In this document: positions 1 to 64,000 of the stretch, piece after piece | Layout: every line of letters begins with the position of its first letter | How positions within the stretch are numbered: the first letter of the stretch is position 1 | Assembly (NCBI GenBank): GCA_949751835.1 | Contig: CATKHK010000052.1 | Span: forward strand, 62,001-126,000 | Length of the DNA: 64,000 bases | Source: Blepharisma japonicum | Lineage: Eukaryota > Ciliophora > Heterotrichea > Heterotrichida > Blepharismidae | Reading direction: 5' to 3' | Notes under the pieces: generated by a model | Told to the model about the DNA's origin: nothing | Seen by the model: only the letters and a program-made list of their open reading frames with translations | Database searches by the model: none | Translations under genes and position numbers: made by a program

Positions 1-1
1 G

Positions 2-838
2 TCAGAAAAATGCATTTATACAAATAATAAAGTATCTGAATTAAAGCACTTGCTTGACAAACTTTTTTCGTTTGGAAATTCTATATCACAATCCTCACTT
101 AACCAACAGCCCAGCTTATTCATACGCCCAATTCAGCAGATAAATGAAGAGCCTACACCTATTAATCAGCAGAAGTTAGAAGAAAATAAGCAGCCTTTAA
201 ATGAAAAGTATTTAAAAGTTGTTTTTCCTGAATATCATAGATCTAAGCCTCAAAAATTCAAAATGGAAGATAGTAGTATCCTGATATCTATCGGCACAAA
301 CCACCCAGGACAATTACATCACATACCTGTGCCAAATGTGGAAAGCATGATTTCTATTTATTACGAAGCCAATAGCAGCATCTTTAAAGCATGAGAAACA
401 CCCACAGAAAACCCTGAAGGACTCTACCAAATTAAAAATGATATTTTATCAACAGGAGAAGTCTATGTATTCGGGCAAGCTGAAGTTTCTATCAAGCAAA
501 TCATTCACCCAGGACCTGAGCTGGAGGTCTGTGTAAAATATAATGATGACAATGATGAAATCAGATATTTTAGAATTTCAAACTATGCTGCAATTGGCAG
601 CGGACCAACGAATTCAATTGTAATACCAGGGGAAAACGACAGTGAGTGTTATGCTGAGTTTGAAAAAATGCAAGGTGACTGGAGGATCAAAGCTAGGAAT
701 CAAGGGGACTTTATATGGAAACAACTGCACGTCGAAAGCACTGTGGCATTACACACTCAGTCTCCAAAAATCCCAATTAATCTTGGGACTTTGATGAAGA
801 TTCGTCATATGTGTTTTAAAATTATGATCAGCGATTAA
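2..838 (+). CDS. FHA-like domain protein, 5' end outside window
   Basis: The frame is open to the left edge, so only the last 278 residues are visible. It reads through a TGA (392-394) as Trp and ends at TAA. The first ~70 visible residues are Gln/Asn/Ser-rich and look disordered. The last ~95 residues resemble a forkhead-associated fold: an Ile-Gly-Ser-Gly turn after a Tyr-Phe-Arg-Ile strand, a Ser/Glu-rich phosphopeptide-loop region, and a closing Leu-Gly...Ile...Phe-Lys-Ile strand. FHA domains bind phosphothreonine peptides; here that is inferred from pattern only. The domain upstream is not recognised. The next gene is convergent, 345 bp away. Coding is near certain; the FHA call is moderate. 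Confidence 0.7.
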
Positions 839-1183
839 CCCATGTATACATATAAATAAAATGATTCACCATTTATTATTAGAAGAAATTAAATTCGCTT
901 GATTCAGTAAACTGATGTCTTAATGCATAGTTTATAGACAGCAAATTATAAGGTCTTCCCCTGTCTACTTGAAAAGAAAGCGGAATTAATACTAAAAATA
1001 AGTAGCTCTTAGAGTTTTCAACTTTTGTCTCTATAAAGTTTTAGCTCAAAATTCTAGATTTTCATAGTCCATTTCATAGTTATCAAGCCAGAGGAGCTTA
1101 GAAGAGCCTTAAAGGCCCTGATTGCTTCAAATATCCTGATCCATTTTCCCATTAAATCTATTTATAATCTATTATTAATTTTT
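839..1183. other. Intergenic spacer, convergent 3' ends
   Basis: 345 bp between two convergent stop codons, AT-rich, with no frame, RNA gene or repeat that I can support. It must hold the 3' UTRs and polyadenylation sites of both neighbours. Confidence 0.6.
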
Positions 1184-2035
1184 CTATCTTACCTCTTGTC
1201 TGCAAACAGGGCAATTATTTTTCACTCTTAGCCAAGGCTGAATGCAGTCAGGGTGAAACATATGATTGCAACTAAGCACATTTATTTCTGTCCCTTCAGG
1301 CATATCATCCATGCAAACTGCACATTTCTGGATTTCAGCTCCTTTCTCAACTGTTTTCTTTTGTAAACTATTGATCGAAGCTTCTGAAGCTGGAGTTGTT
1401 TGGCTAGCATTTCTTTGAATAAGGAGATTAATGATATCATCAAAGCTGCCAAAATTTTGAGTGAAATATTCATTAGGATTTATATCCAAATCGCCAAACA
1501 GTCTTCCTAGGACTCTCTCCTGTCTTCTACTAAAGAAATCTCCATTGAAAAATGATTCAAACTGTGCAAATGGATCCATTGCAAAATCTCTGAAAAATGA
1601 GTTATTCCAAGATGGAAAACCTGCAAATTCAGGGAAAAATACACGCTCACTTGGTCTTTGGGATCGATATTGATATTGGTAATTGCGAGGCTGGCGAGGA
1701 GGTTGCTGATGCATCTGCCCAAACTGATAAAAAATAGAATTATCTGGAATATGGGACTCCCGCTCTGCGTTGCGGCGAGCTTGTGATGCTTCTTCTAAAA
1801 TTGTTCCATGACAATTAGGGCAAACAGGATTATGTGGATCAATTAGACTTGTAGATCTGCAAGAGTGGCAATAATAGCTTACAAATTGATAAGCTTGATG
1901 CTGATGAATTCTTGCTGTTGTTGTGTCTTCAAGAAAATCGTTACCACAGTGTGGACAAATTAGATTTGAAGTATCTACAAGAGAAACTCGTTGACAATTG
2001 TGACAGATATAGCTTTTGAAAGAATATCCTAGCAT
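1184..2035 (-). CDS. Zinc-ribbon / RING-H2 E3 ubiquitin ligase (RNF115/126-like)
   Basis: 283 residues, no TGA codon used. The C-terminal ~45 residues form a complete C3H2C3 RING: Cys-Ala-Val-Cys, then Cys-Asn-His-Met-Phe-His, Cys, and a final Cys-Pro-Val-Cys, the class that recruits ubiquitin-loaded E2 enzymes. The N-terminus carries two CxxC...CxxC zinc ribbons (about residues 11-35 and 55-78), where RNF115/126 have one ubiquitin-binding ribbon; the doubling is seen directly. The middle (~95-170) is rich in Phe, Gln and Arg and probably disordered. Substrates are unknown. It is divergent from the next gene across 448 bp. Stop is TAG at 1184-1186. The RING call is firm; the RNF115/126 affinity is by architecture. 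Confidence 0.9.
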   Translation of the reverse strand: MLGYSFKSYICHNCQRVSLVDTSNLICPHCGNDFLEDTTTARIHQHQAYQFVSYYCHSCRSTSLIDPHNPVCPNCHGTILEEASQARRNAERESHIPDNSIFYQFGQMHQQPPRQPRNYQYQYRSQRPSERVFFPEFAGFPSWNNSFFRDFAMDPFAQFESFFNGDFFSRRQERVLGRLFGDLDINPNEYFTQNFGSFDDIINLLIQRNASQTTPASEASINSLQKKTVEKGAEIQKCAVCMDDMPEGTEINVLSCNHMFHPDCIQPWLRVKNNCPVCRQEVR

Positions 2036-2483
2036 TTTATTTTTATATCCATTTTTAGTTCTAGAATTGCGAAAATTCTATGAATTCGAAAACACTCTTA
2101 ATTCATCAGTTAATAGTGAACAAACTCGACAGAATTTTGAATATGTATAACGCCCATTTAATTTAATCACAAATTAGCTCGTTTGATAAGATCTTAATTT
2201 AAAAAATAAAAACCGTTCCCTTAGATTTCATATGTTAGCGCGTTATTATTTATTCTTAATATAAATTAATATATACTTATAAATAAGAAAACATCTTAAT
2301 TCATGAATTTATGATATAACTTAAAATACATATAGCATATATCATGCTGAAAAATTTGCTTTAAACTAATTAATATGTAATTTCAATATATTTCTAAAAA
2401 TACTGCTGATTAAAAAATTAGTTGAAATAACTATTTAGGAGCATTATCAATAATTTATAAAAAGTAAATAATTTTTTTTTCTG
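2036..2483. promoter_or_regulatory. Divergent intergenic region
   Basis: 448 bp of very AT-rich DNA between divergent start codons, presumably containing both promoters. I see many TA-rich stretches but no motif I can name and no coding frame. Confidence 0.45.
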
Positions 2484-3566
2484 ATGGAAGATCTAAATTT
2501 TGAGCTATCATTATCCCATGAAATCAATATCATCACCCGAAATTATTCTCCAATGAGATCATGCAATCACAAGTGGCTTCTCTCTCACAATGAAAATATT
2601 GAAGTAAAACTGTTTCAAGTTGAGTATAAAGAAGCATCTGATGAGCAAATCATTATAATTTCAGATCCTAAAAAACATTCAGTTGATGTTTACAAACGAT
2701 CTCATATTTTAAGAAGGCTTCAAGTTAAAAGAAACGAGTATCTTTTCAAAGCAATTTACAGCTTTTGGAATTTAATTAACCCTTTCCGATTGCGTGCCAT
2801 ATCTAAACAAATATACATCAATACCAGCGAATTTATCTATAGAGATGCCATTGCTCCTGTTCAAAGTGAAAAGCTTTCTAAAAAATATGCCATGCATGAT
2901 GCTGAAATAGACTTTGCCTCAAACAATGGTTTGACCTTCACAGAATTTTATGACAGTTTTTTTAATTGCCTGGACAATTTAACCAAAAGCGCTTTGGCGT
3001 CTGAGTACTCTAGGATGACTAAAGCAATCCATGCTGATATCCTAAATGCGAGTTTTTTCAAAACTATCAGACTGAATAGTAAGCTTCATCTTACTGAACC
3101 GCCGAGGCAATGCTATTCGATTTGGATGGAGCCTTATTTAAAAGCAGTTGTTTCTTTTAAAGACAAGCGAGCTTCAACATCTGCCCAGAATCTATTTTCT
3201 AAAGACCTCACTTCACACCTTTCACCAACACTTCTGACAAGAACTGCTATGAAAAACACAAGGACTCATGGAGATCTTTTATTGAGAAAAATTGAAAATA
3301 TGACGAAAACTTATGATTCTGATTATTTCAAGATAAAAATCAGGTCACCAAGATCTAGGCCAGCACAAAGTGCAGCAGGAGAAGAAGAAAAAAGAATAAA
3401 AAGAGTTAAAAAAGAGCCTAAAAAATTTGATGTCTTAAATAAAACGAACCCACTGTCAACTGAAATTGTCAAGTCCAGCTGAAAGGGATCCACAATTATA
3501 GAAGGAGTAATCCAAGGTAGAAAAGTACTGCTTAAAGATATAGCGAGCAAAGAAATTGTTTTATAA
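2484..3566 (+). CDS. Unrecognised protein
   Basis: 360 residues once the TGA at 3480-3482 is read as Trp; ends at TAA. The start ATG follows a T-run just after in-frame stops. The first ~200 residues look globular and mixed alpha/beta, with a Phe/Tyr/Leu-rich segment around residues 145-185 that resembles a degenerate EF-hand-like or all-helical unit. The last third is Lys/Arg/Ser-rich, with a basic-acidic stretch near residue 290-310, as in cytoskeletal or nucleic-acid-associated proteins. No signal peptide or membrane segment. I recognise no family. It ends 5 bp before the convergent cyclin stop. It is a real gene by frame length and codon texture. Confidence 0.75.
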
Positions 3567-3571
3567 ATACA

Positions 3572-4471
3572 TTAACTTAATCTTAAATTCGACACATCAT
3601 GGTATTGAGGCCTTGCAAATTTCTCTCTTACTGCTGACAAAGGATGCTTAGAAGCAGCTTGAAAAAGTATTAGCAAATCTTTTGCACATTCTTTTATTTC
3701 CGCTTCAGAAAAACCTTCAGTGCTCCACACATAATCTCTATTAAAAATTTTGTGGCCTAAATAAGCTGCACTAGCAGCTTTCAATGATGCTTTATATTTC
3801 AGCATATGGTACTCAATCATTGCCAATTCTAACACATATTGGCCTACGCTTTGCCCTTGAGGATTCAGACTTGTGACTAGACTGAATCTCTCAAAAAACC
3901 TCCACGCTGAAGGATAAGTTATATTAAACTCCAGCGTAGTCAGCATCTCTCTTTCCATCTTCACAACTTGGTCTTTAGTATATGCTCTATCAGTGATATT
4001 TACAAAGTCTTTTACCTCAGGTGGATAAATTTCTTCATATTTTGCAGAAACAAAAAGCGCAGTTACCCCGACAAGTTGCAACTGCTGCCTTGTTACAGCG
4101 CGTTTTTCTAAGTATCTGTCGATTAAAAAAACAGTTAAAAAGAGTGTTTCAGTTAGAAGCTTAAAGTGTTTATGTACGCTGATTATTCAATCAATAAGTA
4201 CAGCTCTGTGCTTCAAGTTAATGTCAGGTTGCAATTTCATATATTCATGAGAAATTTGGCAAGAATTCTCTTGAATTTTGAGATTGTTAGAAATTTCGAT
4301 AGCATATTCAGAGACCAATTGAGGGTCTGGATTTTGAATTTCTGCAGGAATTTGAGAAACATTTAAGAAGGCTGAAAGGTTTAGAGACTTCAGGGCACTG
4401 CGAGAGGAGGGGATTTTGTATGACTTGGGGTCTGCGAATTGATTTTCTTTTGAGATGTCAGTTAGATTCAT
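3572..4471 (-). CDS. Mitotic cyclin (A/B type)
   Basis: 299 residues in one frame if one TGA is Trp. That residue (95) is the invariant Trp of the cyclin-box signature, here HRAVLIDW, so the gene is strong evidence for the code change. Further hallmarks follow: Leu-Gln-Leu-Val-Gly...Ala-Lys-Tyr-Glu-Glu-Ile-Tyr-Pro-Pro-Glu and Ile-Thr-Asp...Tyr-Thr...Met-Glu. Cyclins of this family bind and activate CDK1-class kinases. The N-terminus has a KEN box (Lys8-Glu9-Asn10) and a destruction box Arg24-x-x-Leu27-x-x-x-Asn31, so APC/C-dependent proteolysis is likely. The product is short for a cyclin B, with a compact 90-residue N-terminal region. Stop TAA; convergent with the preceding gene. Confidence 0.93.
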
Positions 4472-5177
4472 TTATATGATTGTTACGACCGGTACTAATA
4501 TGGATTTTTAAATATTTAACGAGAACGTTAAATTGATGTTGTAGAAACATAATAAAATTACTTATGAATTTTTAAAAATGATTTAAAATTAAAATTTTGG
4601 AATAGGATAAAAAGGTTTGCCTCCAATTTCGAAAGAAATTTTATTTGAAGATTTAAATAAAGAAATGTTCGATTTAAAAGGGTTTAGTAAAACATTGGGA
4701 AATTCAAGAGCTTTTTAAATTAATTCCAAAAAGGGTCTATTTTTGAATCAATATGATTCTATTATTTCCAACTAACTGTGTAATATATTTATTTCTAATA
4801 ATTTGAATTGAGTATTATTATGGTCTGATAATTAATAAATTTTGGTTCAGTGCGAACTAAAAGGAGCAATCGAAGTCTCATTTAGATGGAAGGTGAAGCT
4901 TTGCCCATATAGTTGAAAAAAATTAAAATAACTAAATCATTTTATAAAATGTCTCATTCTTAACACAAAATTCAGGACTCCGATCATAATCTATTGAAGA
5001 ATAAATAAATTTTCATTATAATTTAATAAAATTATAATAAAACCGCTTCAATCTAATCTCTTAAAATGAATAATAGTTAGCTATGATACAATTTGCAATA
5101 AGTATTCGTTTTAAATATTATACTGGAGCTGACTCCATACTTAGGTTAGGTTATTTAGTTTAAAAAATCCATATATA
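4472..5177. promoter_or_regulatory. Divergent intergenic region
   Basis: 706 bp between the cyclin start and the start of the membrane RING E3. AT-rich, no frame above noise. A slightly GC-richer patch at about 4845-4915 is neither coding nor tRNA-like on inspection. Confidence 0.4.
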
Positions 5178-6650
5178 ATGGTTGACTTTATTAGGCCTAG
5201 AGTGCTTTCATTACTAGCTCTCATCCTTGTGGTCTATATTATATTCAATGCCCTTCCATCTTACTCTCAAAAGCCTCACTCTCACATCCCAGCCCAGATT
5301 GATTCAATAAATTATAGTGGTTATTTTATGGCATATATCCCAAATCAAGAAAACTATATAGGAACATGGAGATCCTCTCAGAGTTCCCTCCTTGAAAACA
5401 GGTCAGGCCGAGCTTACCTGGCATCCAAACTTACCAAGTCCAAAATCAATAACTTTTTCATCAGAATCCTCTTTTTTGATGGGTTCTGGGAAAGTGATCC
5501 TGCCTATGCGTTATCACTCGAATATGGGCTAGAAAAACTGATCCAGCCTTCTTTGAAGTGAACTGGACTTATGAACCTGATTACAAAGGAACACGGGACA
5601 ATATCCAGGTGCAATGGTACTGCACTTATTAATTACGATTCCACCTTAATGAAAGGAACTATAACTGGTGGCGATTGCAATATTAATTTGAATTTAGAAA
5701 TGAAAGAGTTCTCTGCAGACATGGAAAAAGACCCAAAGATTTACTATTGTATTTTTATTTCAGGGATCTGCATGGTCCTGATACTGATTTTTGCTAAACA
5801 TTTGCATTTGTGCTTGCTAAATAGCAATTATGCTCAGAAAACTTCAATTATTTCGCTTGGTATGAATGCGTCGCTGGACTGCTTTTTGTCGTTCTGGCAT
5901 ATTGATAGAGGATTTAGGACTTGGTTAGGCTTTGATTATATGCTGATATCTTCTTTATGAAATTTTGGAGTATTTTTTATAGTGGAAGGCAAACTGGCAC
6001 TGGCTGTATGGACAGCCCAACACCCAGAATTAAATCACTACGGATATGACATGTCAAGAAGAATGTCCTCCAATTTCCATGCTAGGTTTTGCCTTATCGT
6101 AGTTGCAGTTGTGGTCGTGCTAATTGCTGCATCAGGGTTAGCCAAGCTTACAGTTCCACTTATGCATTGTATATTTGTCCCACAAATTATTTCAAATGCC
6201 CTAAACGGATATAAAGACTCTCTAAGTCCATGTGTATATACAACAATTTTATTGACAAGGCTTGCCTTTTCAGCATATATTTTTGCATATCCTCACAATT
6301 TCATGAACTATGAGCCGCAGCCAATTTTATTTGGTTTTATAGCTTTTATATGTGTGGCTCAATTTATCATTTTAACAATTCAAAGGGCGAAGCCTGATTT
6401 TATTATCCCTGATAGGTTTAGACCAAAGGTTCACGATTACTTTACAGAAGCGAAGAAGATCAAATACCACTTTCTAGGAAATGAATGCATAATATGCATG
6501 AACTGTTTAAATACTGAAGACAGCTGTGGAAAAACAAGGACAATGTATGCACCATGTGGGCATAGATTTCATGAAGAGTGCTTGATAAACTGGATGAATA
6601 TTAAAATGGAATGCCCAACTTGCAGAAATGCACTGCCAACAGTTCCTTAG
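5178..6650 (+). CDS. Multi-pass membrane RING-H2 E3 ligase, Tul1/DSC1-like
   Basis: 490 residues, reading TGA codons at 5559 and 5958 as Trp. A signal-anchor helix (residues ~11-30) is followed by a ~150-residue luminal domain, then about six or seven membrane segments between residues ~190 and 410, and a C-terminal RING-H2 (Cys-Ile-Ile-Cys ... Pro-Cys-Gly-His-Arg-Phe-His-Glu-Glu-Cys ... Cys-Pro-Thr-Cys-Arg). This order, luminal domain, helices, then RING at the very end, matches yeast Tul1, fission yeast Dsc1 and plant FLYING SAUCER proteins. Those act in Golgi/endosomal quality control and sorting; that role here is inferred. Ends at TAG, 242 bp before the PABP gene. Confidence 0.85.
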
Positions 6651-6892
6651 CTTTCTTAAATTAAAAATTAGAAATATTTTTCAATGTTAAATTAATATGG
6701 CTTTACCTTATGGATCCAATTACCTCAATTTTATAGAGCTGATCTTATAATAAATTCTATCTAATAATAATTTTGTTTACAAAATTTATTTAAAGCAATA
6801 TTTCAAAGAGATTATTTCTTCTCATAAATTTCATAAATTTCCCACTAAAATTGCAACACTCTTTTAGCAAAGATTTCGTGCCGAGCGGGTAA

Positions 6893-8713
6893 ATGGACAA
6901 TAATATTAACCTAAGGCCAAAACAAGGAGAAATGGAAAGCCAAGGTTTAAAGAATCAACCCATCACACAACCACCACAGCCTCCTCAGCTGTTTATAGGA
7001 GACCTAGATGCCCAAGTGTCCGAATCTCAGCTTTACCAGCATCTGATTCGCTTTGGAGCCATCAACTATATCCGCATCATTCGAAGCTTTAAGAACTTCA
7101 CCTCTCTCAATTACGCACTGGTCTCTTTCTCTTCTCCAGACTCTGCTCTGAGGGCTCAGAGCGAGCTTGACGGCGAGCTCATCAATGGCAAACATATTCG
7201 TGTTGTCAAATTCACCCAGGAGAGGTCTCAGGAAGCCAACATTTTTGTGAAAAACATCCCAGACTCAGTGACTGCAAAAGAATTTAAAGACTATTTTTCA
7301 GTCTTTGGGAATATAACTTCGTCAAAAGTGGTGTACGACGACCAGGGCAGACCTTTGAGATATGGGTTCATACAGTTCGACAAGAAAGAAAGCGCACTGG
7401 CTGCGATCCAAAGCAAAAATGGCTCAAGCTGGCTAGGACAAGTCATTTCAGTGTCCAAGTTCTTGCCAGTCAGTATGAGAGTTGACAACTCGCCAAACAA
7501 GAATCTCTATGTGAGAGGATTTCCACAAACTTATAATGAGAACGACCTAATGAGCAAGTTCTCACAGTTTGGCGAAGTCATTTCAGTAGCCAAAATGATT
7601 TCGAAGTCTGGGCTTCCTTTTGGGTTTATCTGCTTCAACAGGCAAGAAGATGCAGAAGCAGCCCTGGCTTTGAATAACTCTGACGAGGATGGATTTTACT
7701 GGTACGTTGTCCCACATATGAAAAAAAGCTATAGATTGGCTTTACTGAGAGAAAAGTATTCTAAACAAGTAGAATTATGGAAAAGAGTTAACCTTTATAT
7801 CCGAAACCTTCCTTTAGGCATTGATGAAGATAAATTGGAAAAACTTTGTGGACAATTCGGCGAAATCACCTCAGTCAAAATCTGCAAATCAGAAAATATC
7901 AAGTTTGAAGCTCCAAAATATGATGCCAGCGGGAATGTTGTGAACCAGCAATCAGTCAATTTTTCTTATGATGCTTCTGGAAACCGCGTTCCATCCCAAA
8001 TAACCAAAGAAATGACCTCAAGAGGAGTTGCTTTTGTTTGCTTTAAAACTGAACAAGCTTTAAATAACGCTATTCGCGGGCTGCAAGCTCAAACAATTGA
8101 AGGGAAAAAAGTGTTTGTTGCAAAGTGGAAGCCAAGAGAAGAGCTTAAAAAGATAATTTTGCAATCTAAGATAAAGAAGCAGATGAAATATATGTGGCCA
8201 TTTGGCCCACATGGAGGAATGCCAATGGGGAGAGGCAACTTCTATAGGCCACAAGGACCTCAAAATCTTATGCCAAGAGGCAGAGGAATGCCTCAGCCTC
8301 ATATGGGTCCTCAAATGGGTCGTCCTATGCCGCCACGAGGAATGATGCCACCACAGCATGTCCCACACCCTCCAGCCCTTCACCAAATCCAGCAAATCCA
8401 ACAAATTCAGCCAATGCCTCAGCAAGTAGCAATTCCAAGACCTCCGATCCCAGACCTTTCAAAAGTAGAGCCAGCTCAGCACAAGCAAATTTTGGGTGAG
8501 GCTTTGTATCATTTGGTAATTGCATTTTCAAACCAAAATATTGCTGGTAAAATCACTGGTATGCTTCTTGAGATGACGAACGATGAAATTTTATCGTTAC
8601 TCGGCAATACAGCAGAACTAAAGGTCAAGGTTGACGAAGCTATCGCAGTACTAAGAGCAGCTTGGGCAAGCAATCCTGAACAGCTGAAGATGCTTTTGCC
8701 ATTAGCTAAGTAG
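6893..8713 (+). CDS. PAB1: Poly(A)-binding protein, cytoplasmic type
   Basis: 606 residues. Four RRMs are visible, starting near residues 33, 116, 203 and 300, with RNP1/RNP2-like strands (LFIGDLD, NIFVKNIP, NLYVRGFP, NLYIRNLP). A Gly/Pro/Met/Gln-rich linker (~445-515) leads to a C-terminal PABC/MLLE domain with KITGMLLEM. The protein binds mRNA poly(A) tails and recruits translation factors through MLLE. RRM4 carries an insertion of about 40 residues containing a duplicated Tyr-Asp-Ala-Ser-Gly-Asn motif. All six Trp codons are TGG, unlike many neighbours, which fits translational selection in an abundant protein. Stop TAG. Confidence 0.97.
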   Translation: MDNNINLRPKQGEMESQGLKNQPITQPPQPPQLFIGDLDAQVSESQLYQHLIRFGAINYIRIIRSFKNFTSLNYALVSFSSPDSALRAQSELDGELINGKHIRVVKFTQERSQEANIFVKNIPDSVTAKEFKDYFSVFGNITSSKVVYDDQGRPLRYGFIQFDKKESALAAIQSKNGSSWLGQVISVSKFLPVSMRVDNSPNKNLYVRGFPQTYNENDLMSKFSQFGEVISVAKMISKSGLPFGFICFNRQEDAEAALALNNSDEDGFYWYVVPHMKKSYRLALLREKYSKQVELWKRVNLYIRNLPLGIDEDKLEKLCGQFGEITSVKICKSENIKFEAPKYDASGNVVNQQSVNFSYDASGNRVPSQITKEMTSRGVAFVCFKTEQALNNAIRGLQAQTIEGKKVFVAKWKPREELKKIILQSKIKKQMKYMWPFGPHGGMPMGRGNFYRPQGPQNLMPRGRGMPQPHMGPQMGRPMPPRGMMPPQHVPHPPALHQIQQIQQIQPMPQQVAIPRPPIPDLSKVEPAQHKQILGEALYHLVIAFSNQNIAGKITGMLLEMTNDEILSLLGNTAELKVKVDEAIAVLRAAWASNPEQLKMLLPLAK

Positions 8714-8826
8714 ATTTAAACGATTACTTAAAATTAATGTCTTTATGGCTAGAGCTTTTCAGCTCTATTAAGTTTTCCCAAACTTGTTTAAATGCTTTAA
8801 GAAAAGATGAACAGTTATTTATATTA

Positions 8827-11310
8827 TTAATGCTTTTTAATAACCATATCACTAATTTTCCATGCTGGCGAAGCCATTGATTTATCATATAGTTTTCCAA
8901 GAGAAGGTAGTCCTTGTTTATCCATTTTTCAAATACCTGGCTTTTCTCCATAATTCTGGTTAAACGACCTGTTAACATTTTTATAATCCCTTGTTGCTGG
9001 CTTTTGAGAAACCGACCGATTTCGATTAATCAAGTTTCCAGTTAATTTTTCTTTAAATTCAGAACTTAAAATTGGTGATTGAGTCCTTATATCTTCTACT
9101 GGATTTTGAGGGATCCTCATTGTCTGAGTTGCCTGATCTCTCACTTTCTTTCCAGCTGCATTATAATAAGGCTGGTTTACTGCAAAAATGCTTGTCGGCT
9201 TCTTATAGATCTGTGAGAACCTTGGTTTCGGTTTTGGAGCCTGTGTCTTGCAAACATGTTTATCTTTTAGCAATTCCCCACAAGTCCCACACTTTTGCAG
9301 CTCTTTTTCCTTTTCTTTTTGGAAGTTTATAGAGAGATTTGAAGAATTTCTCTTTTTGGTCGTTACAGGTCTTTTCTTTTCAATTCTCTTTCTAGAAGTG
9401 GTAGGTAGCACTTCAGCCATTTCTTCAGGGTCAAGATTGTCTTCAGAAGGCTCTGAATCGCTTCCAGAAGAGTCATTTTCTGGGTTATCCACAAGCAACT
9501 CCTTTGTACTCAGCAACTCGGCTAAAATGTCTTTCTTTTTTATAGTCGCTAAGTTTGCAATTTCACCATCAGGACTTGGTTGAGGATCTAGAGCTAATGG
9601 TAACTCGATTTCTGCATTTATAGCCAAGGATAAACAAACCTGCTTCCCCATTTCTTGAAGCTGTTTAGCTGTATGGTGTGAGCCTATAAATGGTCCAAAA
9701 TTAGGCCCACAGAAGCTAGCTTCTAGTGTATATACATTTTGAGTTCTGGTTTCTTTGAACATCGAGATCCTTAAGGTAGATTCCTTAGATTTTTGCATCC
9801 TAAAAGAGCAGTAGCTATAAGAAAAAAATGGAGATATTTTTGACAGTATAAATGGAAATGTACGTGTTGCCTCTGGCCTATCAGGATAGTTGCAGCCATA
9901 CATAAAAATGTTTTTTCTTCTTGAATGTCCATGAAAATCGCATACAAGTTCCAAAGGTCTTTCTTTTCCGAAGCTTTTAATAAGTCTTTTAGCATAGTAA
10001 ACAGTTGGCTGCAATGTTTTTGAAGGATCTTTCCATCTTCTGTTCAAGTCAACTCCAGCTAAATTGCATCGGTAGTTTCCATTAATTACTCCGTCTGGGT
10101 TCATCATAGGAATTAATTTAAATACAAAAGCCTCTCTTAAGAGGCGAGCTTCGGCGGCTTGACTTGTCAAAAAGTCAATTACGCCTTTCATCATCCAGGA
10201 GCCAACACTTTCTCCTGGATGCGCTCTTGCGGAGATAACAACACCTTTACGTTTTTTTGTCTGCTCAGGAGTTCCTTGAGCAGTTATTGTTAAATATTCG
10301 CAACGGTTGCCTGAAATTGTATAGCAGAGCAGTCTTCGGGCCATAATTTCTTGTATTTGTGCATTATTCTCAAGTATTTGTAGATCATGCATTAAATCTG
10401 TATATGTGTAAGGATACGAGTACGCAAAATAAACAGTATCTTTTGAATACAGAAAATCATATTTTCACGTCATTGTATAAAAGGTTTTATTTCCTTTTGG
10501 TTTTCTAATTCCATTAGCATGATACATAATATCATACCCTCCTCTAAACCATCCTACATTATTCATTTGGCTCTCATTTTCGGAAAAAATTAAAATTTTC
10601 ATCCCTTCATTATACAAGCTGTCCTTTTTCGTCAAATTCAAAATATTGAATTTCACCTTCAGCTCTGCTGTTGTATTTGTGACTCTAAAGTAAAACCACT
10701 GTGTGTGTCCTCTGGTATTAATATCGTTTTGCAAAATTAAGTTATATTCATTATTGCTCATTTTCATCGCCATCGCTAAATTGCCACTTTCGAACCTGCT
10801 TTCAAAGACAAGTGTGCTGTCATCAAGGTTTGGCTTATAAAACGGCTGTATCTCGTTATCAAATTTAACAGGGTCAGGTCTGGACGTTTCTTGGCTTTTT
10901 ATTAAATCGTGCAAGTCTAATAAGTTTGCATTATATGGCAACCCAGATGAGGAAGAGTCTCGGCGATATACAATATTGTTGGATCTAGATAGAAATCACC
11001 TGGATTCACACATTGTTATTAAAGAAACTTGGGGAATCATAACTGTAGATGATGGGCTCACTTCTGGGCCTTGGGAAAAAATTTCTTCAGATCCTGATAG
11101 TCGTGGCAGGAGCCTAAATATTTTTTACAACATATCTTGGTGAGATCGAGGCAAATTGTCTGTATACAAGTTTTTAGGAACGAGTGGAATAGGGGGTGGA
11201 ATATATTTGTAAAGCTCTTCTGAAGGGTTTTCAGGGCTTGCGGTATTAGAAATATAGTTATCACAATCTAAAAAGCACCCACTTTCATCGCTATCTACTG
11301 TGTTATTCAT
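8827..11310 (-). CDS. Cytosolic carboxypeptidase (CCP/AGBL, M14D), tubulin deglutamylase family
   Basis: 822 residues with a 15-nt intron (11114-11128) removed and TGA read as Trp three times, including one just before the final 34 residues. An N-terminal CCP beta domain (~residues 140-270) precedes the M14 catalytic domain. Zinc ligands are His359 and Glu362 in His-Pro-Gly-Glu-Ser and the later His in Asp-Phe-His-Gly-His-Ser; the substrate Arg/Asn region (Gly-Val-Asp-Leu-Asn-Arg-Arg-Trp) and the catalytic Glu in Leu-Glu-Ala-Ser-Phe-Cys-Gly are present. The C-terminal ~250 residues are low-complexity with a CxxC pair. Family members shorten polyglutamate chains on ciliary tubulin. A second 15-nt GT-AG segment (10985-10999) may be a further intron. 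The start lies 47 bp from the divergent M16 gene. Confidence 0.93.
10985..10999 (-). other. Possible 15-nt intron, ambiguous
   Basis: Minus-strand GTGATTTCTATCTAG in the carboxypeptidase gene has intron length and ends, but it is a multiple of three and its TGA reads as Trp, so retention and removal both keep the frame open. The 5' GTG differs from the GTA of the other introns. Confidence 0.35.
11114..11128 (-). other. 15-nt spliceosomal intron in carboxypeptidase gene
   Basis: On the minus strand the segment is GTAAAAAATATTTAG. Left in, it puts TAA in frame after residue 60; removed, the frame joins to the conserved CCP domain. Length and GTA...TAG ends match heterotrich introns. Confidence 0.88.
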
Positions 11311-11357
11311 ATTTTCGTTAATTATCTAAGCAATAAACTTGATTATGTTAAGATGAG
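11311..11357. promoter_or_regulatory. 47-bp bidirectional promoter region
   Basis: Only 47 bp separate the divergent start codons of the carboxypeptidase and the M16 gene, so both promoters and both 5' UTRs must fit here or overlap coding DNA. Confidence 0.6.
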
Positions 11358-12758
11358 ATGGTAAATATTCATTTATATATGAAAGCAGTCAGGTATTTTT
11401 CGACTTTGGCTCAACAATTTGCAAGAGAGAAGCCTCTGTTTCCTGAAGCACTAAGATATGAGCGACCTACAAAATTAGGAGGAATGAAAAATGGGATAAG
11501 AATTATTTCTGAAAGCTGGAAAAGTAATTTGTCAACTATTGGAATCATGATTGATGCAGGAAGCAGAAATGAAGGAAGAAAAGCTGGGATTGCGAATTTA
11601 GCTGGAAATTTACTTCTATATGGCACTAAAGGGAAAGATGCAAATACCCTGAGGAAATCTTTTGAAGATTTAGGAGCAAATATTGAAATTAATGTGAAGA
11701 GAGATAATACATGAATTGAAGTCAATGTTATGACTGAATATGTTGAACAAGTATTTAAACTGCTAGGAGAAATGCTAAGTGAGAGTAATTTTACTGAAAA
11801 TTCTGTATCTCAAGCTAAAAAGCTTGCCTTGGAAGATTGCGAAAATTCAATGTCTATTCCTTCCTATACTCTGCATGAAAATATTCATAGAACTTCGTTT
11901 AAAGATAATCCTTTTGGAAATTTTGTTAAAGGCAACTCAAAAACTATAAGAGATATCACAAGAAGTGAAATTGCTGATTTTGCTACAAATCTTTATGTAG
12001 GCCAAAATATTATTGTAAGCACTGCTGGAGGGATTGATCATGAGACAATTTCGAATTTAGCAGAAAAATACTTGTGAAGAATAGAAAAAGGTCAGAAAGT
12101 TGAGGTTGAGCCACCAAATTACTCTCCTAATTGTATACAATGCAGGACAGATGATGAAACAACATATTTAGCTATTGCATATCCTGGACCTTCAATAAGG
12201 CAGAATCAGTTCATAGCATTTCAGCTTCTAGAGCAACTTATGAGCAATCCAATAAATTTGCCCTATTTAGACTATCCTAAGCAATCTAACTACCTCCATT
12301 CCATGTTTGGACAAATAGGAGGACTAATATCTCATCATTGTGTCCTTACCAATTACTCAGACTGTGGCCTCTTTATTCATTTCTTAGAATGTGAACCTAT
12401 CTCAGCGCCATTTCTTGGGTCAGCTGTAGTCAAAGCGATGCTCCAGGTTACCAAAGAAATTTCCAAAGAAGAATTATTAAGAGCTAAAAACACATTTCTT
12501 AATAGACTTTTGCTACTGGAAGGGTCTTCACAAGTAGCCCAACTTAATGCTAACCAATTAAGGCTTTTAGGAGTTAGACGGTCAAGGGCTGACGTAGCTT
12601 CCAATGTTGTGCAATACGATGCTGAAAATTTGACAAAGGTTTATGCGCCATGGATCACCAGCTCTTTTCCTGTAGTTGGAATTTATGGAAAAATGGTCTC
12701 AGAAAATATTGCAGAAATAATTTACAAGGATTGTGGAGGAGGTAGAGAAAAAAAATAA
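11358..12758 (+). CDS. M16-family mitochondrial protein, non-catalytic (MPP/complex III core-like)
   Basis: 466 residues with two TGA codons (11712, 12075) read as Trp. The N-terminus has the Arg/Lys/Ser/Ala texture of a mitochondrial presequence; a second ATG at 11379 would give an equally good presequence. The M16 fold is clear from Gly-Ile-Met-Ile-Asp-Ala-Gly-Ser-Arg and the following helix. The zinc motif HxxEH is absent: the aligned segment reads Asn-Leu-Ala-Gly-Asn. The Gly-rich substrate loop of MPP-alpha is also missing. That favours a core subunit of respiratory complex III or another structural M16 protein rather than a working peptidase. Convergent with the TPR gene, 15 bp between stops. 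Confidence 0.85.
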
Positions 12759-12773
12759 TTAGTTAAGGTTACA

Positions 12774-15700
12774 CTAAAACTCCAATATATCTTCACTCAT
12801 TTCATAATTTGGACTTAGCATAAATTGTAGTCGGTTGTCATTGCTACTATCTTCAGTCGGTGAACCAATTTCTTGCTTCATATTTTGCCTTCTGAGATAA
12901 TCCAATATTAAATCGTCGTTTTCTTCATGCTTTGGTAAAGCACTGTCAGACTTAAAAGTTCGGTTTTCGCCCCCGAATAGGCTTGAGGACTCTTCTGAGA
13001 TTTTCTTAGACTCTTTATCAGATTTTGAGTCTTCCTCTTCTTCACTTTCTGACACTGTTTGGCTGACAATTTCTTGGATATTTTCTGTGAATTGGATTCC
13101 TCCATTGACTCTATTAAGTCATGGGGCTTCTGGCTTGCTTTTAATTGACTTTATCCCAAATTGATCTAGAATGAAGTCTTCTGTTTGAAAATCCATTACT
13201 GGCAGTCGAATTCTTGGCAAGTTAAAAGTCGGCCTTATAAGGACTGGATTTGTATTTTTCACTTTAATTCTTGCCATTGGGAAGCGAGAAGCATATGTAG
13301 ATCCAGAACTAAAAGGAAGAATTTTCACGTCTTTCTTCTCCTCCAAGTATGCAGATACAGTTTCTGAGTCAAACTTAAAGCCCTCAACCATAAATTCTCT
13401 TGCTTCGTCAGTCTGTTCAAGTCCAAGATGCAAAATTCCGATCAATAAGAGCAGCTTTCCTCTGTCACTGCCTTCTGTATAAGGAAGAATCTCATGAAGA
13501 TGCATAAAGGCAGCCTCATAGTATTCTTCTAAAATATAGCACAAGGCGACATTGTATATAAGTTCAGCGTTTTCTTTTTCAACCATTGCTTGTTCAATAG
13601 GGCTTGCATTGGCCATTTCTGCAATTTCTTTTTTGCTTAGTGAATTTTTAAACTCAGTTTGAGCTTTTTCAAAATCTCCCAAAAAGAAATTAAAAATCCC
13701 TTTATACCAATGTACTTGTTTTGGCTTACAAATTTCCCCTTCTGAGTTTGATTTTAGAGCTTGTGATAATATACTAATTGATTTTGTTAAAGACCCTTTT
13801 AAGTCTTCTTTCTTGTGGGCATCTTTTATTGTCTGCAAGACATTGATATCAAATGTGATTTCATTTTTCATATCAATTTCGCATGCAAGAGTAAGCTCTT
13901 CTATTGCTTTTTCAATATTTCGATTAATAAGACTACACTTTGCGCTCTGTATATAAGCAGCTGTGGTTGGCTTTATAGAGTTTGCATTTAAAAATGCTTT
14001 AGTTGCGTCTTCTATTGAATTTGTAAGCATTAATAAGTTTCCAGCATGAACATGCACTATTGGGTCTTTGGGCTTTGCAACGATCAATTTTTGAAAGTCT
14101 AAAAAAGCTTGCTGAGTATCGTCCAGCAAATATGCGCACCTTCCTCGATAAAAATAAGCTTCAGCTAGTTTTTCATCAATCTGAATTGCAATTGAAAAGT
14201 CTTCCATCGCTTCTTTTATGAGCTTTAAAGTAACATAGCAGAGCCCTCTAGCCAAAAAGTGCATTGGCATATTTTCTTCTGATTTCTCCATTGCTGATTC
14301 CATATCAGTAACTGCGTCAATAGGTTTTCCTAGAAAATATAGCACAATTCCTCTGTAAAAATAAAGCTCACTTTCTGTTTCTCTTGACTCAATTGCTTTA
14401 GTTAGAAGCACTCCAGCTTGGTCTGCTAGTGCTGTCTTATTGTGAAGGCGAGAAAGCTTTAATAAAGTCGCAGCTTGATATGCAAGAGGCTCAGTATTTT
14501 TGGGAAAATGCTCAGCTGCTGATTTAAATAATGATAATGCAGTCTCTAAGTCAGTTTCTGATACTACAATTGCTTGAGATATAAGCATATTATACTCAGA
14601 AGCATTATCTAGCGGCTGAATTCTGCTTGAAGCCATAAAATCTTTTAATGCCTTTTCATGGCTTCCCAGGGACGCTAGCCCATATCCTCGATATGCATAG
14701 CAGTTTCCAAGAAATTCCAGCAGTGCTGGATGCCGTTTTTTAATAATCCTAGAGAGCGCAGATACTCCTTCTTTGAATTTTCTCTTCATAAGACTCAATA
14801 TTGCATCAGTATATGCAATCAAGACGCTTTGTTCTTTTATATCAATATTATTGCTTATTGACCTCTGAAAAGTATGCATAGCTCCATAATAATCCTTTTG
14901 TTTGATTTTGATAGCTCCTAAATTATAAATCGCAGCTCCAGTGAACTTTTGTTCATAAATATCGTATTTTATAGCTTGTTCAAGACATAAAGCTGCATCT
15001 GATAAGTTTTCTTGTGACAGCAGCACCAAAGCTTTATAGTAAAAAGCTTCAGTACAGTCATTTTTGTTAGCTAATAATAAATCTAAATCTTTTAATGCTT
15101 TATCATTTTCATGAAGCTCATAATGGATTTTAGCCCTCTGAAGCAAAGCCTGAATTGATGTATTGGGACATTGAATCGCACTTCCCAACATCTTGAGCGC
15201 ACTCCTAGAATCCTCCATTCCTAAAAGAGCATCTGCTAATCCAAGGTAGCCATTTCCATCATTTCCATTGAGTTCAATAGCTTTATGAAAATCCAGTATA
15301 GCTTTATCCCATTTTTTCTGCTCATTATATAGTTTGCCTCTGGTTATATACCCTTCCACAAATTTTGGAAATTTTATTAGTCCTCTGCTTATCTGCCTTA
15401 CAGCAGTGATTAAATCTCCAACAGCTACAAAGCACATTGCTAAAGCACTATATACTTGCCTATCATAATAAGGGTAATCTTTAGTCAGCGTCAACAAGTC
15501 TGGTATCGCTTTTTTGTGTTCTTCAAGGTATATATAGCAGCTTGCTTTATCAAAAATTGCTTCCACATGATTTGGGTCTTCTTTTAAGACTTTTTTAAAA
15601 AATCCTAAAGCTGTTGTATATTCTCCTAACTTCATCTCAGATTTGCCACGCTCAAAAAGAGAGTTAATGAATTCTTTTTTATATAAAATTTCACGCTCTT

Positions 15701-16067
15701 CTAAGTCACGAGGGCAGGGATGCCCAGAAACGAGTTTACTTGTAGATCTAATGTTTCCTTTGCTTTGATTTTTATTTTTTGGAGTGGAACAGCCTAGAGA
15801 AATATTTCGAGACCTCTCAATTGTAAAGCTTTGGTTACGGTTTGAACCCAGAGCTGTTGGAGTTTCGTGATGAACAGTGAATGATTTGTTTACTCGAGAA
15901 TTTAACCGCCTTTGGCTGTCGATTGAGCGAGGTCTAGTACTTGATGGCTCTTTTGAAGAGGATTTGTAGCGAGTTTTGTTGATGTTTTGGATTACAATTG
16001 GGGCTGCTGCAATTGGAGCTTGAGCTCTTAGTGACATTTTTGATTTAATTGGATTTATGAATTGCAA
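12774..16067 (-). CDS. Large TPR-repeat protein
   Basis: 1097 residues; one TGA at 13119-13121 is Trp and joins an acidic Ser/Glu/Asp-rich C-terminal tail of ~75 residues to the main frame. Residues ~1-125 are basic and Ser/Arg-rich. From ~135 to ~900 the protein is a long run of tetratricopeptide repeats (recurring Ala-x-x-x-Gly/Leu-x-x-x-Tyr...Ala-x-x-x-Tyr/Ala patterns, Pro at repeat ends), well over a dozen units. Such proteins scaffold complexes; TTC-type ciliary proteins have this architecture, but no partner can be inferred here. Stop TAG. No membrane or signal sequence. Confidence 0.9.
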
Positions 16068-16277
16068 ATAAAAAACGATTTGAACATAAACTGGTAAGCC
16101 ATCTAAACTTAGTCTGCAAGCGCTTCAAAATTTGATGCATTAATTTTTAACTTTATTAATAGAATAAGAATGAATTATTACTACTTTAAGTTTACTTAAT
16201 TTAAGAACAATATAAATCAATTCGATATCAAAGCATTTCAATTAATCAATTTTATAGGTAAGCAGAGCTTCTTTCTC

Positions 16278-16900
16278 CTAATTCTCAATAATCGCTCCTT
16301 TTTTCCTTTGATTGTTCAAAAAGTTTTCATACCTTCGTAGCTGTCCCATAAAGCCAAAATTTGGATTTATCCAAGGTCTTTTGGATTTTACATACAAAAT
16401 TGCTTCTTTCAAATTCATATTATGATATCTCATAAGATAAGCAATTATTATTGTTGATGATCTAGAAACTCCAGCAAAGCAGTGCACTAAAACAACTCCG
16501 CCATTGCTAATAGCAGTCTTTATCCAGTCCAAACATTCCTTAAAATGAGTGGAAATATGAGAAGTTGGCTCATCTGTTATGCATATAACTTTATATTCGA
16601 ATTCCTAAGTAGAATTTACATTCGGAAACTTTGGTGGTAAACACTCACAGAGTGTCAAAATATGACTGATTTTAAACGTTTTCAATACTGCAAGGGTGTA
16701 AGCAGCTCCCACTGATCCCAAGTATAGTTTTTCTACAATCTGAACTAATCGAAAATTACCTTTTGAGGTTTGGAATCTGCTTTCGTAATCTGCGCAATAT
16801 AGACCCTTTTGATCCTTTCAAATGAAGGATTTAGAGCAGGAAGATGTGACTTATTATCTTTTGAGTCTAATGATTTTGTTGTTTTTAAACGAGATGCCAT
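16278..16900 (-). CDS. Atypical dual-specificity protein phosphatase
   Basis: 195 residues from three exons (16900-16760, 16739-16620, 16604-16278). The active-site loop is complete, His-Cys-Phe-Ala-Gly-Val-Ser-Arg-Ser, with the general-acid Asp-Glu-Pro loop about 35 residues upstream and a Leu-Tyr-Leu-Gly-Ser entry strand. Small atypical DUSPs remove phosphate from Ser/Thr/Tyr of kinases or other substrates. Exon 2 and 3 are joined across a 15-nt intron. Exon 1 joins exon 2 only if a 20-nt intron is used; splicing at the nearer AG (15 nt) would give a stop four codons on. The 46-residue N-terminal extension is basic. Stop TAG. Confidence 0.88.
16605..16619 (-). other. 15-nt intron in phosphatase gene
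   Basis: Minus-strand GTAAATTCTACTTAG contains an in-frame TAG; removing it joins Phe-Pro-Asn to Glu-Phe-Glu-Tyr and restores the DUSP fold. Confidence 0.88.
16740..16759 (-). other. 20-nt intron with nested 15-nt acceptor
   Basis: From the same donor GTAATT, an AG occurs after 15, 20 and 27 nt. Only the 20-nt choice keeps the reading frame into Ile-Val-Glu-Lys-Leu-Tyr-Leu-Gly. Length is unusual for this genome, where other introns here are 15 nt. Confidence 0.7.
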
Positions 16901-17603
16901 TTGTCAGTATTTTGTATCTAGAATAATAAACAAAATATGCTCATGTAGAGCTTTAAGAATAATTTATGGGGTATTGAATAAAATTAGGAAAATATCTATA
17001 CTCAAATTAAAAAAATTAGAAATTTTAATAGTCCAATAAAACTTTGATTGTATTGACAAATATTTCAATAAAATTTTAATTATTAAAAATTAAAAACTAA
17101 TTTAATGCACTTAATTAATCATTTTTTTATTATTGTGAGCAAAAGTGATAAAACTAATAACTGCAGCTCCCTATTTTAAATATATTTTTATCTTTGCTTT
17201 GCCAATATTCATAATTTATTTAGCCACTCTTTAATAAAATACACAATTATCTGCATAATTTATTGCAAAAACTAGTTAAAAGAAATGCTTTCAGTGAAAG
17301 AATTGCTACAATTTTATCCAAGCACTCCTATACCTCATATAATGCATATTTTCAATTAAAATAATCTTAAGTAATTCAATTTAAAACCCATTCGACGATA
17401 GTCAACAGTTTAGTAAAATAATTAAAAACCTTATAATTCAATTAAATAATTTTATTATGATGCTCAAAGCTAACAGTCATTCGCAAAATGGTGAGAATTT
17501 TATTAACTCCCTAATTATCGAAAATTTTCAATTCCACTAATCTAGCTTGAGAATACGTAATGTGCCACTAAATTTATTATTAAAGGATAAAGAGCATTGC
17601 ATA
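16901..17603. promoter_or_regulatory. Divergent intergenic region
   Basis: 703 bp of AT-rich DNA between the phosphatase and trehalose gene starts. A 76-codon frame at 16809-17039 is antisense noise. No motif recognised. Confidence 0.4.
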
Positions 17604-20567
17604 ATGTCTTCTTCACAAAAAGTTAGAGTAACATTTGAATTCACTACGACTACTCAGCCCGGTGAAGACGTGCTCATAGTTGGAGAAGCTGAAGAACTCG
17701 GTTCTTGAAATCCTGAAAAAGGTATTTTGATGAAAACAGATCCAGAGCGCTACCCAGTCTGGTCAACCCCTGTGCCTGTGCTTATACGAAGCAACTCATC
17801 TACCTTTTACAAATACGTCTACTTTAACAAAACCAGCTATAAGTGGGAAGAACTCAAAGAAAATCGTAAACTCGAAGTGGAGGATTTCAATATGGTAGTC
17901 AAGGATGAATCAGGCTCCTGTATATCCAGACAAATCCAGTCTCAAATTGATCCTAGCGTCAGCTTTGCTAGAACTCTTGAAAACCCAGTCATTGTGGTTG
18001 ATGAAGGGCAGAAATTCAATCCAGAAAATTCAATAATTATAGTATCAATGAACTTGCCAATAAGAGTAGAAAGAAATCCAAACTATGACTCACAAAACCC
18101 CAACTCAGAAAAGTGGATCTTTGAAAACGCAAAAGGACTGTGATTACCTGTTCTATATGAAATCGCGAATCAGGAAAATATCAATTTTGTATGGATTGGA
18201 TGGCCACATATATGTGTAGAAGACGAAGCCGAGCAAGAAGAGCTCGCAAATGAACTTAGAGCGAAATACAGATGTGAGCCTCTATTTGTCCCTGAAGATA
18301 CAATGGCTTTACATACACAATTTTGTAATGGAATTCTTTACCCTCTTTTCAGCAATATAATAGACACCTCTGAAGAGAATAACCCTCAGTACTCAGAAGA
18401 ATTGTGGGAAGCTTATAGGAAAGTCAATTCTATTGCTGCTGATAAAATAATGAAGATATATAAAGATGAACTTATATGGGTTCACGACTATCAGCTGCTA
18501 TTGACTCCTAGCTTTGTCTCAAGAAGGACCCGAGATATATTAAATATTGGCATTTTCTTGCATAACCCTTTCCCAAGCTCAGAAGTTTTTAGAGTTTTAC
18601 CTCATAGGGAAGCTATTCTGCATGCCATGCTATGCTGTGACTTAATAGGTTTCCATCTTTTTGAGTATGCACGACACTTTTTAGGATCCTGCAAAGGACT
18701 GCTTGGAATTGATCATCAATTCTCTCCCAAAGGATATTTAATGCTTGATTATTATGGAAGGCACATCATGATTAGAATTGGACATATAGGAGTAGAACCA
18801 AAAATTATTGATAATATTCTTGCAAGTGAAGAGTACAGTAATATCATGAGAGAGCTGAAAATAAAATATGCAGGCAAAAAAGTATTAGTGGGCGTTGATC
18901 CTCTTCATAGACTTTCAGGAATAGCATTGAAACTTGACGCATTCAAACTCTCTATGAAAAATTTAATGCACTATAAAAACAAAGTTGTATTTGTACAGCT
19001 TCTGATTGAAGCCAAAAACAGCTCAGACGCAGAAAGAGACGATGTTTTGCAAGAAATTGTTAAGCTAAAAACAGAAATCAATGCCGAAATAGGGGCAAAT
19101 GTAGTAGAGTTTATCGATGGTTCTATCATTACAAGAGAGCTCAGGTATGCTTATATGTCAATTGCAGCTGGTATTGTGAACAGCTCATACAGAGAAGGAC
19201 TGTTTTTGATTCCCTTTGAAGTGATTGCTATAAGTAAAGAAAAACCAGTGGAAATCATTATCTCTGAATTTACTGGGGTAAGTCGAGCTTTAAGCAGTTT
19301 AAAGCGTGTCAATCCTTTTGATATAGTCCAGCTTGAAGGCGAAATTCACTACCTTATCACTACGCCTACCAGTGGTCACAATGCAGTCAAAAGGAAAAGA
19401 GATCTTGATTACATCAACGCCAATACAACCCTTAAATGGGCTTTTAACTTTTTATCTGATTTAGTTAGGGCTAAAAAAGACACAAAGCATTTCCAATACG
19501 TAACACATGGACTCGGTGATAAACTGAAATTAATTGCTTTAAAAAAGAAATTTAGCTTATTAAAAGCTGAATATTTGTTAAAAGCTTATAAAGAGACAAA
19601 AAATAGAGCATTTTTCTTTGATAATGAAGGAACATTGTCTAATCTTTTCAAGCAAACTGAAATTGATAAAAGTGTAGGACCATCAGAGAAGATTTTGAAT
19701 TGTTTGGCCGATTTGTGTAAGGATGAAAGAAATAGTGTTTTTGTTGTAACTGGAAGAATGAGAGCAGTCGTTGAGAATTGGTTTGGGAGTATTCAAGGCC
19801 TAGGAATGGCTGCTGAATATGGAGGAGTACTGAAGTGAAATTATGGAAATACCTGGGAAAACTCTCTTACTGGGGAGCTGCCTTGAATTGAAACTGCCAA
19901 GCAAATCATTGGTGCCTATGTAGCCAGAACAGAAGGCTCAACTATGGAAGTCAAAGAATGCTCAGTCGTATTTTCATACAGAGATACGGACCCAGACATT
20001 GGTTCTTGGCAAGCCAAAGAGCTTATTTCCCACCTAGAAATCCTTCTAAAGCCATTCATGAACGAATGTGAAGTCTCAGCTGGTCTTGGATACGTAGAAG
20101 TAAAGCCTCAAGGAACCACAAAAGGAACAGCAGTTTACAAAGTCCTCCAAGATTTAAAAGAAAGAAGAGGGCCACCTGATTTTATTCTGACAATTGGAGA
20201 TGACATCGCTGATGAAGAAATGTTCAAAGTTGTAAAAGCACTAAAAAAAGAAGGCAGCAACCTTTTAGCACATAAAAGAGAATTAAAATCGTTTACCTGC
20301 ACTGTTGGGAGAAAGCCTAGTACAGCTGACTTTTATGTAAATGACGCAAGTGAAGTTGTTCATATTTTAGAGCAACTTAGAGGATGGAGTAATGTATGCA
20401 AAAAGAATTATTCGTATGGAGACTTGAGGGCGCTTTCTACAAGAAATTCGTATCGACTGTCAGGGCAGTTTGATACAAAGTCACCGTTGCTGAAGCCAAT
20501 GGAAAGCTATGCAGAAGAGAGCGATGAAGAAGAACCATTAAGCCCTATGAAAGTTTGGAAAGAATAG
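17604..20567 (+). CDS. CBM20 - trehalose-6-phosphate synthase - phosphatase fusion
   Basis: 987 residues, TGA read as Trp at several sites including the starch-binding motif Gly-Ser-Trp-Asn-Pro. Domains: CBM20 (~1-125), GT20 synthase (~180-640), HAD-type TPP (~660-960). His-Asp-Tyr-Gln-Leu (Asp295) and Phe-Leu-His-Asn-Pro-Phe-Pro-Ser-Ser-Glu are kept. The phosphate-binding Arg and Lys of OtsA (in Glu-Arg-Leu-Asp-Tyr-Ser-Lys-Gly) are replaced by Pro433 and Ser438, and the phosphatase motif reads Asp673-Asn-Glu-Gly-Thr instead of DxDGT, though the distal Gly-Asp-Asp is intact. It resembles plant class II TPS proteins, whose synthase is largely regulatory. Enzyme activity is doubtful; a sugar-sensing role is inference. 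Stop TAG. Confidence 0.92.
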
Positions 20568-21000
20568 AAGAGATAAATTAATTTGAATGCAATAAGTCGA
20601 ACTTATAGTTATTTTTAATATAGTAATAATAAGGAATAAAAAATAAAATTAGAGTTAATAGATTTAAAATGATTACTTAAGTATAAAATTGGGATTCACA
20701 CTCTCGTATAATTTCGACGTCACTATAGAATCTATAAAAGTTCCAATATGCTTAATCAAATGATTTTTATTGCCAAAACTCTTCAATTTTAAATAAATAC
20801 TGAAACTCTAAATTATTTTTATCCAACCCTTTTATTTTTTATCTTCAGCTTATCATAAATTATCTTTTACATTCCATTCTTCAAACACTGAAATATTTCA
20901 ATTTTCTATCATTACTCCAATATCCAGGCAAATTAAATATGATAGCTACTCCTCAAAAACGTTAAATTAGACATTTTCCAACGGATATAATAGAAATAGA
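20568..21000. promoter_or_regulatory. Intergenic region upstream of centrin
   Basis: 433 bp, AT-rich, between same-strand genes; must hold the centrin promoter. No frame or known motif seen. Confidence 0.4.
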
Positions 21001-21510
21001 ATGGCTGGAAGAGCAGCACCAAAAGGCAAAGGATTTAATCCAAAGCAATACGAAAGACCAGGGCTCACAGAAGATGAGATTGAAGAAATCAAAGAAGCCT
21101 TCGATCTTTTTGACACTGATGGATCTGGAACAATTGACCCTCGTGAACTCAAGTCCGCAATGCAATCTCTCGGCTTCGAAGCCAAGAATCAGACAATTTA
21201 CCAAATGATCAGCGACCTAGACAAAGACGGCTCAGGTGCAATTGATTTTGATGAATTCTTGGACATGATGACAGCAAGAATGAGTGATAAGGACACTAGA
21301 GAAGACATCAACAAGGTCTTTAGACTTTTTGATGATGACAAAACAGGCTATATCACTATCAAGAACTTAAGAAGAGTTGCCAGAGAGCTTGGAGAAACAA
21401 TGACTGATGAAGAACTCTTAGAAATGATCGAAAGAGCTGATTCAGATGGGGATGGACAAGTAACTCCAGAAGACTTCTACAACATCATGACTAAGAAAGC
21501 TTTCCCTTAA
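21001..21510 (+). CDS. CETN: Centrin (caltractin)
   Basis: 169 residues with four EF-hand positions. Hand 1 (Asp-Thr-Asp-Gly-Ser-Gly-Thr), hand 2 (Asp-Lys-Asp-Gly-Ser-Gly-Ala) and hand 4 (Asp-Ser-Asp-Gly-Asp-Gly-Gln) have good calcium ligands. Hand 3 (Asp-Asp-Asp-Lys-Thr-Gly-Tyr-Ile) ends in Asn at the position normally Glu, so is probably weak. The spacing and the terminal Lys-Lys-Ala-Phe-Pro are centrin-like rather than calmodulin-like. Centrins sit at basal bodies and, in heterotrichs, in contractile cortical fibres. The short basic N-terminus (Ala/Lys/Gly/Pro) is typical. Stop TAA, only 41 bp before the next start on the same strand. Confidence 0.96.
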
Positions 21511-21551
21511 CTTATCGTTAAGTATTTATTTAATCAGCTTTATTATTTAAT

Positions 21552-22868
21552 ATGGTCAAAGTAAAAACCATAGTTCGCATCCAAGAGGAAGAGTCCAGAG
21601 AAACACAGAACGATATTTTTAAACGCCACAAAAATACAGATTCAACTTTGCATCCTTTTCAACAAGCTAGAGAGTATGTCAGAGCACTAAATGCTGCAAA
21701 GCTGGAAAAGATTTTTGCAAAGCCTTTTATAGCAGCTCTAAAAGACCACACAGATTCTGTTTTATCGCTCGCAAGATCTGATAAATATTTAAGTCTTGCA
21801 GTTTCAGGCAGTGCCAATGGTGAAATCAAGCTGTGGGATCTTACCAAAATGACTTGCAAATTATCAATGAATGATGCCCATGCAGGCTTTGTCAATGGTC
21901 TCAGCATGAGAGGAGACTATTTTGCTTCTGCTGGAAGAGATTCTGTGATAAAACTATGGAGTTTTGATGGAAAATCAGAGATTTATAATTCATCAATGCC
22001 CTTAAATGCAGTGGACATTTCTTGGGAAGGAGATTTGTTTGCTTCTTGTGGGCATGATGGAGTCCAAGTGTGGGATTTCAAACGGTCTGAACCTTTAAGT
22101 GAATATCAATGGGGGTCAGACTCAACTACAAAGATTAAGTACAATCCTACTGAGTTTCATTTACTAGGGACTACAGTTACTGATAGAAGCATCATTTTGA
22201 TAGATACTCGAGCAAACTCTTGCTTACAAAAATTCACTCTTAAAATGAAATCTAATGACTTTGCATGGAACCCTAGGGAGCCAATGAATTTTACAGTCGC
22301 AAACGAAGACACCAACTTATACACTTTTGATATGAGAAACTTATCAGAGCCCATAAAAATCCACAAAGATCACATAAATGCTGTCACTAGTGTTTCTTAC
22401 AACCCAACAGGCAGAGAATTTGCTTCCGGCTCTTTTGATAAAACAGTAAGGATTTTTGATGTTAGGGATGGCAGAAGTAAAGAAGTTTACCACACAAGGA
22501 GAATGCAATGGATTCACGCAGTTGAGTTTACAGGTGACGGAAAATTCGTGCTGACTGGTTCTGATGACACAAATGTGAGGGTCTGGAAAGCAAAAGCAGA
22601 CGAACAACTTAAAACCTTAATGCCAAGAGAACAAGAAGCAATAAATTATAGAGAAAGGCTTAAAAAGAAATATCAGTATGTCCCAGAGATGAGGAGGATA
22701 TTGAAGCATCGACATTTGCCAAGATATTTGTTTAAGACAAGAAAGATTAAACAGATTCAAAAAGAAAGCGAGTTTAGAAAGGAAAGAAATAGAAGAGCAC
22801 ACACAAAGCCTGAAAATATTAAAAATATCAAAGAGAAGAGCACAGTTGTTATTAATGAAGAAGAGTAG
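21552..22868 (+). CDS. DCAF13: DCAF13 / Sof1, WD40 ribosome-biogenesis factor
   Basis: 438 residues, no TGA codon. The N-terminal signature (Arg-x-His-Lys-Asn...His-Pro-Phe-Gln-Gln-Ala-Arg-Glu-Tyr-x-Arg-Ala-Leu-Asn-Ala-x-Lys-Leu) and a C-terminal basic helix after the propeller are specific to Sof1/DCAF13. Seven WD-type repeats lie between ~60 and ~350, with Trp-Asp pairs such as Lys-Leu-Trp-Asp-Leu. The family acts in the small-subunit processome for 18S rRNA maturation in the nucleolus. Length matches the family (~445). Stop TAG, 42 bp before the next gene. Confidence 0.96.
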   Translation: MVKVKTIVRIQEEESRETQNDIFKRHKNTDSTLHPFQQAREYVRALNAAKLEKIFAKPFIAALKDHTDSVLSLARSDKYLSLAVSGSANGEIKLWDLTKMTCKLSMNDAHAGFVNGLSMRGDYFASAGRDSVIKLWSFDGKSEIYNSSMPLNAVDISWEGDLFASCGHDGVQVWDFKRSEPLSEYQWGSDSTTKIKYNPTEFHLLGTTVTDRSIILIDTRANSCLQKFTLKMKSNDFAWNPREPMNFTVANEDTNLYTFDMRNLSEPIKIHKDHINAVTSVSYNPTGREFASGSFDKTVRIFDVRDGRSKEVYHTRRMQWIHAVEFTGDGKFVLTGSDDTNVRVWKAKADEQLKTLMPREQEAINYRERLKKKYQYVPEMRRILKHRHLPRYLFKTRKIKQIQKESEFRKERNRRAHTKPENIKNIKEKSTVVINEEE

Positions 22869-22910
22869 CAATAACATAACATTTTTAATAAGAAATATGG
22901 ATAATTTATA

Positions 22911-23849
22911 ATGAATGGGCTTGGGGTCTGTGGGATTATTTCTGTCATTATTTATGTGGCACTTCATAATTGGACTTTTATAATCATATTTGCTTTATTT
23001 TTGGGAGCTTATTTTACGCTGTCTGCTATTCTGACGCCTTCAGAATCTTTAAAATATTACACAAATAGTACTAAAGAGAGAATTTCTGCTTGGAGCGATC
23101 CTGATGGTCCTGAGATTATTTCACATCGAAAAGTAAGGATTTCTAATGCTCTTAGGCTAATTGAAAAAATTAATCAGAAAACAGGGAAAAAAGTCACCAT
23201 CACTCATTTAGCCTGCAAAGCTGTCGGAATGACTTTAAAAGAATTTCCTGATTTGAACGGGCATCTTTCAATGGGAAATTTTGTCCCATTTGAAACTGCA
23301 GATGTTGGGTGCTTAGTTTCTATTGACGATGGAAAAGATTTAGCTTATTTTTGTTATAGGGATGCTGGAGAAAAATCATTGATGAATATTTTTGAAGACT
23401 CTGAAACAAAGGTAAAATCATTAAAAATCGGAGAAGAGAGGCGGAAACACGAAAATGCAAGCAAGCCTTTTTGGCTAATTCCATCTTGTTTTGCTGGAAT
23501 TGTGATAGAAATTATTTCTTATATAGTTGCTGCTCTTGGAATTCCGCTGAAATTTTTAAATACACAAAAATTTCCTGCTGGTGGAGCAGTGATAACAAAT
23601 GTTGGGATGACAGGAATAGAAATGGGATATGCCCCTTTTCCCAGTATTATGCGAGTTGGGCTAGTCATTTTACTTTCTGTTATACGTGATGAGGTAACTG
23701 TTATTGATGGAAAAGCAAGTGTTGAAAAAATGCTTACTTTATTGTTTACTTTTGATCACAGATTTTGCGATGGGATTTATGCAGCTAAAGCTCAAAATAG
23801 AATTAAAGAGATCCTAGAAAGTCCTGAGGAGCTTATTGATATTGAATAG
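22911..23849 (+). CDS. Membrane-anchored E2-type acyltransferase domain protein
   Basis: 312 residues. One or two hydrophobic helices at the N-terminus (~8-45) are followed directly by a 2-oxoacid dehydrogenase E2 catalytic fold: substrate-binding Thr-His-Leu-Ala...Gly, Ala-Val-Ile-Thr-Asn-Val-Gly-Met near 226-233, and the catalytic His283-Arg-Phe-Cys-Asp287-Gly288 signature (HxxxDG). There is no lipoyl domain, no E1/E3-binding domain and no mitochondrial presequence, so it is not a normal pyruvate dehydrogenase subunit. An internal hydrophobic stretch (~188-212) may be another membrane contact. It probably transfers acyl groups from CoA to an unknown acceptor at a membrane. Stop TAG. Confidence 0.85.
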   Translation: MNGLGVCGIISVIIYVALHNWTFIIIFALFLGAYFTLSAILTPSESLKYYTNSTKERISAWSDPDGPEIISHRKVRISNALRLIEKINQKTGKKVTITHLACKAVGMTLKEFPDLNGHLSMGNFVPFETADVGCLVSIDDGKDLAYFCYRDAGEKSLMNIFEDSETKVKSLKIGEERRKHENASKPFWLIPSCFAGIVIEIISYIVAALGIPLKFLNTQKFPAGGAVITNVGMTGIEMGYAPFPSIMRVGLVILLSVIRDEVTVIDGKASVEKMLTLLFTFDHRFCDGIYAAKAQNRIKEILESPEELIDIE

Positions 23850-23927
23850 AAAAAATGATTCTTTTTTAACTGTTTAAATAATCATATTGAGAAATTTATA
23901 TTAAAAGGTAAATAAAATAATAAATTA

Positions 23928-26171
23928 TTACTCGAATTGCACACAGAACATTTTTATATTCTTTGGATCATAAAGAGGCATGTATTGATTTTTTAAATAA
24001 ATAATTCCCCAAATAGAGCATGATAGTCACAGTCTTGTGATAGGATTATTCAAATATTTTCTCGTTACAATAGGATGTGGGACTGGCAAAATTCCAACAA
24101 GCACCTCTTCTTGTATTAGGTCAATTAGTTCTTTATCTTGGCATTTTGGGTTTTTCAACGTATAGCTTTCCAACTCAGGCAGCAATTCCTGTATGCAGAC
24201 CATCGGAACTGCCATAGGTAGCTTCTTTTTTCACGATGTCAACCATTGTTGGGATGGTTTTCAATCTTCTTCACTAGGTAGATTCTGTGCTGTGTTTGTA
24301 TTTTCAATCTCATCAGATTCAGCACTTACATGGCTTTGCAAAATTGAAGAATTCACCACTTTTTCTTCAACTCTTTCCGAAAGTAGCCCAATAATTCTAT
24401 TTTCAGGGATCTTTTCTTCCTCAATTCCTGCTTCTTCACTTTTTTTACTTTCCTCACTTTTTTTCGTTTCTTCTTTATTGTTTTCTTCCTCTTCTATTTT
24501 CAATTTATTCAATTTTACAAATAAATCTTTTTTCCTGATAATATATAAAATTAAATATGCGCTTGCTTGCCACTGGTATTGAATTAGATTTGCTATGATT
24601 TCAAGCACATAAAAAATTAAATAATGGTTTGTAGGGGCAGCAAGGAGTCATCTTTGTAAAGAAAATGTTTCAAAAAACCTAATAATTGTTTGTGAAGAGA
24701 CTACTGATAGAGATTTGAGATATGGAGATATGTTTGTGATTATTATAAGCAAGCTTGGATATATCCCTTCTAAAGCTTGTTTTCCAGCTTGAATGATTTT
24801 TCCAACAGTAATAATTAAAACGTCTGCATAAGTTCCATTAAAATTAGGGAAACTGACAGGTAAATTGCCTGAATACTTTGCATTGAGAGAAACAGAGAAT
24901 TTTCTATTTTCACTCAGTTTGATTAAAATATTTGTGATAATGCACAATAAGCCATAGTGGCTTACTGATTCCATTTTTTCTAATATGCAGTATATAATTG
25001 GCACTATCAGCTCTTTTGCATTACTTTTTATAAGATAGCTACAAAATTTTTCATTTGACTCTATAAGAAGCCAAAGCAAAATCAAAATTTCCTCAGTACA
25101 GGGCACTATTTTTTGTGAAGAAGGGAGATATGTGTTCTGTGCAACAATCCCAGTTGTTACTATTTTGTTGATTCCTGTAAGGATTTTTTGAAAATCTTCA
25201 TCTTTGGAGATATCTCGTAGTCTCAGCAGCATTTCATTTCTGAATAAAGCCCCTTGGGTAGCTTGTCTGGTTTCAATCAGCTGTTTGGCTCTCAATTCAT
25301 GAGGTTTTAACTTTTTAAGGCGCTCATCATTAGGAGGTACAAATTCAATCATAAGAATCAAAATATCTAACGAGCTCTGTAGCGCTCTTTCTTTTACCGC
25401 CGAAGACCAATAGCTAGCATAGGGTAGATTTCACATTCCATACGGATCATACGAAATCAATATATTCACAATTGAATAGAATAGCTGTGCACTAAATGGA
25501 ATTGCTTGTGAGCACAAAAGTCAAAGCCATGGGTTTACTCTTTCACTCATTTTACTCATTTCTTCATACATATTCTCTCCAATACATGCCAAAATCAGCC
25601 TTAATAGCTCATATCGATTATCCCACATCTGTGTACTTACATCTTCACCAATATTTGGAGTCAATAACCCTCCTTTTCACAACAAAGCAAGCTCTACTTG
25701 ATTGAAATTATCAATGCTTGTTCTCTGTAAAGATGCAACCACTGAATAAAGTGGAGTAAACATCAACCCTACACAGGCTTTTAATAGCCTAAAAGCTCGT
25801 GGATTTTCTCCCCACCAAAAATCATAAAATCCTGTGTGTTCTTGATTTTCTAGTGTAAAAGGAACTATTCTTGTCAAAAATCTGACAGCGTTGTTGACAG
25901 CGATCATTCTATTGCTATTCAATTCCTCCACTTGTTGCCATGCTTCATCCATAAAAATCAAGCTATACTCAATGATGTGGTAAAGATTATTCGGCTTATC
26001 TTCTATTAATTTTCTTACGTCATCAGAAAGGACCATTGCAAAAACGTCTTCACTTGTAACTGGAAGCGTAAAAAACATGTCCCAAAACTCAGTTTCTGAA
26101 TCAGGTATATTTTCGTTCAATAAATGCTGGATTTGGTCACGGAAAATCGTCCGACTGTCTGTATTCCCCAT
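23928..26171 (-). CDS. HID1: HID1 homologue (Golgi/dense-core vesicle sorting)
   Basis: 747 residues in one frame, with TGA as Trp at several sites. I chose the ATG at 26171 because it gives Met-Gly-Asn-Thr-Asp-Ser, a myristoylation signal as in animal HID1, and leaves 17 bp to the stop of the gene before it; the ATG at 26195 would overlap that gene. Similarity to HID1 covers the N-terminus (Phe-Trp-Asp-x-Phe-Phe), the Asn-Pro-Trp...Ser-Tyr-Asp-Pro-Tyr-Gly block, the Phe-Val-Pro-Pro-Asn-Asp-Glu...Leu block and the C-terminal Trp-Gly-Ile-Ile-Tyr-Leu. A Glu/Lys-rich linker lies at ~510-560. HID1 acts in trans-Golgi cargo sorting. Stop TAA. Confidence 0.92.
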
Positions 26172-26188
26172 TTTCTTAAAAATTAATT

Positions 26189-27796
26189 TTAGCATTTTTT
26201 ATAAACAATGAGATAAGGGTTTTTTGCCAAGACTTCTTTTAAGCTGGTTTTGGAGCATACAGCGTCGTCAAATTCATACCAAAAATTCCCTCTCTTACAG
26301 TACGAAACATAATGTCCTGATAATATTGATCCGTAGTGCACAGCGGCTCCCACAAGTTTGTAATCTGCTTTTTCTTCGCAAAATGGACTTAAATCCAAAA
26401 ACTTGTGGAATTTGCACGGAAAATCTAATTTTTGTGATCCACCTAAGGATCTGAACCGCTTCAACTGAATGATTAATGCGGTTGGGGCTTTTGAAAACAT
26501 AAGTTTTTTTGTTGCATTTACTCTTGAGTTGCAGCCTTCACAAAAAATGCAAACACTTTCATCTTTTGTGTAGCTTTGGATGCTTTTTATAATGGAGGAG
26601 TTAAGTTCTAATTGAATATCAATAAAAGGCTCCTTAGTAATTGAAGTATGTCCACATGAGTTGCATTTTAAATGGCTACTGGTGACACCGTTAAAAATGT
26701 CTCTTGCAAGCACATTTTCAGGAAGTTCTCTTTCGAGTCTATTAATAGTGAATCTTATAAACTCTGGCAAATCATGCTGCTTTCCAGGAGAAAAGTGCTG
26801 GCTAATATACTTCCAAAGTCTAACAGGCCTCACAACTCCTTTATTCAGTCTGAAAATTGACTTGGTCAATTCACTGACAAGCTCAGCATACACAAATTTG
26901 TTTGTCGAAAACTCTATTTGGTAAAAATAGTCTCTAAAAGGCACAATGCTCATTAAGCACTGCATGCCTGCATTCATATAGCAAAAAAACCCAGGATTTT
27001 CCAACCCCACTTTTCCTCTTCGCAGTGTTGGAGCATTAAAAGCATGAGGATGCCCAATATGCAAGCTAGAATTTTCACCTGCTGATGATATTGTGTCTGA
27101 ATGTGAAGCTTCAATGTTTTCGTCCATCAAAGTGACGACCTGAACTTCTTCTTCTGGGTCAATTTTAGATTTAGATGGGCTTGTGTATGTTATATCTTTC
27201 GAATCCATATAAGGTTCAGCTGCAAAATCAAAGGATTTATTTAAATTATCGTTGGCAGTTTTTGAGATTTCTTCAGCAAATTTATTATTTGTTGAGAGGA
27301 CCTGGGAGAGATGTCTTTTATGACTGGCTACAGATAGCTCTTCATATCTAGCTGGTGTTTCAGCTCCATATCGGTCCTTTAAGAAGAGCCATTGAGCTTT
27401 ATTAAGAATCCTGTAGTCAAGTTTTAGTTTTAAACCTTTTTTAATTTTTCCTTCAATGTCTAGCAATTTTTTGGTTTTAATTTTTCCTGGCAATTTGTTG
27501 CCGTTTATATACCTTGCTCATTCTTTGATTCAGCCTGACTCAACTAGATAGAGCTCTGTGCTATCTTTGATTTTTTCAAGATCTAGCAAATGGGTGTATT
27601 CTTCTTCTCTACTTAATTTAGTGCAGGTGGGGTCTTCTGGAGGATTTACCATTATTGAACTCTCTTCTAGAACAACTTCTGGAAGGAGACGCATTAAGAA
27701 ATCGTGATCTCTGTGCTTTTTTATTGGCTTTTCCTCGATATAAAATAGTTGTGAGCCAAAAATTGATGAGTTTTTAGGGATAGCTTCAATGATCAT
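26189..27796 (-). CDS. Ubiquitin-specific protease with N-terminal DUSP domain
   Basis: 535 residues; two TGA codons encode Trp in Gly-Trp-Ile-Lys-Glu-Trp of the N-terminal DUSP domain (~80-150). The USP catalytic domain follows: Cys272 in Gly-Phe-Phe-Cys-Tyr-Met-Asn (usual Gly-Asn-Thr-Cys), a zinc-ribbon pair of CxxC motifs (Cys-Asn-Ser-Cys, Cys-x-x-Cys-x-x-Cys), and a His/Asp box His-Tyr-Gly...Gly-His-Tyr-Val-Ser-Tyr-Cys...Tyr-Glu-Phe-Asp-Asp. All triad residues are present, so an active deubiquitinase is likely. The catalytic domain is compact (~320 residues) without the large insertions of USP4/15. Stop TAA. Confidence 0.93.
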
Positions 27797-28726
27797 TTTT
27801 ATATTAGAATTCAGTGATTAGATTTATTTTAAAATAATGTGGTTAAGTTACTGAATTATGAAAGTAGTGGGTAAGTTTAAATTTAGGTAGGTTTTAATTG
27901 TTAATTATAGAAGACAAGAATTTGTTGAATACTGATCATTTTTTATTATTATTGTTTTGATTTGGTAATTTTATGAAAAATGTGTAATTTAATAAAAGAA
28001 AATTCTGAAAGATAATTGATTATTTTATCAGAGCTAATGAGAGAATATATAAACATAAAGTTATATGCAGCTTTCTAAAGACAAATCAGTTTTAGATGGC
28101 TACTTCTATGTTTTAAATTAACTATAAAACCCGAAAGCTTTATTCGTTTTAAAGGATTTTTACTATGGTATTAATTGGAATTATAGATAAAATTTTAGTT
28201 ACTCTGCCTTTTATGCTATTAATAAAAGAAAAATAAAATAATAATTTAAATCATTTTGATGATTTTAAACTGACATCAGTATTGCTAATTAACTACTGTA
28301 TTATAGAGCTTGAAAGAAACAGCTAATAATTGATTTCCAAATACTAGTCAAAAATGTATTATTTTAGGTTTTCAAGTATGGAATAAAAAGAAATATTATA
28401 AAATCAAAGACGGAATAGCTGATACATAATCAATCAATAGAAAAAATAATTGTAAGAATTCAAATTGGTGTAATAAACTTTATGAAAAAATTATCCCCCT
28501 TCTCCATAGTTCAATTTATTATATTAAATCAAATCAGGAATCTTGCTATTTCAAGAATTATGTTATAATTATTGCTTTTCTTGTATTTGAATATCTTATT
28601 CTAAATAATTTCAAGCGTTTCAAAATTAAAAATAAGTAATATACTTTAGAGTTTTATTAAAATTATGCTTCAAGTCTTATTTTTTATTAAATTGCAATTA
28701 ATTTTGATACCAGAATTAATTCGGCT
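27797..28726. other. Long intergenic spacer
   Basis: 930 bp between the start of the USP gene and the 3' end of the WD40 gene on the same strand. Very AT-rich, no frame longer than noise, no tRNA-like fold or tandem repeat found by eye. Confidence 0.5.
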
Positions 28727-30940
28727 TTATTCAGATATCCTAAACATATCAAAATTTCATAATTTGATTATATTTTCACTTTCAGATATAAGAAAATGCT
28801 CGTTTGCGGAGAAGACGATAATCTTAGCCAATCCCTTATGAGCAGCTATGGTTCGAGCCAATTTTTGTTTCTGAAAATTTCATACCATTATTTTTCCTTC
28901 TCCATCACCTCAAACTATCCTTTTTCCTGTAGGTGCCCATACAATAGTATCAATTCAAACTTCTGGTTCGAATTCTTTAAGTATCTTCACCTTATTTTGC
29001 TTCATTCCTCCTAAATATCAAATCTTAAAATTTGAATCCCAGTGAAAGGTAGCTAAAAAGTTTCAACAATTTGATATGTTTATTGAATGATAATTTTGAT
29101 AATATGTAATAGGCTCACCCAGCAGCTCTTGATTATCCGTCCTTCAAATTCTTATAAATGCATCATAAGAGACTGTCAATAAAAAATTGCCACAGGGTGA
29201 TCAATGGCATATTAAAATAGAATTGTAATTAAAACTTCATTTTGCAATTATTTTATTTGTATCAATTTCTCTTATTATCACAATCCCTGATTGACCCCAG
29301 GCCATGATTTTTTTACTATCAGGAGAAAACTCAATAGATTGGGATGTGTAATCTGTTTGTATGATCTTTAAGAAAAACTTATCGTAAATATTTCAAATTT
29401 TAATCCATGGATCTTTTCCTGTACTAGCCAAATAATTATCTGACCAGCAAATACATGAAACTCCTGAATAATGAGCCTCAAATTGTTTGATTATATTCTG
29501 ATTTTCGGTTGAAAATATAAAAATCAATCCTTCATCAGTCGCAACAGCAAAAAATTGACTATCTTGAGAAAAAGAAATCATTGTTATTCCTTTTTTTGTA
29601 AGAGGTTTCTTTTTGAGCTCAGAATTTCGCGGGATTTTTAGTGCTTTTAATTTTTTATCATTTGTTCCTAGAATAATGTATTTTCCATGTGGAGAAAAAA
29701 CAGGGCGATTATTTTCTATATTTTTATTTTTCAATATTTCGTATTTTGTCTCTTTTATAGATAAATCAAGAACTTCAATTCCATAATCTTTTATTTCTAA
29801 TGCTAAATATTTTCCATTTGGTGAAAATACAAAAGAGCATCTTCGTGCAAAAGTTCAAATTGCTTCAATTTTTTCAGTTTCATATACAGAGATCTTGTCC
29901 TCAGTAGAAAAGCAAGCTATATATTTGTGGTCAGAAGATATAGCAGTTGGGAGGGAATCTAGGTAATTAATCTGATTTATTTTTTTATTTGTAGATAAAT
30001 CCCATTTGCTGAGAGCATTTACCTCTAAAACGAGCAAATTATTTCTCGAAACTGAATAAAATGCTAAAACTGATAAACTAAATCCTTTAATTTCATTCAC
30101 AACTTGCTTTGAATTTATGTGATAGATTTTTATAACTGCTTTTCTCTCAGGGGATACCCAAACCAAGCTCATGTAGTTATTACAAGGTGAGAAGCTAGAA
30201 AAACTGCATGGCTTTGGAAAATGGGAAATTTGAAGTTTTGAAGAGGTGCTCCATAAATCTACTATCATCTTTATACTATTTATTGATAATAAATAGTTTC
30301 CATTACAGGAAAATGATAGAGACTCAATAGGTGAAATTTCCCCAATAAAAGGACCAATTTCTCAGTAGGTTTTTGCATCATATAAAATTATAGTTTCACC
30401 ATCGAATGAAATTGCAAAAAATTTCCCACAAGGTGAATTCGCTAGAATTTTAACATTAGCATTTAATCCAGTTATCAAAAGTTTTTCTCCGAAATCTGCT
30501 TTAGCCATGTCACAGTTTCTAAAGTTAGCATCGTAGATCTGTGTATTTAATAACTTAACTCTATGAAGATTACTAGACTCGAAATTTGTGCCAGTTATAA
30601 TTCCATATGATAAGTCAGCATAAGGGATTTTTATCCTGCTTAAGTTTTTATTTGCAAATGAAAAACGAGCTTTATTGAGAATTGTGATAGCATTGCTTGC
30701 TGCTAGGCTTATTGAGTTAGATTTTCTTGATAATAGAATTATGTTATAAAGATTTTGCTTTAAATCTTCTGTGAGCAGATCATTGATAAAGTTTGCTAAC
30801 TTAAGTAGAGAGTTAAGAGACAATTTATTCAAATAGCTTTTTTCTAATGTCTTGAGACTGCTTGATTTGCAAAAGTTTCTGATAATTTTTTTCGCTAAAA
30901 TCAAATTAATTCGTGCTTGGCTCAGCTTATTGTATCTCAT
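28727..30940 (-). CDS. Pentapeptide / WD40 protein lacking a U-box
   Basis: 737 residues with TGA read as Trp many times; in the last ~225 residues ten Trp codons are TGA and three TGG. The first Met in frame is at 30940. A helical region (~1-85) is followed by pentapeptide-like repeats (Ala-Asp-Leu-Ser-Tyr, Thr-Asn-Phe-Glu-Ser-Ser-Asn-Leu, Lys-Ala-Asp-Phe-Gly) at ~95-150, then WD40-type repeats with Ser-Pro-Cys/Asn-Gly-x-Tyr/Phe turns to the end. It is a paralogue of the U-box protein at 40286-43153, but begins where that protein has already run ~230 residues, so lacks its U-box. Function unknown; probably a scaffold. Confidence 0.88.
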
Positions 30941-31082
30941 ATTTTTATATAAATAAAAAAAATCCTTAGTTTCCAAATTTGCGATTTTGACGCATTAGAA
31001 ATTTAAAGAAAGAAAAACTTGTGGCAAGTAATTAAATTTCAGTTTTTGAAAATTTTAGTTTTTGATATTTGATATTTCACAC

Positions 31083-31316
31083 TGATTGAGATAATCTGAG
31101 ATGATAGTTACTACAGAAATCAACGTTGCTTGTTATCTATGCAAAAAGAATGAGCATGTAGCTATCAACTGCTTGATGATAGTTATACTTACTGAAGATC
31201 CAGAAAAACGAGAAGGGCATAAAAACATGCAAGGACTTATAACAATCAAATTTGACACTGTGAAATTCAATTTTGATGAGAAATGCAAAGGAAATGAGCT
31301 TTTGACTGAAAGATAA
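31083..31316 (+). pseudogene. Remnant of K+ channel C-terminal CCHC region
   Basis: Nucleotides ~31083-31250 are clearly similar to 33945-34110 of the intact channel gene (for example TCAACGTTGC followed by TGTTATCTATG in both, and the Cys-Tyr-Leu-Cys-Lys-Lys-Asn...His-Val-Ala-Ile-Asn-Cys knuckle). The similarity fades on both sides. The frame stays open to a TAA at 31314, but there is no channel, pore or CNBD upstream. It looks like the surviving 3' piece of an old tandem copy of the channel gene, ~1.1 kb upstream of the intact one. Confidence 0.75.
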
Positions 31317-32409
31317 AAAAGCGTTTGACTATTCTATGCTGCTGGAACCATTAATCAGTAGCAATGTCTCTATAAATGTGTTCTTATAAAAAATTAAAGG
31401 CAAAGACTGAATCAAAATTTTGTCAATTGTAAATAAGTGGTCAACTATAATTTGTCACTCATGCTGAAGAGAAAATGAAGCTTTGAAGTTAAAATGTTAG
31501 AGGAAACCGTGCTTTTATAAAAAAAATTATTTGCAAGTTTAATAGGAGGTTTGTGGCTGATATTCAATCACAAGTGACGTTTCCGAAAAAAATAGACATT
31601 CAGAGAACAATAAAGCTTATCATAATTCTATGAAGAGTTATAAGATCCTAGATATGTCCTTAGAGTTGAATTTTGAGCAATCAGGATTCATCAATACTTA
31701 TTAAGATTACAAGCATCATAATCACTTTTTCAAGTTTAAAAAAGAATGGGTCAAACAGTGAATAGCCAAGTGGTTTCTCTGGGATATATTCCTGATTGCC
31801 TATGCATGTTTATGAAAGAAAATCCCTTCATCATTTGGCAATGACTTATTTATGATTAATAAGGGATATTAATTGTGATATTCGACTTCACTCAAAAAGC
31901 GCCTTGAGTTTTTCTATTGATATTGTCGTATAATCAGAGACAACTTGAAAGAAAGAAATTATTTACTCTTTTCTTCTAGAAAAGCAGCGTAAACGGCTTT
32001 TTCTCTACTGGCATCCTGAAGTACGAAAGGTCTTTTACTATTTAATCATTTTTATAATATTATCATTTGAGATTATTTCATTTGAGACTTAGGGAAGATT
32101 CTGATACTTTGCTATTGGCAAAATAAAAAAAATGTTGCATATAAACTTGTGAATTTAGAAGAAATAGATGACCCACAGCAGCTCCCTTACCTCAAAGCTG
32201 TAAAAGAGCTGCTCGCATTAATTGGCGAGATAATATAGCATGATTAAGAAGGATTCCTAAATCTCATGGACCTTGATCTACAACTCATTCCCATATACCA
32301 AAATCCGAGCCGCATTTATTGATCTAGGAAAAGCACATTGATGAATTTAGTAGTTATATATAAAATAATTTTATCATTTCTTAAATGGAACTTAGTAAAT
32401 TAGAAATAG
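31317..32409. pseudogene. Spacer with decayed coding-like stretches
   Basis: Two stretches have coding texture but are interrupted by TAA/TAG: about 31632-32025 (Lys/Phe/Trp/Tyr-rich) and about 32110-32335 (Leu/Glu-rich helical). Neither gives an intact frame with TGA as Trp, and I recognise no family. They may be debris of decayed host genes or of a mobile element. No terminal repeats seen. Confidence 0.4.
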
Positions 32410-34365
32410 ATGAAGCAAGATGACGATTCGATATCCAGCCTCTCAAATCTTATATTAGTCTCCCCAAAGCCAGGCTCAAACATCGGAAGGGAATTCAGTA
32501 CATTAGAATTCAATAGCACCAAAGAAAATTACACAGTTAAATGAGATAAAAGCAAATTTAGTGGGAAATATTTATTTCATCCTGAAAGCTATTGAAAACT
32601 GATCTGAGACATTTCACTACTGCTCTTCCTTCTTTTCCAAGGACTCTATATTCCTTTTTATCTCGGCTTTGGAATTCCTCTTACAGGCGCAATGCTCTAT
32701 CTAGATTTTGTAATCACATTAGCTTTTTGTATAGATATCCTCTTCAATTTCAACACTGGTTTTTTTAGAAAGGGTGCTTTAGTGATGGACCGAGCTCTAA
32801 TAGCGAAGAATTATTTTTTCTCATGGTTTTTCTTAGACATGCTTTCAAACTTCCCTTACAATTGAGTCATAAACGGAGGGGTTTTCAATGACTCATCAGG
32901 CAGCATGTCAGGTACCCAGATGGCACGTATGGTGAGAATGATAAAATTTGTGAAGATGCTAAGATTGGTCAGATTTGCAAAGCTGAAGATGCTTTTTGTA
33001 AAAATAGAAGAAATTATCGCTGATGAGCTCTTGTCTGGCTTGATTGTGCTGTTTAAAACGATCTTCATTATATTCTTATTAGCTCATTGAAATGCTTGCT
33101 TATGATTTTTTATTGGATCCCAGGATCGAAGTAACCATCCAGATTCGTGGGTGTCTCAGTTTGAAAAAAATTTTGCAACCCATTTGACGACAATGGATTA
33201 TTATGTCACTTCGCTTTATTGGTCATATACTACCATGCTTACTGTGGGGTATGGTGACATTCACGCGGTGACTCTTGATGAAAAAATAGTAGCAATGATG
33301 AGTATGGTGCTTGCAAGTGGCTTTTTTGGCTTTATGATAGGGAATATTGGAAGTATTGTGGAAAGATCAAGCTTAAGAGAAAGTAACCATCGAGAAGTGA
33401 TAATTAGCATCACTAAATATATGAGATTGCATAATATACCTAAGGAGCTTCAGTTCAAAGTGAGAAACTACCTAGAGCATGCATATGAAGAGGAAATAAG
33501 GAAAGGGATTGAAGATGACGAAATTTTGACAATGCTAAGTGTGCCCTTAAGAGATGAAATTGCGAGATACAAATACTTGCCAATTATCCAAACTTGTTCT
33601 ATTTTTAGCAAGTTCTTTAATTTGCAGACTATTACTTATTTTGCAAAATGGCTTCAAGAAGAGACATTCGCCCCTGATGATGACGTTATTAAGGCAGGAG
33701 AAAAGGATAGGATTCTTTACTTTGTGAACTCTGGATCAGTCAGTGTCTATTATGGATCTCCTTTATCAAGTGCAGCAATTCTTTCCAAAGGAAAATATTT
33801 TGGGGAAATTGCATTTTTTGCAAATCACCCACGGACTGCAAGCGTCAAAAGTGTAGAATTTTCAGATATCCTATCTGTAGATTTCAGCCAAGTGTGAGAT
33901 GGGATAGAGCAACAGCCCAGACTCCAAGAAATTTTTACTCTCATTGAGACAATCTGCGAAGATGGCGACTACACAGAGATCAACGTTGCCTGTTATCTAT
34001 GTAAAAAGAATGGGCATGTAGCTATCAACTGCACGACGATGGCTGTGCATACTGAAGATTCCCGAAAAGCGTGAATGTCAAAGAAACAAGCAGGGACTTA
34101 TAAGATCAATTTAAGTGAATATTCAGCACCAAAAGTCAAAAGGAAGGAAAGAAAAGTAAAGCACGTCATGAGCACTTTCAATATCAAAAATCACAAAGAA
34201 CTGCAAGAAAAAATCTCCAATTTCGTTGCTAAAAGGAGAACTAATAAGAGCAACTCCACAAAGCTAAGCGAGATCAGCCAGCTTGAAGATGTGCCTTTTC
34301 CACTAAGGCACCAAATAAGCAAGATATACAAAGACTCAAGCAGTGGGACTGAAAATCAAGAGTAA
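32410..34365 (+). CDS. Voltage/cyclic-nucleotide-type K+ channel with C-terminal CCHC knuckle
   Basis: 651 residues, many TGA=Trp. Two in-frame stops just upstream fix the start. Six membrane helices are visible; S4 (~165-195) has Arg/Lys at every third position, and the selectivity filter is Thr278-Val-Gly-Tyr-Gly-Asp283, so it conducts K+. After S6 comes a C-linker and a cyclic-nucleotide-binding fold (Gly-Ser-Val-Ser-Val...Gly-Lys-Tyr-Phe-Gly-Glu-Ile-Ala...Arg-Thr-Ala-Ser). The tail carries Cys528-x2-Cys531-x4-His536-x4-Cys541, a zinc-knuckle pattern, then a basic region. CNBD K+ channels are expanded in ciliates, where they shape swimming behaviour. Ligand binding versus an EAG-like inert CNBD cannot be told. 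Stop TAA. Confidence 0.93.
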
Positions 34366-34487
34366 ATTTTTTGATAATATGTTTAATTATAATTATTAAT
34401 TACTGAAATTTAAAAACTGGTGACATTTTATTTGATTGTTTTTTATATAGTTTTAACATTTTATTTTAAAAAATTGAAACGATTATA

Positions 34488-37400
34488 ATGCTGATATTAA
34501 TACTTCTTCTTCTACAACAGCCTGAAGCATATGAATTTTGCCAAAGTCAATGCAATCAAAACTCTGCACTAACCATCTGCATAGACTGCTTAAGAGAGCA
34601 AAAAGAAAGTATTATCAGTCAATCTTTCTGCAACTTTTGAAATTCGAATAGCTGCAATTCATCTCAAATTAAAGCGCAAACATTTGAAAAGAAGCTCAGA
34701 ATTACTTCTAAAACAGACTTGCAAAGTAGCATTCGCTTAACAAATCCATCACTTTCCTTATCTGACTTGCTAATGTTGAACAAAGAAATATTGGAAATCC
34801 CTGCAATATTTTGGCTTTTTGGAAACTATACAGAAGTTGGTTTTGATGGTTTTCTCTACGTGCATGAAATAAATAATTTCAATAGCGCAGACTTAATGTG
34901 TTTAGGTTCGAACAAATTCTTTGTTGACTGAGAAGTTTCTACTCAAGAATTTCCTGAACGGCTAAAACTGGACGAAATATGCCACATAAAAGATAAGGAA
35001 ATCTCTTCAAAAAACCGTCAATTGCAAGTTACATGTCCTACCGATGCATCATGTTCATATTGTCAAAGTTCCTCTTCTAATACTTGAATAGGATGCACTA
35101 GCTGCCCATCAGGTCTATATGCATATCAAGGATTTTGCTGGACAAATTGCCCAGATGCAACAACACCTTCATCTGGAGGCACTTGCGATATCACATCACA
35201 AACATCTTATTATTTTTATGATCATACTTGATATGATGACTCCCTAAAAGGCAAGAATTCTCCTTGTGCTACCACCCCATATATTGATGAAGGTAAAACC
35301 TACTACCTCTATTTTCCAAAATGTGCATACTTGCACATTGATAATTATGTTATGCCTTATTTCTATGTTATTTCAGGCTGATTGTTTCTAAATCATATTA
35401 GCTCATCTTGGACTCAAATTTTCTATTGGTATTCTGATTTACTTCATATAAACAATAATTACCTCGAGCTTTACCAAGATGTTACAGACACAACTTCGTT
35501 TCCTCTGAGCACTTGGAATTATTTTTATGTCGCACGATGAACGGACTGGACGAATGTTTATTTTTCTTTATCAGTGAATGGTAACACCGAGGTAACTGCA
35601 TCAGTACTATGAAGCAGCTATATAAATCTAGTGGATTATCCCAATACTTTATATGTTGGTGCCCCACCACAGTCCACAAATAAAGTAGGATTTTCAGGGC
35701 TCCTTTATAGATTTAATATATATGTAGAGTATCAATCTAGTCATACTACAGAGGATTATGTGACTGATTGTTATGCATATTATAATGATTGCACAGCTTG
35801 CCCTACCAATGATTATACGGAATGTCTCCATGATTCCATATGCACTAACTATGACTGTGAATATTGCGAAGATGACATAAGCAATCACTGATTTGTGTGT
35901 ACAAGCTGTTCATCTTCTTTATACTTGTACGAAGAAATTTGCTATGGGGTTTGTCCTGAAGGAACTTCTGCTGATTCAACTAATATGATTTGTACACCCA
36001 CAAGCTCTTATTCTATACAATTTGATTTAGCTGGAACAATAAGCTCAACACCTTATGGGTGAACATTGGATTCCTATAGCGCTACCAAGATTTATCCTTT
36101 TGCTGTATTAAATCGAGGATATTATTTCGATACAATGTCAATGATGAAAACAACTCTTACTATGTCAGCAACATATGTATTAACTGGCTGAATTAATGTA
36201 ATAACAACAAATAGTGCAAAAGAGCTATCAATTTTTACTGTCTGGACTCCAGATTTTTCGATGAGTCCTGTATATTTATTTATGATTGACCATTTATATC
36301 CAAAAATAAATAATGTCAAGAATCATGCGACAGCCTTTACTGCAAATCAATGAATTTATTTTTGTGGTGCAGCGTATGCTGATGATATCAATTTGTACTC
36401 TTTTGTCTCAATAAACCATCAAACTTTTGCGAGTGGCTCTTTAAGCTTAGGTAATTATTATTCCCCTATAACCACAGGCTATACTTGGTATATAGGTAAT
36501 AACGATATTCCTGTTGGGGACGGCAATCCTCATTATGATGGATTTAATGGATACCTATACAATTTTCATTTAAGGAATAAATATTCAACGGCATATATAT
36601 TTACTGATTATGAAACTTCAGATTGTATAGGATCATGCTCAGCCTGTCCAAGCTCCTTGTCTTGCCCAAGCTTAGATTGTGGCTATAATCAATATCTCAG
36701 TGTTTCAGGGGAATGCAGCACTTGCTCCTCTGCCTCATGCTACCAGGGATGTGTAAGAGAAACAGATTGTATTAAGTGTCTAGACAATTGTTTAACCTGC
36801 TCTGATTTTTCAACCTGCACTGCATGCAATAGTGGATATTTAATATCTCCAAGTGGAAATTCATGCCTGAAAGAATGTCCTACTGGTTCCTATGATAATG
36901 GCTCTTCTCAATGTGTATTTGACTCTAATTCTGGGCATACCTTTTCCTTGACATTTGACCATCTTCAAGGTACAGTTCCTGATAGTGTAAGAGGAATAAA
37001 TGTGATTGCTGGCACTACGTCTTCATTTTATCCAGATTATGCTAGTGATTCTCCTATTGCTGTAAAAGATCGAGGGTATTATTTTGATGGCACTGCACTG
37101 ATGCAGTTTCCACTAGGAATTTCTGTATCCTTTGGCAGCGATTTCTCACTATCCTCATGAATTTTTTGTCCAAGCCCTCAAAGTGGAGTTATTGTGTCTA
37201 AACAGGTGTTGGACCCAGATGTCATTATGAAATTTGAGCTAAATGGAAGTAACACCCCTCAGCTAACCTTATTTCTCACCTTAGGAACAGGAACACAGAC
37301 GACCTCTCCTATAGTTTCAAATACCGCAATTGATGGGACACAATGATTTAATTTAGCTTTTAGTGTGTCTTTTGCCACTCCTCATACTCAGGTAATATTC

Positions 37401-39929
37401 TATACAAATGGAGCTGCTTCTCCTGCTATATTGTCTGTTGGAGCGTTTATAGATATGGTTACAGATTACTCAATCACTATTGGAGCTCAAAGAACTATGT
37501 CAGGCTTTGTAAATTTCTTTAAAGGCTACGTTTATAGTCTTAACTCATGGAATTCAGCCAATAACCCGTCTTTAATAGATATGACAACTTGCAGCTGTGG
37601 GATTTGCCCGTCAACAAGTACTGGATGCTTGCCAAGTCAAGGAATTGATAAATTCTGGGATGGAAATACATGACAAAGCTGTCATGCTAATTGCGCTCTC
37701 AGCGGATGTGTCAGATATGATTCAGTATGCAACTTATGTGAATCTCCATCTTGTCTTGTATGTGATGATTGGACTGGATGTCTTCTATGGTGTGATCCAA
37801 CGTGCTTGACTTGCAATGGGCCTACTTCATCTGACTGTATTTTGTGTGCTGATCCTTCCTTAGTTCTTTCTACTTCATCAGGATCATGCATTTGCCCTGA
37901 AAGTAACCAATATATAAAAGTAAATGATCCACTCACTTGTGCAGAATGCCACCCAAGCTGTGCTACTTGTGTTGGGCCTAATTATAATGATTGTGTCCTT
38001 TGTGCTGATGAAACTTTTACTGTTAACAGTGCTCATGGATATTGTGAGTGCAATTCGACTCAGTTTATTATAGCTAGAAGCCCAATTGAATGTGGAGAAT
38101 GCGATTCTTCATGCTTAACCTGCTCGGAAGCTGGAAAATTATCATGTACATCCTGCCCTCCTGGATTAACTTTAAATGAAGATGGCTCCTGCAGCTGTGG
38201 ATTTGGTATTTTACAGGACTCAGAATGTGTTCAATGCAATAATCCTACCTGTAAAGCTTGCCTCAGCTCTTCAGATAACTGTGTAGCTTGTCACAGCCCC
38301 AGAGTACTTGAAGGAAACTCTTGCAATTGTCCTTTAGGCATGAAAGAGCTCTTTGGAGGATGTGTTTTAAGCTCCTTATCAATAGCTGAAGAATACTCAA
38401 GCAGCACTGTTTATTTCGCTTTTAACGAAGATTTGTCTGAAGCTCTGTCAGATCAGGATTTAAATATTACTGTTTTAAGCGAGTACCAAATAGCAACATA
38501 TTTCAAAGTAAAACAGATTTCGCTTTCTTCATATGAAGTTTCTGTTACTTTTAGCCCATCATACTCAAGTATCAATGGGACATTAAATGTTTATATAACA
38601 TCTCAAAAATATGGAGTCTCAGGATCAGCTTTACAAAATAGATTTTTCAAGCATAATGTATCAAGTACTAATAATGATGAACAACAAGCAATGGATTTTG
38701 TAGCAGGAATAATACCTAGAGCTACACAAACTGCAGTTGCCACATCTGTAATAGTTTATGGAGCAGTGAGCTATATAATGCTACGCAAGTCAACTACCTT
38801 GTGGACGTATGTAAATATGGTTCAAATTATTGCTTTTATTCCGCTGCAAAATATTAAAATACCTTCTGATTTGTTTAATATGTTCAAAGGATTTATTTCA
38901 TATACTTGACTGCCAAACTTTGGGGAGCTCGTTTATGGAAATGCAAACGCAGGGAATGCACCTTTATCGAGGTTTTCAAAATATGGCTATAACTCTGGAC
39001 TATTTCTAATTTCGGCTGGAGGTATGATTACTTTGGTTCTGGCTGTTTTAATTTTATGGCATATATTGTGACTTGCAAAAGTACTTATAAAGAATCAAAA
39101 AATAAAAACAATGCTTGAAACCAAAGTTTTAGTGAATTTCAAATACAATTGGCTTCTTAGACTAATGGTAGAAGTGTATATTTTGGCTTTTTGCGGGGTT
39201 GTAATAGGGATGAACAACGTAAATGGCACCCGTCCTGATTTTATTATAGACTTTATTCTTTCATGAATTTTTTTCCTTCTTAGTTTATATCTGAATTTCA
39301 TTATATTTTGGGTGATTTGGAAGAATAAAGAAAAAATAGTATTAAAAGATGAAGGGTTTAAGAAAAAATATCCAATTTTAGTCGCTGAATTTCATTGTGA
39401 AAAAGGAATATTAAGTATGTGTTACTATCCTTGGTTTGTTCTCAGAAGGACAATCTTTATATTAACACTCTATAATTTAGCTGATGTCCCTATTCTCCAA
39501 TCAATGGTAAATGCAGTTTGTTCTTTAATTACTTTAGCTTTTCTTGCAAAATATAAACCGTATAAAGACAAATATGATAATCAAGTAGAGATGGTTACAG
39601 AAATTTTCATAGCTTCTTTATTTGTTGATGTTACTCCTTACGTCGATGATAATTTATCAGTGGCTGGAAGAGAAGCGTGCCAATTGATCGCAATTTTAGG
39701 GATGCTATTCTTTCTTTTATACAGCTACATTCTACTTGCCTATAGAATAATTCTGAAAATCAAAAACCGTAAGAAAAACAAGGATAAAGCAGATCCTGTT
39801 AGTGAAATTGTTCCTCCTATTAATAATGAAGAAGATCTTTCATCTGAGAAGTGTGAGTTAGCGAAGCTGAGTCATACCTCTAGAGAAGGCCAAGAAAATA
39901 TAGAAACCTCCAATAGACTTATTACTTAG
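34488..39929 (+). CDS. Giant Cys-rich, LamG-like multi-pass surface protein
   Basis: 1813 residues in one uninterrupted frame once TGA is Trp. Signal peptide (~1-17, Leu/Ile-rich). Three lectin/LamG-like beta domains, approximately residues 240-420, 505-710 and 815-1030, each with a related Arg/Lys-Gly-Tyr-Tyr-Phe-Asp or Gly-Phe-x-Gly-x-Leu-Tyr motif. Furin/growth-factor-receptor-type Cys-rich repeats lie at ~710-815 and ~1035-1290 (recurrent Cys-x-x-Cys, Cys-Leu-Thr-Cys). About nine membrane helices fill ~1400-1755, with a charged cytosolic tail. The plan, Cys-rich ectodomain plus multi-helix core, recurs in ciliates; function is unknown, but a surface receptor or adhesion role fits. Stop TAG. 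Confidence 0.9.
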
Positions 39930-40285
39930 ATCACATTAAGTCTTAGTTAGACTTAAATTATTTAAAATGAATTTTATAAGAAAATAAATATTTTAAATTT
40001 GATTTTAAATGAGCTATATAATAGTTAATATGGTGTGCCAAAAATTCTTCTCATATAGTACCAAAAATGAAGGGTTCTATATTTTATTTTTTAGAATATT
40101 CCAGCAAATCATAAGTGTGAATCCGAAGAATCCGCAATCACAAAATACCTGCTCTTTATATCTAAGGACTTATATATAATATTTTATTCAATTTTTCAAA
40201 ATTTAAGAAGAAAAATTATTCTTAAGTTTAATTGTTATATCTTCCCAATAAATCTTATTTTCGTATTAGTATAATTATTTATAGT
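39930..40285. promoter_or_regulatory. Intergenic region upstream of U-box gene
   Basis: 356 bp, AT-rich, between same-strand genes. A locally GC-richer patch around 40105-40150 does not fold as a tRNA and has no frame. Confidence 0.4.
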
Positions 40286-43153
40286 ATGGCTAATAATTTC
40301 ATCGACATTCCAGAGAACTTTTGCTGTCCTATAACAGGAGATTTAATGCAAGATCCAGTACTCGCATCAGATGGGCATAGCTATGAACGATCATCAATTA
40401 TTGCTTGACTCCAAAGAAATAAAATCAGTCCTCTTTTGGGATTGGTCCTGGAGAATACTTCCCTTGTTGATAATCATAAGTTAAAGACAATAATTAACAG
40501 CTTCAAAGAAAAGATGCCTGAAAGCCAACGAGCGAATCTAAACAAAAGGGATTTAAGCGAAGCTATCGCAAATTTTGAAAAAAAAGCCATGCAACGTGAT
40601 GATGAAATAAAATGGGTAAAAGCTGGAAAAATTGATAAAGCTAGCAGAATTTATGAGGAGCATGCTCAATTTAAAGCTAATTTTGAAAACTTCTTAAAAA
40701 ATTTTTATGAATTACAAAAGCAGATTCAACAATATGAAAGATTTATAAACTCAAGTGTATCAGAAAAGCATTGCTCTAATAAATGGCAATTCATTATGAA
40801 TTCTAAATATTATAAAATCATTACTCTATTCACAGAATTTAATTCAGCAGTTAAAAGAAATGAAAGTATTAATTTAGCAAGTAAAACTATATTTACTTAT
40901 TTATGCCAAGCTAAAGAAAATGAAAAAATTAGTTTGATAAAGAATTTTTGCATTAATAAAGAAATAGTACTCGATCATGCACAAATTAATTTGATTTTAG
41001 CCCAAAATATTTTAGATAATTTAAGAAGCTCAAAAGAGCTCGAATCCTTGAAAGAAAGTTATCTAAATAAAATCAGTTTGAAGTCTCAATGGAAACTCTG
41101 CAGCTCAATCATAGATCTACTTACAGAAGAGTTAAAAGAAACTCTTTATGATATCGTTTTACTATCAAAAACTACAAACTTAGTAGGTTTAGCAGCAAGT
41201 AATGCGTTCACTCTTCTTAATAAATCTGGATTTTCATTTACAAACAAAGATTTAAGCAGGATTAGCATTCCTTACGCAGATTTGTCCTATAGTATGCTAA
41301 TTAACACAAATTTTGAATCAAGCAATCTCCACGAAGTTGATTTATCAATGGCTCAGATTTATGACTCAAACTTCAAAAATTGTGATATGGCCAAAGCAGA
41401 TTTTGGAGAAGAAATATTCATGTGCGGAATAACGGGAAAAGTAGCTTTTTCTCTATGTGGAGGATTTCTTGCAATTACTTATAATGAAACAATTATTTTA
41501 TATGATGCTAAAACCTATCAAGAAATTGCTCAGTTAGTAGGGCACACTTCTCATATAAATTCATTATTGTTTTCTGATAACGGGAATTATTTAATGACTG
41601 CAAGTAATAATCAAGCGATTTTATGAGATACTTCTTCTCGTCTTCAAATAGAACAATTTCCAATATATATAAGCTACTATAGTTTTTCGCCTTGCAATAA
41701 TTATCTTTGCCTAGTTCCTGACTCTTGGTCAGAGATTATAAGGATTTATAACATAAACACCAAAGAAATAGTGCATGAAATTAAAGATATATTCTCTTCA
41801 ATATCTTTTGCTCATTTTTCTTATTCAGGAAATAATTTGATAATTTTAGACGGACGCGAGTGTGACTTTCTTAATTCATGAAATATATCCAAAGAGACTA
41901 TTACATATAATATCTATTGCGAAAAATATTCACAAGTTGCTATATCTTTGAATCGTAAGTATCTAGCTTATCATACATATCAGAATAATATATCAATTTA
42001 CACTACTGAAACGTTGGAAGAAATAGGAACTTTTAAAGCTAGTACTAATAGTTCTTTGACATTTTCTCCTTGTGGAAGATATTTAGCTTCTACTTCCATA
42101 GAAAAAGGAATAATAATTTTCAATTTAGAATTACAAAGAATTATTATTGAAATTTCAGATAATAAAAATTGATTAATAGAATCCCTTATTTTTCCACCAA
42201 AACAAAAACGTTTCTTTGTTAAAACTGCTGACAAGAAATTATTATCATTGAAAATTATTGAAAATGCAGCAGCAAACAAGAAATGGCTTCCAAGAAAAGC
42301 AATTAAAGCAGCTTCATTTTCAAATGATAACAAATATTTTGCTGTAGCAACAGAAGAAGGGCGGATTTTTATATTTTTAACAGAAAATCAAACACTATTC
42401 CAACAATTTGGGGCTCATCGTGAGGGGATTTCATTAATTTTTTGGTCAGGAATTGTGTTGCATTCGGTAAATGTCTGCTGGAATTTAATTAAAATCTGAA
42501 ATATTTATGACTTGTCTGTGCTAAGGATAATCAAAACAAATTCGAATTCCCAATGAATTGAGTTTTCTCCAGATGGTAAAAAATTCCTATCCTGTGAAAA
42601 GATGAACTCAGTGACAATATGAGATATAGATACAAATAAAATAATCTCTCAATGAAGTCCTCATAGCAGTTTATCTTCTATTTGCCATTGATCACTCTGT
42701 GGAAATTTTTTACTATCCTGCAGCTCTGATAAAACATTAAGAATTTGGAGTGCAAGCAATCAGGAATTATTAATTGAACTGAATAATTTTAATGATGATT
42801 GTAATGCTCATTTAATTAGCACATCTTATTGTGGAAGCTTTTTAATGCATAGAGATAGGGCTAAAAGTATTAAGATTTGAAATTTAGAAGATGTAAGCGA
42901 AGAACTCAAATTAGTCAAAGAATTGCATGTTGAAAATTTGATAACTTCAATTATGCTACCGATAGATGGCTATAGTATTATAGCAGCTGATGCGAAAGGA
43001 ATTATAAAAGTGTGGAATTATCATACAGCCCAAATGATTCGTAGCATAATTGCTCATAAAGAAATAGTTACTTGTTTTGATTTATCTATAGACAAACATT
43101 TTCTTGTTTCTGCAAGCAAAGATAAGGTCGTAAAATTATGGAAATACGGATAA
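40286..43153 (+). CDS. U-box / pentapeptide / WD40 protein
   Basis: 955 residues, TGA=Trp throughout, including the U-box Trp in Ile-Ile-Ala-Trp-Leu. The U-box (~5-75) has the family signature [10 protein letters not shown]...Asp-Pro-Val...Asp-Gly-His-Ser-Tyr-Glu-Arg; this fold binds E2 enzymes, so E3 ligase activity is likely. A helical segment (~85-320), a short pentapeptide-like region (~328-380) and WD40-type repeats to the end follow. Residues from ~232 on are paralogous to the gene at 28727-30940. The ends of the propeller give Val-Lys-Leu-Trp-Lys-Tyr-Gly. Substrates unknown. Stop TAA. Confidence 0.9.
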
Positions 43154-43764
43154 TTTAAATAAATTCATGCTTCAGTGACCTAAAAAGTCTTAATTTCCTT
43201 TTCTCAATAAAATTACTCAATTATAACTTAATTAAAATTTTCGCGTTATAGTATTATTTGCAATTTTGAGGCACTTATTTTATGTATTTCTGAAGTTGTT
43301 TTAATGCTAAAGATTATTAAGAAAAAACTAGAGAATTTTTTTTCACATTCACTAAGAGACAACCCAAAATATGAAATTAAAAAATGGAAGAAAAGCTATT
43401 TTGGAAAGCATTGTAAGCTATACCCATTAAGAAAGATGAACTCATATCTGTTAGCAGACTCTACTAGACACCATTCTGAAGAATACAGTGAATAGCAATA
43501 CCGGTCAAAGTGAAAATCTTCGCTTGCAAATTATAAAGATCTATATCCTGCTTTTAAGGAGAATTTCGTCTTATTAAGTTATCCTTGGAAATGCGATATT
43601 ATTACAATATGATTTAATATTAGTTACTACTAGAAATCTCATAAGAGATATTAAAATTGGTAAGAATTAAATTATTCGTTTTTAAATTATTAAAAATATT
43701 GCCTGAGCTCTGAAATTTATTTGATTCAATGTTTTTCATTTTTCTTTATTCTTTATAGCAATTA
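43154..43764. other. Intergenic spacer
   Basis: 611 bp, AT-rich, containing one small frame (listed separately) and nothing else I can support. Confidence 0.45.
43304..43495 (+). CDS. Possible small basic protein
   Basis: A 63-codon ATG-to-TAG frame rich in Lys, Ser and Tyr within the spacer. Its GC content is a little higher than the surroundings and it starts with a plausible AT-rich leader, but no homologue or domain is recognised and the length is compatible with chance. Confidence 0.25.
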   Translation: MLKIIKKKLENFFSHSLRDNPKYEIKKWKKSYFGKHCKLYPLRKMNSYLLADSTRHHSEEYSE

Positions 43765-45138
43765 ATGTCCAATTCCATCAAAAAATCGAGTGGAAATATT
43801 TATAGCCGACTTTATCAAAGCACTAAAAAAGCGCTTTCAAGATCCATGTCTTCTGAGTCCGCAAGCTTTAGAAAATCAGATAGTATGAACTCAATTCCTA
43901 AGCTAAAAACTGACTTCTATTCTAAAGGGTTAAAATTCAAGCAAGAAACAATGAAAATCATTGAAAATGAGAGACAGAAGTTAGAAGAAGAACGGAAAAA
44001 AGAAGAGACCTTCCATCCAAATATTGAAAAGAGCTCCAAACATTTTCAAAACAGGCCAAATAGCAAGACTGAAAATCTACTAATAGAAGCAGGAAAAACA
44101 TATCAAGCCCACTTAGACGAGCTAAAAGAAGAGCGACAAAACGTTGAAATGATTGAATGCTCTTTTCATCCTACAATTAGTGAATCAAGGACTTCAAGGA
44201 GCCGAGAGCAATTTAGAGATGTTTATACTGATCTTTATAATGACGCTGAACAAAGAAAGTCAAGAAACACCTCATTGACAGAGCAAAGCATCAGCCAGTA
44301 TTCATTCAAGCCAAAAGTAAAAAGCCATAACAGAGCTACAACCGAGACGAAGGAAGAAATCTTTGAAAGGCTTTACAGCTCGAAATCAAAATTTTATGAA
44401 GACATGGAAGAAAGGAAAAAGCAAATGGAGTCAGTAGAAGTTTCAATTGATCAGGTCAGCGGGCAAGAGCTGTTTCATCCAGCTATAAATAATACTAAAG
44501 GGTCAATAACTAGAGGAGGAGAAGAGCCAATATGGGAGCATCTCTATTCATTGAAAGATGTTCACTCTGTAAAGCAACAAGAAGAAAATGATAAAACTTT
44601 GAAATTCTGGGAAGCCAGCTCTGCTGCTAAAAAACTAAGTGATGCTTCGCAAAAGATCTTCCAAGACTTTCAGCAAAAGCAGCTGGAAAAGCTGTTCAAG
44701 TCTTTCGATTCTGATGAGGATGGAAAAATATCATCTGGCTCTATAAAGATAGAGCATTTAGATGTTAAGAGTCTTGTGATTCTTTCTCCTTACTTAAATT
44801 ACCTTGAAGAAAGTAAAGAGGAAAATGATTTAGATCAATTCTTAGGATATATGGATGAACTTATAAAGTCAATGAATGTAGGTGACAAGTCTCATCTTTT
44901 GAAAAGAGAAGTAAAGCCAGTTGTAGAAGAAAAAATTGTCCTCGTTAGTCCAAAATCAGCGAAACTGGCAGAAAAAAGAAGAGGATCATTGCCTGATAAT
45001 ATTTATGATAGACTTGTTTGGACTTCGCAGTTAAATGAGCTAAAGGCAAATGAACTAAGATTGATGAGAGAGCGGGCAGAGCTATCTGGCTGCACGTTTA
45101 AACCTGTAACAAAAGCAGGGAAAAAAAAGAAAAAGTAG
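43765..45138 (+). CDS. EF-hand / FxP-repeat coiled-coil protein
   Basis: 457 residues, no TGA. It is a paralogue of the protein at 61744-63501. Recurrent units pair a Tyr/Phe-x-Arg-Leu-Tyr motif with a later Cys/Tyr-Ser/Thr-Phe-x-Pro motif (Glu-Cys-Ser-Phe-His-Pro, Gln-Tyr-Ser-Phe-Lys-Pro, Gly-Cys-Thr-Phe-Lys-Pro), separated by charged helices. A single canonical EF-hand loop, Asp-Ser-Asp-Glu-Asp-Gly-Lys-Ile, lies near residue 314, followed by a degenerate partner. The conserved Ile-Trp-Glu-His-Leu-Tyr-Ser-Leu-Lys-Asp block precedes it. Proteins of this look in ciliates are cytoskeletal, perhaps axonemal or basal-body; that is inference. Stop TAG. Confidence 0.85.
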   Translation: MSNSIKKSSGNIYSRLYQSTKKALSRSMSSESASFRKSDSMNSIPKLKTDFYSKGLKFKQETMKIIENERQKLEEERKKEETFHPNIEKSSKHFQNRPNSKTENLLIEAGKTYQAHLDELKEERQNVEMIECSFHPTISESRTSRSREQFRDVYTDLYNDAEQRKSRNTSLTEQSISQYSFKPKVKSHNRATTETKEEIFERLYSSKSKFYEDMEERKKQMESVEVSIDQVSGQELFHPAINNTKGSITRGGEEPIWEHLYSLKDVHSVKQQEENDKTLKFWEASSAAKKLSDASQKIFQDFQQKQLEKLFKSFDSDEDGKISSGSIKIEHLDVKSLVILSPYLNYLEESKEENDLDQFLGYMDELIKSMNVGDKSHLLKREVKPVVEEKIVLVSPKSAKLAEKRRGSLPDNIYDRLVWTSQLNELKANELRLMRERAELSGCTFKPVTKAGKKKKK

Positions 45139-45230
45139 ATTTAAAATTTAAAATAGGATTTAATTTATGTTTTGTCTTTATTTCATAATTAAATTGCTAA
45201 CATCACAATGATGTTGAGTTTTTTGTTTAT

Positions 45231-48200
45231 TTATATAAATTTCCTCTTTGAATTCAATCTTGCTATTTCATCATTTTCTGCTTCTTCATTGTCATTTATG
45301 CAGAGCTCAATATTAGAGTTTTTTAATTCAATTGAGGCATCATCTTCTACTGCGTTTTCTGCTATTTCTTGATCCACCTTTTCAACTGAACATTTGTTTT
45401 CTGATGTGCTCTTTGTTTCTTTCTTAGAAACAAAATTGATTTCTTTTTTGTTGATTTCACAGGCTTCTACCTTTCCCAGCATAAATTTAAATAGGATGGA
45501 TATGTCCATACCTTTTTCAGTGATAATTAGGGATGGAATTTTTTTCGCTTTGAAAGCTCCTCATACTAAAATTGCAACCCAACCCGCCAATTGAAAGCAG
45601 AGTCACAGTATAAAAGTCACTTTAAGAACATTTGCTAAGGAAGTAAACATCACAGACCAAATAACCATAAACATTGTTATAAATAATAGCAAACATACTT
45701 TATCGTAGTTATAAGTTTTTACTCGAAGTATAATCCATAAATAAATCATTAATAATACCATATATACAAATCCATATATTTCTGGCTGATAAATACCCAT
45801 AGTTTTTTTTAGAATTACAAAGAAAACTTGGGTTAAGCTTTTGATTACAAGATACTTTGGCATTGTTTTAATATGCAAAGAAACTTGTGTTTCTTGATAC
45901 ATTGGCCTATAGTAAACCGTCAAAGGCACATAAATAAAGATTACAACTATAGATAGCAGAGCGAATGCTAAATGCTTTCCTTGCCAGCAATATTGATAGC
46001 AATCTTTATCTAAATAAGTATCAGAAATAGAATCTCCAGTTGCATGAGTACATGAAAAGATGTTTAATAAAAACGAAATTATTGGGATAAATAAAGCATT
46101 ACCTACAAGAGGCAATATAGCATCTGCAAAATAACTTAAATTTACACAAAATTTTCATATGAAAATGCTTTTGAACCTTGTAATAGTAAATACATTCAAA
46201 AATATACTGAATGTAGCAGCGCTAAGAGTAATAACCATTGTAATCCAAAATACTGTTCCTTTAAAATAAACTAAGCCTTCTAAGTCAATAGAAATTGATT
46301 TACTTATATAGGAAACTGCAGAATTTATAGATGAACTGGATGGACCTAAATATAAATATTGAAAAAAATCAATTGCAATAATTAAATAAACCATCATATC
46401 AGCAAATTTTAATTTTTTGGGTTTCTCCAATTTGGGAAAGTCAACTACTTTCCATTTTTTTCATATTATTCATGTGATAATTCCGGATATGGAGAAAATT
46501 ATAAAGCATGCCACAAAAAGCATCCCAATGCCAACACTAGAATTTTTTACAAGCTTTTTTTCAAAGGGACAGTCAAATTCATTATGTCTTTTATCTGTCG
46601 GGATTGTTTTGGAGTTTCCTGGCCATGTGACTTGCTGTATTACGTTAAACGGAATTGATGATCCTGGAGTGTAAACTACAACTGAAGTTTCGTAATATGT
46701 TTTGTCAGTAGTATTATAGTAAAAGTTAAAAAGATTGATAGGAGCTGAATTTCTATTATTGCTGCTTGATTCAATTGAAATTGCTCCACTGCAGCCCACA
46801 AATTTCTGTTTTCTCAAATTTTTATTCAATATCAATGGGTTTTCTATATCTTCCCCTTTGTTAATTGTATAATCAAGCCCACGAGCTGCAAGCATAAATG
46901 CATCAAATGAAAAGCATTTATAGCTTGGATCTTGAGGGTAAAAAGCTTTTGATATTTCAGATTTAATTTGTTTTCCATAATCACCAATATACTCATCACT
47001 AAAAGCGCTTAAAGAGCCAAGCATTAACTCTTTTCTTTTCATTATGTACTCATCAATCTCATTTGAAATAGACTGAATACCGCCAGTTTTACTATAAAAA
47101 AACGGAACAAATTCTCCTTCTCTGAATCCAGCATCATAAAACCCTTCTATTGCATGCCAAGCATATGGATTTTCCATAAACATAACACAGACTCTTGCTT
47201 TAGATTCATAAATATTTTTAAATATATACTTATACTTTGTATAATTTGTCCTCAAGTACGTTTGCGGAATCAGTCTTTTGTCTTCATCATTTAATATAGA
47301 TATTCCTAGCACTGTACATTGTTGTACGAATGTTTTATATACAGATAAGACTGATGATTTATCACTATAAATTACTGCTACATTTTTTCATCCAAAATAG
47401 GCTAAACTTTTGGCCATAATTACTGCAAAATATTCTGAACTTGTTATGATCCTCATGTATTCTGGATATTCTGTTTTATTTGATAATGTTGCAACTCGGG
47501 TTCCAGCACCACAATGAGGGATCTCTAATCCTAATTTTCGAAAAATTGTAATATATCCAACTGCTCCAGCACTAAATGAGGGTGAAAGAAATGCAACTCC
47601 AAGCTGATCTTTCAATGGGCTCATACAGTTATAATAAAAATCGAAATCGTATACATTTGCTCCACAATTTGTTTCAAACTGTAAAATATAAAAATTTTTT
47701 AACAGATCAGTTGAATTATTCATAACCCATTGTGCATACAAAGAGCCTAAAAAATTCTGAGGATTTAATAAATTTGTCACTCCGTTTGGTTCAGCTGATC
47801 CAGAAGCAACTGATAGTACGATCTCTGTTTTTGATATTTTTGGAAAGATAGTTGTATTTCCAGGAAAAATAAATGTTTTATTAAAAATACGAAATTTTGA
47901 ATTTTCTATTTCAGCTTTCAAAATCTTCTCGTTGCTATCTATATTTATTATTGAAAATATAGGCAATTTTCTATGTTGATAAGTATTTGACTCAAATAAT
48001 TCCTTTAGAAGAAGTGAATCGAAATTTTGGGATAGCTGTAACCTTGAATATCTTGATTTAAATTCAAGAAACATATCAGTAAAATGCTTTATTGCTAAAA
48101 TTTCATATTCAGAATATGATTCTGCAGTTTCTAGACCCTTTTCGACATACAAAATTAAACCATCCTCGTCTGCTGCCCAAATACTAGAGCTTCCGGCAAG

Positions 48201-48875
48201 AACTCCAGCATCTTTTTTATAGACTTTTTCTTCTTTGAGATTTTCAATTAATTCCTGAAAATTTTCTCCTTCTTCTAAAATAAAAAACATTTGGATTCCA
48301 TCTGGTTTAATAATTTTGCTAATCAAATTACTTATTCTTCCTTTGTTTATTGCATCAGGAAGAATTACTTTTAAGGAAACCTGATTTTTCAGTCGTTTTT
48401 CAATATTTGACACAATTTTCACATTTTTTGGCAAATCGTTTGATATAATTGCTAAATTCGTTCAGCCAAAAAAATTAATAATTAATTCAGCAATTTCCTG
48501 ATGTTGATCAATTGAATTATGGAGAAAAAATTGTCATTCTCCGTCATAACTTGCATCAACATTCATTTTGAGATTAACTATTTTGTTATTCTCTGTATAT
48601 TCATAAATAATTCTATTTCAATATATGTCAAAAGTTGCATCAACAATCATAAAATTTATTTGTGTATCTAAAATCTCATTCAAATTGTGGCTTGGAGTCA
48701 TTCTTATAAAATTCACACCAAAAATTTGTTCACTTTGATTAATTGTGTTAGACAAACTATTTGTCGCGTCTGTTACAAATTTTGAATTTGTTTGCTCCGA
48801 ATAAAGGACAGTAATTATGAGATCTCCAAGTGAATGCACTAATTGAATAAGCCCAAAAAAGACAACGAAAATCAT
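45231..48875 (-). CDS. Double Venus-flytrap multi-pass receptor, copy 1
   Basis: 1214 residues, one frame with many TGA=Trp. Signal peptide (~1-16). Two PBP1/Venus-flytrap modules in tandem: each has the hallmark Ser/Asp-x-x-Gln or Ser-Ser-Glu...Phe-Gly-Trp strand (Trp138 and Trp496, 358 residues apart, one module length). Then about nine hydrophobic helices (~780-1110) and a Lys/Glu-rich cytosolic tail. Single flytraps occur in class C GPCRs and glutamate receptors, where they bind small ligands; here two are fused in one chain. The helix region is not a clear seven-helix class C core. Highly similar to the next two genes, same strand, head to tail. Stop TAA. Confidence 0.88.
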
Positions 48876-49424
48876 CTTTTAATTTATTTTGATAAGGAAT
48901 CTATTATGCTATGAATTTAATAAATGATCTTAAAAGAAATTCAATCAACCATAAAAACATTTTCTTAAAATAAAAAATTTTGACCTCTTAAAAAACAAAT
49001 TGTGAACAACGAAGTGATCAGCTCAAAATTTGCATTTTTTATTAAAATAAGCTAAAATCTGTTGTTTAAATGAATCACTGAATAAAAATATTGATTTATA
49101 AAAGTTTTTCATTGCCTTCTTAATTTATACCAAATTTTATATTTATCAACCGTAATCTTTTTGATTTTAATTATTAAATGATAAATCAATAATAATCCAT
49201 TGTAAAAAATGATAATTTCTTATTTATTTATCAATTGAGAGTAAACCTATAAGTAATCAAAACAAATTATTCAAAAACTATAGGGTTGCACCATTGCGAA
49301 TTAATTAATTAATATTTATCTCTTAAAATATTTTAAAATAAAATTAATATTAAATAGGTTAAATGCATCTATTCATTAAAATTATAACATTTCTAGATCA
49401 TAAAGAATTTAAATTTTGTGTTGA
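48876..49424. promoter_or_regulatory. Spacer between receptor copies 1 and 2
   Basis: 549 bp, AT-rich. Shares with the next spacer a conserved block (49173-49201) and, ~106 bp upstream of the copy 1 start, an oligo-T/AAGAGGTC element. No coding frame. Confidence 0.55.
48981..48996 (-). promoter_or_regulatory. Shared upstream element, receptor copy 1
   Basis: Minus strand GTTTTTTAAGAGGTCA, ending ~106 bp before the ATG. Related sequence sits ~121 and ~123 bp before the ATGs of copies 2 and 3. Confidence 0.45.
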
Positions 49425-52400
49425 TTATAAAAGTCTTCTGTTTGAATTCATTCTAGCTGTTTCGTCGTTTTTTGCTTCTTCATTATCATCAATTCTCAAT
49501 GGATTGCCAGAGCTCCAAAAAATTTGAGAAGCGTTTTCTTCCATTAATATTTCTATTTTGTTTTCGTTTACCTTTTCATGCAAAATATTGATTTTGCATG
49601 AGTCATTTATTTCTTTCTTAGAAACATATTTCATTTCTTTTGCGTTTATTGCATCAGCTTCAACTTTTCCCATCATAAATTTAAAAAGAATAGATATGTC
49701 CATTCCTTTTTCAATGATAATCATAGATGGAAGCTTTTTGGCTTTCAGTGCTCCCCAGAGTAAAATAGAAGCCCACCCAGTCATTTGGCAGCAAAGCCAA
49801 TATATAAAATTTGCTTCAAGCATGTTTGATAAAGATGTAAATAGCACAGACCAAACCACCATTAGCATTGTTATAAGCAATAGTAAGCATATTTTATCGT
49901 AATTATATGCCTTTATGCGATTAATAATCCAAATATAAATTGAAAATAAAATCAAATAAACAAATCCATGTATACCTGGCTGATAAAGACCAAGCGTTTT
50001 TTTAAGGACTACAAAAAAAATCTGAGTTAGGCTTTTGATGACAAGGTACTTTGGCATTGTTTTAATGTGTAAAGATTCTTGTACTTCTTGATACACTGGT
50101 CGGTAGTACACAGTTAAAGGTACATAAATAAAAGTAGCAGCTATCGATAGCAGAGCAAATGCTAAATGTTTTCCTTGCCAGCAATATTGATAGCAATCTT
50201 TGTCTAGGTAAGTATCAGAAATAGAGTCACTAGTAGCATGAGTGCATGAAAAAATGTTTAAAAGAAATGAGATTATTGGGATAAATAAAGCGTTTCCAAG
50301 CAAAGGCATCAATGCTTCTGCAAAAACTCTTATGCTTGTGCAAATTTTCATTTTGAATAAATTTTTAAATTTAGTAACTGTAAATATATTTAGAAATATA
50401 CTTAATAAAACAGCACAAAGTGTGATTACCATTGTGATTCAAAAAATTGTTCCTTTAAAAGTAATAAAACTTGTTAAGTCAACAGAAGTTGCTTCACTCA
50501 TATAAGCTACTGCAGAATTCATTGATGAGACTGGTGGACCTAAATATAAATATTGAAAGAACTCAATTGTGAGGACCAAATAAACCATCATATCGGCAAA
50601 TTTTATTTTTTTGGGTTTTACTAATTTTGGATAATCAACAATTTTTCATTTTTTTCATATAAGTCAGGTAATAATCCCTGAAATAGAAAAAATCGAAAAG
50701 CATACAGCAAAGAGAACTCCAACACCAGCTTGAGAATTGCTGACTAGCCGTTTTTCGAACGGGCAGTCCCAGTTTTTATCTCTTGTATCATCTGGAACAG
50801 TTTTAGAGTTTTTTGGTCACGTTACTTGCTGTATTACATTAAAAGGAATTGCTGATTCTGGGGTGTAAACTATTACTGATGTCTCGATATATGTTTTGCT
50901 AGTTTCATTATAATAAAAATTAAAGAGATTGATAGGAGCAGAATTCCTATTGTTGCTATCTGACTCAATAGAAATTATTCCGCTGCAGCCCAAAAATCTT
51001 TGGTTCCTAAAATTTCTATTCAATATCAATGGATTTTCTATATCATCCCCTCGCTTAATTGTATAGTCAAGTCCATGAGCTGCTAGCATAAAGGCATCAA
51101 ATGAAAAGCATTTATAGCTGGGATTTTGAGGGTAAAAGGCTTTTGTTATTTCAGCTTTTATTTGTTTCCCATAGTCTCCAATGTATTCATCGCTGAAAAC
51201 ACTCAAAGAGCCAAGCATTAATTCTTTTCTTTTCTTTATATATATATCAAGGTCATTTGAAATAGACTGAACACCACCAGTTTTACTGTCAAAAATAGGA
51301 ATAAGATCTCCTTCCCTAAATCCAACATCATAAAGACCTTCAATAATATACCAAGCATTTGGATTATCAACAAATAAAACACAAACCCTCACCTTGGTCT
51401 TATACATACTTTGGAAAATGTATTTATACTGTGTGAAATTAGCCCTCAAGTATCCTACTGGAATCATTCTTTTGTCCTCATCATTTAATATAGATATTCC
51501 TAGTCTTTCACATTCCTGAGCGAATGTTTTGTATTCTGCCGTATCTGCTGCTTTACTTGAATAAATAACTGCGACATTTTTTCACCCAAAATACGCTAAA
51601 CTTTTGGCTATAATTACTGCGAAGTAATCATTACTTGTAGTAACCCTCATATATTCTGGATACACTGTTTTATTTGATAATATGGCAGTTCTTACTCCAG
51701 CACCACAATGAGGAATCTCCAATCCCAATTTTCGAAAAACACTAATATAGCCAACTGCTCCAGCCCCAAATGAAGGAGAAAGAAACGCAACCCCAAGCTG
51801 ATTTTTTACTGGGCTCATGCATTTACAATAAAAATCAAAATTGTATACATTCGCTCCACAATCTGTTTGAAACATAGATATATAAAAATTTTGAAGCAGA
51901 GAGGTTGAGTTATTTACGACTCACTGTGCATATAATGATCCCAAAAAGTTCTGAGGGTTAAAAAGATTTACAACACCATTTGGTTCAGTTGATCCAGAAG
52001 CAATTGATAATACAATCTCTGTTTCTGATATTTTGGGAAAAGAAGTGGTGTTTCCAGGATAAATAAATGTTCTATTAAAAATGTGAAATGTTGAGTTTTC
52101 TACTTCAGCTTTCAAAAATTTTTCATTATTGTCAATGTTTATAATTGAAAATATAGGCAATTTTCTATGTTGATAGGTATTCGACTCAAATAATTGCTTA
52201 AGAAGAAGCGAATTGAATTCTTCAAACTGTTGTGAACTTGAATATCTAGATTTGAATTCTAGAACTATGTCAGTAAAGTATTTTATTGATAAAATTTCAT
52301 ACTCAGAATATGATTCTGCGGTTTCTAAGCCTTTTTCAACATACAAAATTAGGCCGCTTTCATTAGCTGCTCAAATGCTAGAGCTACCTGCAAGAACTCC

Positions 52401-53069
52401 TGCACCTTTTTTATAGATTTTCTCATTCTTGAGATTTTCAATTAAATACTGGAAATTTTCTCCTTCTTTCAAAATAAAAAACATTTGAATGCCTTCAGGT
52501 TTAATAATTTTGCTAATTAAACTACTTATTCTTTCTTTATCTATTGAGTCAGGAAGGATTATTTTTTGTGAAATTTGATTTTTTAGCCGTTTTTCGATAT
52601 TAGATGCCATTTTCACACTTGTCGGAAAATCGTTTGATAATATTGCCAAATTCTTTCAGCCAAAAAAATTTATGACTAATTCAGCTATTTCATTATGCTG
52701 ATCAATTGAATTATGGAGAAAAAATTGTCATTCGCCGTCATAATTTGCATCTAAGTTCATATTCAGATTCACTATATTGTTATTCTCAGTATACTCATAT
52801 ATCATTTTATTCCAGAATATATCAAAAGTTGCATCTACAATCATCAAATTCTGCTTAGCGTCTAAAATATCAGCCAAGTTTTGGTTTAGAGTCACCTCTA
52901 TGAATTGAATGTCAAAAAATTGTTCATTTTGATTTATTGTGTTATATAAACTGTTTTTGGCATCTCTTACAAAATTTGAATTTGTTTGTATAGAATAAAG
53001 CACATAAATCATAATATCCCCAAGTGCGTATGCTAATTGAAAAAGGCCAAGATAGATAATGAGGATCAT
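49425..53069 (-). CDS. Double Venus-flytrap multi-pass receptor, copy 2
   Basis: 1214 residues, exactly the length of copy 1, with the same order: signal peptide, two flytrap modules, about nine helices, charged tail. The Cys-containing loop before the fifth helix (Cys-Thr-His-Ala...Asp-Lys-Asp-Cys-Tyr-Gln-Tyr-Cys-Trp) is identical in plan in all three copies, suggesting disulfides. The two flytraps are aligned without gaps to copy 1 over long stretches. The tail diverges most and is Glu/Asn-rich. Intact frame throughout, TGA=Trp, stop TAA. An unequal-crossover tandem duplicate is the simplest origin. Confidence 0.88.
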
Positions 53070-53600
53070 TTTTTGGTTTAATTTATTATAGACCAGAATG
53101 AATTTAATTTATTATGATGCTAACCTATGCTTAAATTCTCTATACCAAATCAATAGACTCAAAAAGATTGCTTTAAACTTAGAACAGCTTGACCTTTTAA
53201 AAAAAAAAAAAGAAATCCAAAAATTTACAATAAATCCAACTAAAAATATTTTTTGCCAAAAATCCTCTATTTAATCAGGTGCAATCCCTAGGCGATTATT
53301 TGTTTTCTTTGAATGGCATATCATTTATAAAGAATTCTTTAACATATGTTTACTGATTTAAATTAAAAGGAGCTTAATTTTATTTAAATGATAAATTAAT
53401 AATAATCCATTTAGCTGTCTATTTATAATCAAAATGAGTGAAATTCTTTAATTAATTTGAAATTACAAAGAAATCATAATTTACAAAAGTATATATGTCT
53501 AAATAGAGTAAACAAAAAGCTATTAGCATATTCTAAATTAATTCATAAAAATTTTATTAGAATAAGTTTGTTGGCATAAAAATCATAGCACCTACATTAA
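53070..53600. promoter_or_regulatory. Spacer between receptor copies 2 and 3
   Basis: 531 bp; carries the conserved block at 53383-53412 (AAATGATAAATTAATAATAA and onward, also at 49176) and the oligo-A/T element at 53190-53212. No frame. Confidence 0.55.
53190..53212 (-). promoter_or_regulatory. Shared upstream element, receptor copy 2
   Basis: Minus strand has a T-run of 13 followed by AAAAGGTCA, ~121 bp before the ATG of copy 2. Confidence 0.45.
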
Positions 53601-56600
53601 TTAAATAAATTTCCTATTTGTATTCATTCCTGTTGTGTCATCACTCTTTCCCTCTTCATTTTCATCAATTTTTAGACCATTATCAGAACTCAAAAACTTT
53701 TCATCAGACTTCTCATCTTCAATAATTATTTCTATTTTATCCTCGTCTGCTACTTTTACATTAGAATCATCTTTTTTAGAATTATCAGGATCAGTAACTT
53801 CTTTCTTAGAAACAAATTTGATTTCTTTTTTGCCAATTTGGCTAGCTTCAATCTTTCCTAACATAAATTTAAACAAAATTGATACGTCAATTCCTTTTTC
53901 TGTGATAATTAAGGATGGAATTTTTTTTGCTTTTATAAATCCCCAGAGTAAAATAGCAGCTCAGCCAATCAGCTGACAGCACATCCAAAGTATAAAAGTT
54001 ACTTCAAGTATATTTGCTAAAGATGTAAATAGCACAGACCAAATCACCATAAGCATTGATATGAATAGCAGCAAACACATTCTATCATAATTATATGCCT
54101 TTATGCGAAGGATAATTCAAATGTAGATTGAAAATAAAATCAAATAGACAAATCCATGTATTTCTGGCTGATAAAGGCCAAGTGTTTTCTTAAGGACTAC
54201 AAATAATATCTGAGTTAAGCTTTTAATAACAAGGTATTTTGGCATTGTTTTGATGTGCAAGGACTCTTGCACTTCTTGATAAACCGGTCTATAATATACA
54301 GTCAAAGGAACATAAATAAAAATTGCGATTATAGATTGAATAGCAAATGCTAAGTGTTTTCCTTGCCAACAATATTGATAGCAATCTTTATCTAAATAAG
54401 TATCAGAAATAGAGTCTCCATTGGCATGAGTGCATGAAAATACATTTAATAGAAATGAAATTATTGGGATAAATAAAGCGTTTCCAACCAAAGGCATTAA
54501 TGTCTCTGCAAATAGTCTTAAATTTACACAGCATCTTCATTTAAAAACATGCTTAAACCTTGTAACTGTAAAAACATTTAGAAATATACTTAATAAAACG
54601 GCACAAATAGCGAGAATCATTAAAACCCAAAATACTGTCCCTTTAAAAGTAATAAAATTTGATAAATCAACAGAAGTTGCTTCGCTCATATAAGCTACTG
54701 CAGAATTCATTGATGAAATTGGCGGACCTAAATATAAATATTGAAAAAATTCAATCGCTATAACCAAATAAACAATCATGTCAGCAAACTTTAGTTTTTT
54801 TGTTTTCTCCAATTTAGGATAATCAACAATTTTTCATTTTTTCCATATTAACCAAGTGATAATGCCTGATACTGAAAAAATTGAGAAACATACCCCAAAA
54901 AGCATCCCAATACCACTTGCAGAATTTCTAACAAGCTTTTTATCAAATGGGCAGTCTCAATTTATATCTCTCATGTCTACAGGAACTTTGTAGGAGCCCC
55001 CAGGCCATATTATTGGCCCCATCAAATCAAATAGTGTGGATGACTCAGGATAATAAACTATAACTGATGCCTCGATATAAGTTTTACTAGTTTCATTATA
55101 ATAAAAATTAAAGAGAGTGATAGGTGCAGAATTTCTATTATTACTGCCTGATTCAATAGAAATAATTCCGCTGCAGCCCACAAATTTTTGTTTCCTCAAA
55201 TTTTTATTCAGTGTTAATGGATTTTCTATGTCCTCACCTCTATTAATGGTATAATCAAGCCCATGAGCTGCAAGCATAAAGGCATCAAATGAAAAGCATT
55301 TATAGCTAGGATCTTGAGGGTAAAATGCCTGCGCTATTCCTGTTTTAATTTGTTTTCCATAATCTCCAACATATTCATTGCCGAACACACTCAAAGAGCC
55401 AAGCATAAGTTCTTTTCTTTTCTTTATATATATATCAAGCTCATTTGAAATAGCCTGAACACCTCCTGTTTTACTGTAGAAAACAGGAACAAGATCTCCT
55501 TCCCTAAATCCAACATCATAAAGCCCTTCAATTGCATGCCAAGCATATGGATTTTCTACAAGAATAATACAAACCCTCGCTTTAGACTCATAAATATTTT
55601 GAAATACATGCTTATATTGTGTAAAATTTGTCCTCGTATATGTCGGTGAAATAATTCTTTTGTTTTCATCATTCAAAATATTTAGCCCATATAATTCACA
55701 TTGCTGTACAAATTTCTTGTAGACAGGGATAATTGATGATTTATTAGCATAAATAACAGCAACGTTTTTTCAGCCAAAATATGGAGTACCTTTGGCTAAA
55801 ACAACTGCAAAATATTCAGCACTTGTAGTGACCCGCATATATTCAGGATATTGAGTTTTATTAGATAAAGTAGCAACTCGAGTTCCAGCGCCACATTGAG
55901 GGATCTCTAATTCTAATGCTCGAAGGACTGAAATATATCCTAATGCTCCAGCACTAAATGAAGGTGAAAGAAATGCGACTCCAAGCTTATCTTTGTTTGA
56001 GCTCATACAGTTATAATAAAAATTGAAATCATATGTGTTTGAGCCACAGTCAGTTTGGAATTGAGTAATTAAGAAATTGTTAAGAAGAGAGGTTGAGTTA
56101 TTTACAACTCACTGTGCATACAAGGAGCCTAAAAAATTTTGAGGGTTTAAAAGATTTTTGGGCAAGCCATTTGGTTCTGTTGATCCTGAAGCAATAGAAA
56201 TTACAATCTCACTTTCTGATATTTTTGGAAAAACTGTCGTGTTTCCTGGGTAAAGAAATGTGTTATTGAATACCTGAAAAGTTGAATTGTAAACTTCTGC
56301 TTTAAGAAGCTTCTCTCCTTTGTCAATATTTATTATTGAAAATTTTGGCAATTTTCGATGCTGATATGTGTTTGACTCAAATATTTGCTGAATTAGCCGT
56401 GAATCAAATGATTCAATACTCAAATATTTTGATTTGAAATCTAGTATTATATCAGTAAATTGTTTTATTGCCAAAAACTCATATTCAGAATATGAGTTCG
56501 CTGCTTCCAATCCTTTCTCAACATAAATTATTAATCCATCCTCACCATCAAGCCAAATGCTGGTGCTTCCAGCTACTACACCTGCACCTTTTTTATAGAT

Positions 56601-57251
56601 TTTTTCATTTTTAAGACCTTCTAATAAATACTGAAAATGGTCTCCTTCTACCAGAACTAAAAACATCTGAATTCCTCCTGGCTTTATGATTTTCGCGATA
56701 TAATTTTCTATATTATCTTCAATTATTGTATCTGGAATTATCACTTTCAGCGAAATCTGGTTATTTAACCGTTTTTCAATATTGGAAGCTATTTTAAGAT
56801 TTGCCTGGACTTCACTAGAAACTATGGCTACATTACTTCACCCAAAAAAGTTTATAACTGATTCAGCAATATTTTGATGTTGATCAACAGAATTATGGAG
56901 AAAAAATTGCCAATCTCCTGTGTGGCTTGATTCAAGACTCAATATAAGGTTTACTATATTACTATCCTCAGTGTACTCATAAATTATTCTATTTCAATAA
57001 ATGTTAAAAGTCGCATCAACGATTATAAAATTCAGGTTGGTATCTAAAATATCAGCCAAATTTTGATTTAAAACCATTTCTATGAATTGAATATCAAAAA
57101 ATTGTCCACTTTGATTGAGCGTGTTAGATAAGCTGATTTTTGCATCTGTTACAAAATTTGAGTTTGTTTGCTCTGAATAAAGTACATAAATGATAAGATC
57201 TCCAAGTGAATGTGTTAATTGAATAAGGCTAAGATAAACAATGAAAAGCAT
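53601..57251 (-). CDS. Double Venus-flytrap multi-pass receptor, copy 3
   Basis: 1216 residues with the same architecture as copies 1 and 2. Both Phe-Gly-Trp strands use TGA for Trp. Differences cluster in the first flytrap and in the tail, which is Asp/Lys/Ser-rich here. The segment before the first helix differs from the others (Val-Asp-Met-Arg-Asp-Ile-Asn), replacing a Thr-Trp-Pro-Gly context kept in copy 1. Intact, stop TAA. The three copies keep open frames over 3.6 kb each, so all are under selection or recent. Confidence 0.88.
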
Positions 57252-57984
57252 TTTCTATTTTATTTATAATTGAACATGAATTATTTATGAATTAAGATAA
57301 TACATAAATTTGCTTTAATTTTATTAGAAAATCAAATTAAAAGATATTAGAAATTAATCCAACTAAAGAGCTCATACCTTTAAAAAAAAAACTCAGAATT
57401 AATAAAAGGATATGGAGATATATGAAAAATAATTTTATAAATTCGAATAATTTTATCAGTTTGAATGCGTATAAGATGATTTTATTAAATTGGATATTAA
57501 TTTGCATACAGTTTCTTCTTGATAAATTGCTTGAATATAAAACTAATAAAATACTAGCTTTAATTATTAATCAGTAGCAATGCACACTAGACTCTCTATA
57601 ATCTGAAAATTGAGAAAATTAGGCAAAAAATAGTTAGAAAAATTCTTGGCATATAAATCTAAAGAAAATGATTTAAAAATCATCAAATGAAATTTTTTGC
57701 AAAAGACTTCTCATAAAATATGCTATATTAATTTTTTAATGTGCCTATTGACCTTGAAGCGCTAAAATTGTTTTAGTACGCTCAAAAAAAATAATGAAGT
57801 ATCGAAGTATTCTGATGCTAATAGGGAAGCAAAAGTAGTAGCAAATTATATAAAATGAAGAATTTATCAACTCAATATGGAAAAAACTATATAATTCAAG
57901 ATTTACTTATCACTATTAAGTAATATTTTTCGCTCTATCATTTAACTTTAATTTAAGCATATTTCAATATATTTGAACTTACCA
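57252..57984. promoter_or_regulatory. Upstream region of receptor copy 3
   Basis: 733 bp between the copy 3 start and the 3' end of RFC4. Contains the third upstream element (57375-57392) and a 17-bp sequence (57566-57582) found exactly also at 31350-31366. No coding frame. Confidence 0.5.
57375..57392 (-). promoter_or_regulatory. Shared upstream element, receptor copy 3
   Basis: Minus strand GTTTTTTTTTTAAAGGTA, ~123 bp before the ATG; the most diverged of the three. Confidence 0.4.
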
Positions 57985-59007
57985 TTAATTATTTAAAATT
58001 TCTTGAACTGAGCTCAGCGCCTTCAAAATTAAAAGGCTTTCATTTCCTCCAGCAACAAGTCCATAGTCTACTTCTGCTAAAACCTCTACAATTTTGGCTT
58101 TTTTCGTGTCAGATATTTCTTGTCTGCTCAGCAGAAAATCAAATAGCTGAAAAATAATGCTGTCAGGCTGGAAACCTTCTAGGATCAAATCTGCAGATAG
58201 CTGTTGAACTTCCTCAAAAGTCCCTTGAAGAGACTGATAAATCTGGCTTATAACATCTGCAGGAATAACTGCAGCAACATCAAGAACCATTTGATCTGAA
58301 ATCCAATCCCCATGCAATTTGCTTGTGCTCTGCAAAGTCGTGATGCTTTTCCTCAAATCTCCTTCAGATACTTGAATAAGCAGCGAAAATGCGTCATTTG
58401 TACAATTAATCCTTTCCTGCTCACAAATATATTTCAGTCTATTTAAATGCGCTTCTTCATTAATTGGCTTAAATCTAAACTTTGCACATCTTGATGCCAA
58501 AGGATCAATGATTTTGCTAATATAATTGCAAATCAAGCAAAATCTTGTCACTTTTGTATACTTTTCAATAACCCTCCTTAAGGCTGATTGTGCATCTGAT
58601 GTAAGTGAGTCAGCCTCATCCAGAATTATAATCTTAAAATTAGGACATTGTGCGTTTTGATACTTAGTAACTGCCACCTGTGCGAATTTTTTAATTTTTT
58701 CTCTGACAACATTAATTCCTCTGTCATCTGATGCATTTAATTCAAGGACTCTTGACTTGTATAAATCAGGCCCAAACATTTGTTTAGCAATAGCTAAAAT
58801 TGCAGATGTCTTCCCTGTTCCAGGAGGTCCATAAAAAAGAAGATGTGGGAGGGAGCCAGAGCTGAGTGAAGTCTGAAGGGCATTCACAATTTCTTCTTGG
58901 TGTGCCAGTTCATCAATCTTCTGTGGCCTATATTTTTCTACCCATGGGAGTGTTTGGGTAACTTCAACCACAGGCTTTTGAGGTGCAAGGGTACTCTGAA
59001 CGAACAT
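57985..59007 (-). CDS. RFC4: Replication factor C subunit 4 (clamp loader)
   Basis: 340 residues, no TGA. AAA+ motifs are complete: Walker A Gly-Pro-Pro-Gly-Thr-Gly-Lys-Thr, Walker B Ile-Leu-Asp-Glu-Ala-Asp, and the Ser-Arg-Cys arginine finger (RFC box VII). The start Leu-Pro-Trp-Val-Glu-Lys-Tyr-Arg-Pro is RFC box II, and the Leu-Phe-Gly-Pro-(Asp/Glu)-Leu segment and Asn-Ala-Ser-Asp-Asp-Arg-Gly favour human RFC4/yeast Rfc2 over the other small subunits. It loads PCNA at primer ends in the nucleus. Stop TAA. It is divergent from hslU across 71 bp. Confidence 0.95.
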   Translation of the reverse strand: MFVQSTLAPQKPVVEVTQTLPWVEKYRPQKIDELAHQEEIVNALQTSLSSGSLPHLLFYGPPGTGKTSAILAIAKQMFGPDLYKSRVLELNASDDRGINVVREKIKKFAQVAVTKYQNAQCPNFKIIILDEADSLTSDAQSALRRVIEKYTKVTRFCLICNYISKIIDPLASRCAKFRFKPINEEAHLNRLKYICEQERINCTNDAFSLLIQVSEGDLRKSITTLQSTSKLHGDWISDQMVLDVAAVIPADVISQIYQSLQGTFEEVQQLSADLILEGFQPDSIIFQLFDFLLSRQEISDTKKAKIVEVLAEVDYGLVAGGNESLLILKALSSVQEILNN

Positions 59008-59078
59008 GGCGGGATTATATTTTATTTGGAGGCATATTTGGAACTAATTTTCCTAGCATTTTTTAAGAAACTAATAAA
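59008..59078. promoter_or_regulatory. 71-bp bidirectional promoter region
   Basis: Separates divergent RFC4 and hslU start codons; both promoters must be within or overlap coding DNA. Confidence 0.55.
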
Positions 59079-60437
59079 ATGCTGCGATTTATGAGAAGAG
59101 CAATTTCCAGCTCGTCCTTCAGTCTCAGCCCAAAACAGCTATGCTCAGAGCTTGATAAATTCATAGTCGGGCAACAAGAGGCAAAACAGGCTGTAGCAAT
59201 TGCTCTTCGGACAAGGTGAAGAAGGAAGCAATTGCCAGAAAATCTTCAAGCTGAGGTGACACCAAAAAATATCTTGATGATTGGGCCAACTGGGTGTGGG
59301 AAAACAGAAATTGCTAGAAGGCTTGCAAAGCTCTGTGGGTCACCATTTATAAAGGTCGAGGCTACGAAGTTTACAGAAGTCGGATATCATGGCAGAGATG
59401 TGGATCAAATTATCAAAGATTTAGTTTCAGCAGGAATACACCAAACGAAGGAAAATTTGAGAAACAAGCTGAAAAGCTTTTCTTCAGAAATAGACACTAT
59501 TGTGGAGGAATATTTGTTAAGCCATCTGCTAGGGCCTGATTTTCCTGAAAATGAGAGAAAAGAGGTCAAACGTGAGCAGCTGAGGTCAGGAAAAATGGAC
59601 CAGAGAATGATTTACGTAGAAATTCCTGATTTAGAAAAAATTGTTGAGAGAAATACCCAAGCTGATGCTCTATCAATAGAAGACTACCTTGATACCTTAA
59701 AAAGATATAAGCCAGGCAGAACCCTTCAAGCTTACAAAGAAAAAATCCAAATTGGGGAAGCCAAAAAAACTCTGGCAACGCAAATAACCGAAGGCTACAT
59801 GAAAGAACAAAATATAATTAAAGAAGCCCTAGAAGCTGTCCAAGAGCATGGAATTGTTTTTATTGACGAAATTGACAAAATCGCCACCTCAGCTGACGCA
59901 ATAAAAACTGGCACAAATCCAAGCGCAGAAGGAGTGCAAAGAGACTTATTGCCTATAATTGAAGGAACCATGATTACCACCAAGCATGGCGACGTCCAAA
60001 CTGACCACATCTTATTTATTGCCTCAGGAGCTTTTAGCGAGACTAGACCATCTGATCTACTTGCTGAGCTTCAAGGCCGTCTCCCAGTCAGAGTAAACCT
60101 AAAAGCTTTACAAAAAGAAGACCTCAAAAGAATTTTGACTGAGCCTGAAAACAATTTGATAAAACAAAACACAGAGCTCTTGAAGACTGAAAAAATTGAC
60201 CTGAAATTCACCCCAGAAGCAGTTGATAGGATTGCTGAGATTGCTGACGAAATCAATAAAACCATAGAAAACACTGGTGCAAGAAGGCTTACAACGGTAA
60301 TGGAAAAGATTTTGGAGGATATCTCTTTTAATGCCCTGGACTATGAAAACCAAGAAGTCGTCGTCACAGCTGAGCTGGTGAATAACAAAGTAAAAGATAT
60401 GACGAAACAGACAGATCTCAGGAAGTATCTACTATAG
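59079..60437 (+). CDS. hslU: Mitochondrial HslU (ClpY) ATPase
   Basis: 452 residues. An Arg/Ser-rich presequence (~1-15) replaces the bacterial start. Then the HslU signature: [10 protein letters not shown], Arg-Trp-Arg-Arg (Trp is TGA), Walker A Gly69-Pro-Thr-Gly-Cys-Gly-Lys-Thr76, Walker B Ile-Val-Phe-Ile-Asp-Glu-Ile-Asp, and a helical I-domain insertion at ~120-230. The C-terminus Asp-Leu-Arg-Lys-Tyr-Leu-Leu matches the tail that docks into the HslV protease ring, so HslV should exist elsewhere in the genome. HslUV degrades proteins in mitochondria of several protists. Length matches bacteria (443) plus presequence. Stop TAG. Confidence 0.96.
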
Positions 60438-60480
60438 AATCTATTATATAATCCTTTTGTCCTTTAGAAATTATACTTAA

Positions 60481-61494
60481 CTAATCTCCTGGCTTTGGAA
60501 CCAGATCTTCAAGTGGCTCCACATTTGCCTTTTTACTGCTGCTGAAGGTTTTGTTTTTAGATAAAAACCCTCCAAGCCCTTTTCGCTGCTGCAATAAGAC
60601 TTGGTCTCTAAGTCCTGCGATCTTTTTCAGGTATTTTTTGCCTGTTTCTGTATGCCCATACTTGTTGAGTTCTTCTCTGATATCCTGCACGTTATCTTTT
60701 ACCAGATGTTCAAGAAAGGGAATCAGCTCAGGCAAGCTGTTATCTGAAACGTCTCCTTTGAACTCAGGCAGCAAAATAGCATTATCAGGGTGTTTCTTGA
60801 CTCTTGCAGGGTCTTTTTCGATGATAATTACTCTTTTCAGATCTCTGTTTAGGTAATCTAAATCTTTTATGAACTCTCCTGACCTGTAAGCTAAGCATTC
60901 TTTGCCAAGCCTTGCAGTAAAAATCATATGTCTTGGGTCTAAGGAGTCAGTCAGCTGAGAGGTGAAAAAGGTTTCTTCGTCACTGAAAATGACCACTTCA
61001 TACATGCGAGACATACGATTCAAGAAATCAGCCAGACCAGGACGCTTCATTACTTCAAAACCTTTTCCGAAGACGTACTCTGTAGAAACTAGAGTGCCTC
61101 TTAAATCGAGAACTAGTGTTTTAGGCTGCATGTATCCTGGAGGCAAAACCATGTCTGGCAGCAATTTGTCAAGAGGAGGATCCACAAATAAGGAATAAAC
61201 AGCCTTCACGCGTGTGTCAGTCCACTTTACAGCTGAGAGAAAGTAAGGGTTGATTAATAGTTGATTTTCTGGGTCTTGTTGGTACTTGTAGGTGTAATAA
61301 GTGTATCCGTATAAGCAGACGCTACCGTAAAAGACAATTCTTCCCAGCACCCTGAGTGCAATTCTGAAAGGAGAGTTGGACTTTGGGTTATGCTTTGACT
61401 CAATTTTGTCATTCGCAAAAAGCACATCATCGTCATCGCTGCTGACGAATCTCTTTAATGGGAATGGAATTATCCTTCTTCGAAAAACTAGCAT
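60481..61494 (-). CDS. TIM50: TIM50-like mitochondrial import receptor (FCP/NIF domain)
   Basis: 337 residues, no TGA. N-terminal basic presequence, one membrane helix (~45-68), then an FCP1/SCP-type HAD domain: Thr-Leu-Val-Leu-Asp-Leu-Arg-Gly-Thr-Leu, Val-Lys/Met-Lys-Arg-Pro-Gly, Phe-Ser-Asp-Glu. The phosphatase motif DxDGT has Arg for the second Asp, as expected for TIM50, which is not an active phosphatase. TIM50 receives presequence proteins at the inner membrane TIM23 complex. A C-terminal Lys/Gln-rich extension of ~60 residues is present. Convergent with hslU, 43 bp between stops. Stop TAG. Confidence 0.92.
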   Translation of the reverse strand: MLVFRRRIIPFPLKRFVSSDDDDVLFANDKIESKHNPKSNSPFRIALRVLGRIVFYGSVCLYGYTYYTYKYQQDPENQLLINPYFLSAVKWTDTRVKAVYSLFVDPPLDKLLPDMVLPPGYMQPKTLVLDLRGTLVSTEYVFGKGFEVMKRPGLADFLNRMSRMYEVVIFSDEETFFTSQLTDSLDPRHMIFTARLGKECLAYRSGEFIKDLDYLNRDLKRVIIIEKDPARVKKHPDNAILLPEFKGDVSDNSLPELIPFLEHLVKDNVQDIREELNKYGHTETGKKYLKKIAGLRDQVLLQQRKGLGGFLSKNKTFSSSKKANVEPLEDLVPKPGD

Positions 61495-61743
61495 TTATTA
61501 ACAAATTATCTGGTAATAAGAAAAAGGAAATATTTTAGAATTAAAATAGAAATATCCGCATTATATTAACAAGTTAAATAATTAATTTAAAAATCATAAG
61601 AAATAATTCGGTTATTCTGCTTAATCTATAAAAAAGTGTATGAATTGTTTAATTGTCTGATAAAAAGAGAATTTCAAGGTGTTCATTTTTTGAACTTAAT
61701 GGTTTTTTTCTAAATGGATGAGCTATTCGTATAAAAATAAACT

Positions 61744-63501
61744 ATGGAAGACCCAGTTAGCCTATCTGATACTGAAGAATTCAGTGCCCAAGAAGAATCA
61801 CCTCAAGCAAGGCCTAAAAATCAAGAATTACTTGTAATGACTGTTGAGATTGGTGATGGCCGTCAAGATATTATTACTATAAGCGAAAATGATGATCCCA
61901 ATCAGCTAGCCCATGACTTTGCAATGAAGCATAAACTTGACAAATCGCTTCAGCAGTCTTTAGCCCATGTGATTAGACAGAACAAAGAGCTCGTCGAGAA
62001 GCGTGCAAATTCAACTTCTCCAGACCTAGGGAAAATGTCTGATTTCTTCGGCTCATACTCTAGCTCTTATACTCCTAAAGAAAATTTCTTATTTGAAACT
62101 AACAGCAAAGGAAATCATGCCCCAACAATCAACCCACGCTCAAAAGCTCTTGCAAATAAGCGACAAAGCCAAGGAAGTGTATATGATCGGCTTTATAGGC
62201 AAGGAGCCAAGCCTTCAAAATCTGTGCTTTCTAACAACACGACCACTGCAATGACGAAATCTAAAACTCAAAGCAATATCAACTATGGAGAATGGCTGTA
62301 TATAAAAGGACTTAAGCAAAAAGAAGCGTTGTTGAAGAATGGAGAAGCAAAAAGACAAGAAAATGAAAGCAAAGAGCTGATGAGTTATAGTTTTAAGCCA
62401 CAAATAAACAAGTTTTCAAGCTTGCTTTCTCCAAGAAACTATGAGAAAACTGAAGATTTGCTTAATAGAAAAGCAGAGGAGTATAAAGAAAGGCTAGCTG
62501 ATTTAAAAGCAAAAGTAGAAGTTGACGAAATGAAGGAATGCACCTTTACACCAGCTATTAAAGAAACATCATGGAATAGATCCAGAACTAGCACTAAGCC
62601 TATTCATGAAGAGTTATTTTCACAAGCCATCAGAAAAAAAGAAAAGCAAATTGAGCTGGAAGAAGAAAGCATTAAACAGTACTCCTTTAGACCCGACATC
62701 CATGTAGAAAAAAAAGAAGTAGAAAGCACTGATGAGTTTATTGAAAGGCTTGTAAATTCGAAGAAAAAGGTAGAAGAAGAGCTAGAAGTCATGAGAATCC
62801 ATCAGCAACAGCCTACACATGATGAAAGCACTGGGCAAAGACTGTTCCACCCACAAACTTATAGCAAAACTAACAGAAATGATCTGCCTATATGGGAACA
62901 TTTATATTCTTTAAAAGACGAAAAGCAAAAGAAAATTGATGAGGTTGCGGCCGAAACCCAAACTTTTTGGAATGCCACAGCAGCTGCCCAAAAAGCAAGT
63001 GCCGCATCCCAAAAAATTTTTAAGGATTTCAGAATCAAACAATACCAAAAACTCTTCTCTACCCTTGATTCTGACAATGACGGGAAAATCTCATCCCAAG
63101 AAATCAATATAGATGAGCTTGATGGCAAAAACCTGGCCATTTTAACCCCAATTTTCACTGAAATAGAAAACTCCGAAGTGCCTATGGAATTTAACGAATT
63201 CGCTGAAAAATTGGAAGATCTTTGCAATACTCTTACTGTTGAAGAAAGAGCTCATCTTCTTAAAAGAGAAACCATTGCAGAAATTAAGCAGCAAGAAACA
63301 AGCCAAGAAGCTCCAGTGCTTATTAGTGAAAAGTCTATTAAACTTGCAGAAAAATCAAGGTCATCATTGCCAGAAGACATCTATGAGCGTTCTGTTATGA
63401 CAACTAAACTAAATCAATTGAAACTGGCTAAGCAAAAAGAAATGAAGGAGCACCAAGAACTGCAAAGCTGCACATTTCGGCCATCGTTAAAATCAAAATA
63501 A
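61744..63501 (+). CDS. EF-hand / FxP-repeat protein with ubiquitin-like N-terminus
   Basis: 585 residues, no TGA; paralogue of 43765-45138. It adds an N-terminal ~60-residue beta-grasp-like region (Leu-Val-Met-Thr-Val-Glu-Ile-Gly-Asp-Gly...Asp-Asp-Pro-Asn-Gln-Leu-Ala) that the shorter paralogue lacks. The same units follow: Tyr-Asp-Arg-Leu-Tyr, Ser-Tyr-Ser-Phe-Lys-Pro, Glu-Cys-Thr-Phe-Thr-Pro, Gln-Tyr-Ser-Phe-Arg-Pro, Ser-Cys-Thr-Phe-Arg-Pro. The EF-hand loop Asp-Ser-Asp-Asn-Asp-Gly-Lys-Ile is canonical. Ile-Trp-Glu-His-Leu-Tyr-Ser-Leu-Lys-Asp is kept. Probably cytoskeletal. Stop TAA, 33 bp before the next start. Confidence 0.87.
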   Translation: MEDPVSLSDTEEFSAQEESPQARPKNQELLVMTVEIGDGRQDIITISENDDPNQLAHDFAMKHKLDKSLQQSLAHVIRQNKELVEKRANSTSPDLGKMSDFFGSYSSSYTPKENFLFETNSKGNHAPTINPRSKALANKRQSQGSVYDRLYRQGAKPSKSVLSNNTTTAMTKSKTQSNINYGEWLYIKGLKQKEALLKNGEAKRQENESKELMSYSFKPQINKFSSLLSPRNYEKTEDLLNRKAEEYKERLADLKAKVEVDEMKECTFTPAIKETSWNRSRTSTKPIHEELFSQAIRKKEKQIELEEESIKQYSFRPDIHVEKKEVESTDEFIERLVNSKKKVEEELEVMRIHQQQPTHDESTGQRLFHPQTYSKTNRNDLPIWEHLYSLKDEKQKKIDEVAAETQTFWNATAAAQKASAASQKIFKDFRIKQYQKLFSTLDSDNDGKISSQEINIDELDGKNLAILTPIFTEIENSEVPMEFNEFAEKLEDLCNTLTVEERAHLLKRETIAEIKQQETSQEAPVLISEKSIKLAEKSRSSLPEDIYERSVMTTKLNQLKLAKQKEMKEHQELQSCTFRPSLKSK

Positions 63502-63534
63502 ATTTAATATAAATTTACTTCATATAAATAAGTT

Positions 63535-64000
63535 ATGAAAATCAAAGTTCATATAAAGGAACAAGTTTATGAAGTCAACTGTGGATCAGGCATTCAAGAT
63601 CTGGCATGGCTCGCCTTAAGTGCTGCATTCCTGTATGGAAAAGAAGCTTATCCTAAAGGCCAATACATTCCTACTTATCTCTGCAACGTTGATGGAGCAG
63701 CTCATCATCCTCGATGGCGCATCAATATTGCCCTGCATGACGGTGACGAAGTCTTTGTAACCCTCAGAGACCTTACTCAACCTCCAAATCCTAAGTACAT
63801 AGAATGATATGACCAAGCTTTCGGTAGTCAAAGGAACATAATGAGCTGCAAGTTTCTTTTCAGGCCAACTAAAACTGACTTCACAATTTCCAATCGGCAG
63901 CATTCAATTGTGCTTGTGAAATTCACTTATACCATCTTCAAAGAACTCGAAAAAGAATTCAGTGAAGAGGTTCAAGGAAATAGAGAAGTCGAGCTTTACC
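63535..64000 (+). CDS. Unrecognised protein, 3' end outside window
   Basis: The frame from ATG 63535 stays open to the window edge (155+ codons), with one TGA (63805-63807) as Trp. The first ~85 residues look like a compact beta-rich domain (Ile-Lys-Val-His-Ile-Lys...Asp-Gly-Asp-Glu-Val-Phe-Val-Thr-Leu-Arg-Asp), perhaps a ubiquitin-like or barrel fold; the Ala-His-His-Pro-Arg-Trp stretch is distinctive. The visible remainder contains a second domain rich in Phe and charged residues. No family recognised. Confidence 0.75.

What the first reader, a model, noticed from the sequence alone, without database searches (positions are those of the whole stretch)
45231..57251. Tandem cluster of receptors with two Venus-flytrap modules each
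Three intact head-to-tail genes (1214, 1214, 1216 residues) carry two Phe-Gly-Trp flytrap strands 358 residues apart, then ~9 helices. Class C GPCRs and glutamate receptors have one flytrap of this type per chain. Two fused in one chain would allow intramolecular dimer-like gating. The membrane part does not look like a standard seven-helix core, so this may be a ciliate-specific receptor family.
Basis: partly seen in the sequence, partly recalled or inferred. Interest (0 to 1): 0.78.

Follow-up and report, generated by a model that had tools for sequence, protein, structure and literature searches.

The report
Double-flytrap receptor family in a ciliate
Three neighbouring genes in this ciliate genome encode probable cell-surface receptors that each carry two ligand-binding "flytrap" modules on one chain plus an unfamiliar membrane part with about nine helices, and they belong to a very large family that may serve to taste chemicals.

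Summary
With UGA read as Trp, three intact head-to-tail minus-strand genes (1214, 1214, 1216 codons; 70-73% identical) lie at the stated coordinates. Each chain has a signal-peptide-like start, two tandem PBP1-type (Venus-flytrap) modules and about nine hydrophobic segments. The second module (FT2) matches ANF_receptor in 38 of 38 members tested. The first (FT1) is divergent; as a family profile it matches the NMDA-receptor GluN1 amino-terminal domain (E 1e-13) and aligns with FT2 (hhalign 96%), but for the window clade alone the link is weak. In the members tested FT1 and FT2 form two separate groups (37 of 37, 38 of 38), so the pair predates the family's expansion. The genome holds at least 131 places with homologous stretches of 2.7 kb or more, many in arrays. 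The membrane part matches neither 7tm_3 (0 of 38) nor a solved structure by sequence, and no heterotrimeric G-alpha was found. dN/dS of about 0.2 says the genes are used. Best reading: an expanded chemoreceptor family, not a class C GPCR by the tests made; its output is unproven. Both structure predictions failed (pLDDT 32-35). Double flytraps exist elsewhere (trypanosome adenylate cyclases), so this is a new variant.

The parts
45231..48875 (-). receptor gene 1 (P0001, 1214 aa, code TGA=W)
49425..53069 (-). receptor gene 2 (P0002, 1214 aa)
53601..57251 (-). receptor gene 3 (P0003, 1216 aa)
48828..48875 (-). gene 1: signal-peptide-like start, residues 1-16 (boundary approximate)
   Evidence: read from sequence; no signal-peptide program was run
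47829..48827 (-). gene 1: FT1, first PBP1-type module, residues 17-349, ending in FIFPGNTTIFP (boundaries approximate, by alignment)
46587..47828 (-). gene 1: FT2, second PBP1-type module (ANF_receptor), residues 350-763, ending in VTWPGNSKTIP
45483..46586 (-). gene 1: membrane module with nine hydrophobic segments, residues 764-1131 (peaks near 793, 836, 889, 928, 978, 1017, 1041, 1075, 1098)
45234..45482 (-). gene 1: C-terminal tail, residues 1132-1214, fast-evolving (cytoplasmic if the N-out/C-in topology is right)
   Evidence: 46% identity, dN/dS 0.49 against gene 2; topology
52023..53021 (-). gene 2: FT1
50781..52022 (-). gene 2: FT2
49677..50780 (-). gene 2: membrane module
56214..57203 (-). 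gene 3: FT1
54969..56213 (-). gene 3: FT2
53865..54968 (-). gene 3: membrane module

Best explanation
These are three members of a lineage-expanded family of plasma-membrane chemoreceptors. SHOWN (by sequence): an ectodomain of two tandem PBP1-type flytraps present as two distinct modules in the members tested; a membrane module of about nine hydrophobic segments whose charge pattern fits N-outside/C-inside, with three invariant Cys in one outer loop; at least 131 homologous places in the genome, largely in arrays; purifying selection. INFERRED: small ligands (amino-acid-like or other solutes, perhaps including signals between cells) are caught by FT2 and possibly FT1. Clamshell closure and re-packing of the FT1-FT2 pair within one chain, or of two chains, is passed through the Cys-Pro-containing linker to the membrane module. 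That module, without a recognised catalytic domain and in a genome where no G-alpha was detected, most likely gives a direct electrical/Ca2+ or adaptor-mediated output rather than acting as a classical GPCR. The output step is the least certain (about 0.35 on its own).
For: FT2 is ANF_receptor in 38 of 38 members scanned at E up to 0.01, best 9.1e-43; its profile matches solved flytraps of GLR3.4 (1.9e-24), GABA-B1 (1.4e-20), taste (2.6e-19) and mGlu7 (3e-18) receptors (best 60 of 212 shown). The FT1 profile (37 members) matches the GluN1 amino-terminal domain at 1.1e-13, and at 2.9e-9 with 31 members, the four canonical ones and two near-duplicates left out. FT1-FT2 hhalign 96.2%, E 2.1e-9, running to the module end. 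Leave-one-out HMMs: 37 of 37 FT1 and 38 of 38 FT2 segments score higher with their own model. Topology: inner loops carry more K+R than outer loops (4.5, 2.6, 2.4, 1.3, 5.7 against 2.1, 2.4, 1.8, 0.1, 0.3; segment limits set by hand). Family size and clustering. dN/dS 0.21 in each pair of the three genes. No other Pfam domain listed in the window proteins. No G-alpha: all 19 rows lie in profile positions 159-264, and the only two rows flagged over the cut-off are two Arf-like frames.
Against: No ligand, expression or physiology data. Both AlphaFold2 models were unusable (pLDDT 34.6 and 31.7), so neither the FT1 fold nor the membrane fold was seen. FT1 of the eight members nearest the window matches GluN1 only weakly (best E 0.0049, over 53 residues at the module end) and aligns with FT2 at only 48.7%; only 16 of 37 single FT1 sequences hit ANF_receptor at E up to 1, and P0001's own FT1 does not. 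The end motif [FWY]PG is in 34 of 37 FT1 but only 7 of 38 FT2 ends. The genome encodes 7TM proteins, two of three with a Pfam RGS hit, which hints that some G-protein signalling may exist after all, and G-protein activity has been reported in Tetrahymena (PMC3226668, listing and passages).
Confidence: 0.6

Rival explanations
1. A highly divergent class C (GABA-B/mGlu-like) GPCR with a duplicated flytrap, whose 7tm_3 core is no longer recognised and whose extra segments are additions; it signals through a divergent G protein.
For: The FT2 profile matches GABA-B, mGlu, taste, CaSR and plant GLR flytraps. 7TM-RGS proteins exist in the genome. Seven of nine hydrophobic segments are strong. One of 38 membrane modules has a faint 7TMR-DISM_7TM match (E 0.012).
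Against: 0 of 38 membrane modules match 7tm_3 at E up to 10, while the same library lists 7tm_3 for all three positive-control proteins of the genome (1.9e-9, 4.8e-5, 5.2e-4; only the first over the curated cut-off). hhalign to those three gives 0.6%, though with a thin 3-sequence profile. Nine segments fit the charge rule and keep the 3-Cys loop outside. No G-alpha seen.
Confidence: 0.15
2. A binding-protein-dependent transporter or channel for nutrients: the tethered flytraps capture solute and hand it to the membrane module, as free PBPs do for bacterial importers.
For: The FT2 of L010 matches a bacterial branched-chain amino-acid binding protein (4gnr, 9.8e-15), and Peripla_BP_6 is matched by 26 of 38 FT2. 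The membrane module has no recognised signalling domain.
Against: No transporter family is matched consistently. At least 131 diverged copies in arrays is a pattern more usual for receptors than for transporters (general knowledge).
Confidence: 0.12
3. A narrower version of the best explanation: only FT2 senses; FT1 is a worn, non-binding module used for assembly or spacing, so there is no dual-ligand gating.
For: FT1 is the least conserved part (mean column identity 30% against 40% and 44%). It has no Cys column kept in 60% or more of members while FT2 has four. Its best structural relative, the GluN1 ATD, is by general knowledge an allosteric/assembly domain.
Against: FT1 is under purifying selection as strong as the rest in the window trio (dN/dS 0.15-0.18).
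Confidence: 0.4

Closest known systems
Class C GPCRs (GABA-B, mGlu, CaSR, T1R; the V2R arrays of vertebrates, recalled)
   Same: PBP1/ANF_receptor ectodomain, signal-peptide-like start, multi-helix membrane part; V2Rs too form large tandem families (recalled)
   Different: two flytraps per chain; about nine hydrophobic segments; no 7tm_3 match (0 of 38); no G-alpha found
Ionotropic glutamate receptors (NMDA GluN1, plant GLR3.4)
   Same: the FT1 profile's best PDB matches are GluN1 amino-terminal domains, whose end IIWPGG aligns with the FT1 end of L010; the FT2 profile's best match is GLR3.4
   Different: second module is again PBP1, not the PBP2-type ligand-binding domain; no Lig_chan pore domain listed
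Trypanosome receptor-type adenylate cyclases
   Same: two Venus-flytrap domains in one chain (PMC6027212, passages read); a gene family (recalled)
   Different: those have one transmembrane helix and a catalytic domain; here about nine segments and no catalytic domain
Natriuretic peptide receptor / receptor guanylate cyclases
   Same: ANF_receptor ectodomain
   Different: one flytrap, one helix, cyclase domain (recalled); no cyclase domain here

Membership tests
PBP1 / ANF_receptor flytrap (FT2) | match to PF01094 | tested here: met
   38 of 38 at E up to 0.01; P0001-P0003 over the curated cut-off
PBP1 / ANF_receptor flytrap (FT1) | profile match to PBP1 domains | tested here: met
   family profile to GluN1 ATD 1.1e-13, 2.9e-9 with canonical members left out, hhalign to FT2 96.2%; window clade alone only weak; 16 of 37 single sequences hit PF01094 at E up to 1
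PBP1 / ANF_receptor flytrap (FT1) | two-lobed clamshell fold | tested here: inconclusive
   AlphaFold2 mean pLDDT 31.7; no fold search was run on it
Class C GPCR | 7tm_3 membrane core | tested here: not met
   0 of 38; three positive controls found in the same genome, one over the curated cut-off; hhalign 0.6% with a 3-sequence profile
Class C GPCR | seven helices | tested here: not met
   nine hydrophobic segments, two of them weak; a prediction from hydropathy only
Class C GPCR | heterotrimeric G-protein partner (G-alpha) | tested here: not met
   PF00503: 19 matches, all within profile positions 159-264; the two rows called over the cut-off (with neighbours) are Arf-like frames of 192 and 129 aa. 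Other rows were not read; assembly of 224 contigs
Ionotropic glutamate receptor | PBP2 ligand-binding domain and Lig_chan pore | tested here: not met
   no such Pfam hit in P0001-P0003 at E up to 10
Receptor adenylate/guanylate cyclase | cyclase catalytic domain and single helix | tested here: not met
Protist multi-helix module found behind Ephrin_rec_like/EGF-type ectodomains (recalled) | homology of the membrane module | not tested

The most novel reading that the evidence does not exclude
A further eukaryotic class of flytrap receptor: tandem PBP1 modules gating a new nine-helix, G-protein-independent transducer (possibly itself a channel), forming the main chemosensory repertoire of a heterotrich ciliate. 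Its members would be candidates for the unknown receptor of a small-molecule mating signal such as the tryptophan-derived gamone 2 of Blepharisma.
Probability: 0.22. Interest if true: 0.82.

Novelty: new variant of a known kind. Interest (0 to 1): 0.6.

Why it matters
A survey of 24 ciliates reported no family C GPCRs (PMC9960496, passages read; the word Blepharisma does not occur in its main text). Here a ciliate genome holds at least 131 flytrap-receptor places, and the 38 members tested would be missed by a 7tm_3 search because their membrane part does not match it. If they are chemoreceptors, the question of how a single cell tells food, toxins and mates apart becomes testable gene by gene. 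The double flytrap in one chain would be a natural model of how two clamshells are coupled, which in GABA-B and mGlu receptors needs two chains (general knowledge).

Tried and rejected
Their helix/strand order is not used as evidence.

PDB profile search with the membrane module: 0 hits at E up to 10. This is a weak negative: the same test with the three 7tm_3 proteins of the genome lists 17 chains (sorting nexin, RGS and one chemosensory protein) and no class C GPCR. The Pfam test is the one with a working positive control.

Considered and rejected: class C GPCR membership, iGluR and receptor cyclase, pseudogenes or assembly noise (open frames, dN/dS 0.21). Glycosylation sequons were counted as a topology test; FT1 is not enriched over shuffles (195 of 200 shuffles reach it), FT2 is (0 of 200), the membrane module is not (169 of 200), so the test is indecisive. 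A first, narrower regular expression for the FT1 end motif counted 21 of 37; the plain [FWY]PG counts 34 of 37 in FT1 and 7 of 38 in FT2, so the end motif is an FT1 hallmark rather than one kept in both modules.

Relatives outside this genome: none in viral contigs with the membrane module of L010 (5 pattern matches, none confirmed), none in prokaryote contigs with P0002 (108 pattern matches, none confirmed). Ephrin_rec_like proteins were checked as possible carriers of the same membrane module: in what was printed for loci L042-L061 and in the two giants I saw none by eye.

Literature: all 10 searches used. None listed a paper whose title or abstract start is on double-flytrap multi-helix receptors of ciliates; some listings were cut to the best rows, and most subscription papers are not in that library. 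No paper was read whole: passages only of PMC9942806, PMC12716839, PMC6027212, PMC9960496, PMC10892320, PMC3226668.
Full report
SETTING. The window is C52:62001-126000 of a 45.2-Mb, 224-contig genome held as G000. Telomere repeats CCCTAACA occur as runs (77 forward and 91 reverse matches of the triple repeat, none for the reversed control; those listed lie at low coordinates on the forward strand or high ones on the reverse), and TGA is read as Trp. Blepharisma stoltei has both features (PMC9942806, passages read), so a Blepharisma or close heterotrich is the likely source; the species was not established (the published B. stoltei macronuclear assembly is 41 Mb in 64 telomere-to-telomere sequences).

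OBSERVATION. Genes 2 and 3 are 73% and 70% identical to gene 1. The two Phe-Gly-Trp strands are 358 residues apart in genes 1 and 2 and 356 in gene 3. Pairwise dN/dS over the whole chain is 0.21 in each of the three pairs; the C-terminal tail is laxer (0.33-0.49).

MODULES. Pfam lists only ANF_receptor, best stretch between residues 447 and 709. I cut 38 genomic members (L001-L038; L001-L003 are the window genes) into FT1, FT2 and membrane parts by alignment (FT1 present in 37, L035 being a short locus of 2729 bp). FT2: ANF_receptor in 38 of 38; PDB profile hits to GLR3.4, GABA-B, T1R, mGlu, CaSR, best 1.9e-24. FT1: ANF_receptor in only 16 of 37 at E up to 1 and not in P0001's own FT1, but the family profile matches GluN1 amino-terminal domains at 1.1e-13 over profile positions 104-319. 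Leaving out the four canonical members (L009, L010, L011, L014) and two near-duplicates still gives 2.9e-9. With the eight members nearest the window alone the match is weak and confined to the module end (E 0.0049), and hhalign to FT2 gives 48.7%. FT1 against FT2 over the whole set: 96.2%, E 2.1e-9, running to the module end. The plain end motif [FWY]PG is in 34 of 37 FT1 and 7 of 38 FT2; GluN1 has WPGG at the matching place. So the first module is PBP1-type by homology, with the window clade's own FT1 tied to it mainly through the family (P0001's FT1 scores 323 bits with an FT1 HMM built without it; its close paralogues stayed in).

ONE OLD PAIR. With each member left out of model building, 37 of 37 FT1 segments score higher with the FT1 HMM and 38 of 38 FT2 segments with the FT2 HMM; cross-scores average 5.4 and 9.5 bits. 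In the members tested the pair thus existed before they diverged. Three further members fetched later (L066-L068) show the same layout by eye (not scored).

MEMBRANE PART. Nine hydrophobic segments (peaks near 793, 836, 889, 928, 978, 1017, 1041, 1075, 1098), two of them weak; with segment limits set by hand, K+R counts favour N-outside/C-inside. Invariant in the 38: Cys-Pro before segment 1, and D, Q, W, C, C, C-W, R, K, G further on. No Pfam family is matched by more than 3 of 38 members; the lowest E values are single members (DUF981 0.0019, 7TMR-DISM_7TM 0.012), and 7tm_3 is matched by none. The genome's own three 7tm_3 proteins (L039-L041, two with a Pfam RGS hit, one over the 7tm_3 cut-off) serve as positive control for Pfam and show no profile similarity to the module (0.6%, with a thin profile). 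No solved structure matches by sequence, but that test is insensitive.

FAMILY. Six genome searches listed 314 rows, which merge to 175 places; 131 of these span at least 2.7 kb of homologous sequence after merging, and 84 of the 131 have such a neighbour within 5 kb. At least two of the 131 carry in-frame TAA or TAG (C34:7564-10674; the merged C126:97816-100682). The 44 shorter places include pieces of one gene and members seen only by their FT2, some of which are full-length on reading (e.g. L012, L013, L020). The total is a lower bound because only the best candidates are scored.

G PROTEINS. The G-alpha profile gives 19 matches, all within positions 159-264 (a part shared with Arf-type GTPases, general knowledge). 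Two rows were flagged over the cut-off with neighbours in the frame; both are Arf-like frames (192 and 129 aa). This argues against, but does not exclude, G-alpha coupling; G-protein activity has been reported for Tetrahymena (PMC3226668).

HOW IT PROBABLY WORKS. Shown: two flytraps plus a multi-segment membrane module on one chain, selection, family size. Inferred: ligand-driven closure of FT2 (and perhaps FT1) changes the packing of the pair and is passed to the membrane module; output direct or through adaptors. Gamone 2 is a tryptophan derivative (PMC9942806), the sort of ligand flytraps bind; linking it to this family is speculation.

NOVELTY. Parts are known kinds; the combination was not seen in the listings of the papers searched. 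Double flytraps occur in trypanosome adenylate cyclases, so I rate it a new variant of a known kind. Automatic database names for such proteins may well exist; no eukaryotic database could be checked here.

Noticed in passing
L039 (C5:680687-681340), L040 (C25:371904-372662), L041 (C81:97858-98616): Three proteins with a 7tm_3-type membrane domain and no flytrap, two of them with an RGS domain by Pfam (the third reads RGS-like by eye), resembling plant RGS1 (recalled), in a genome where no G-alpha was detected.
   Followed up: partly
L042-L061: A family of proteins with Kelch-like repeats (by eye), an Ephrin_rec_like match and a short membrane-anchored C-terminus, several close together (C25, C33, C117, C53) (part of the output was cut).
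   Followed up: no
L069 (C35), L070 (C36): Giant Cys-rich Ephrin_rec_like proteins with one apparent membrane helix and a very long coiled-coil-like tail (by eye).
   Followed up: no
C126, e.g. C126:65437-77680 and 97816-101198; C34:7564-10674: Apparently decayed or interrupted receptor copies beside intact ones (in-frame TAA/TAG, split pieces).
   Followed up: no
L009, L010, L011, L014 (C133, C52, C173, C59): Four members (1216-1272 aa) with the most canonical flytraps; their FT1 scores 25.8-30.3 bits with the FT2 HMM, the next best member 10.6. L010 lies on the same contig as the window, at C52:242045-245548.
   Followed up: partly
window 40286-43153 (+): 955-aa protein with a U-box followed by many WD40 repeats.
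   Followed up: no
window 32410-34365 (+): 651-aa Ion_trans channel with a cNMP-binding domain.
   Followed up: no
window 43765-45138 (+): 457-aa protein of unknown family (no Pfam hit at E up to 0.001) whose gene ends 92 bases from the end of receptor gene 1, in convergent orientation.
   Followed up: no
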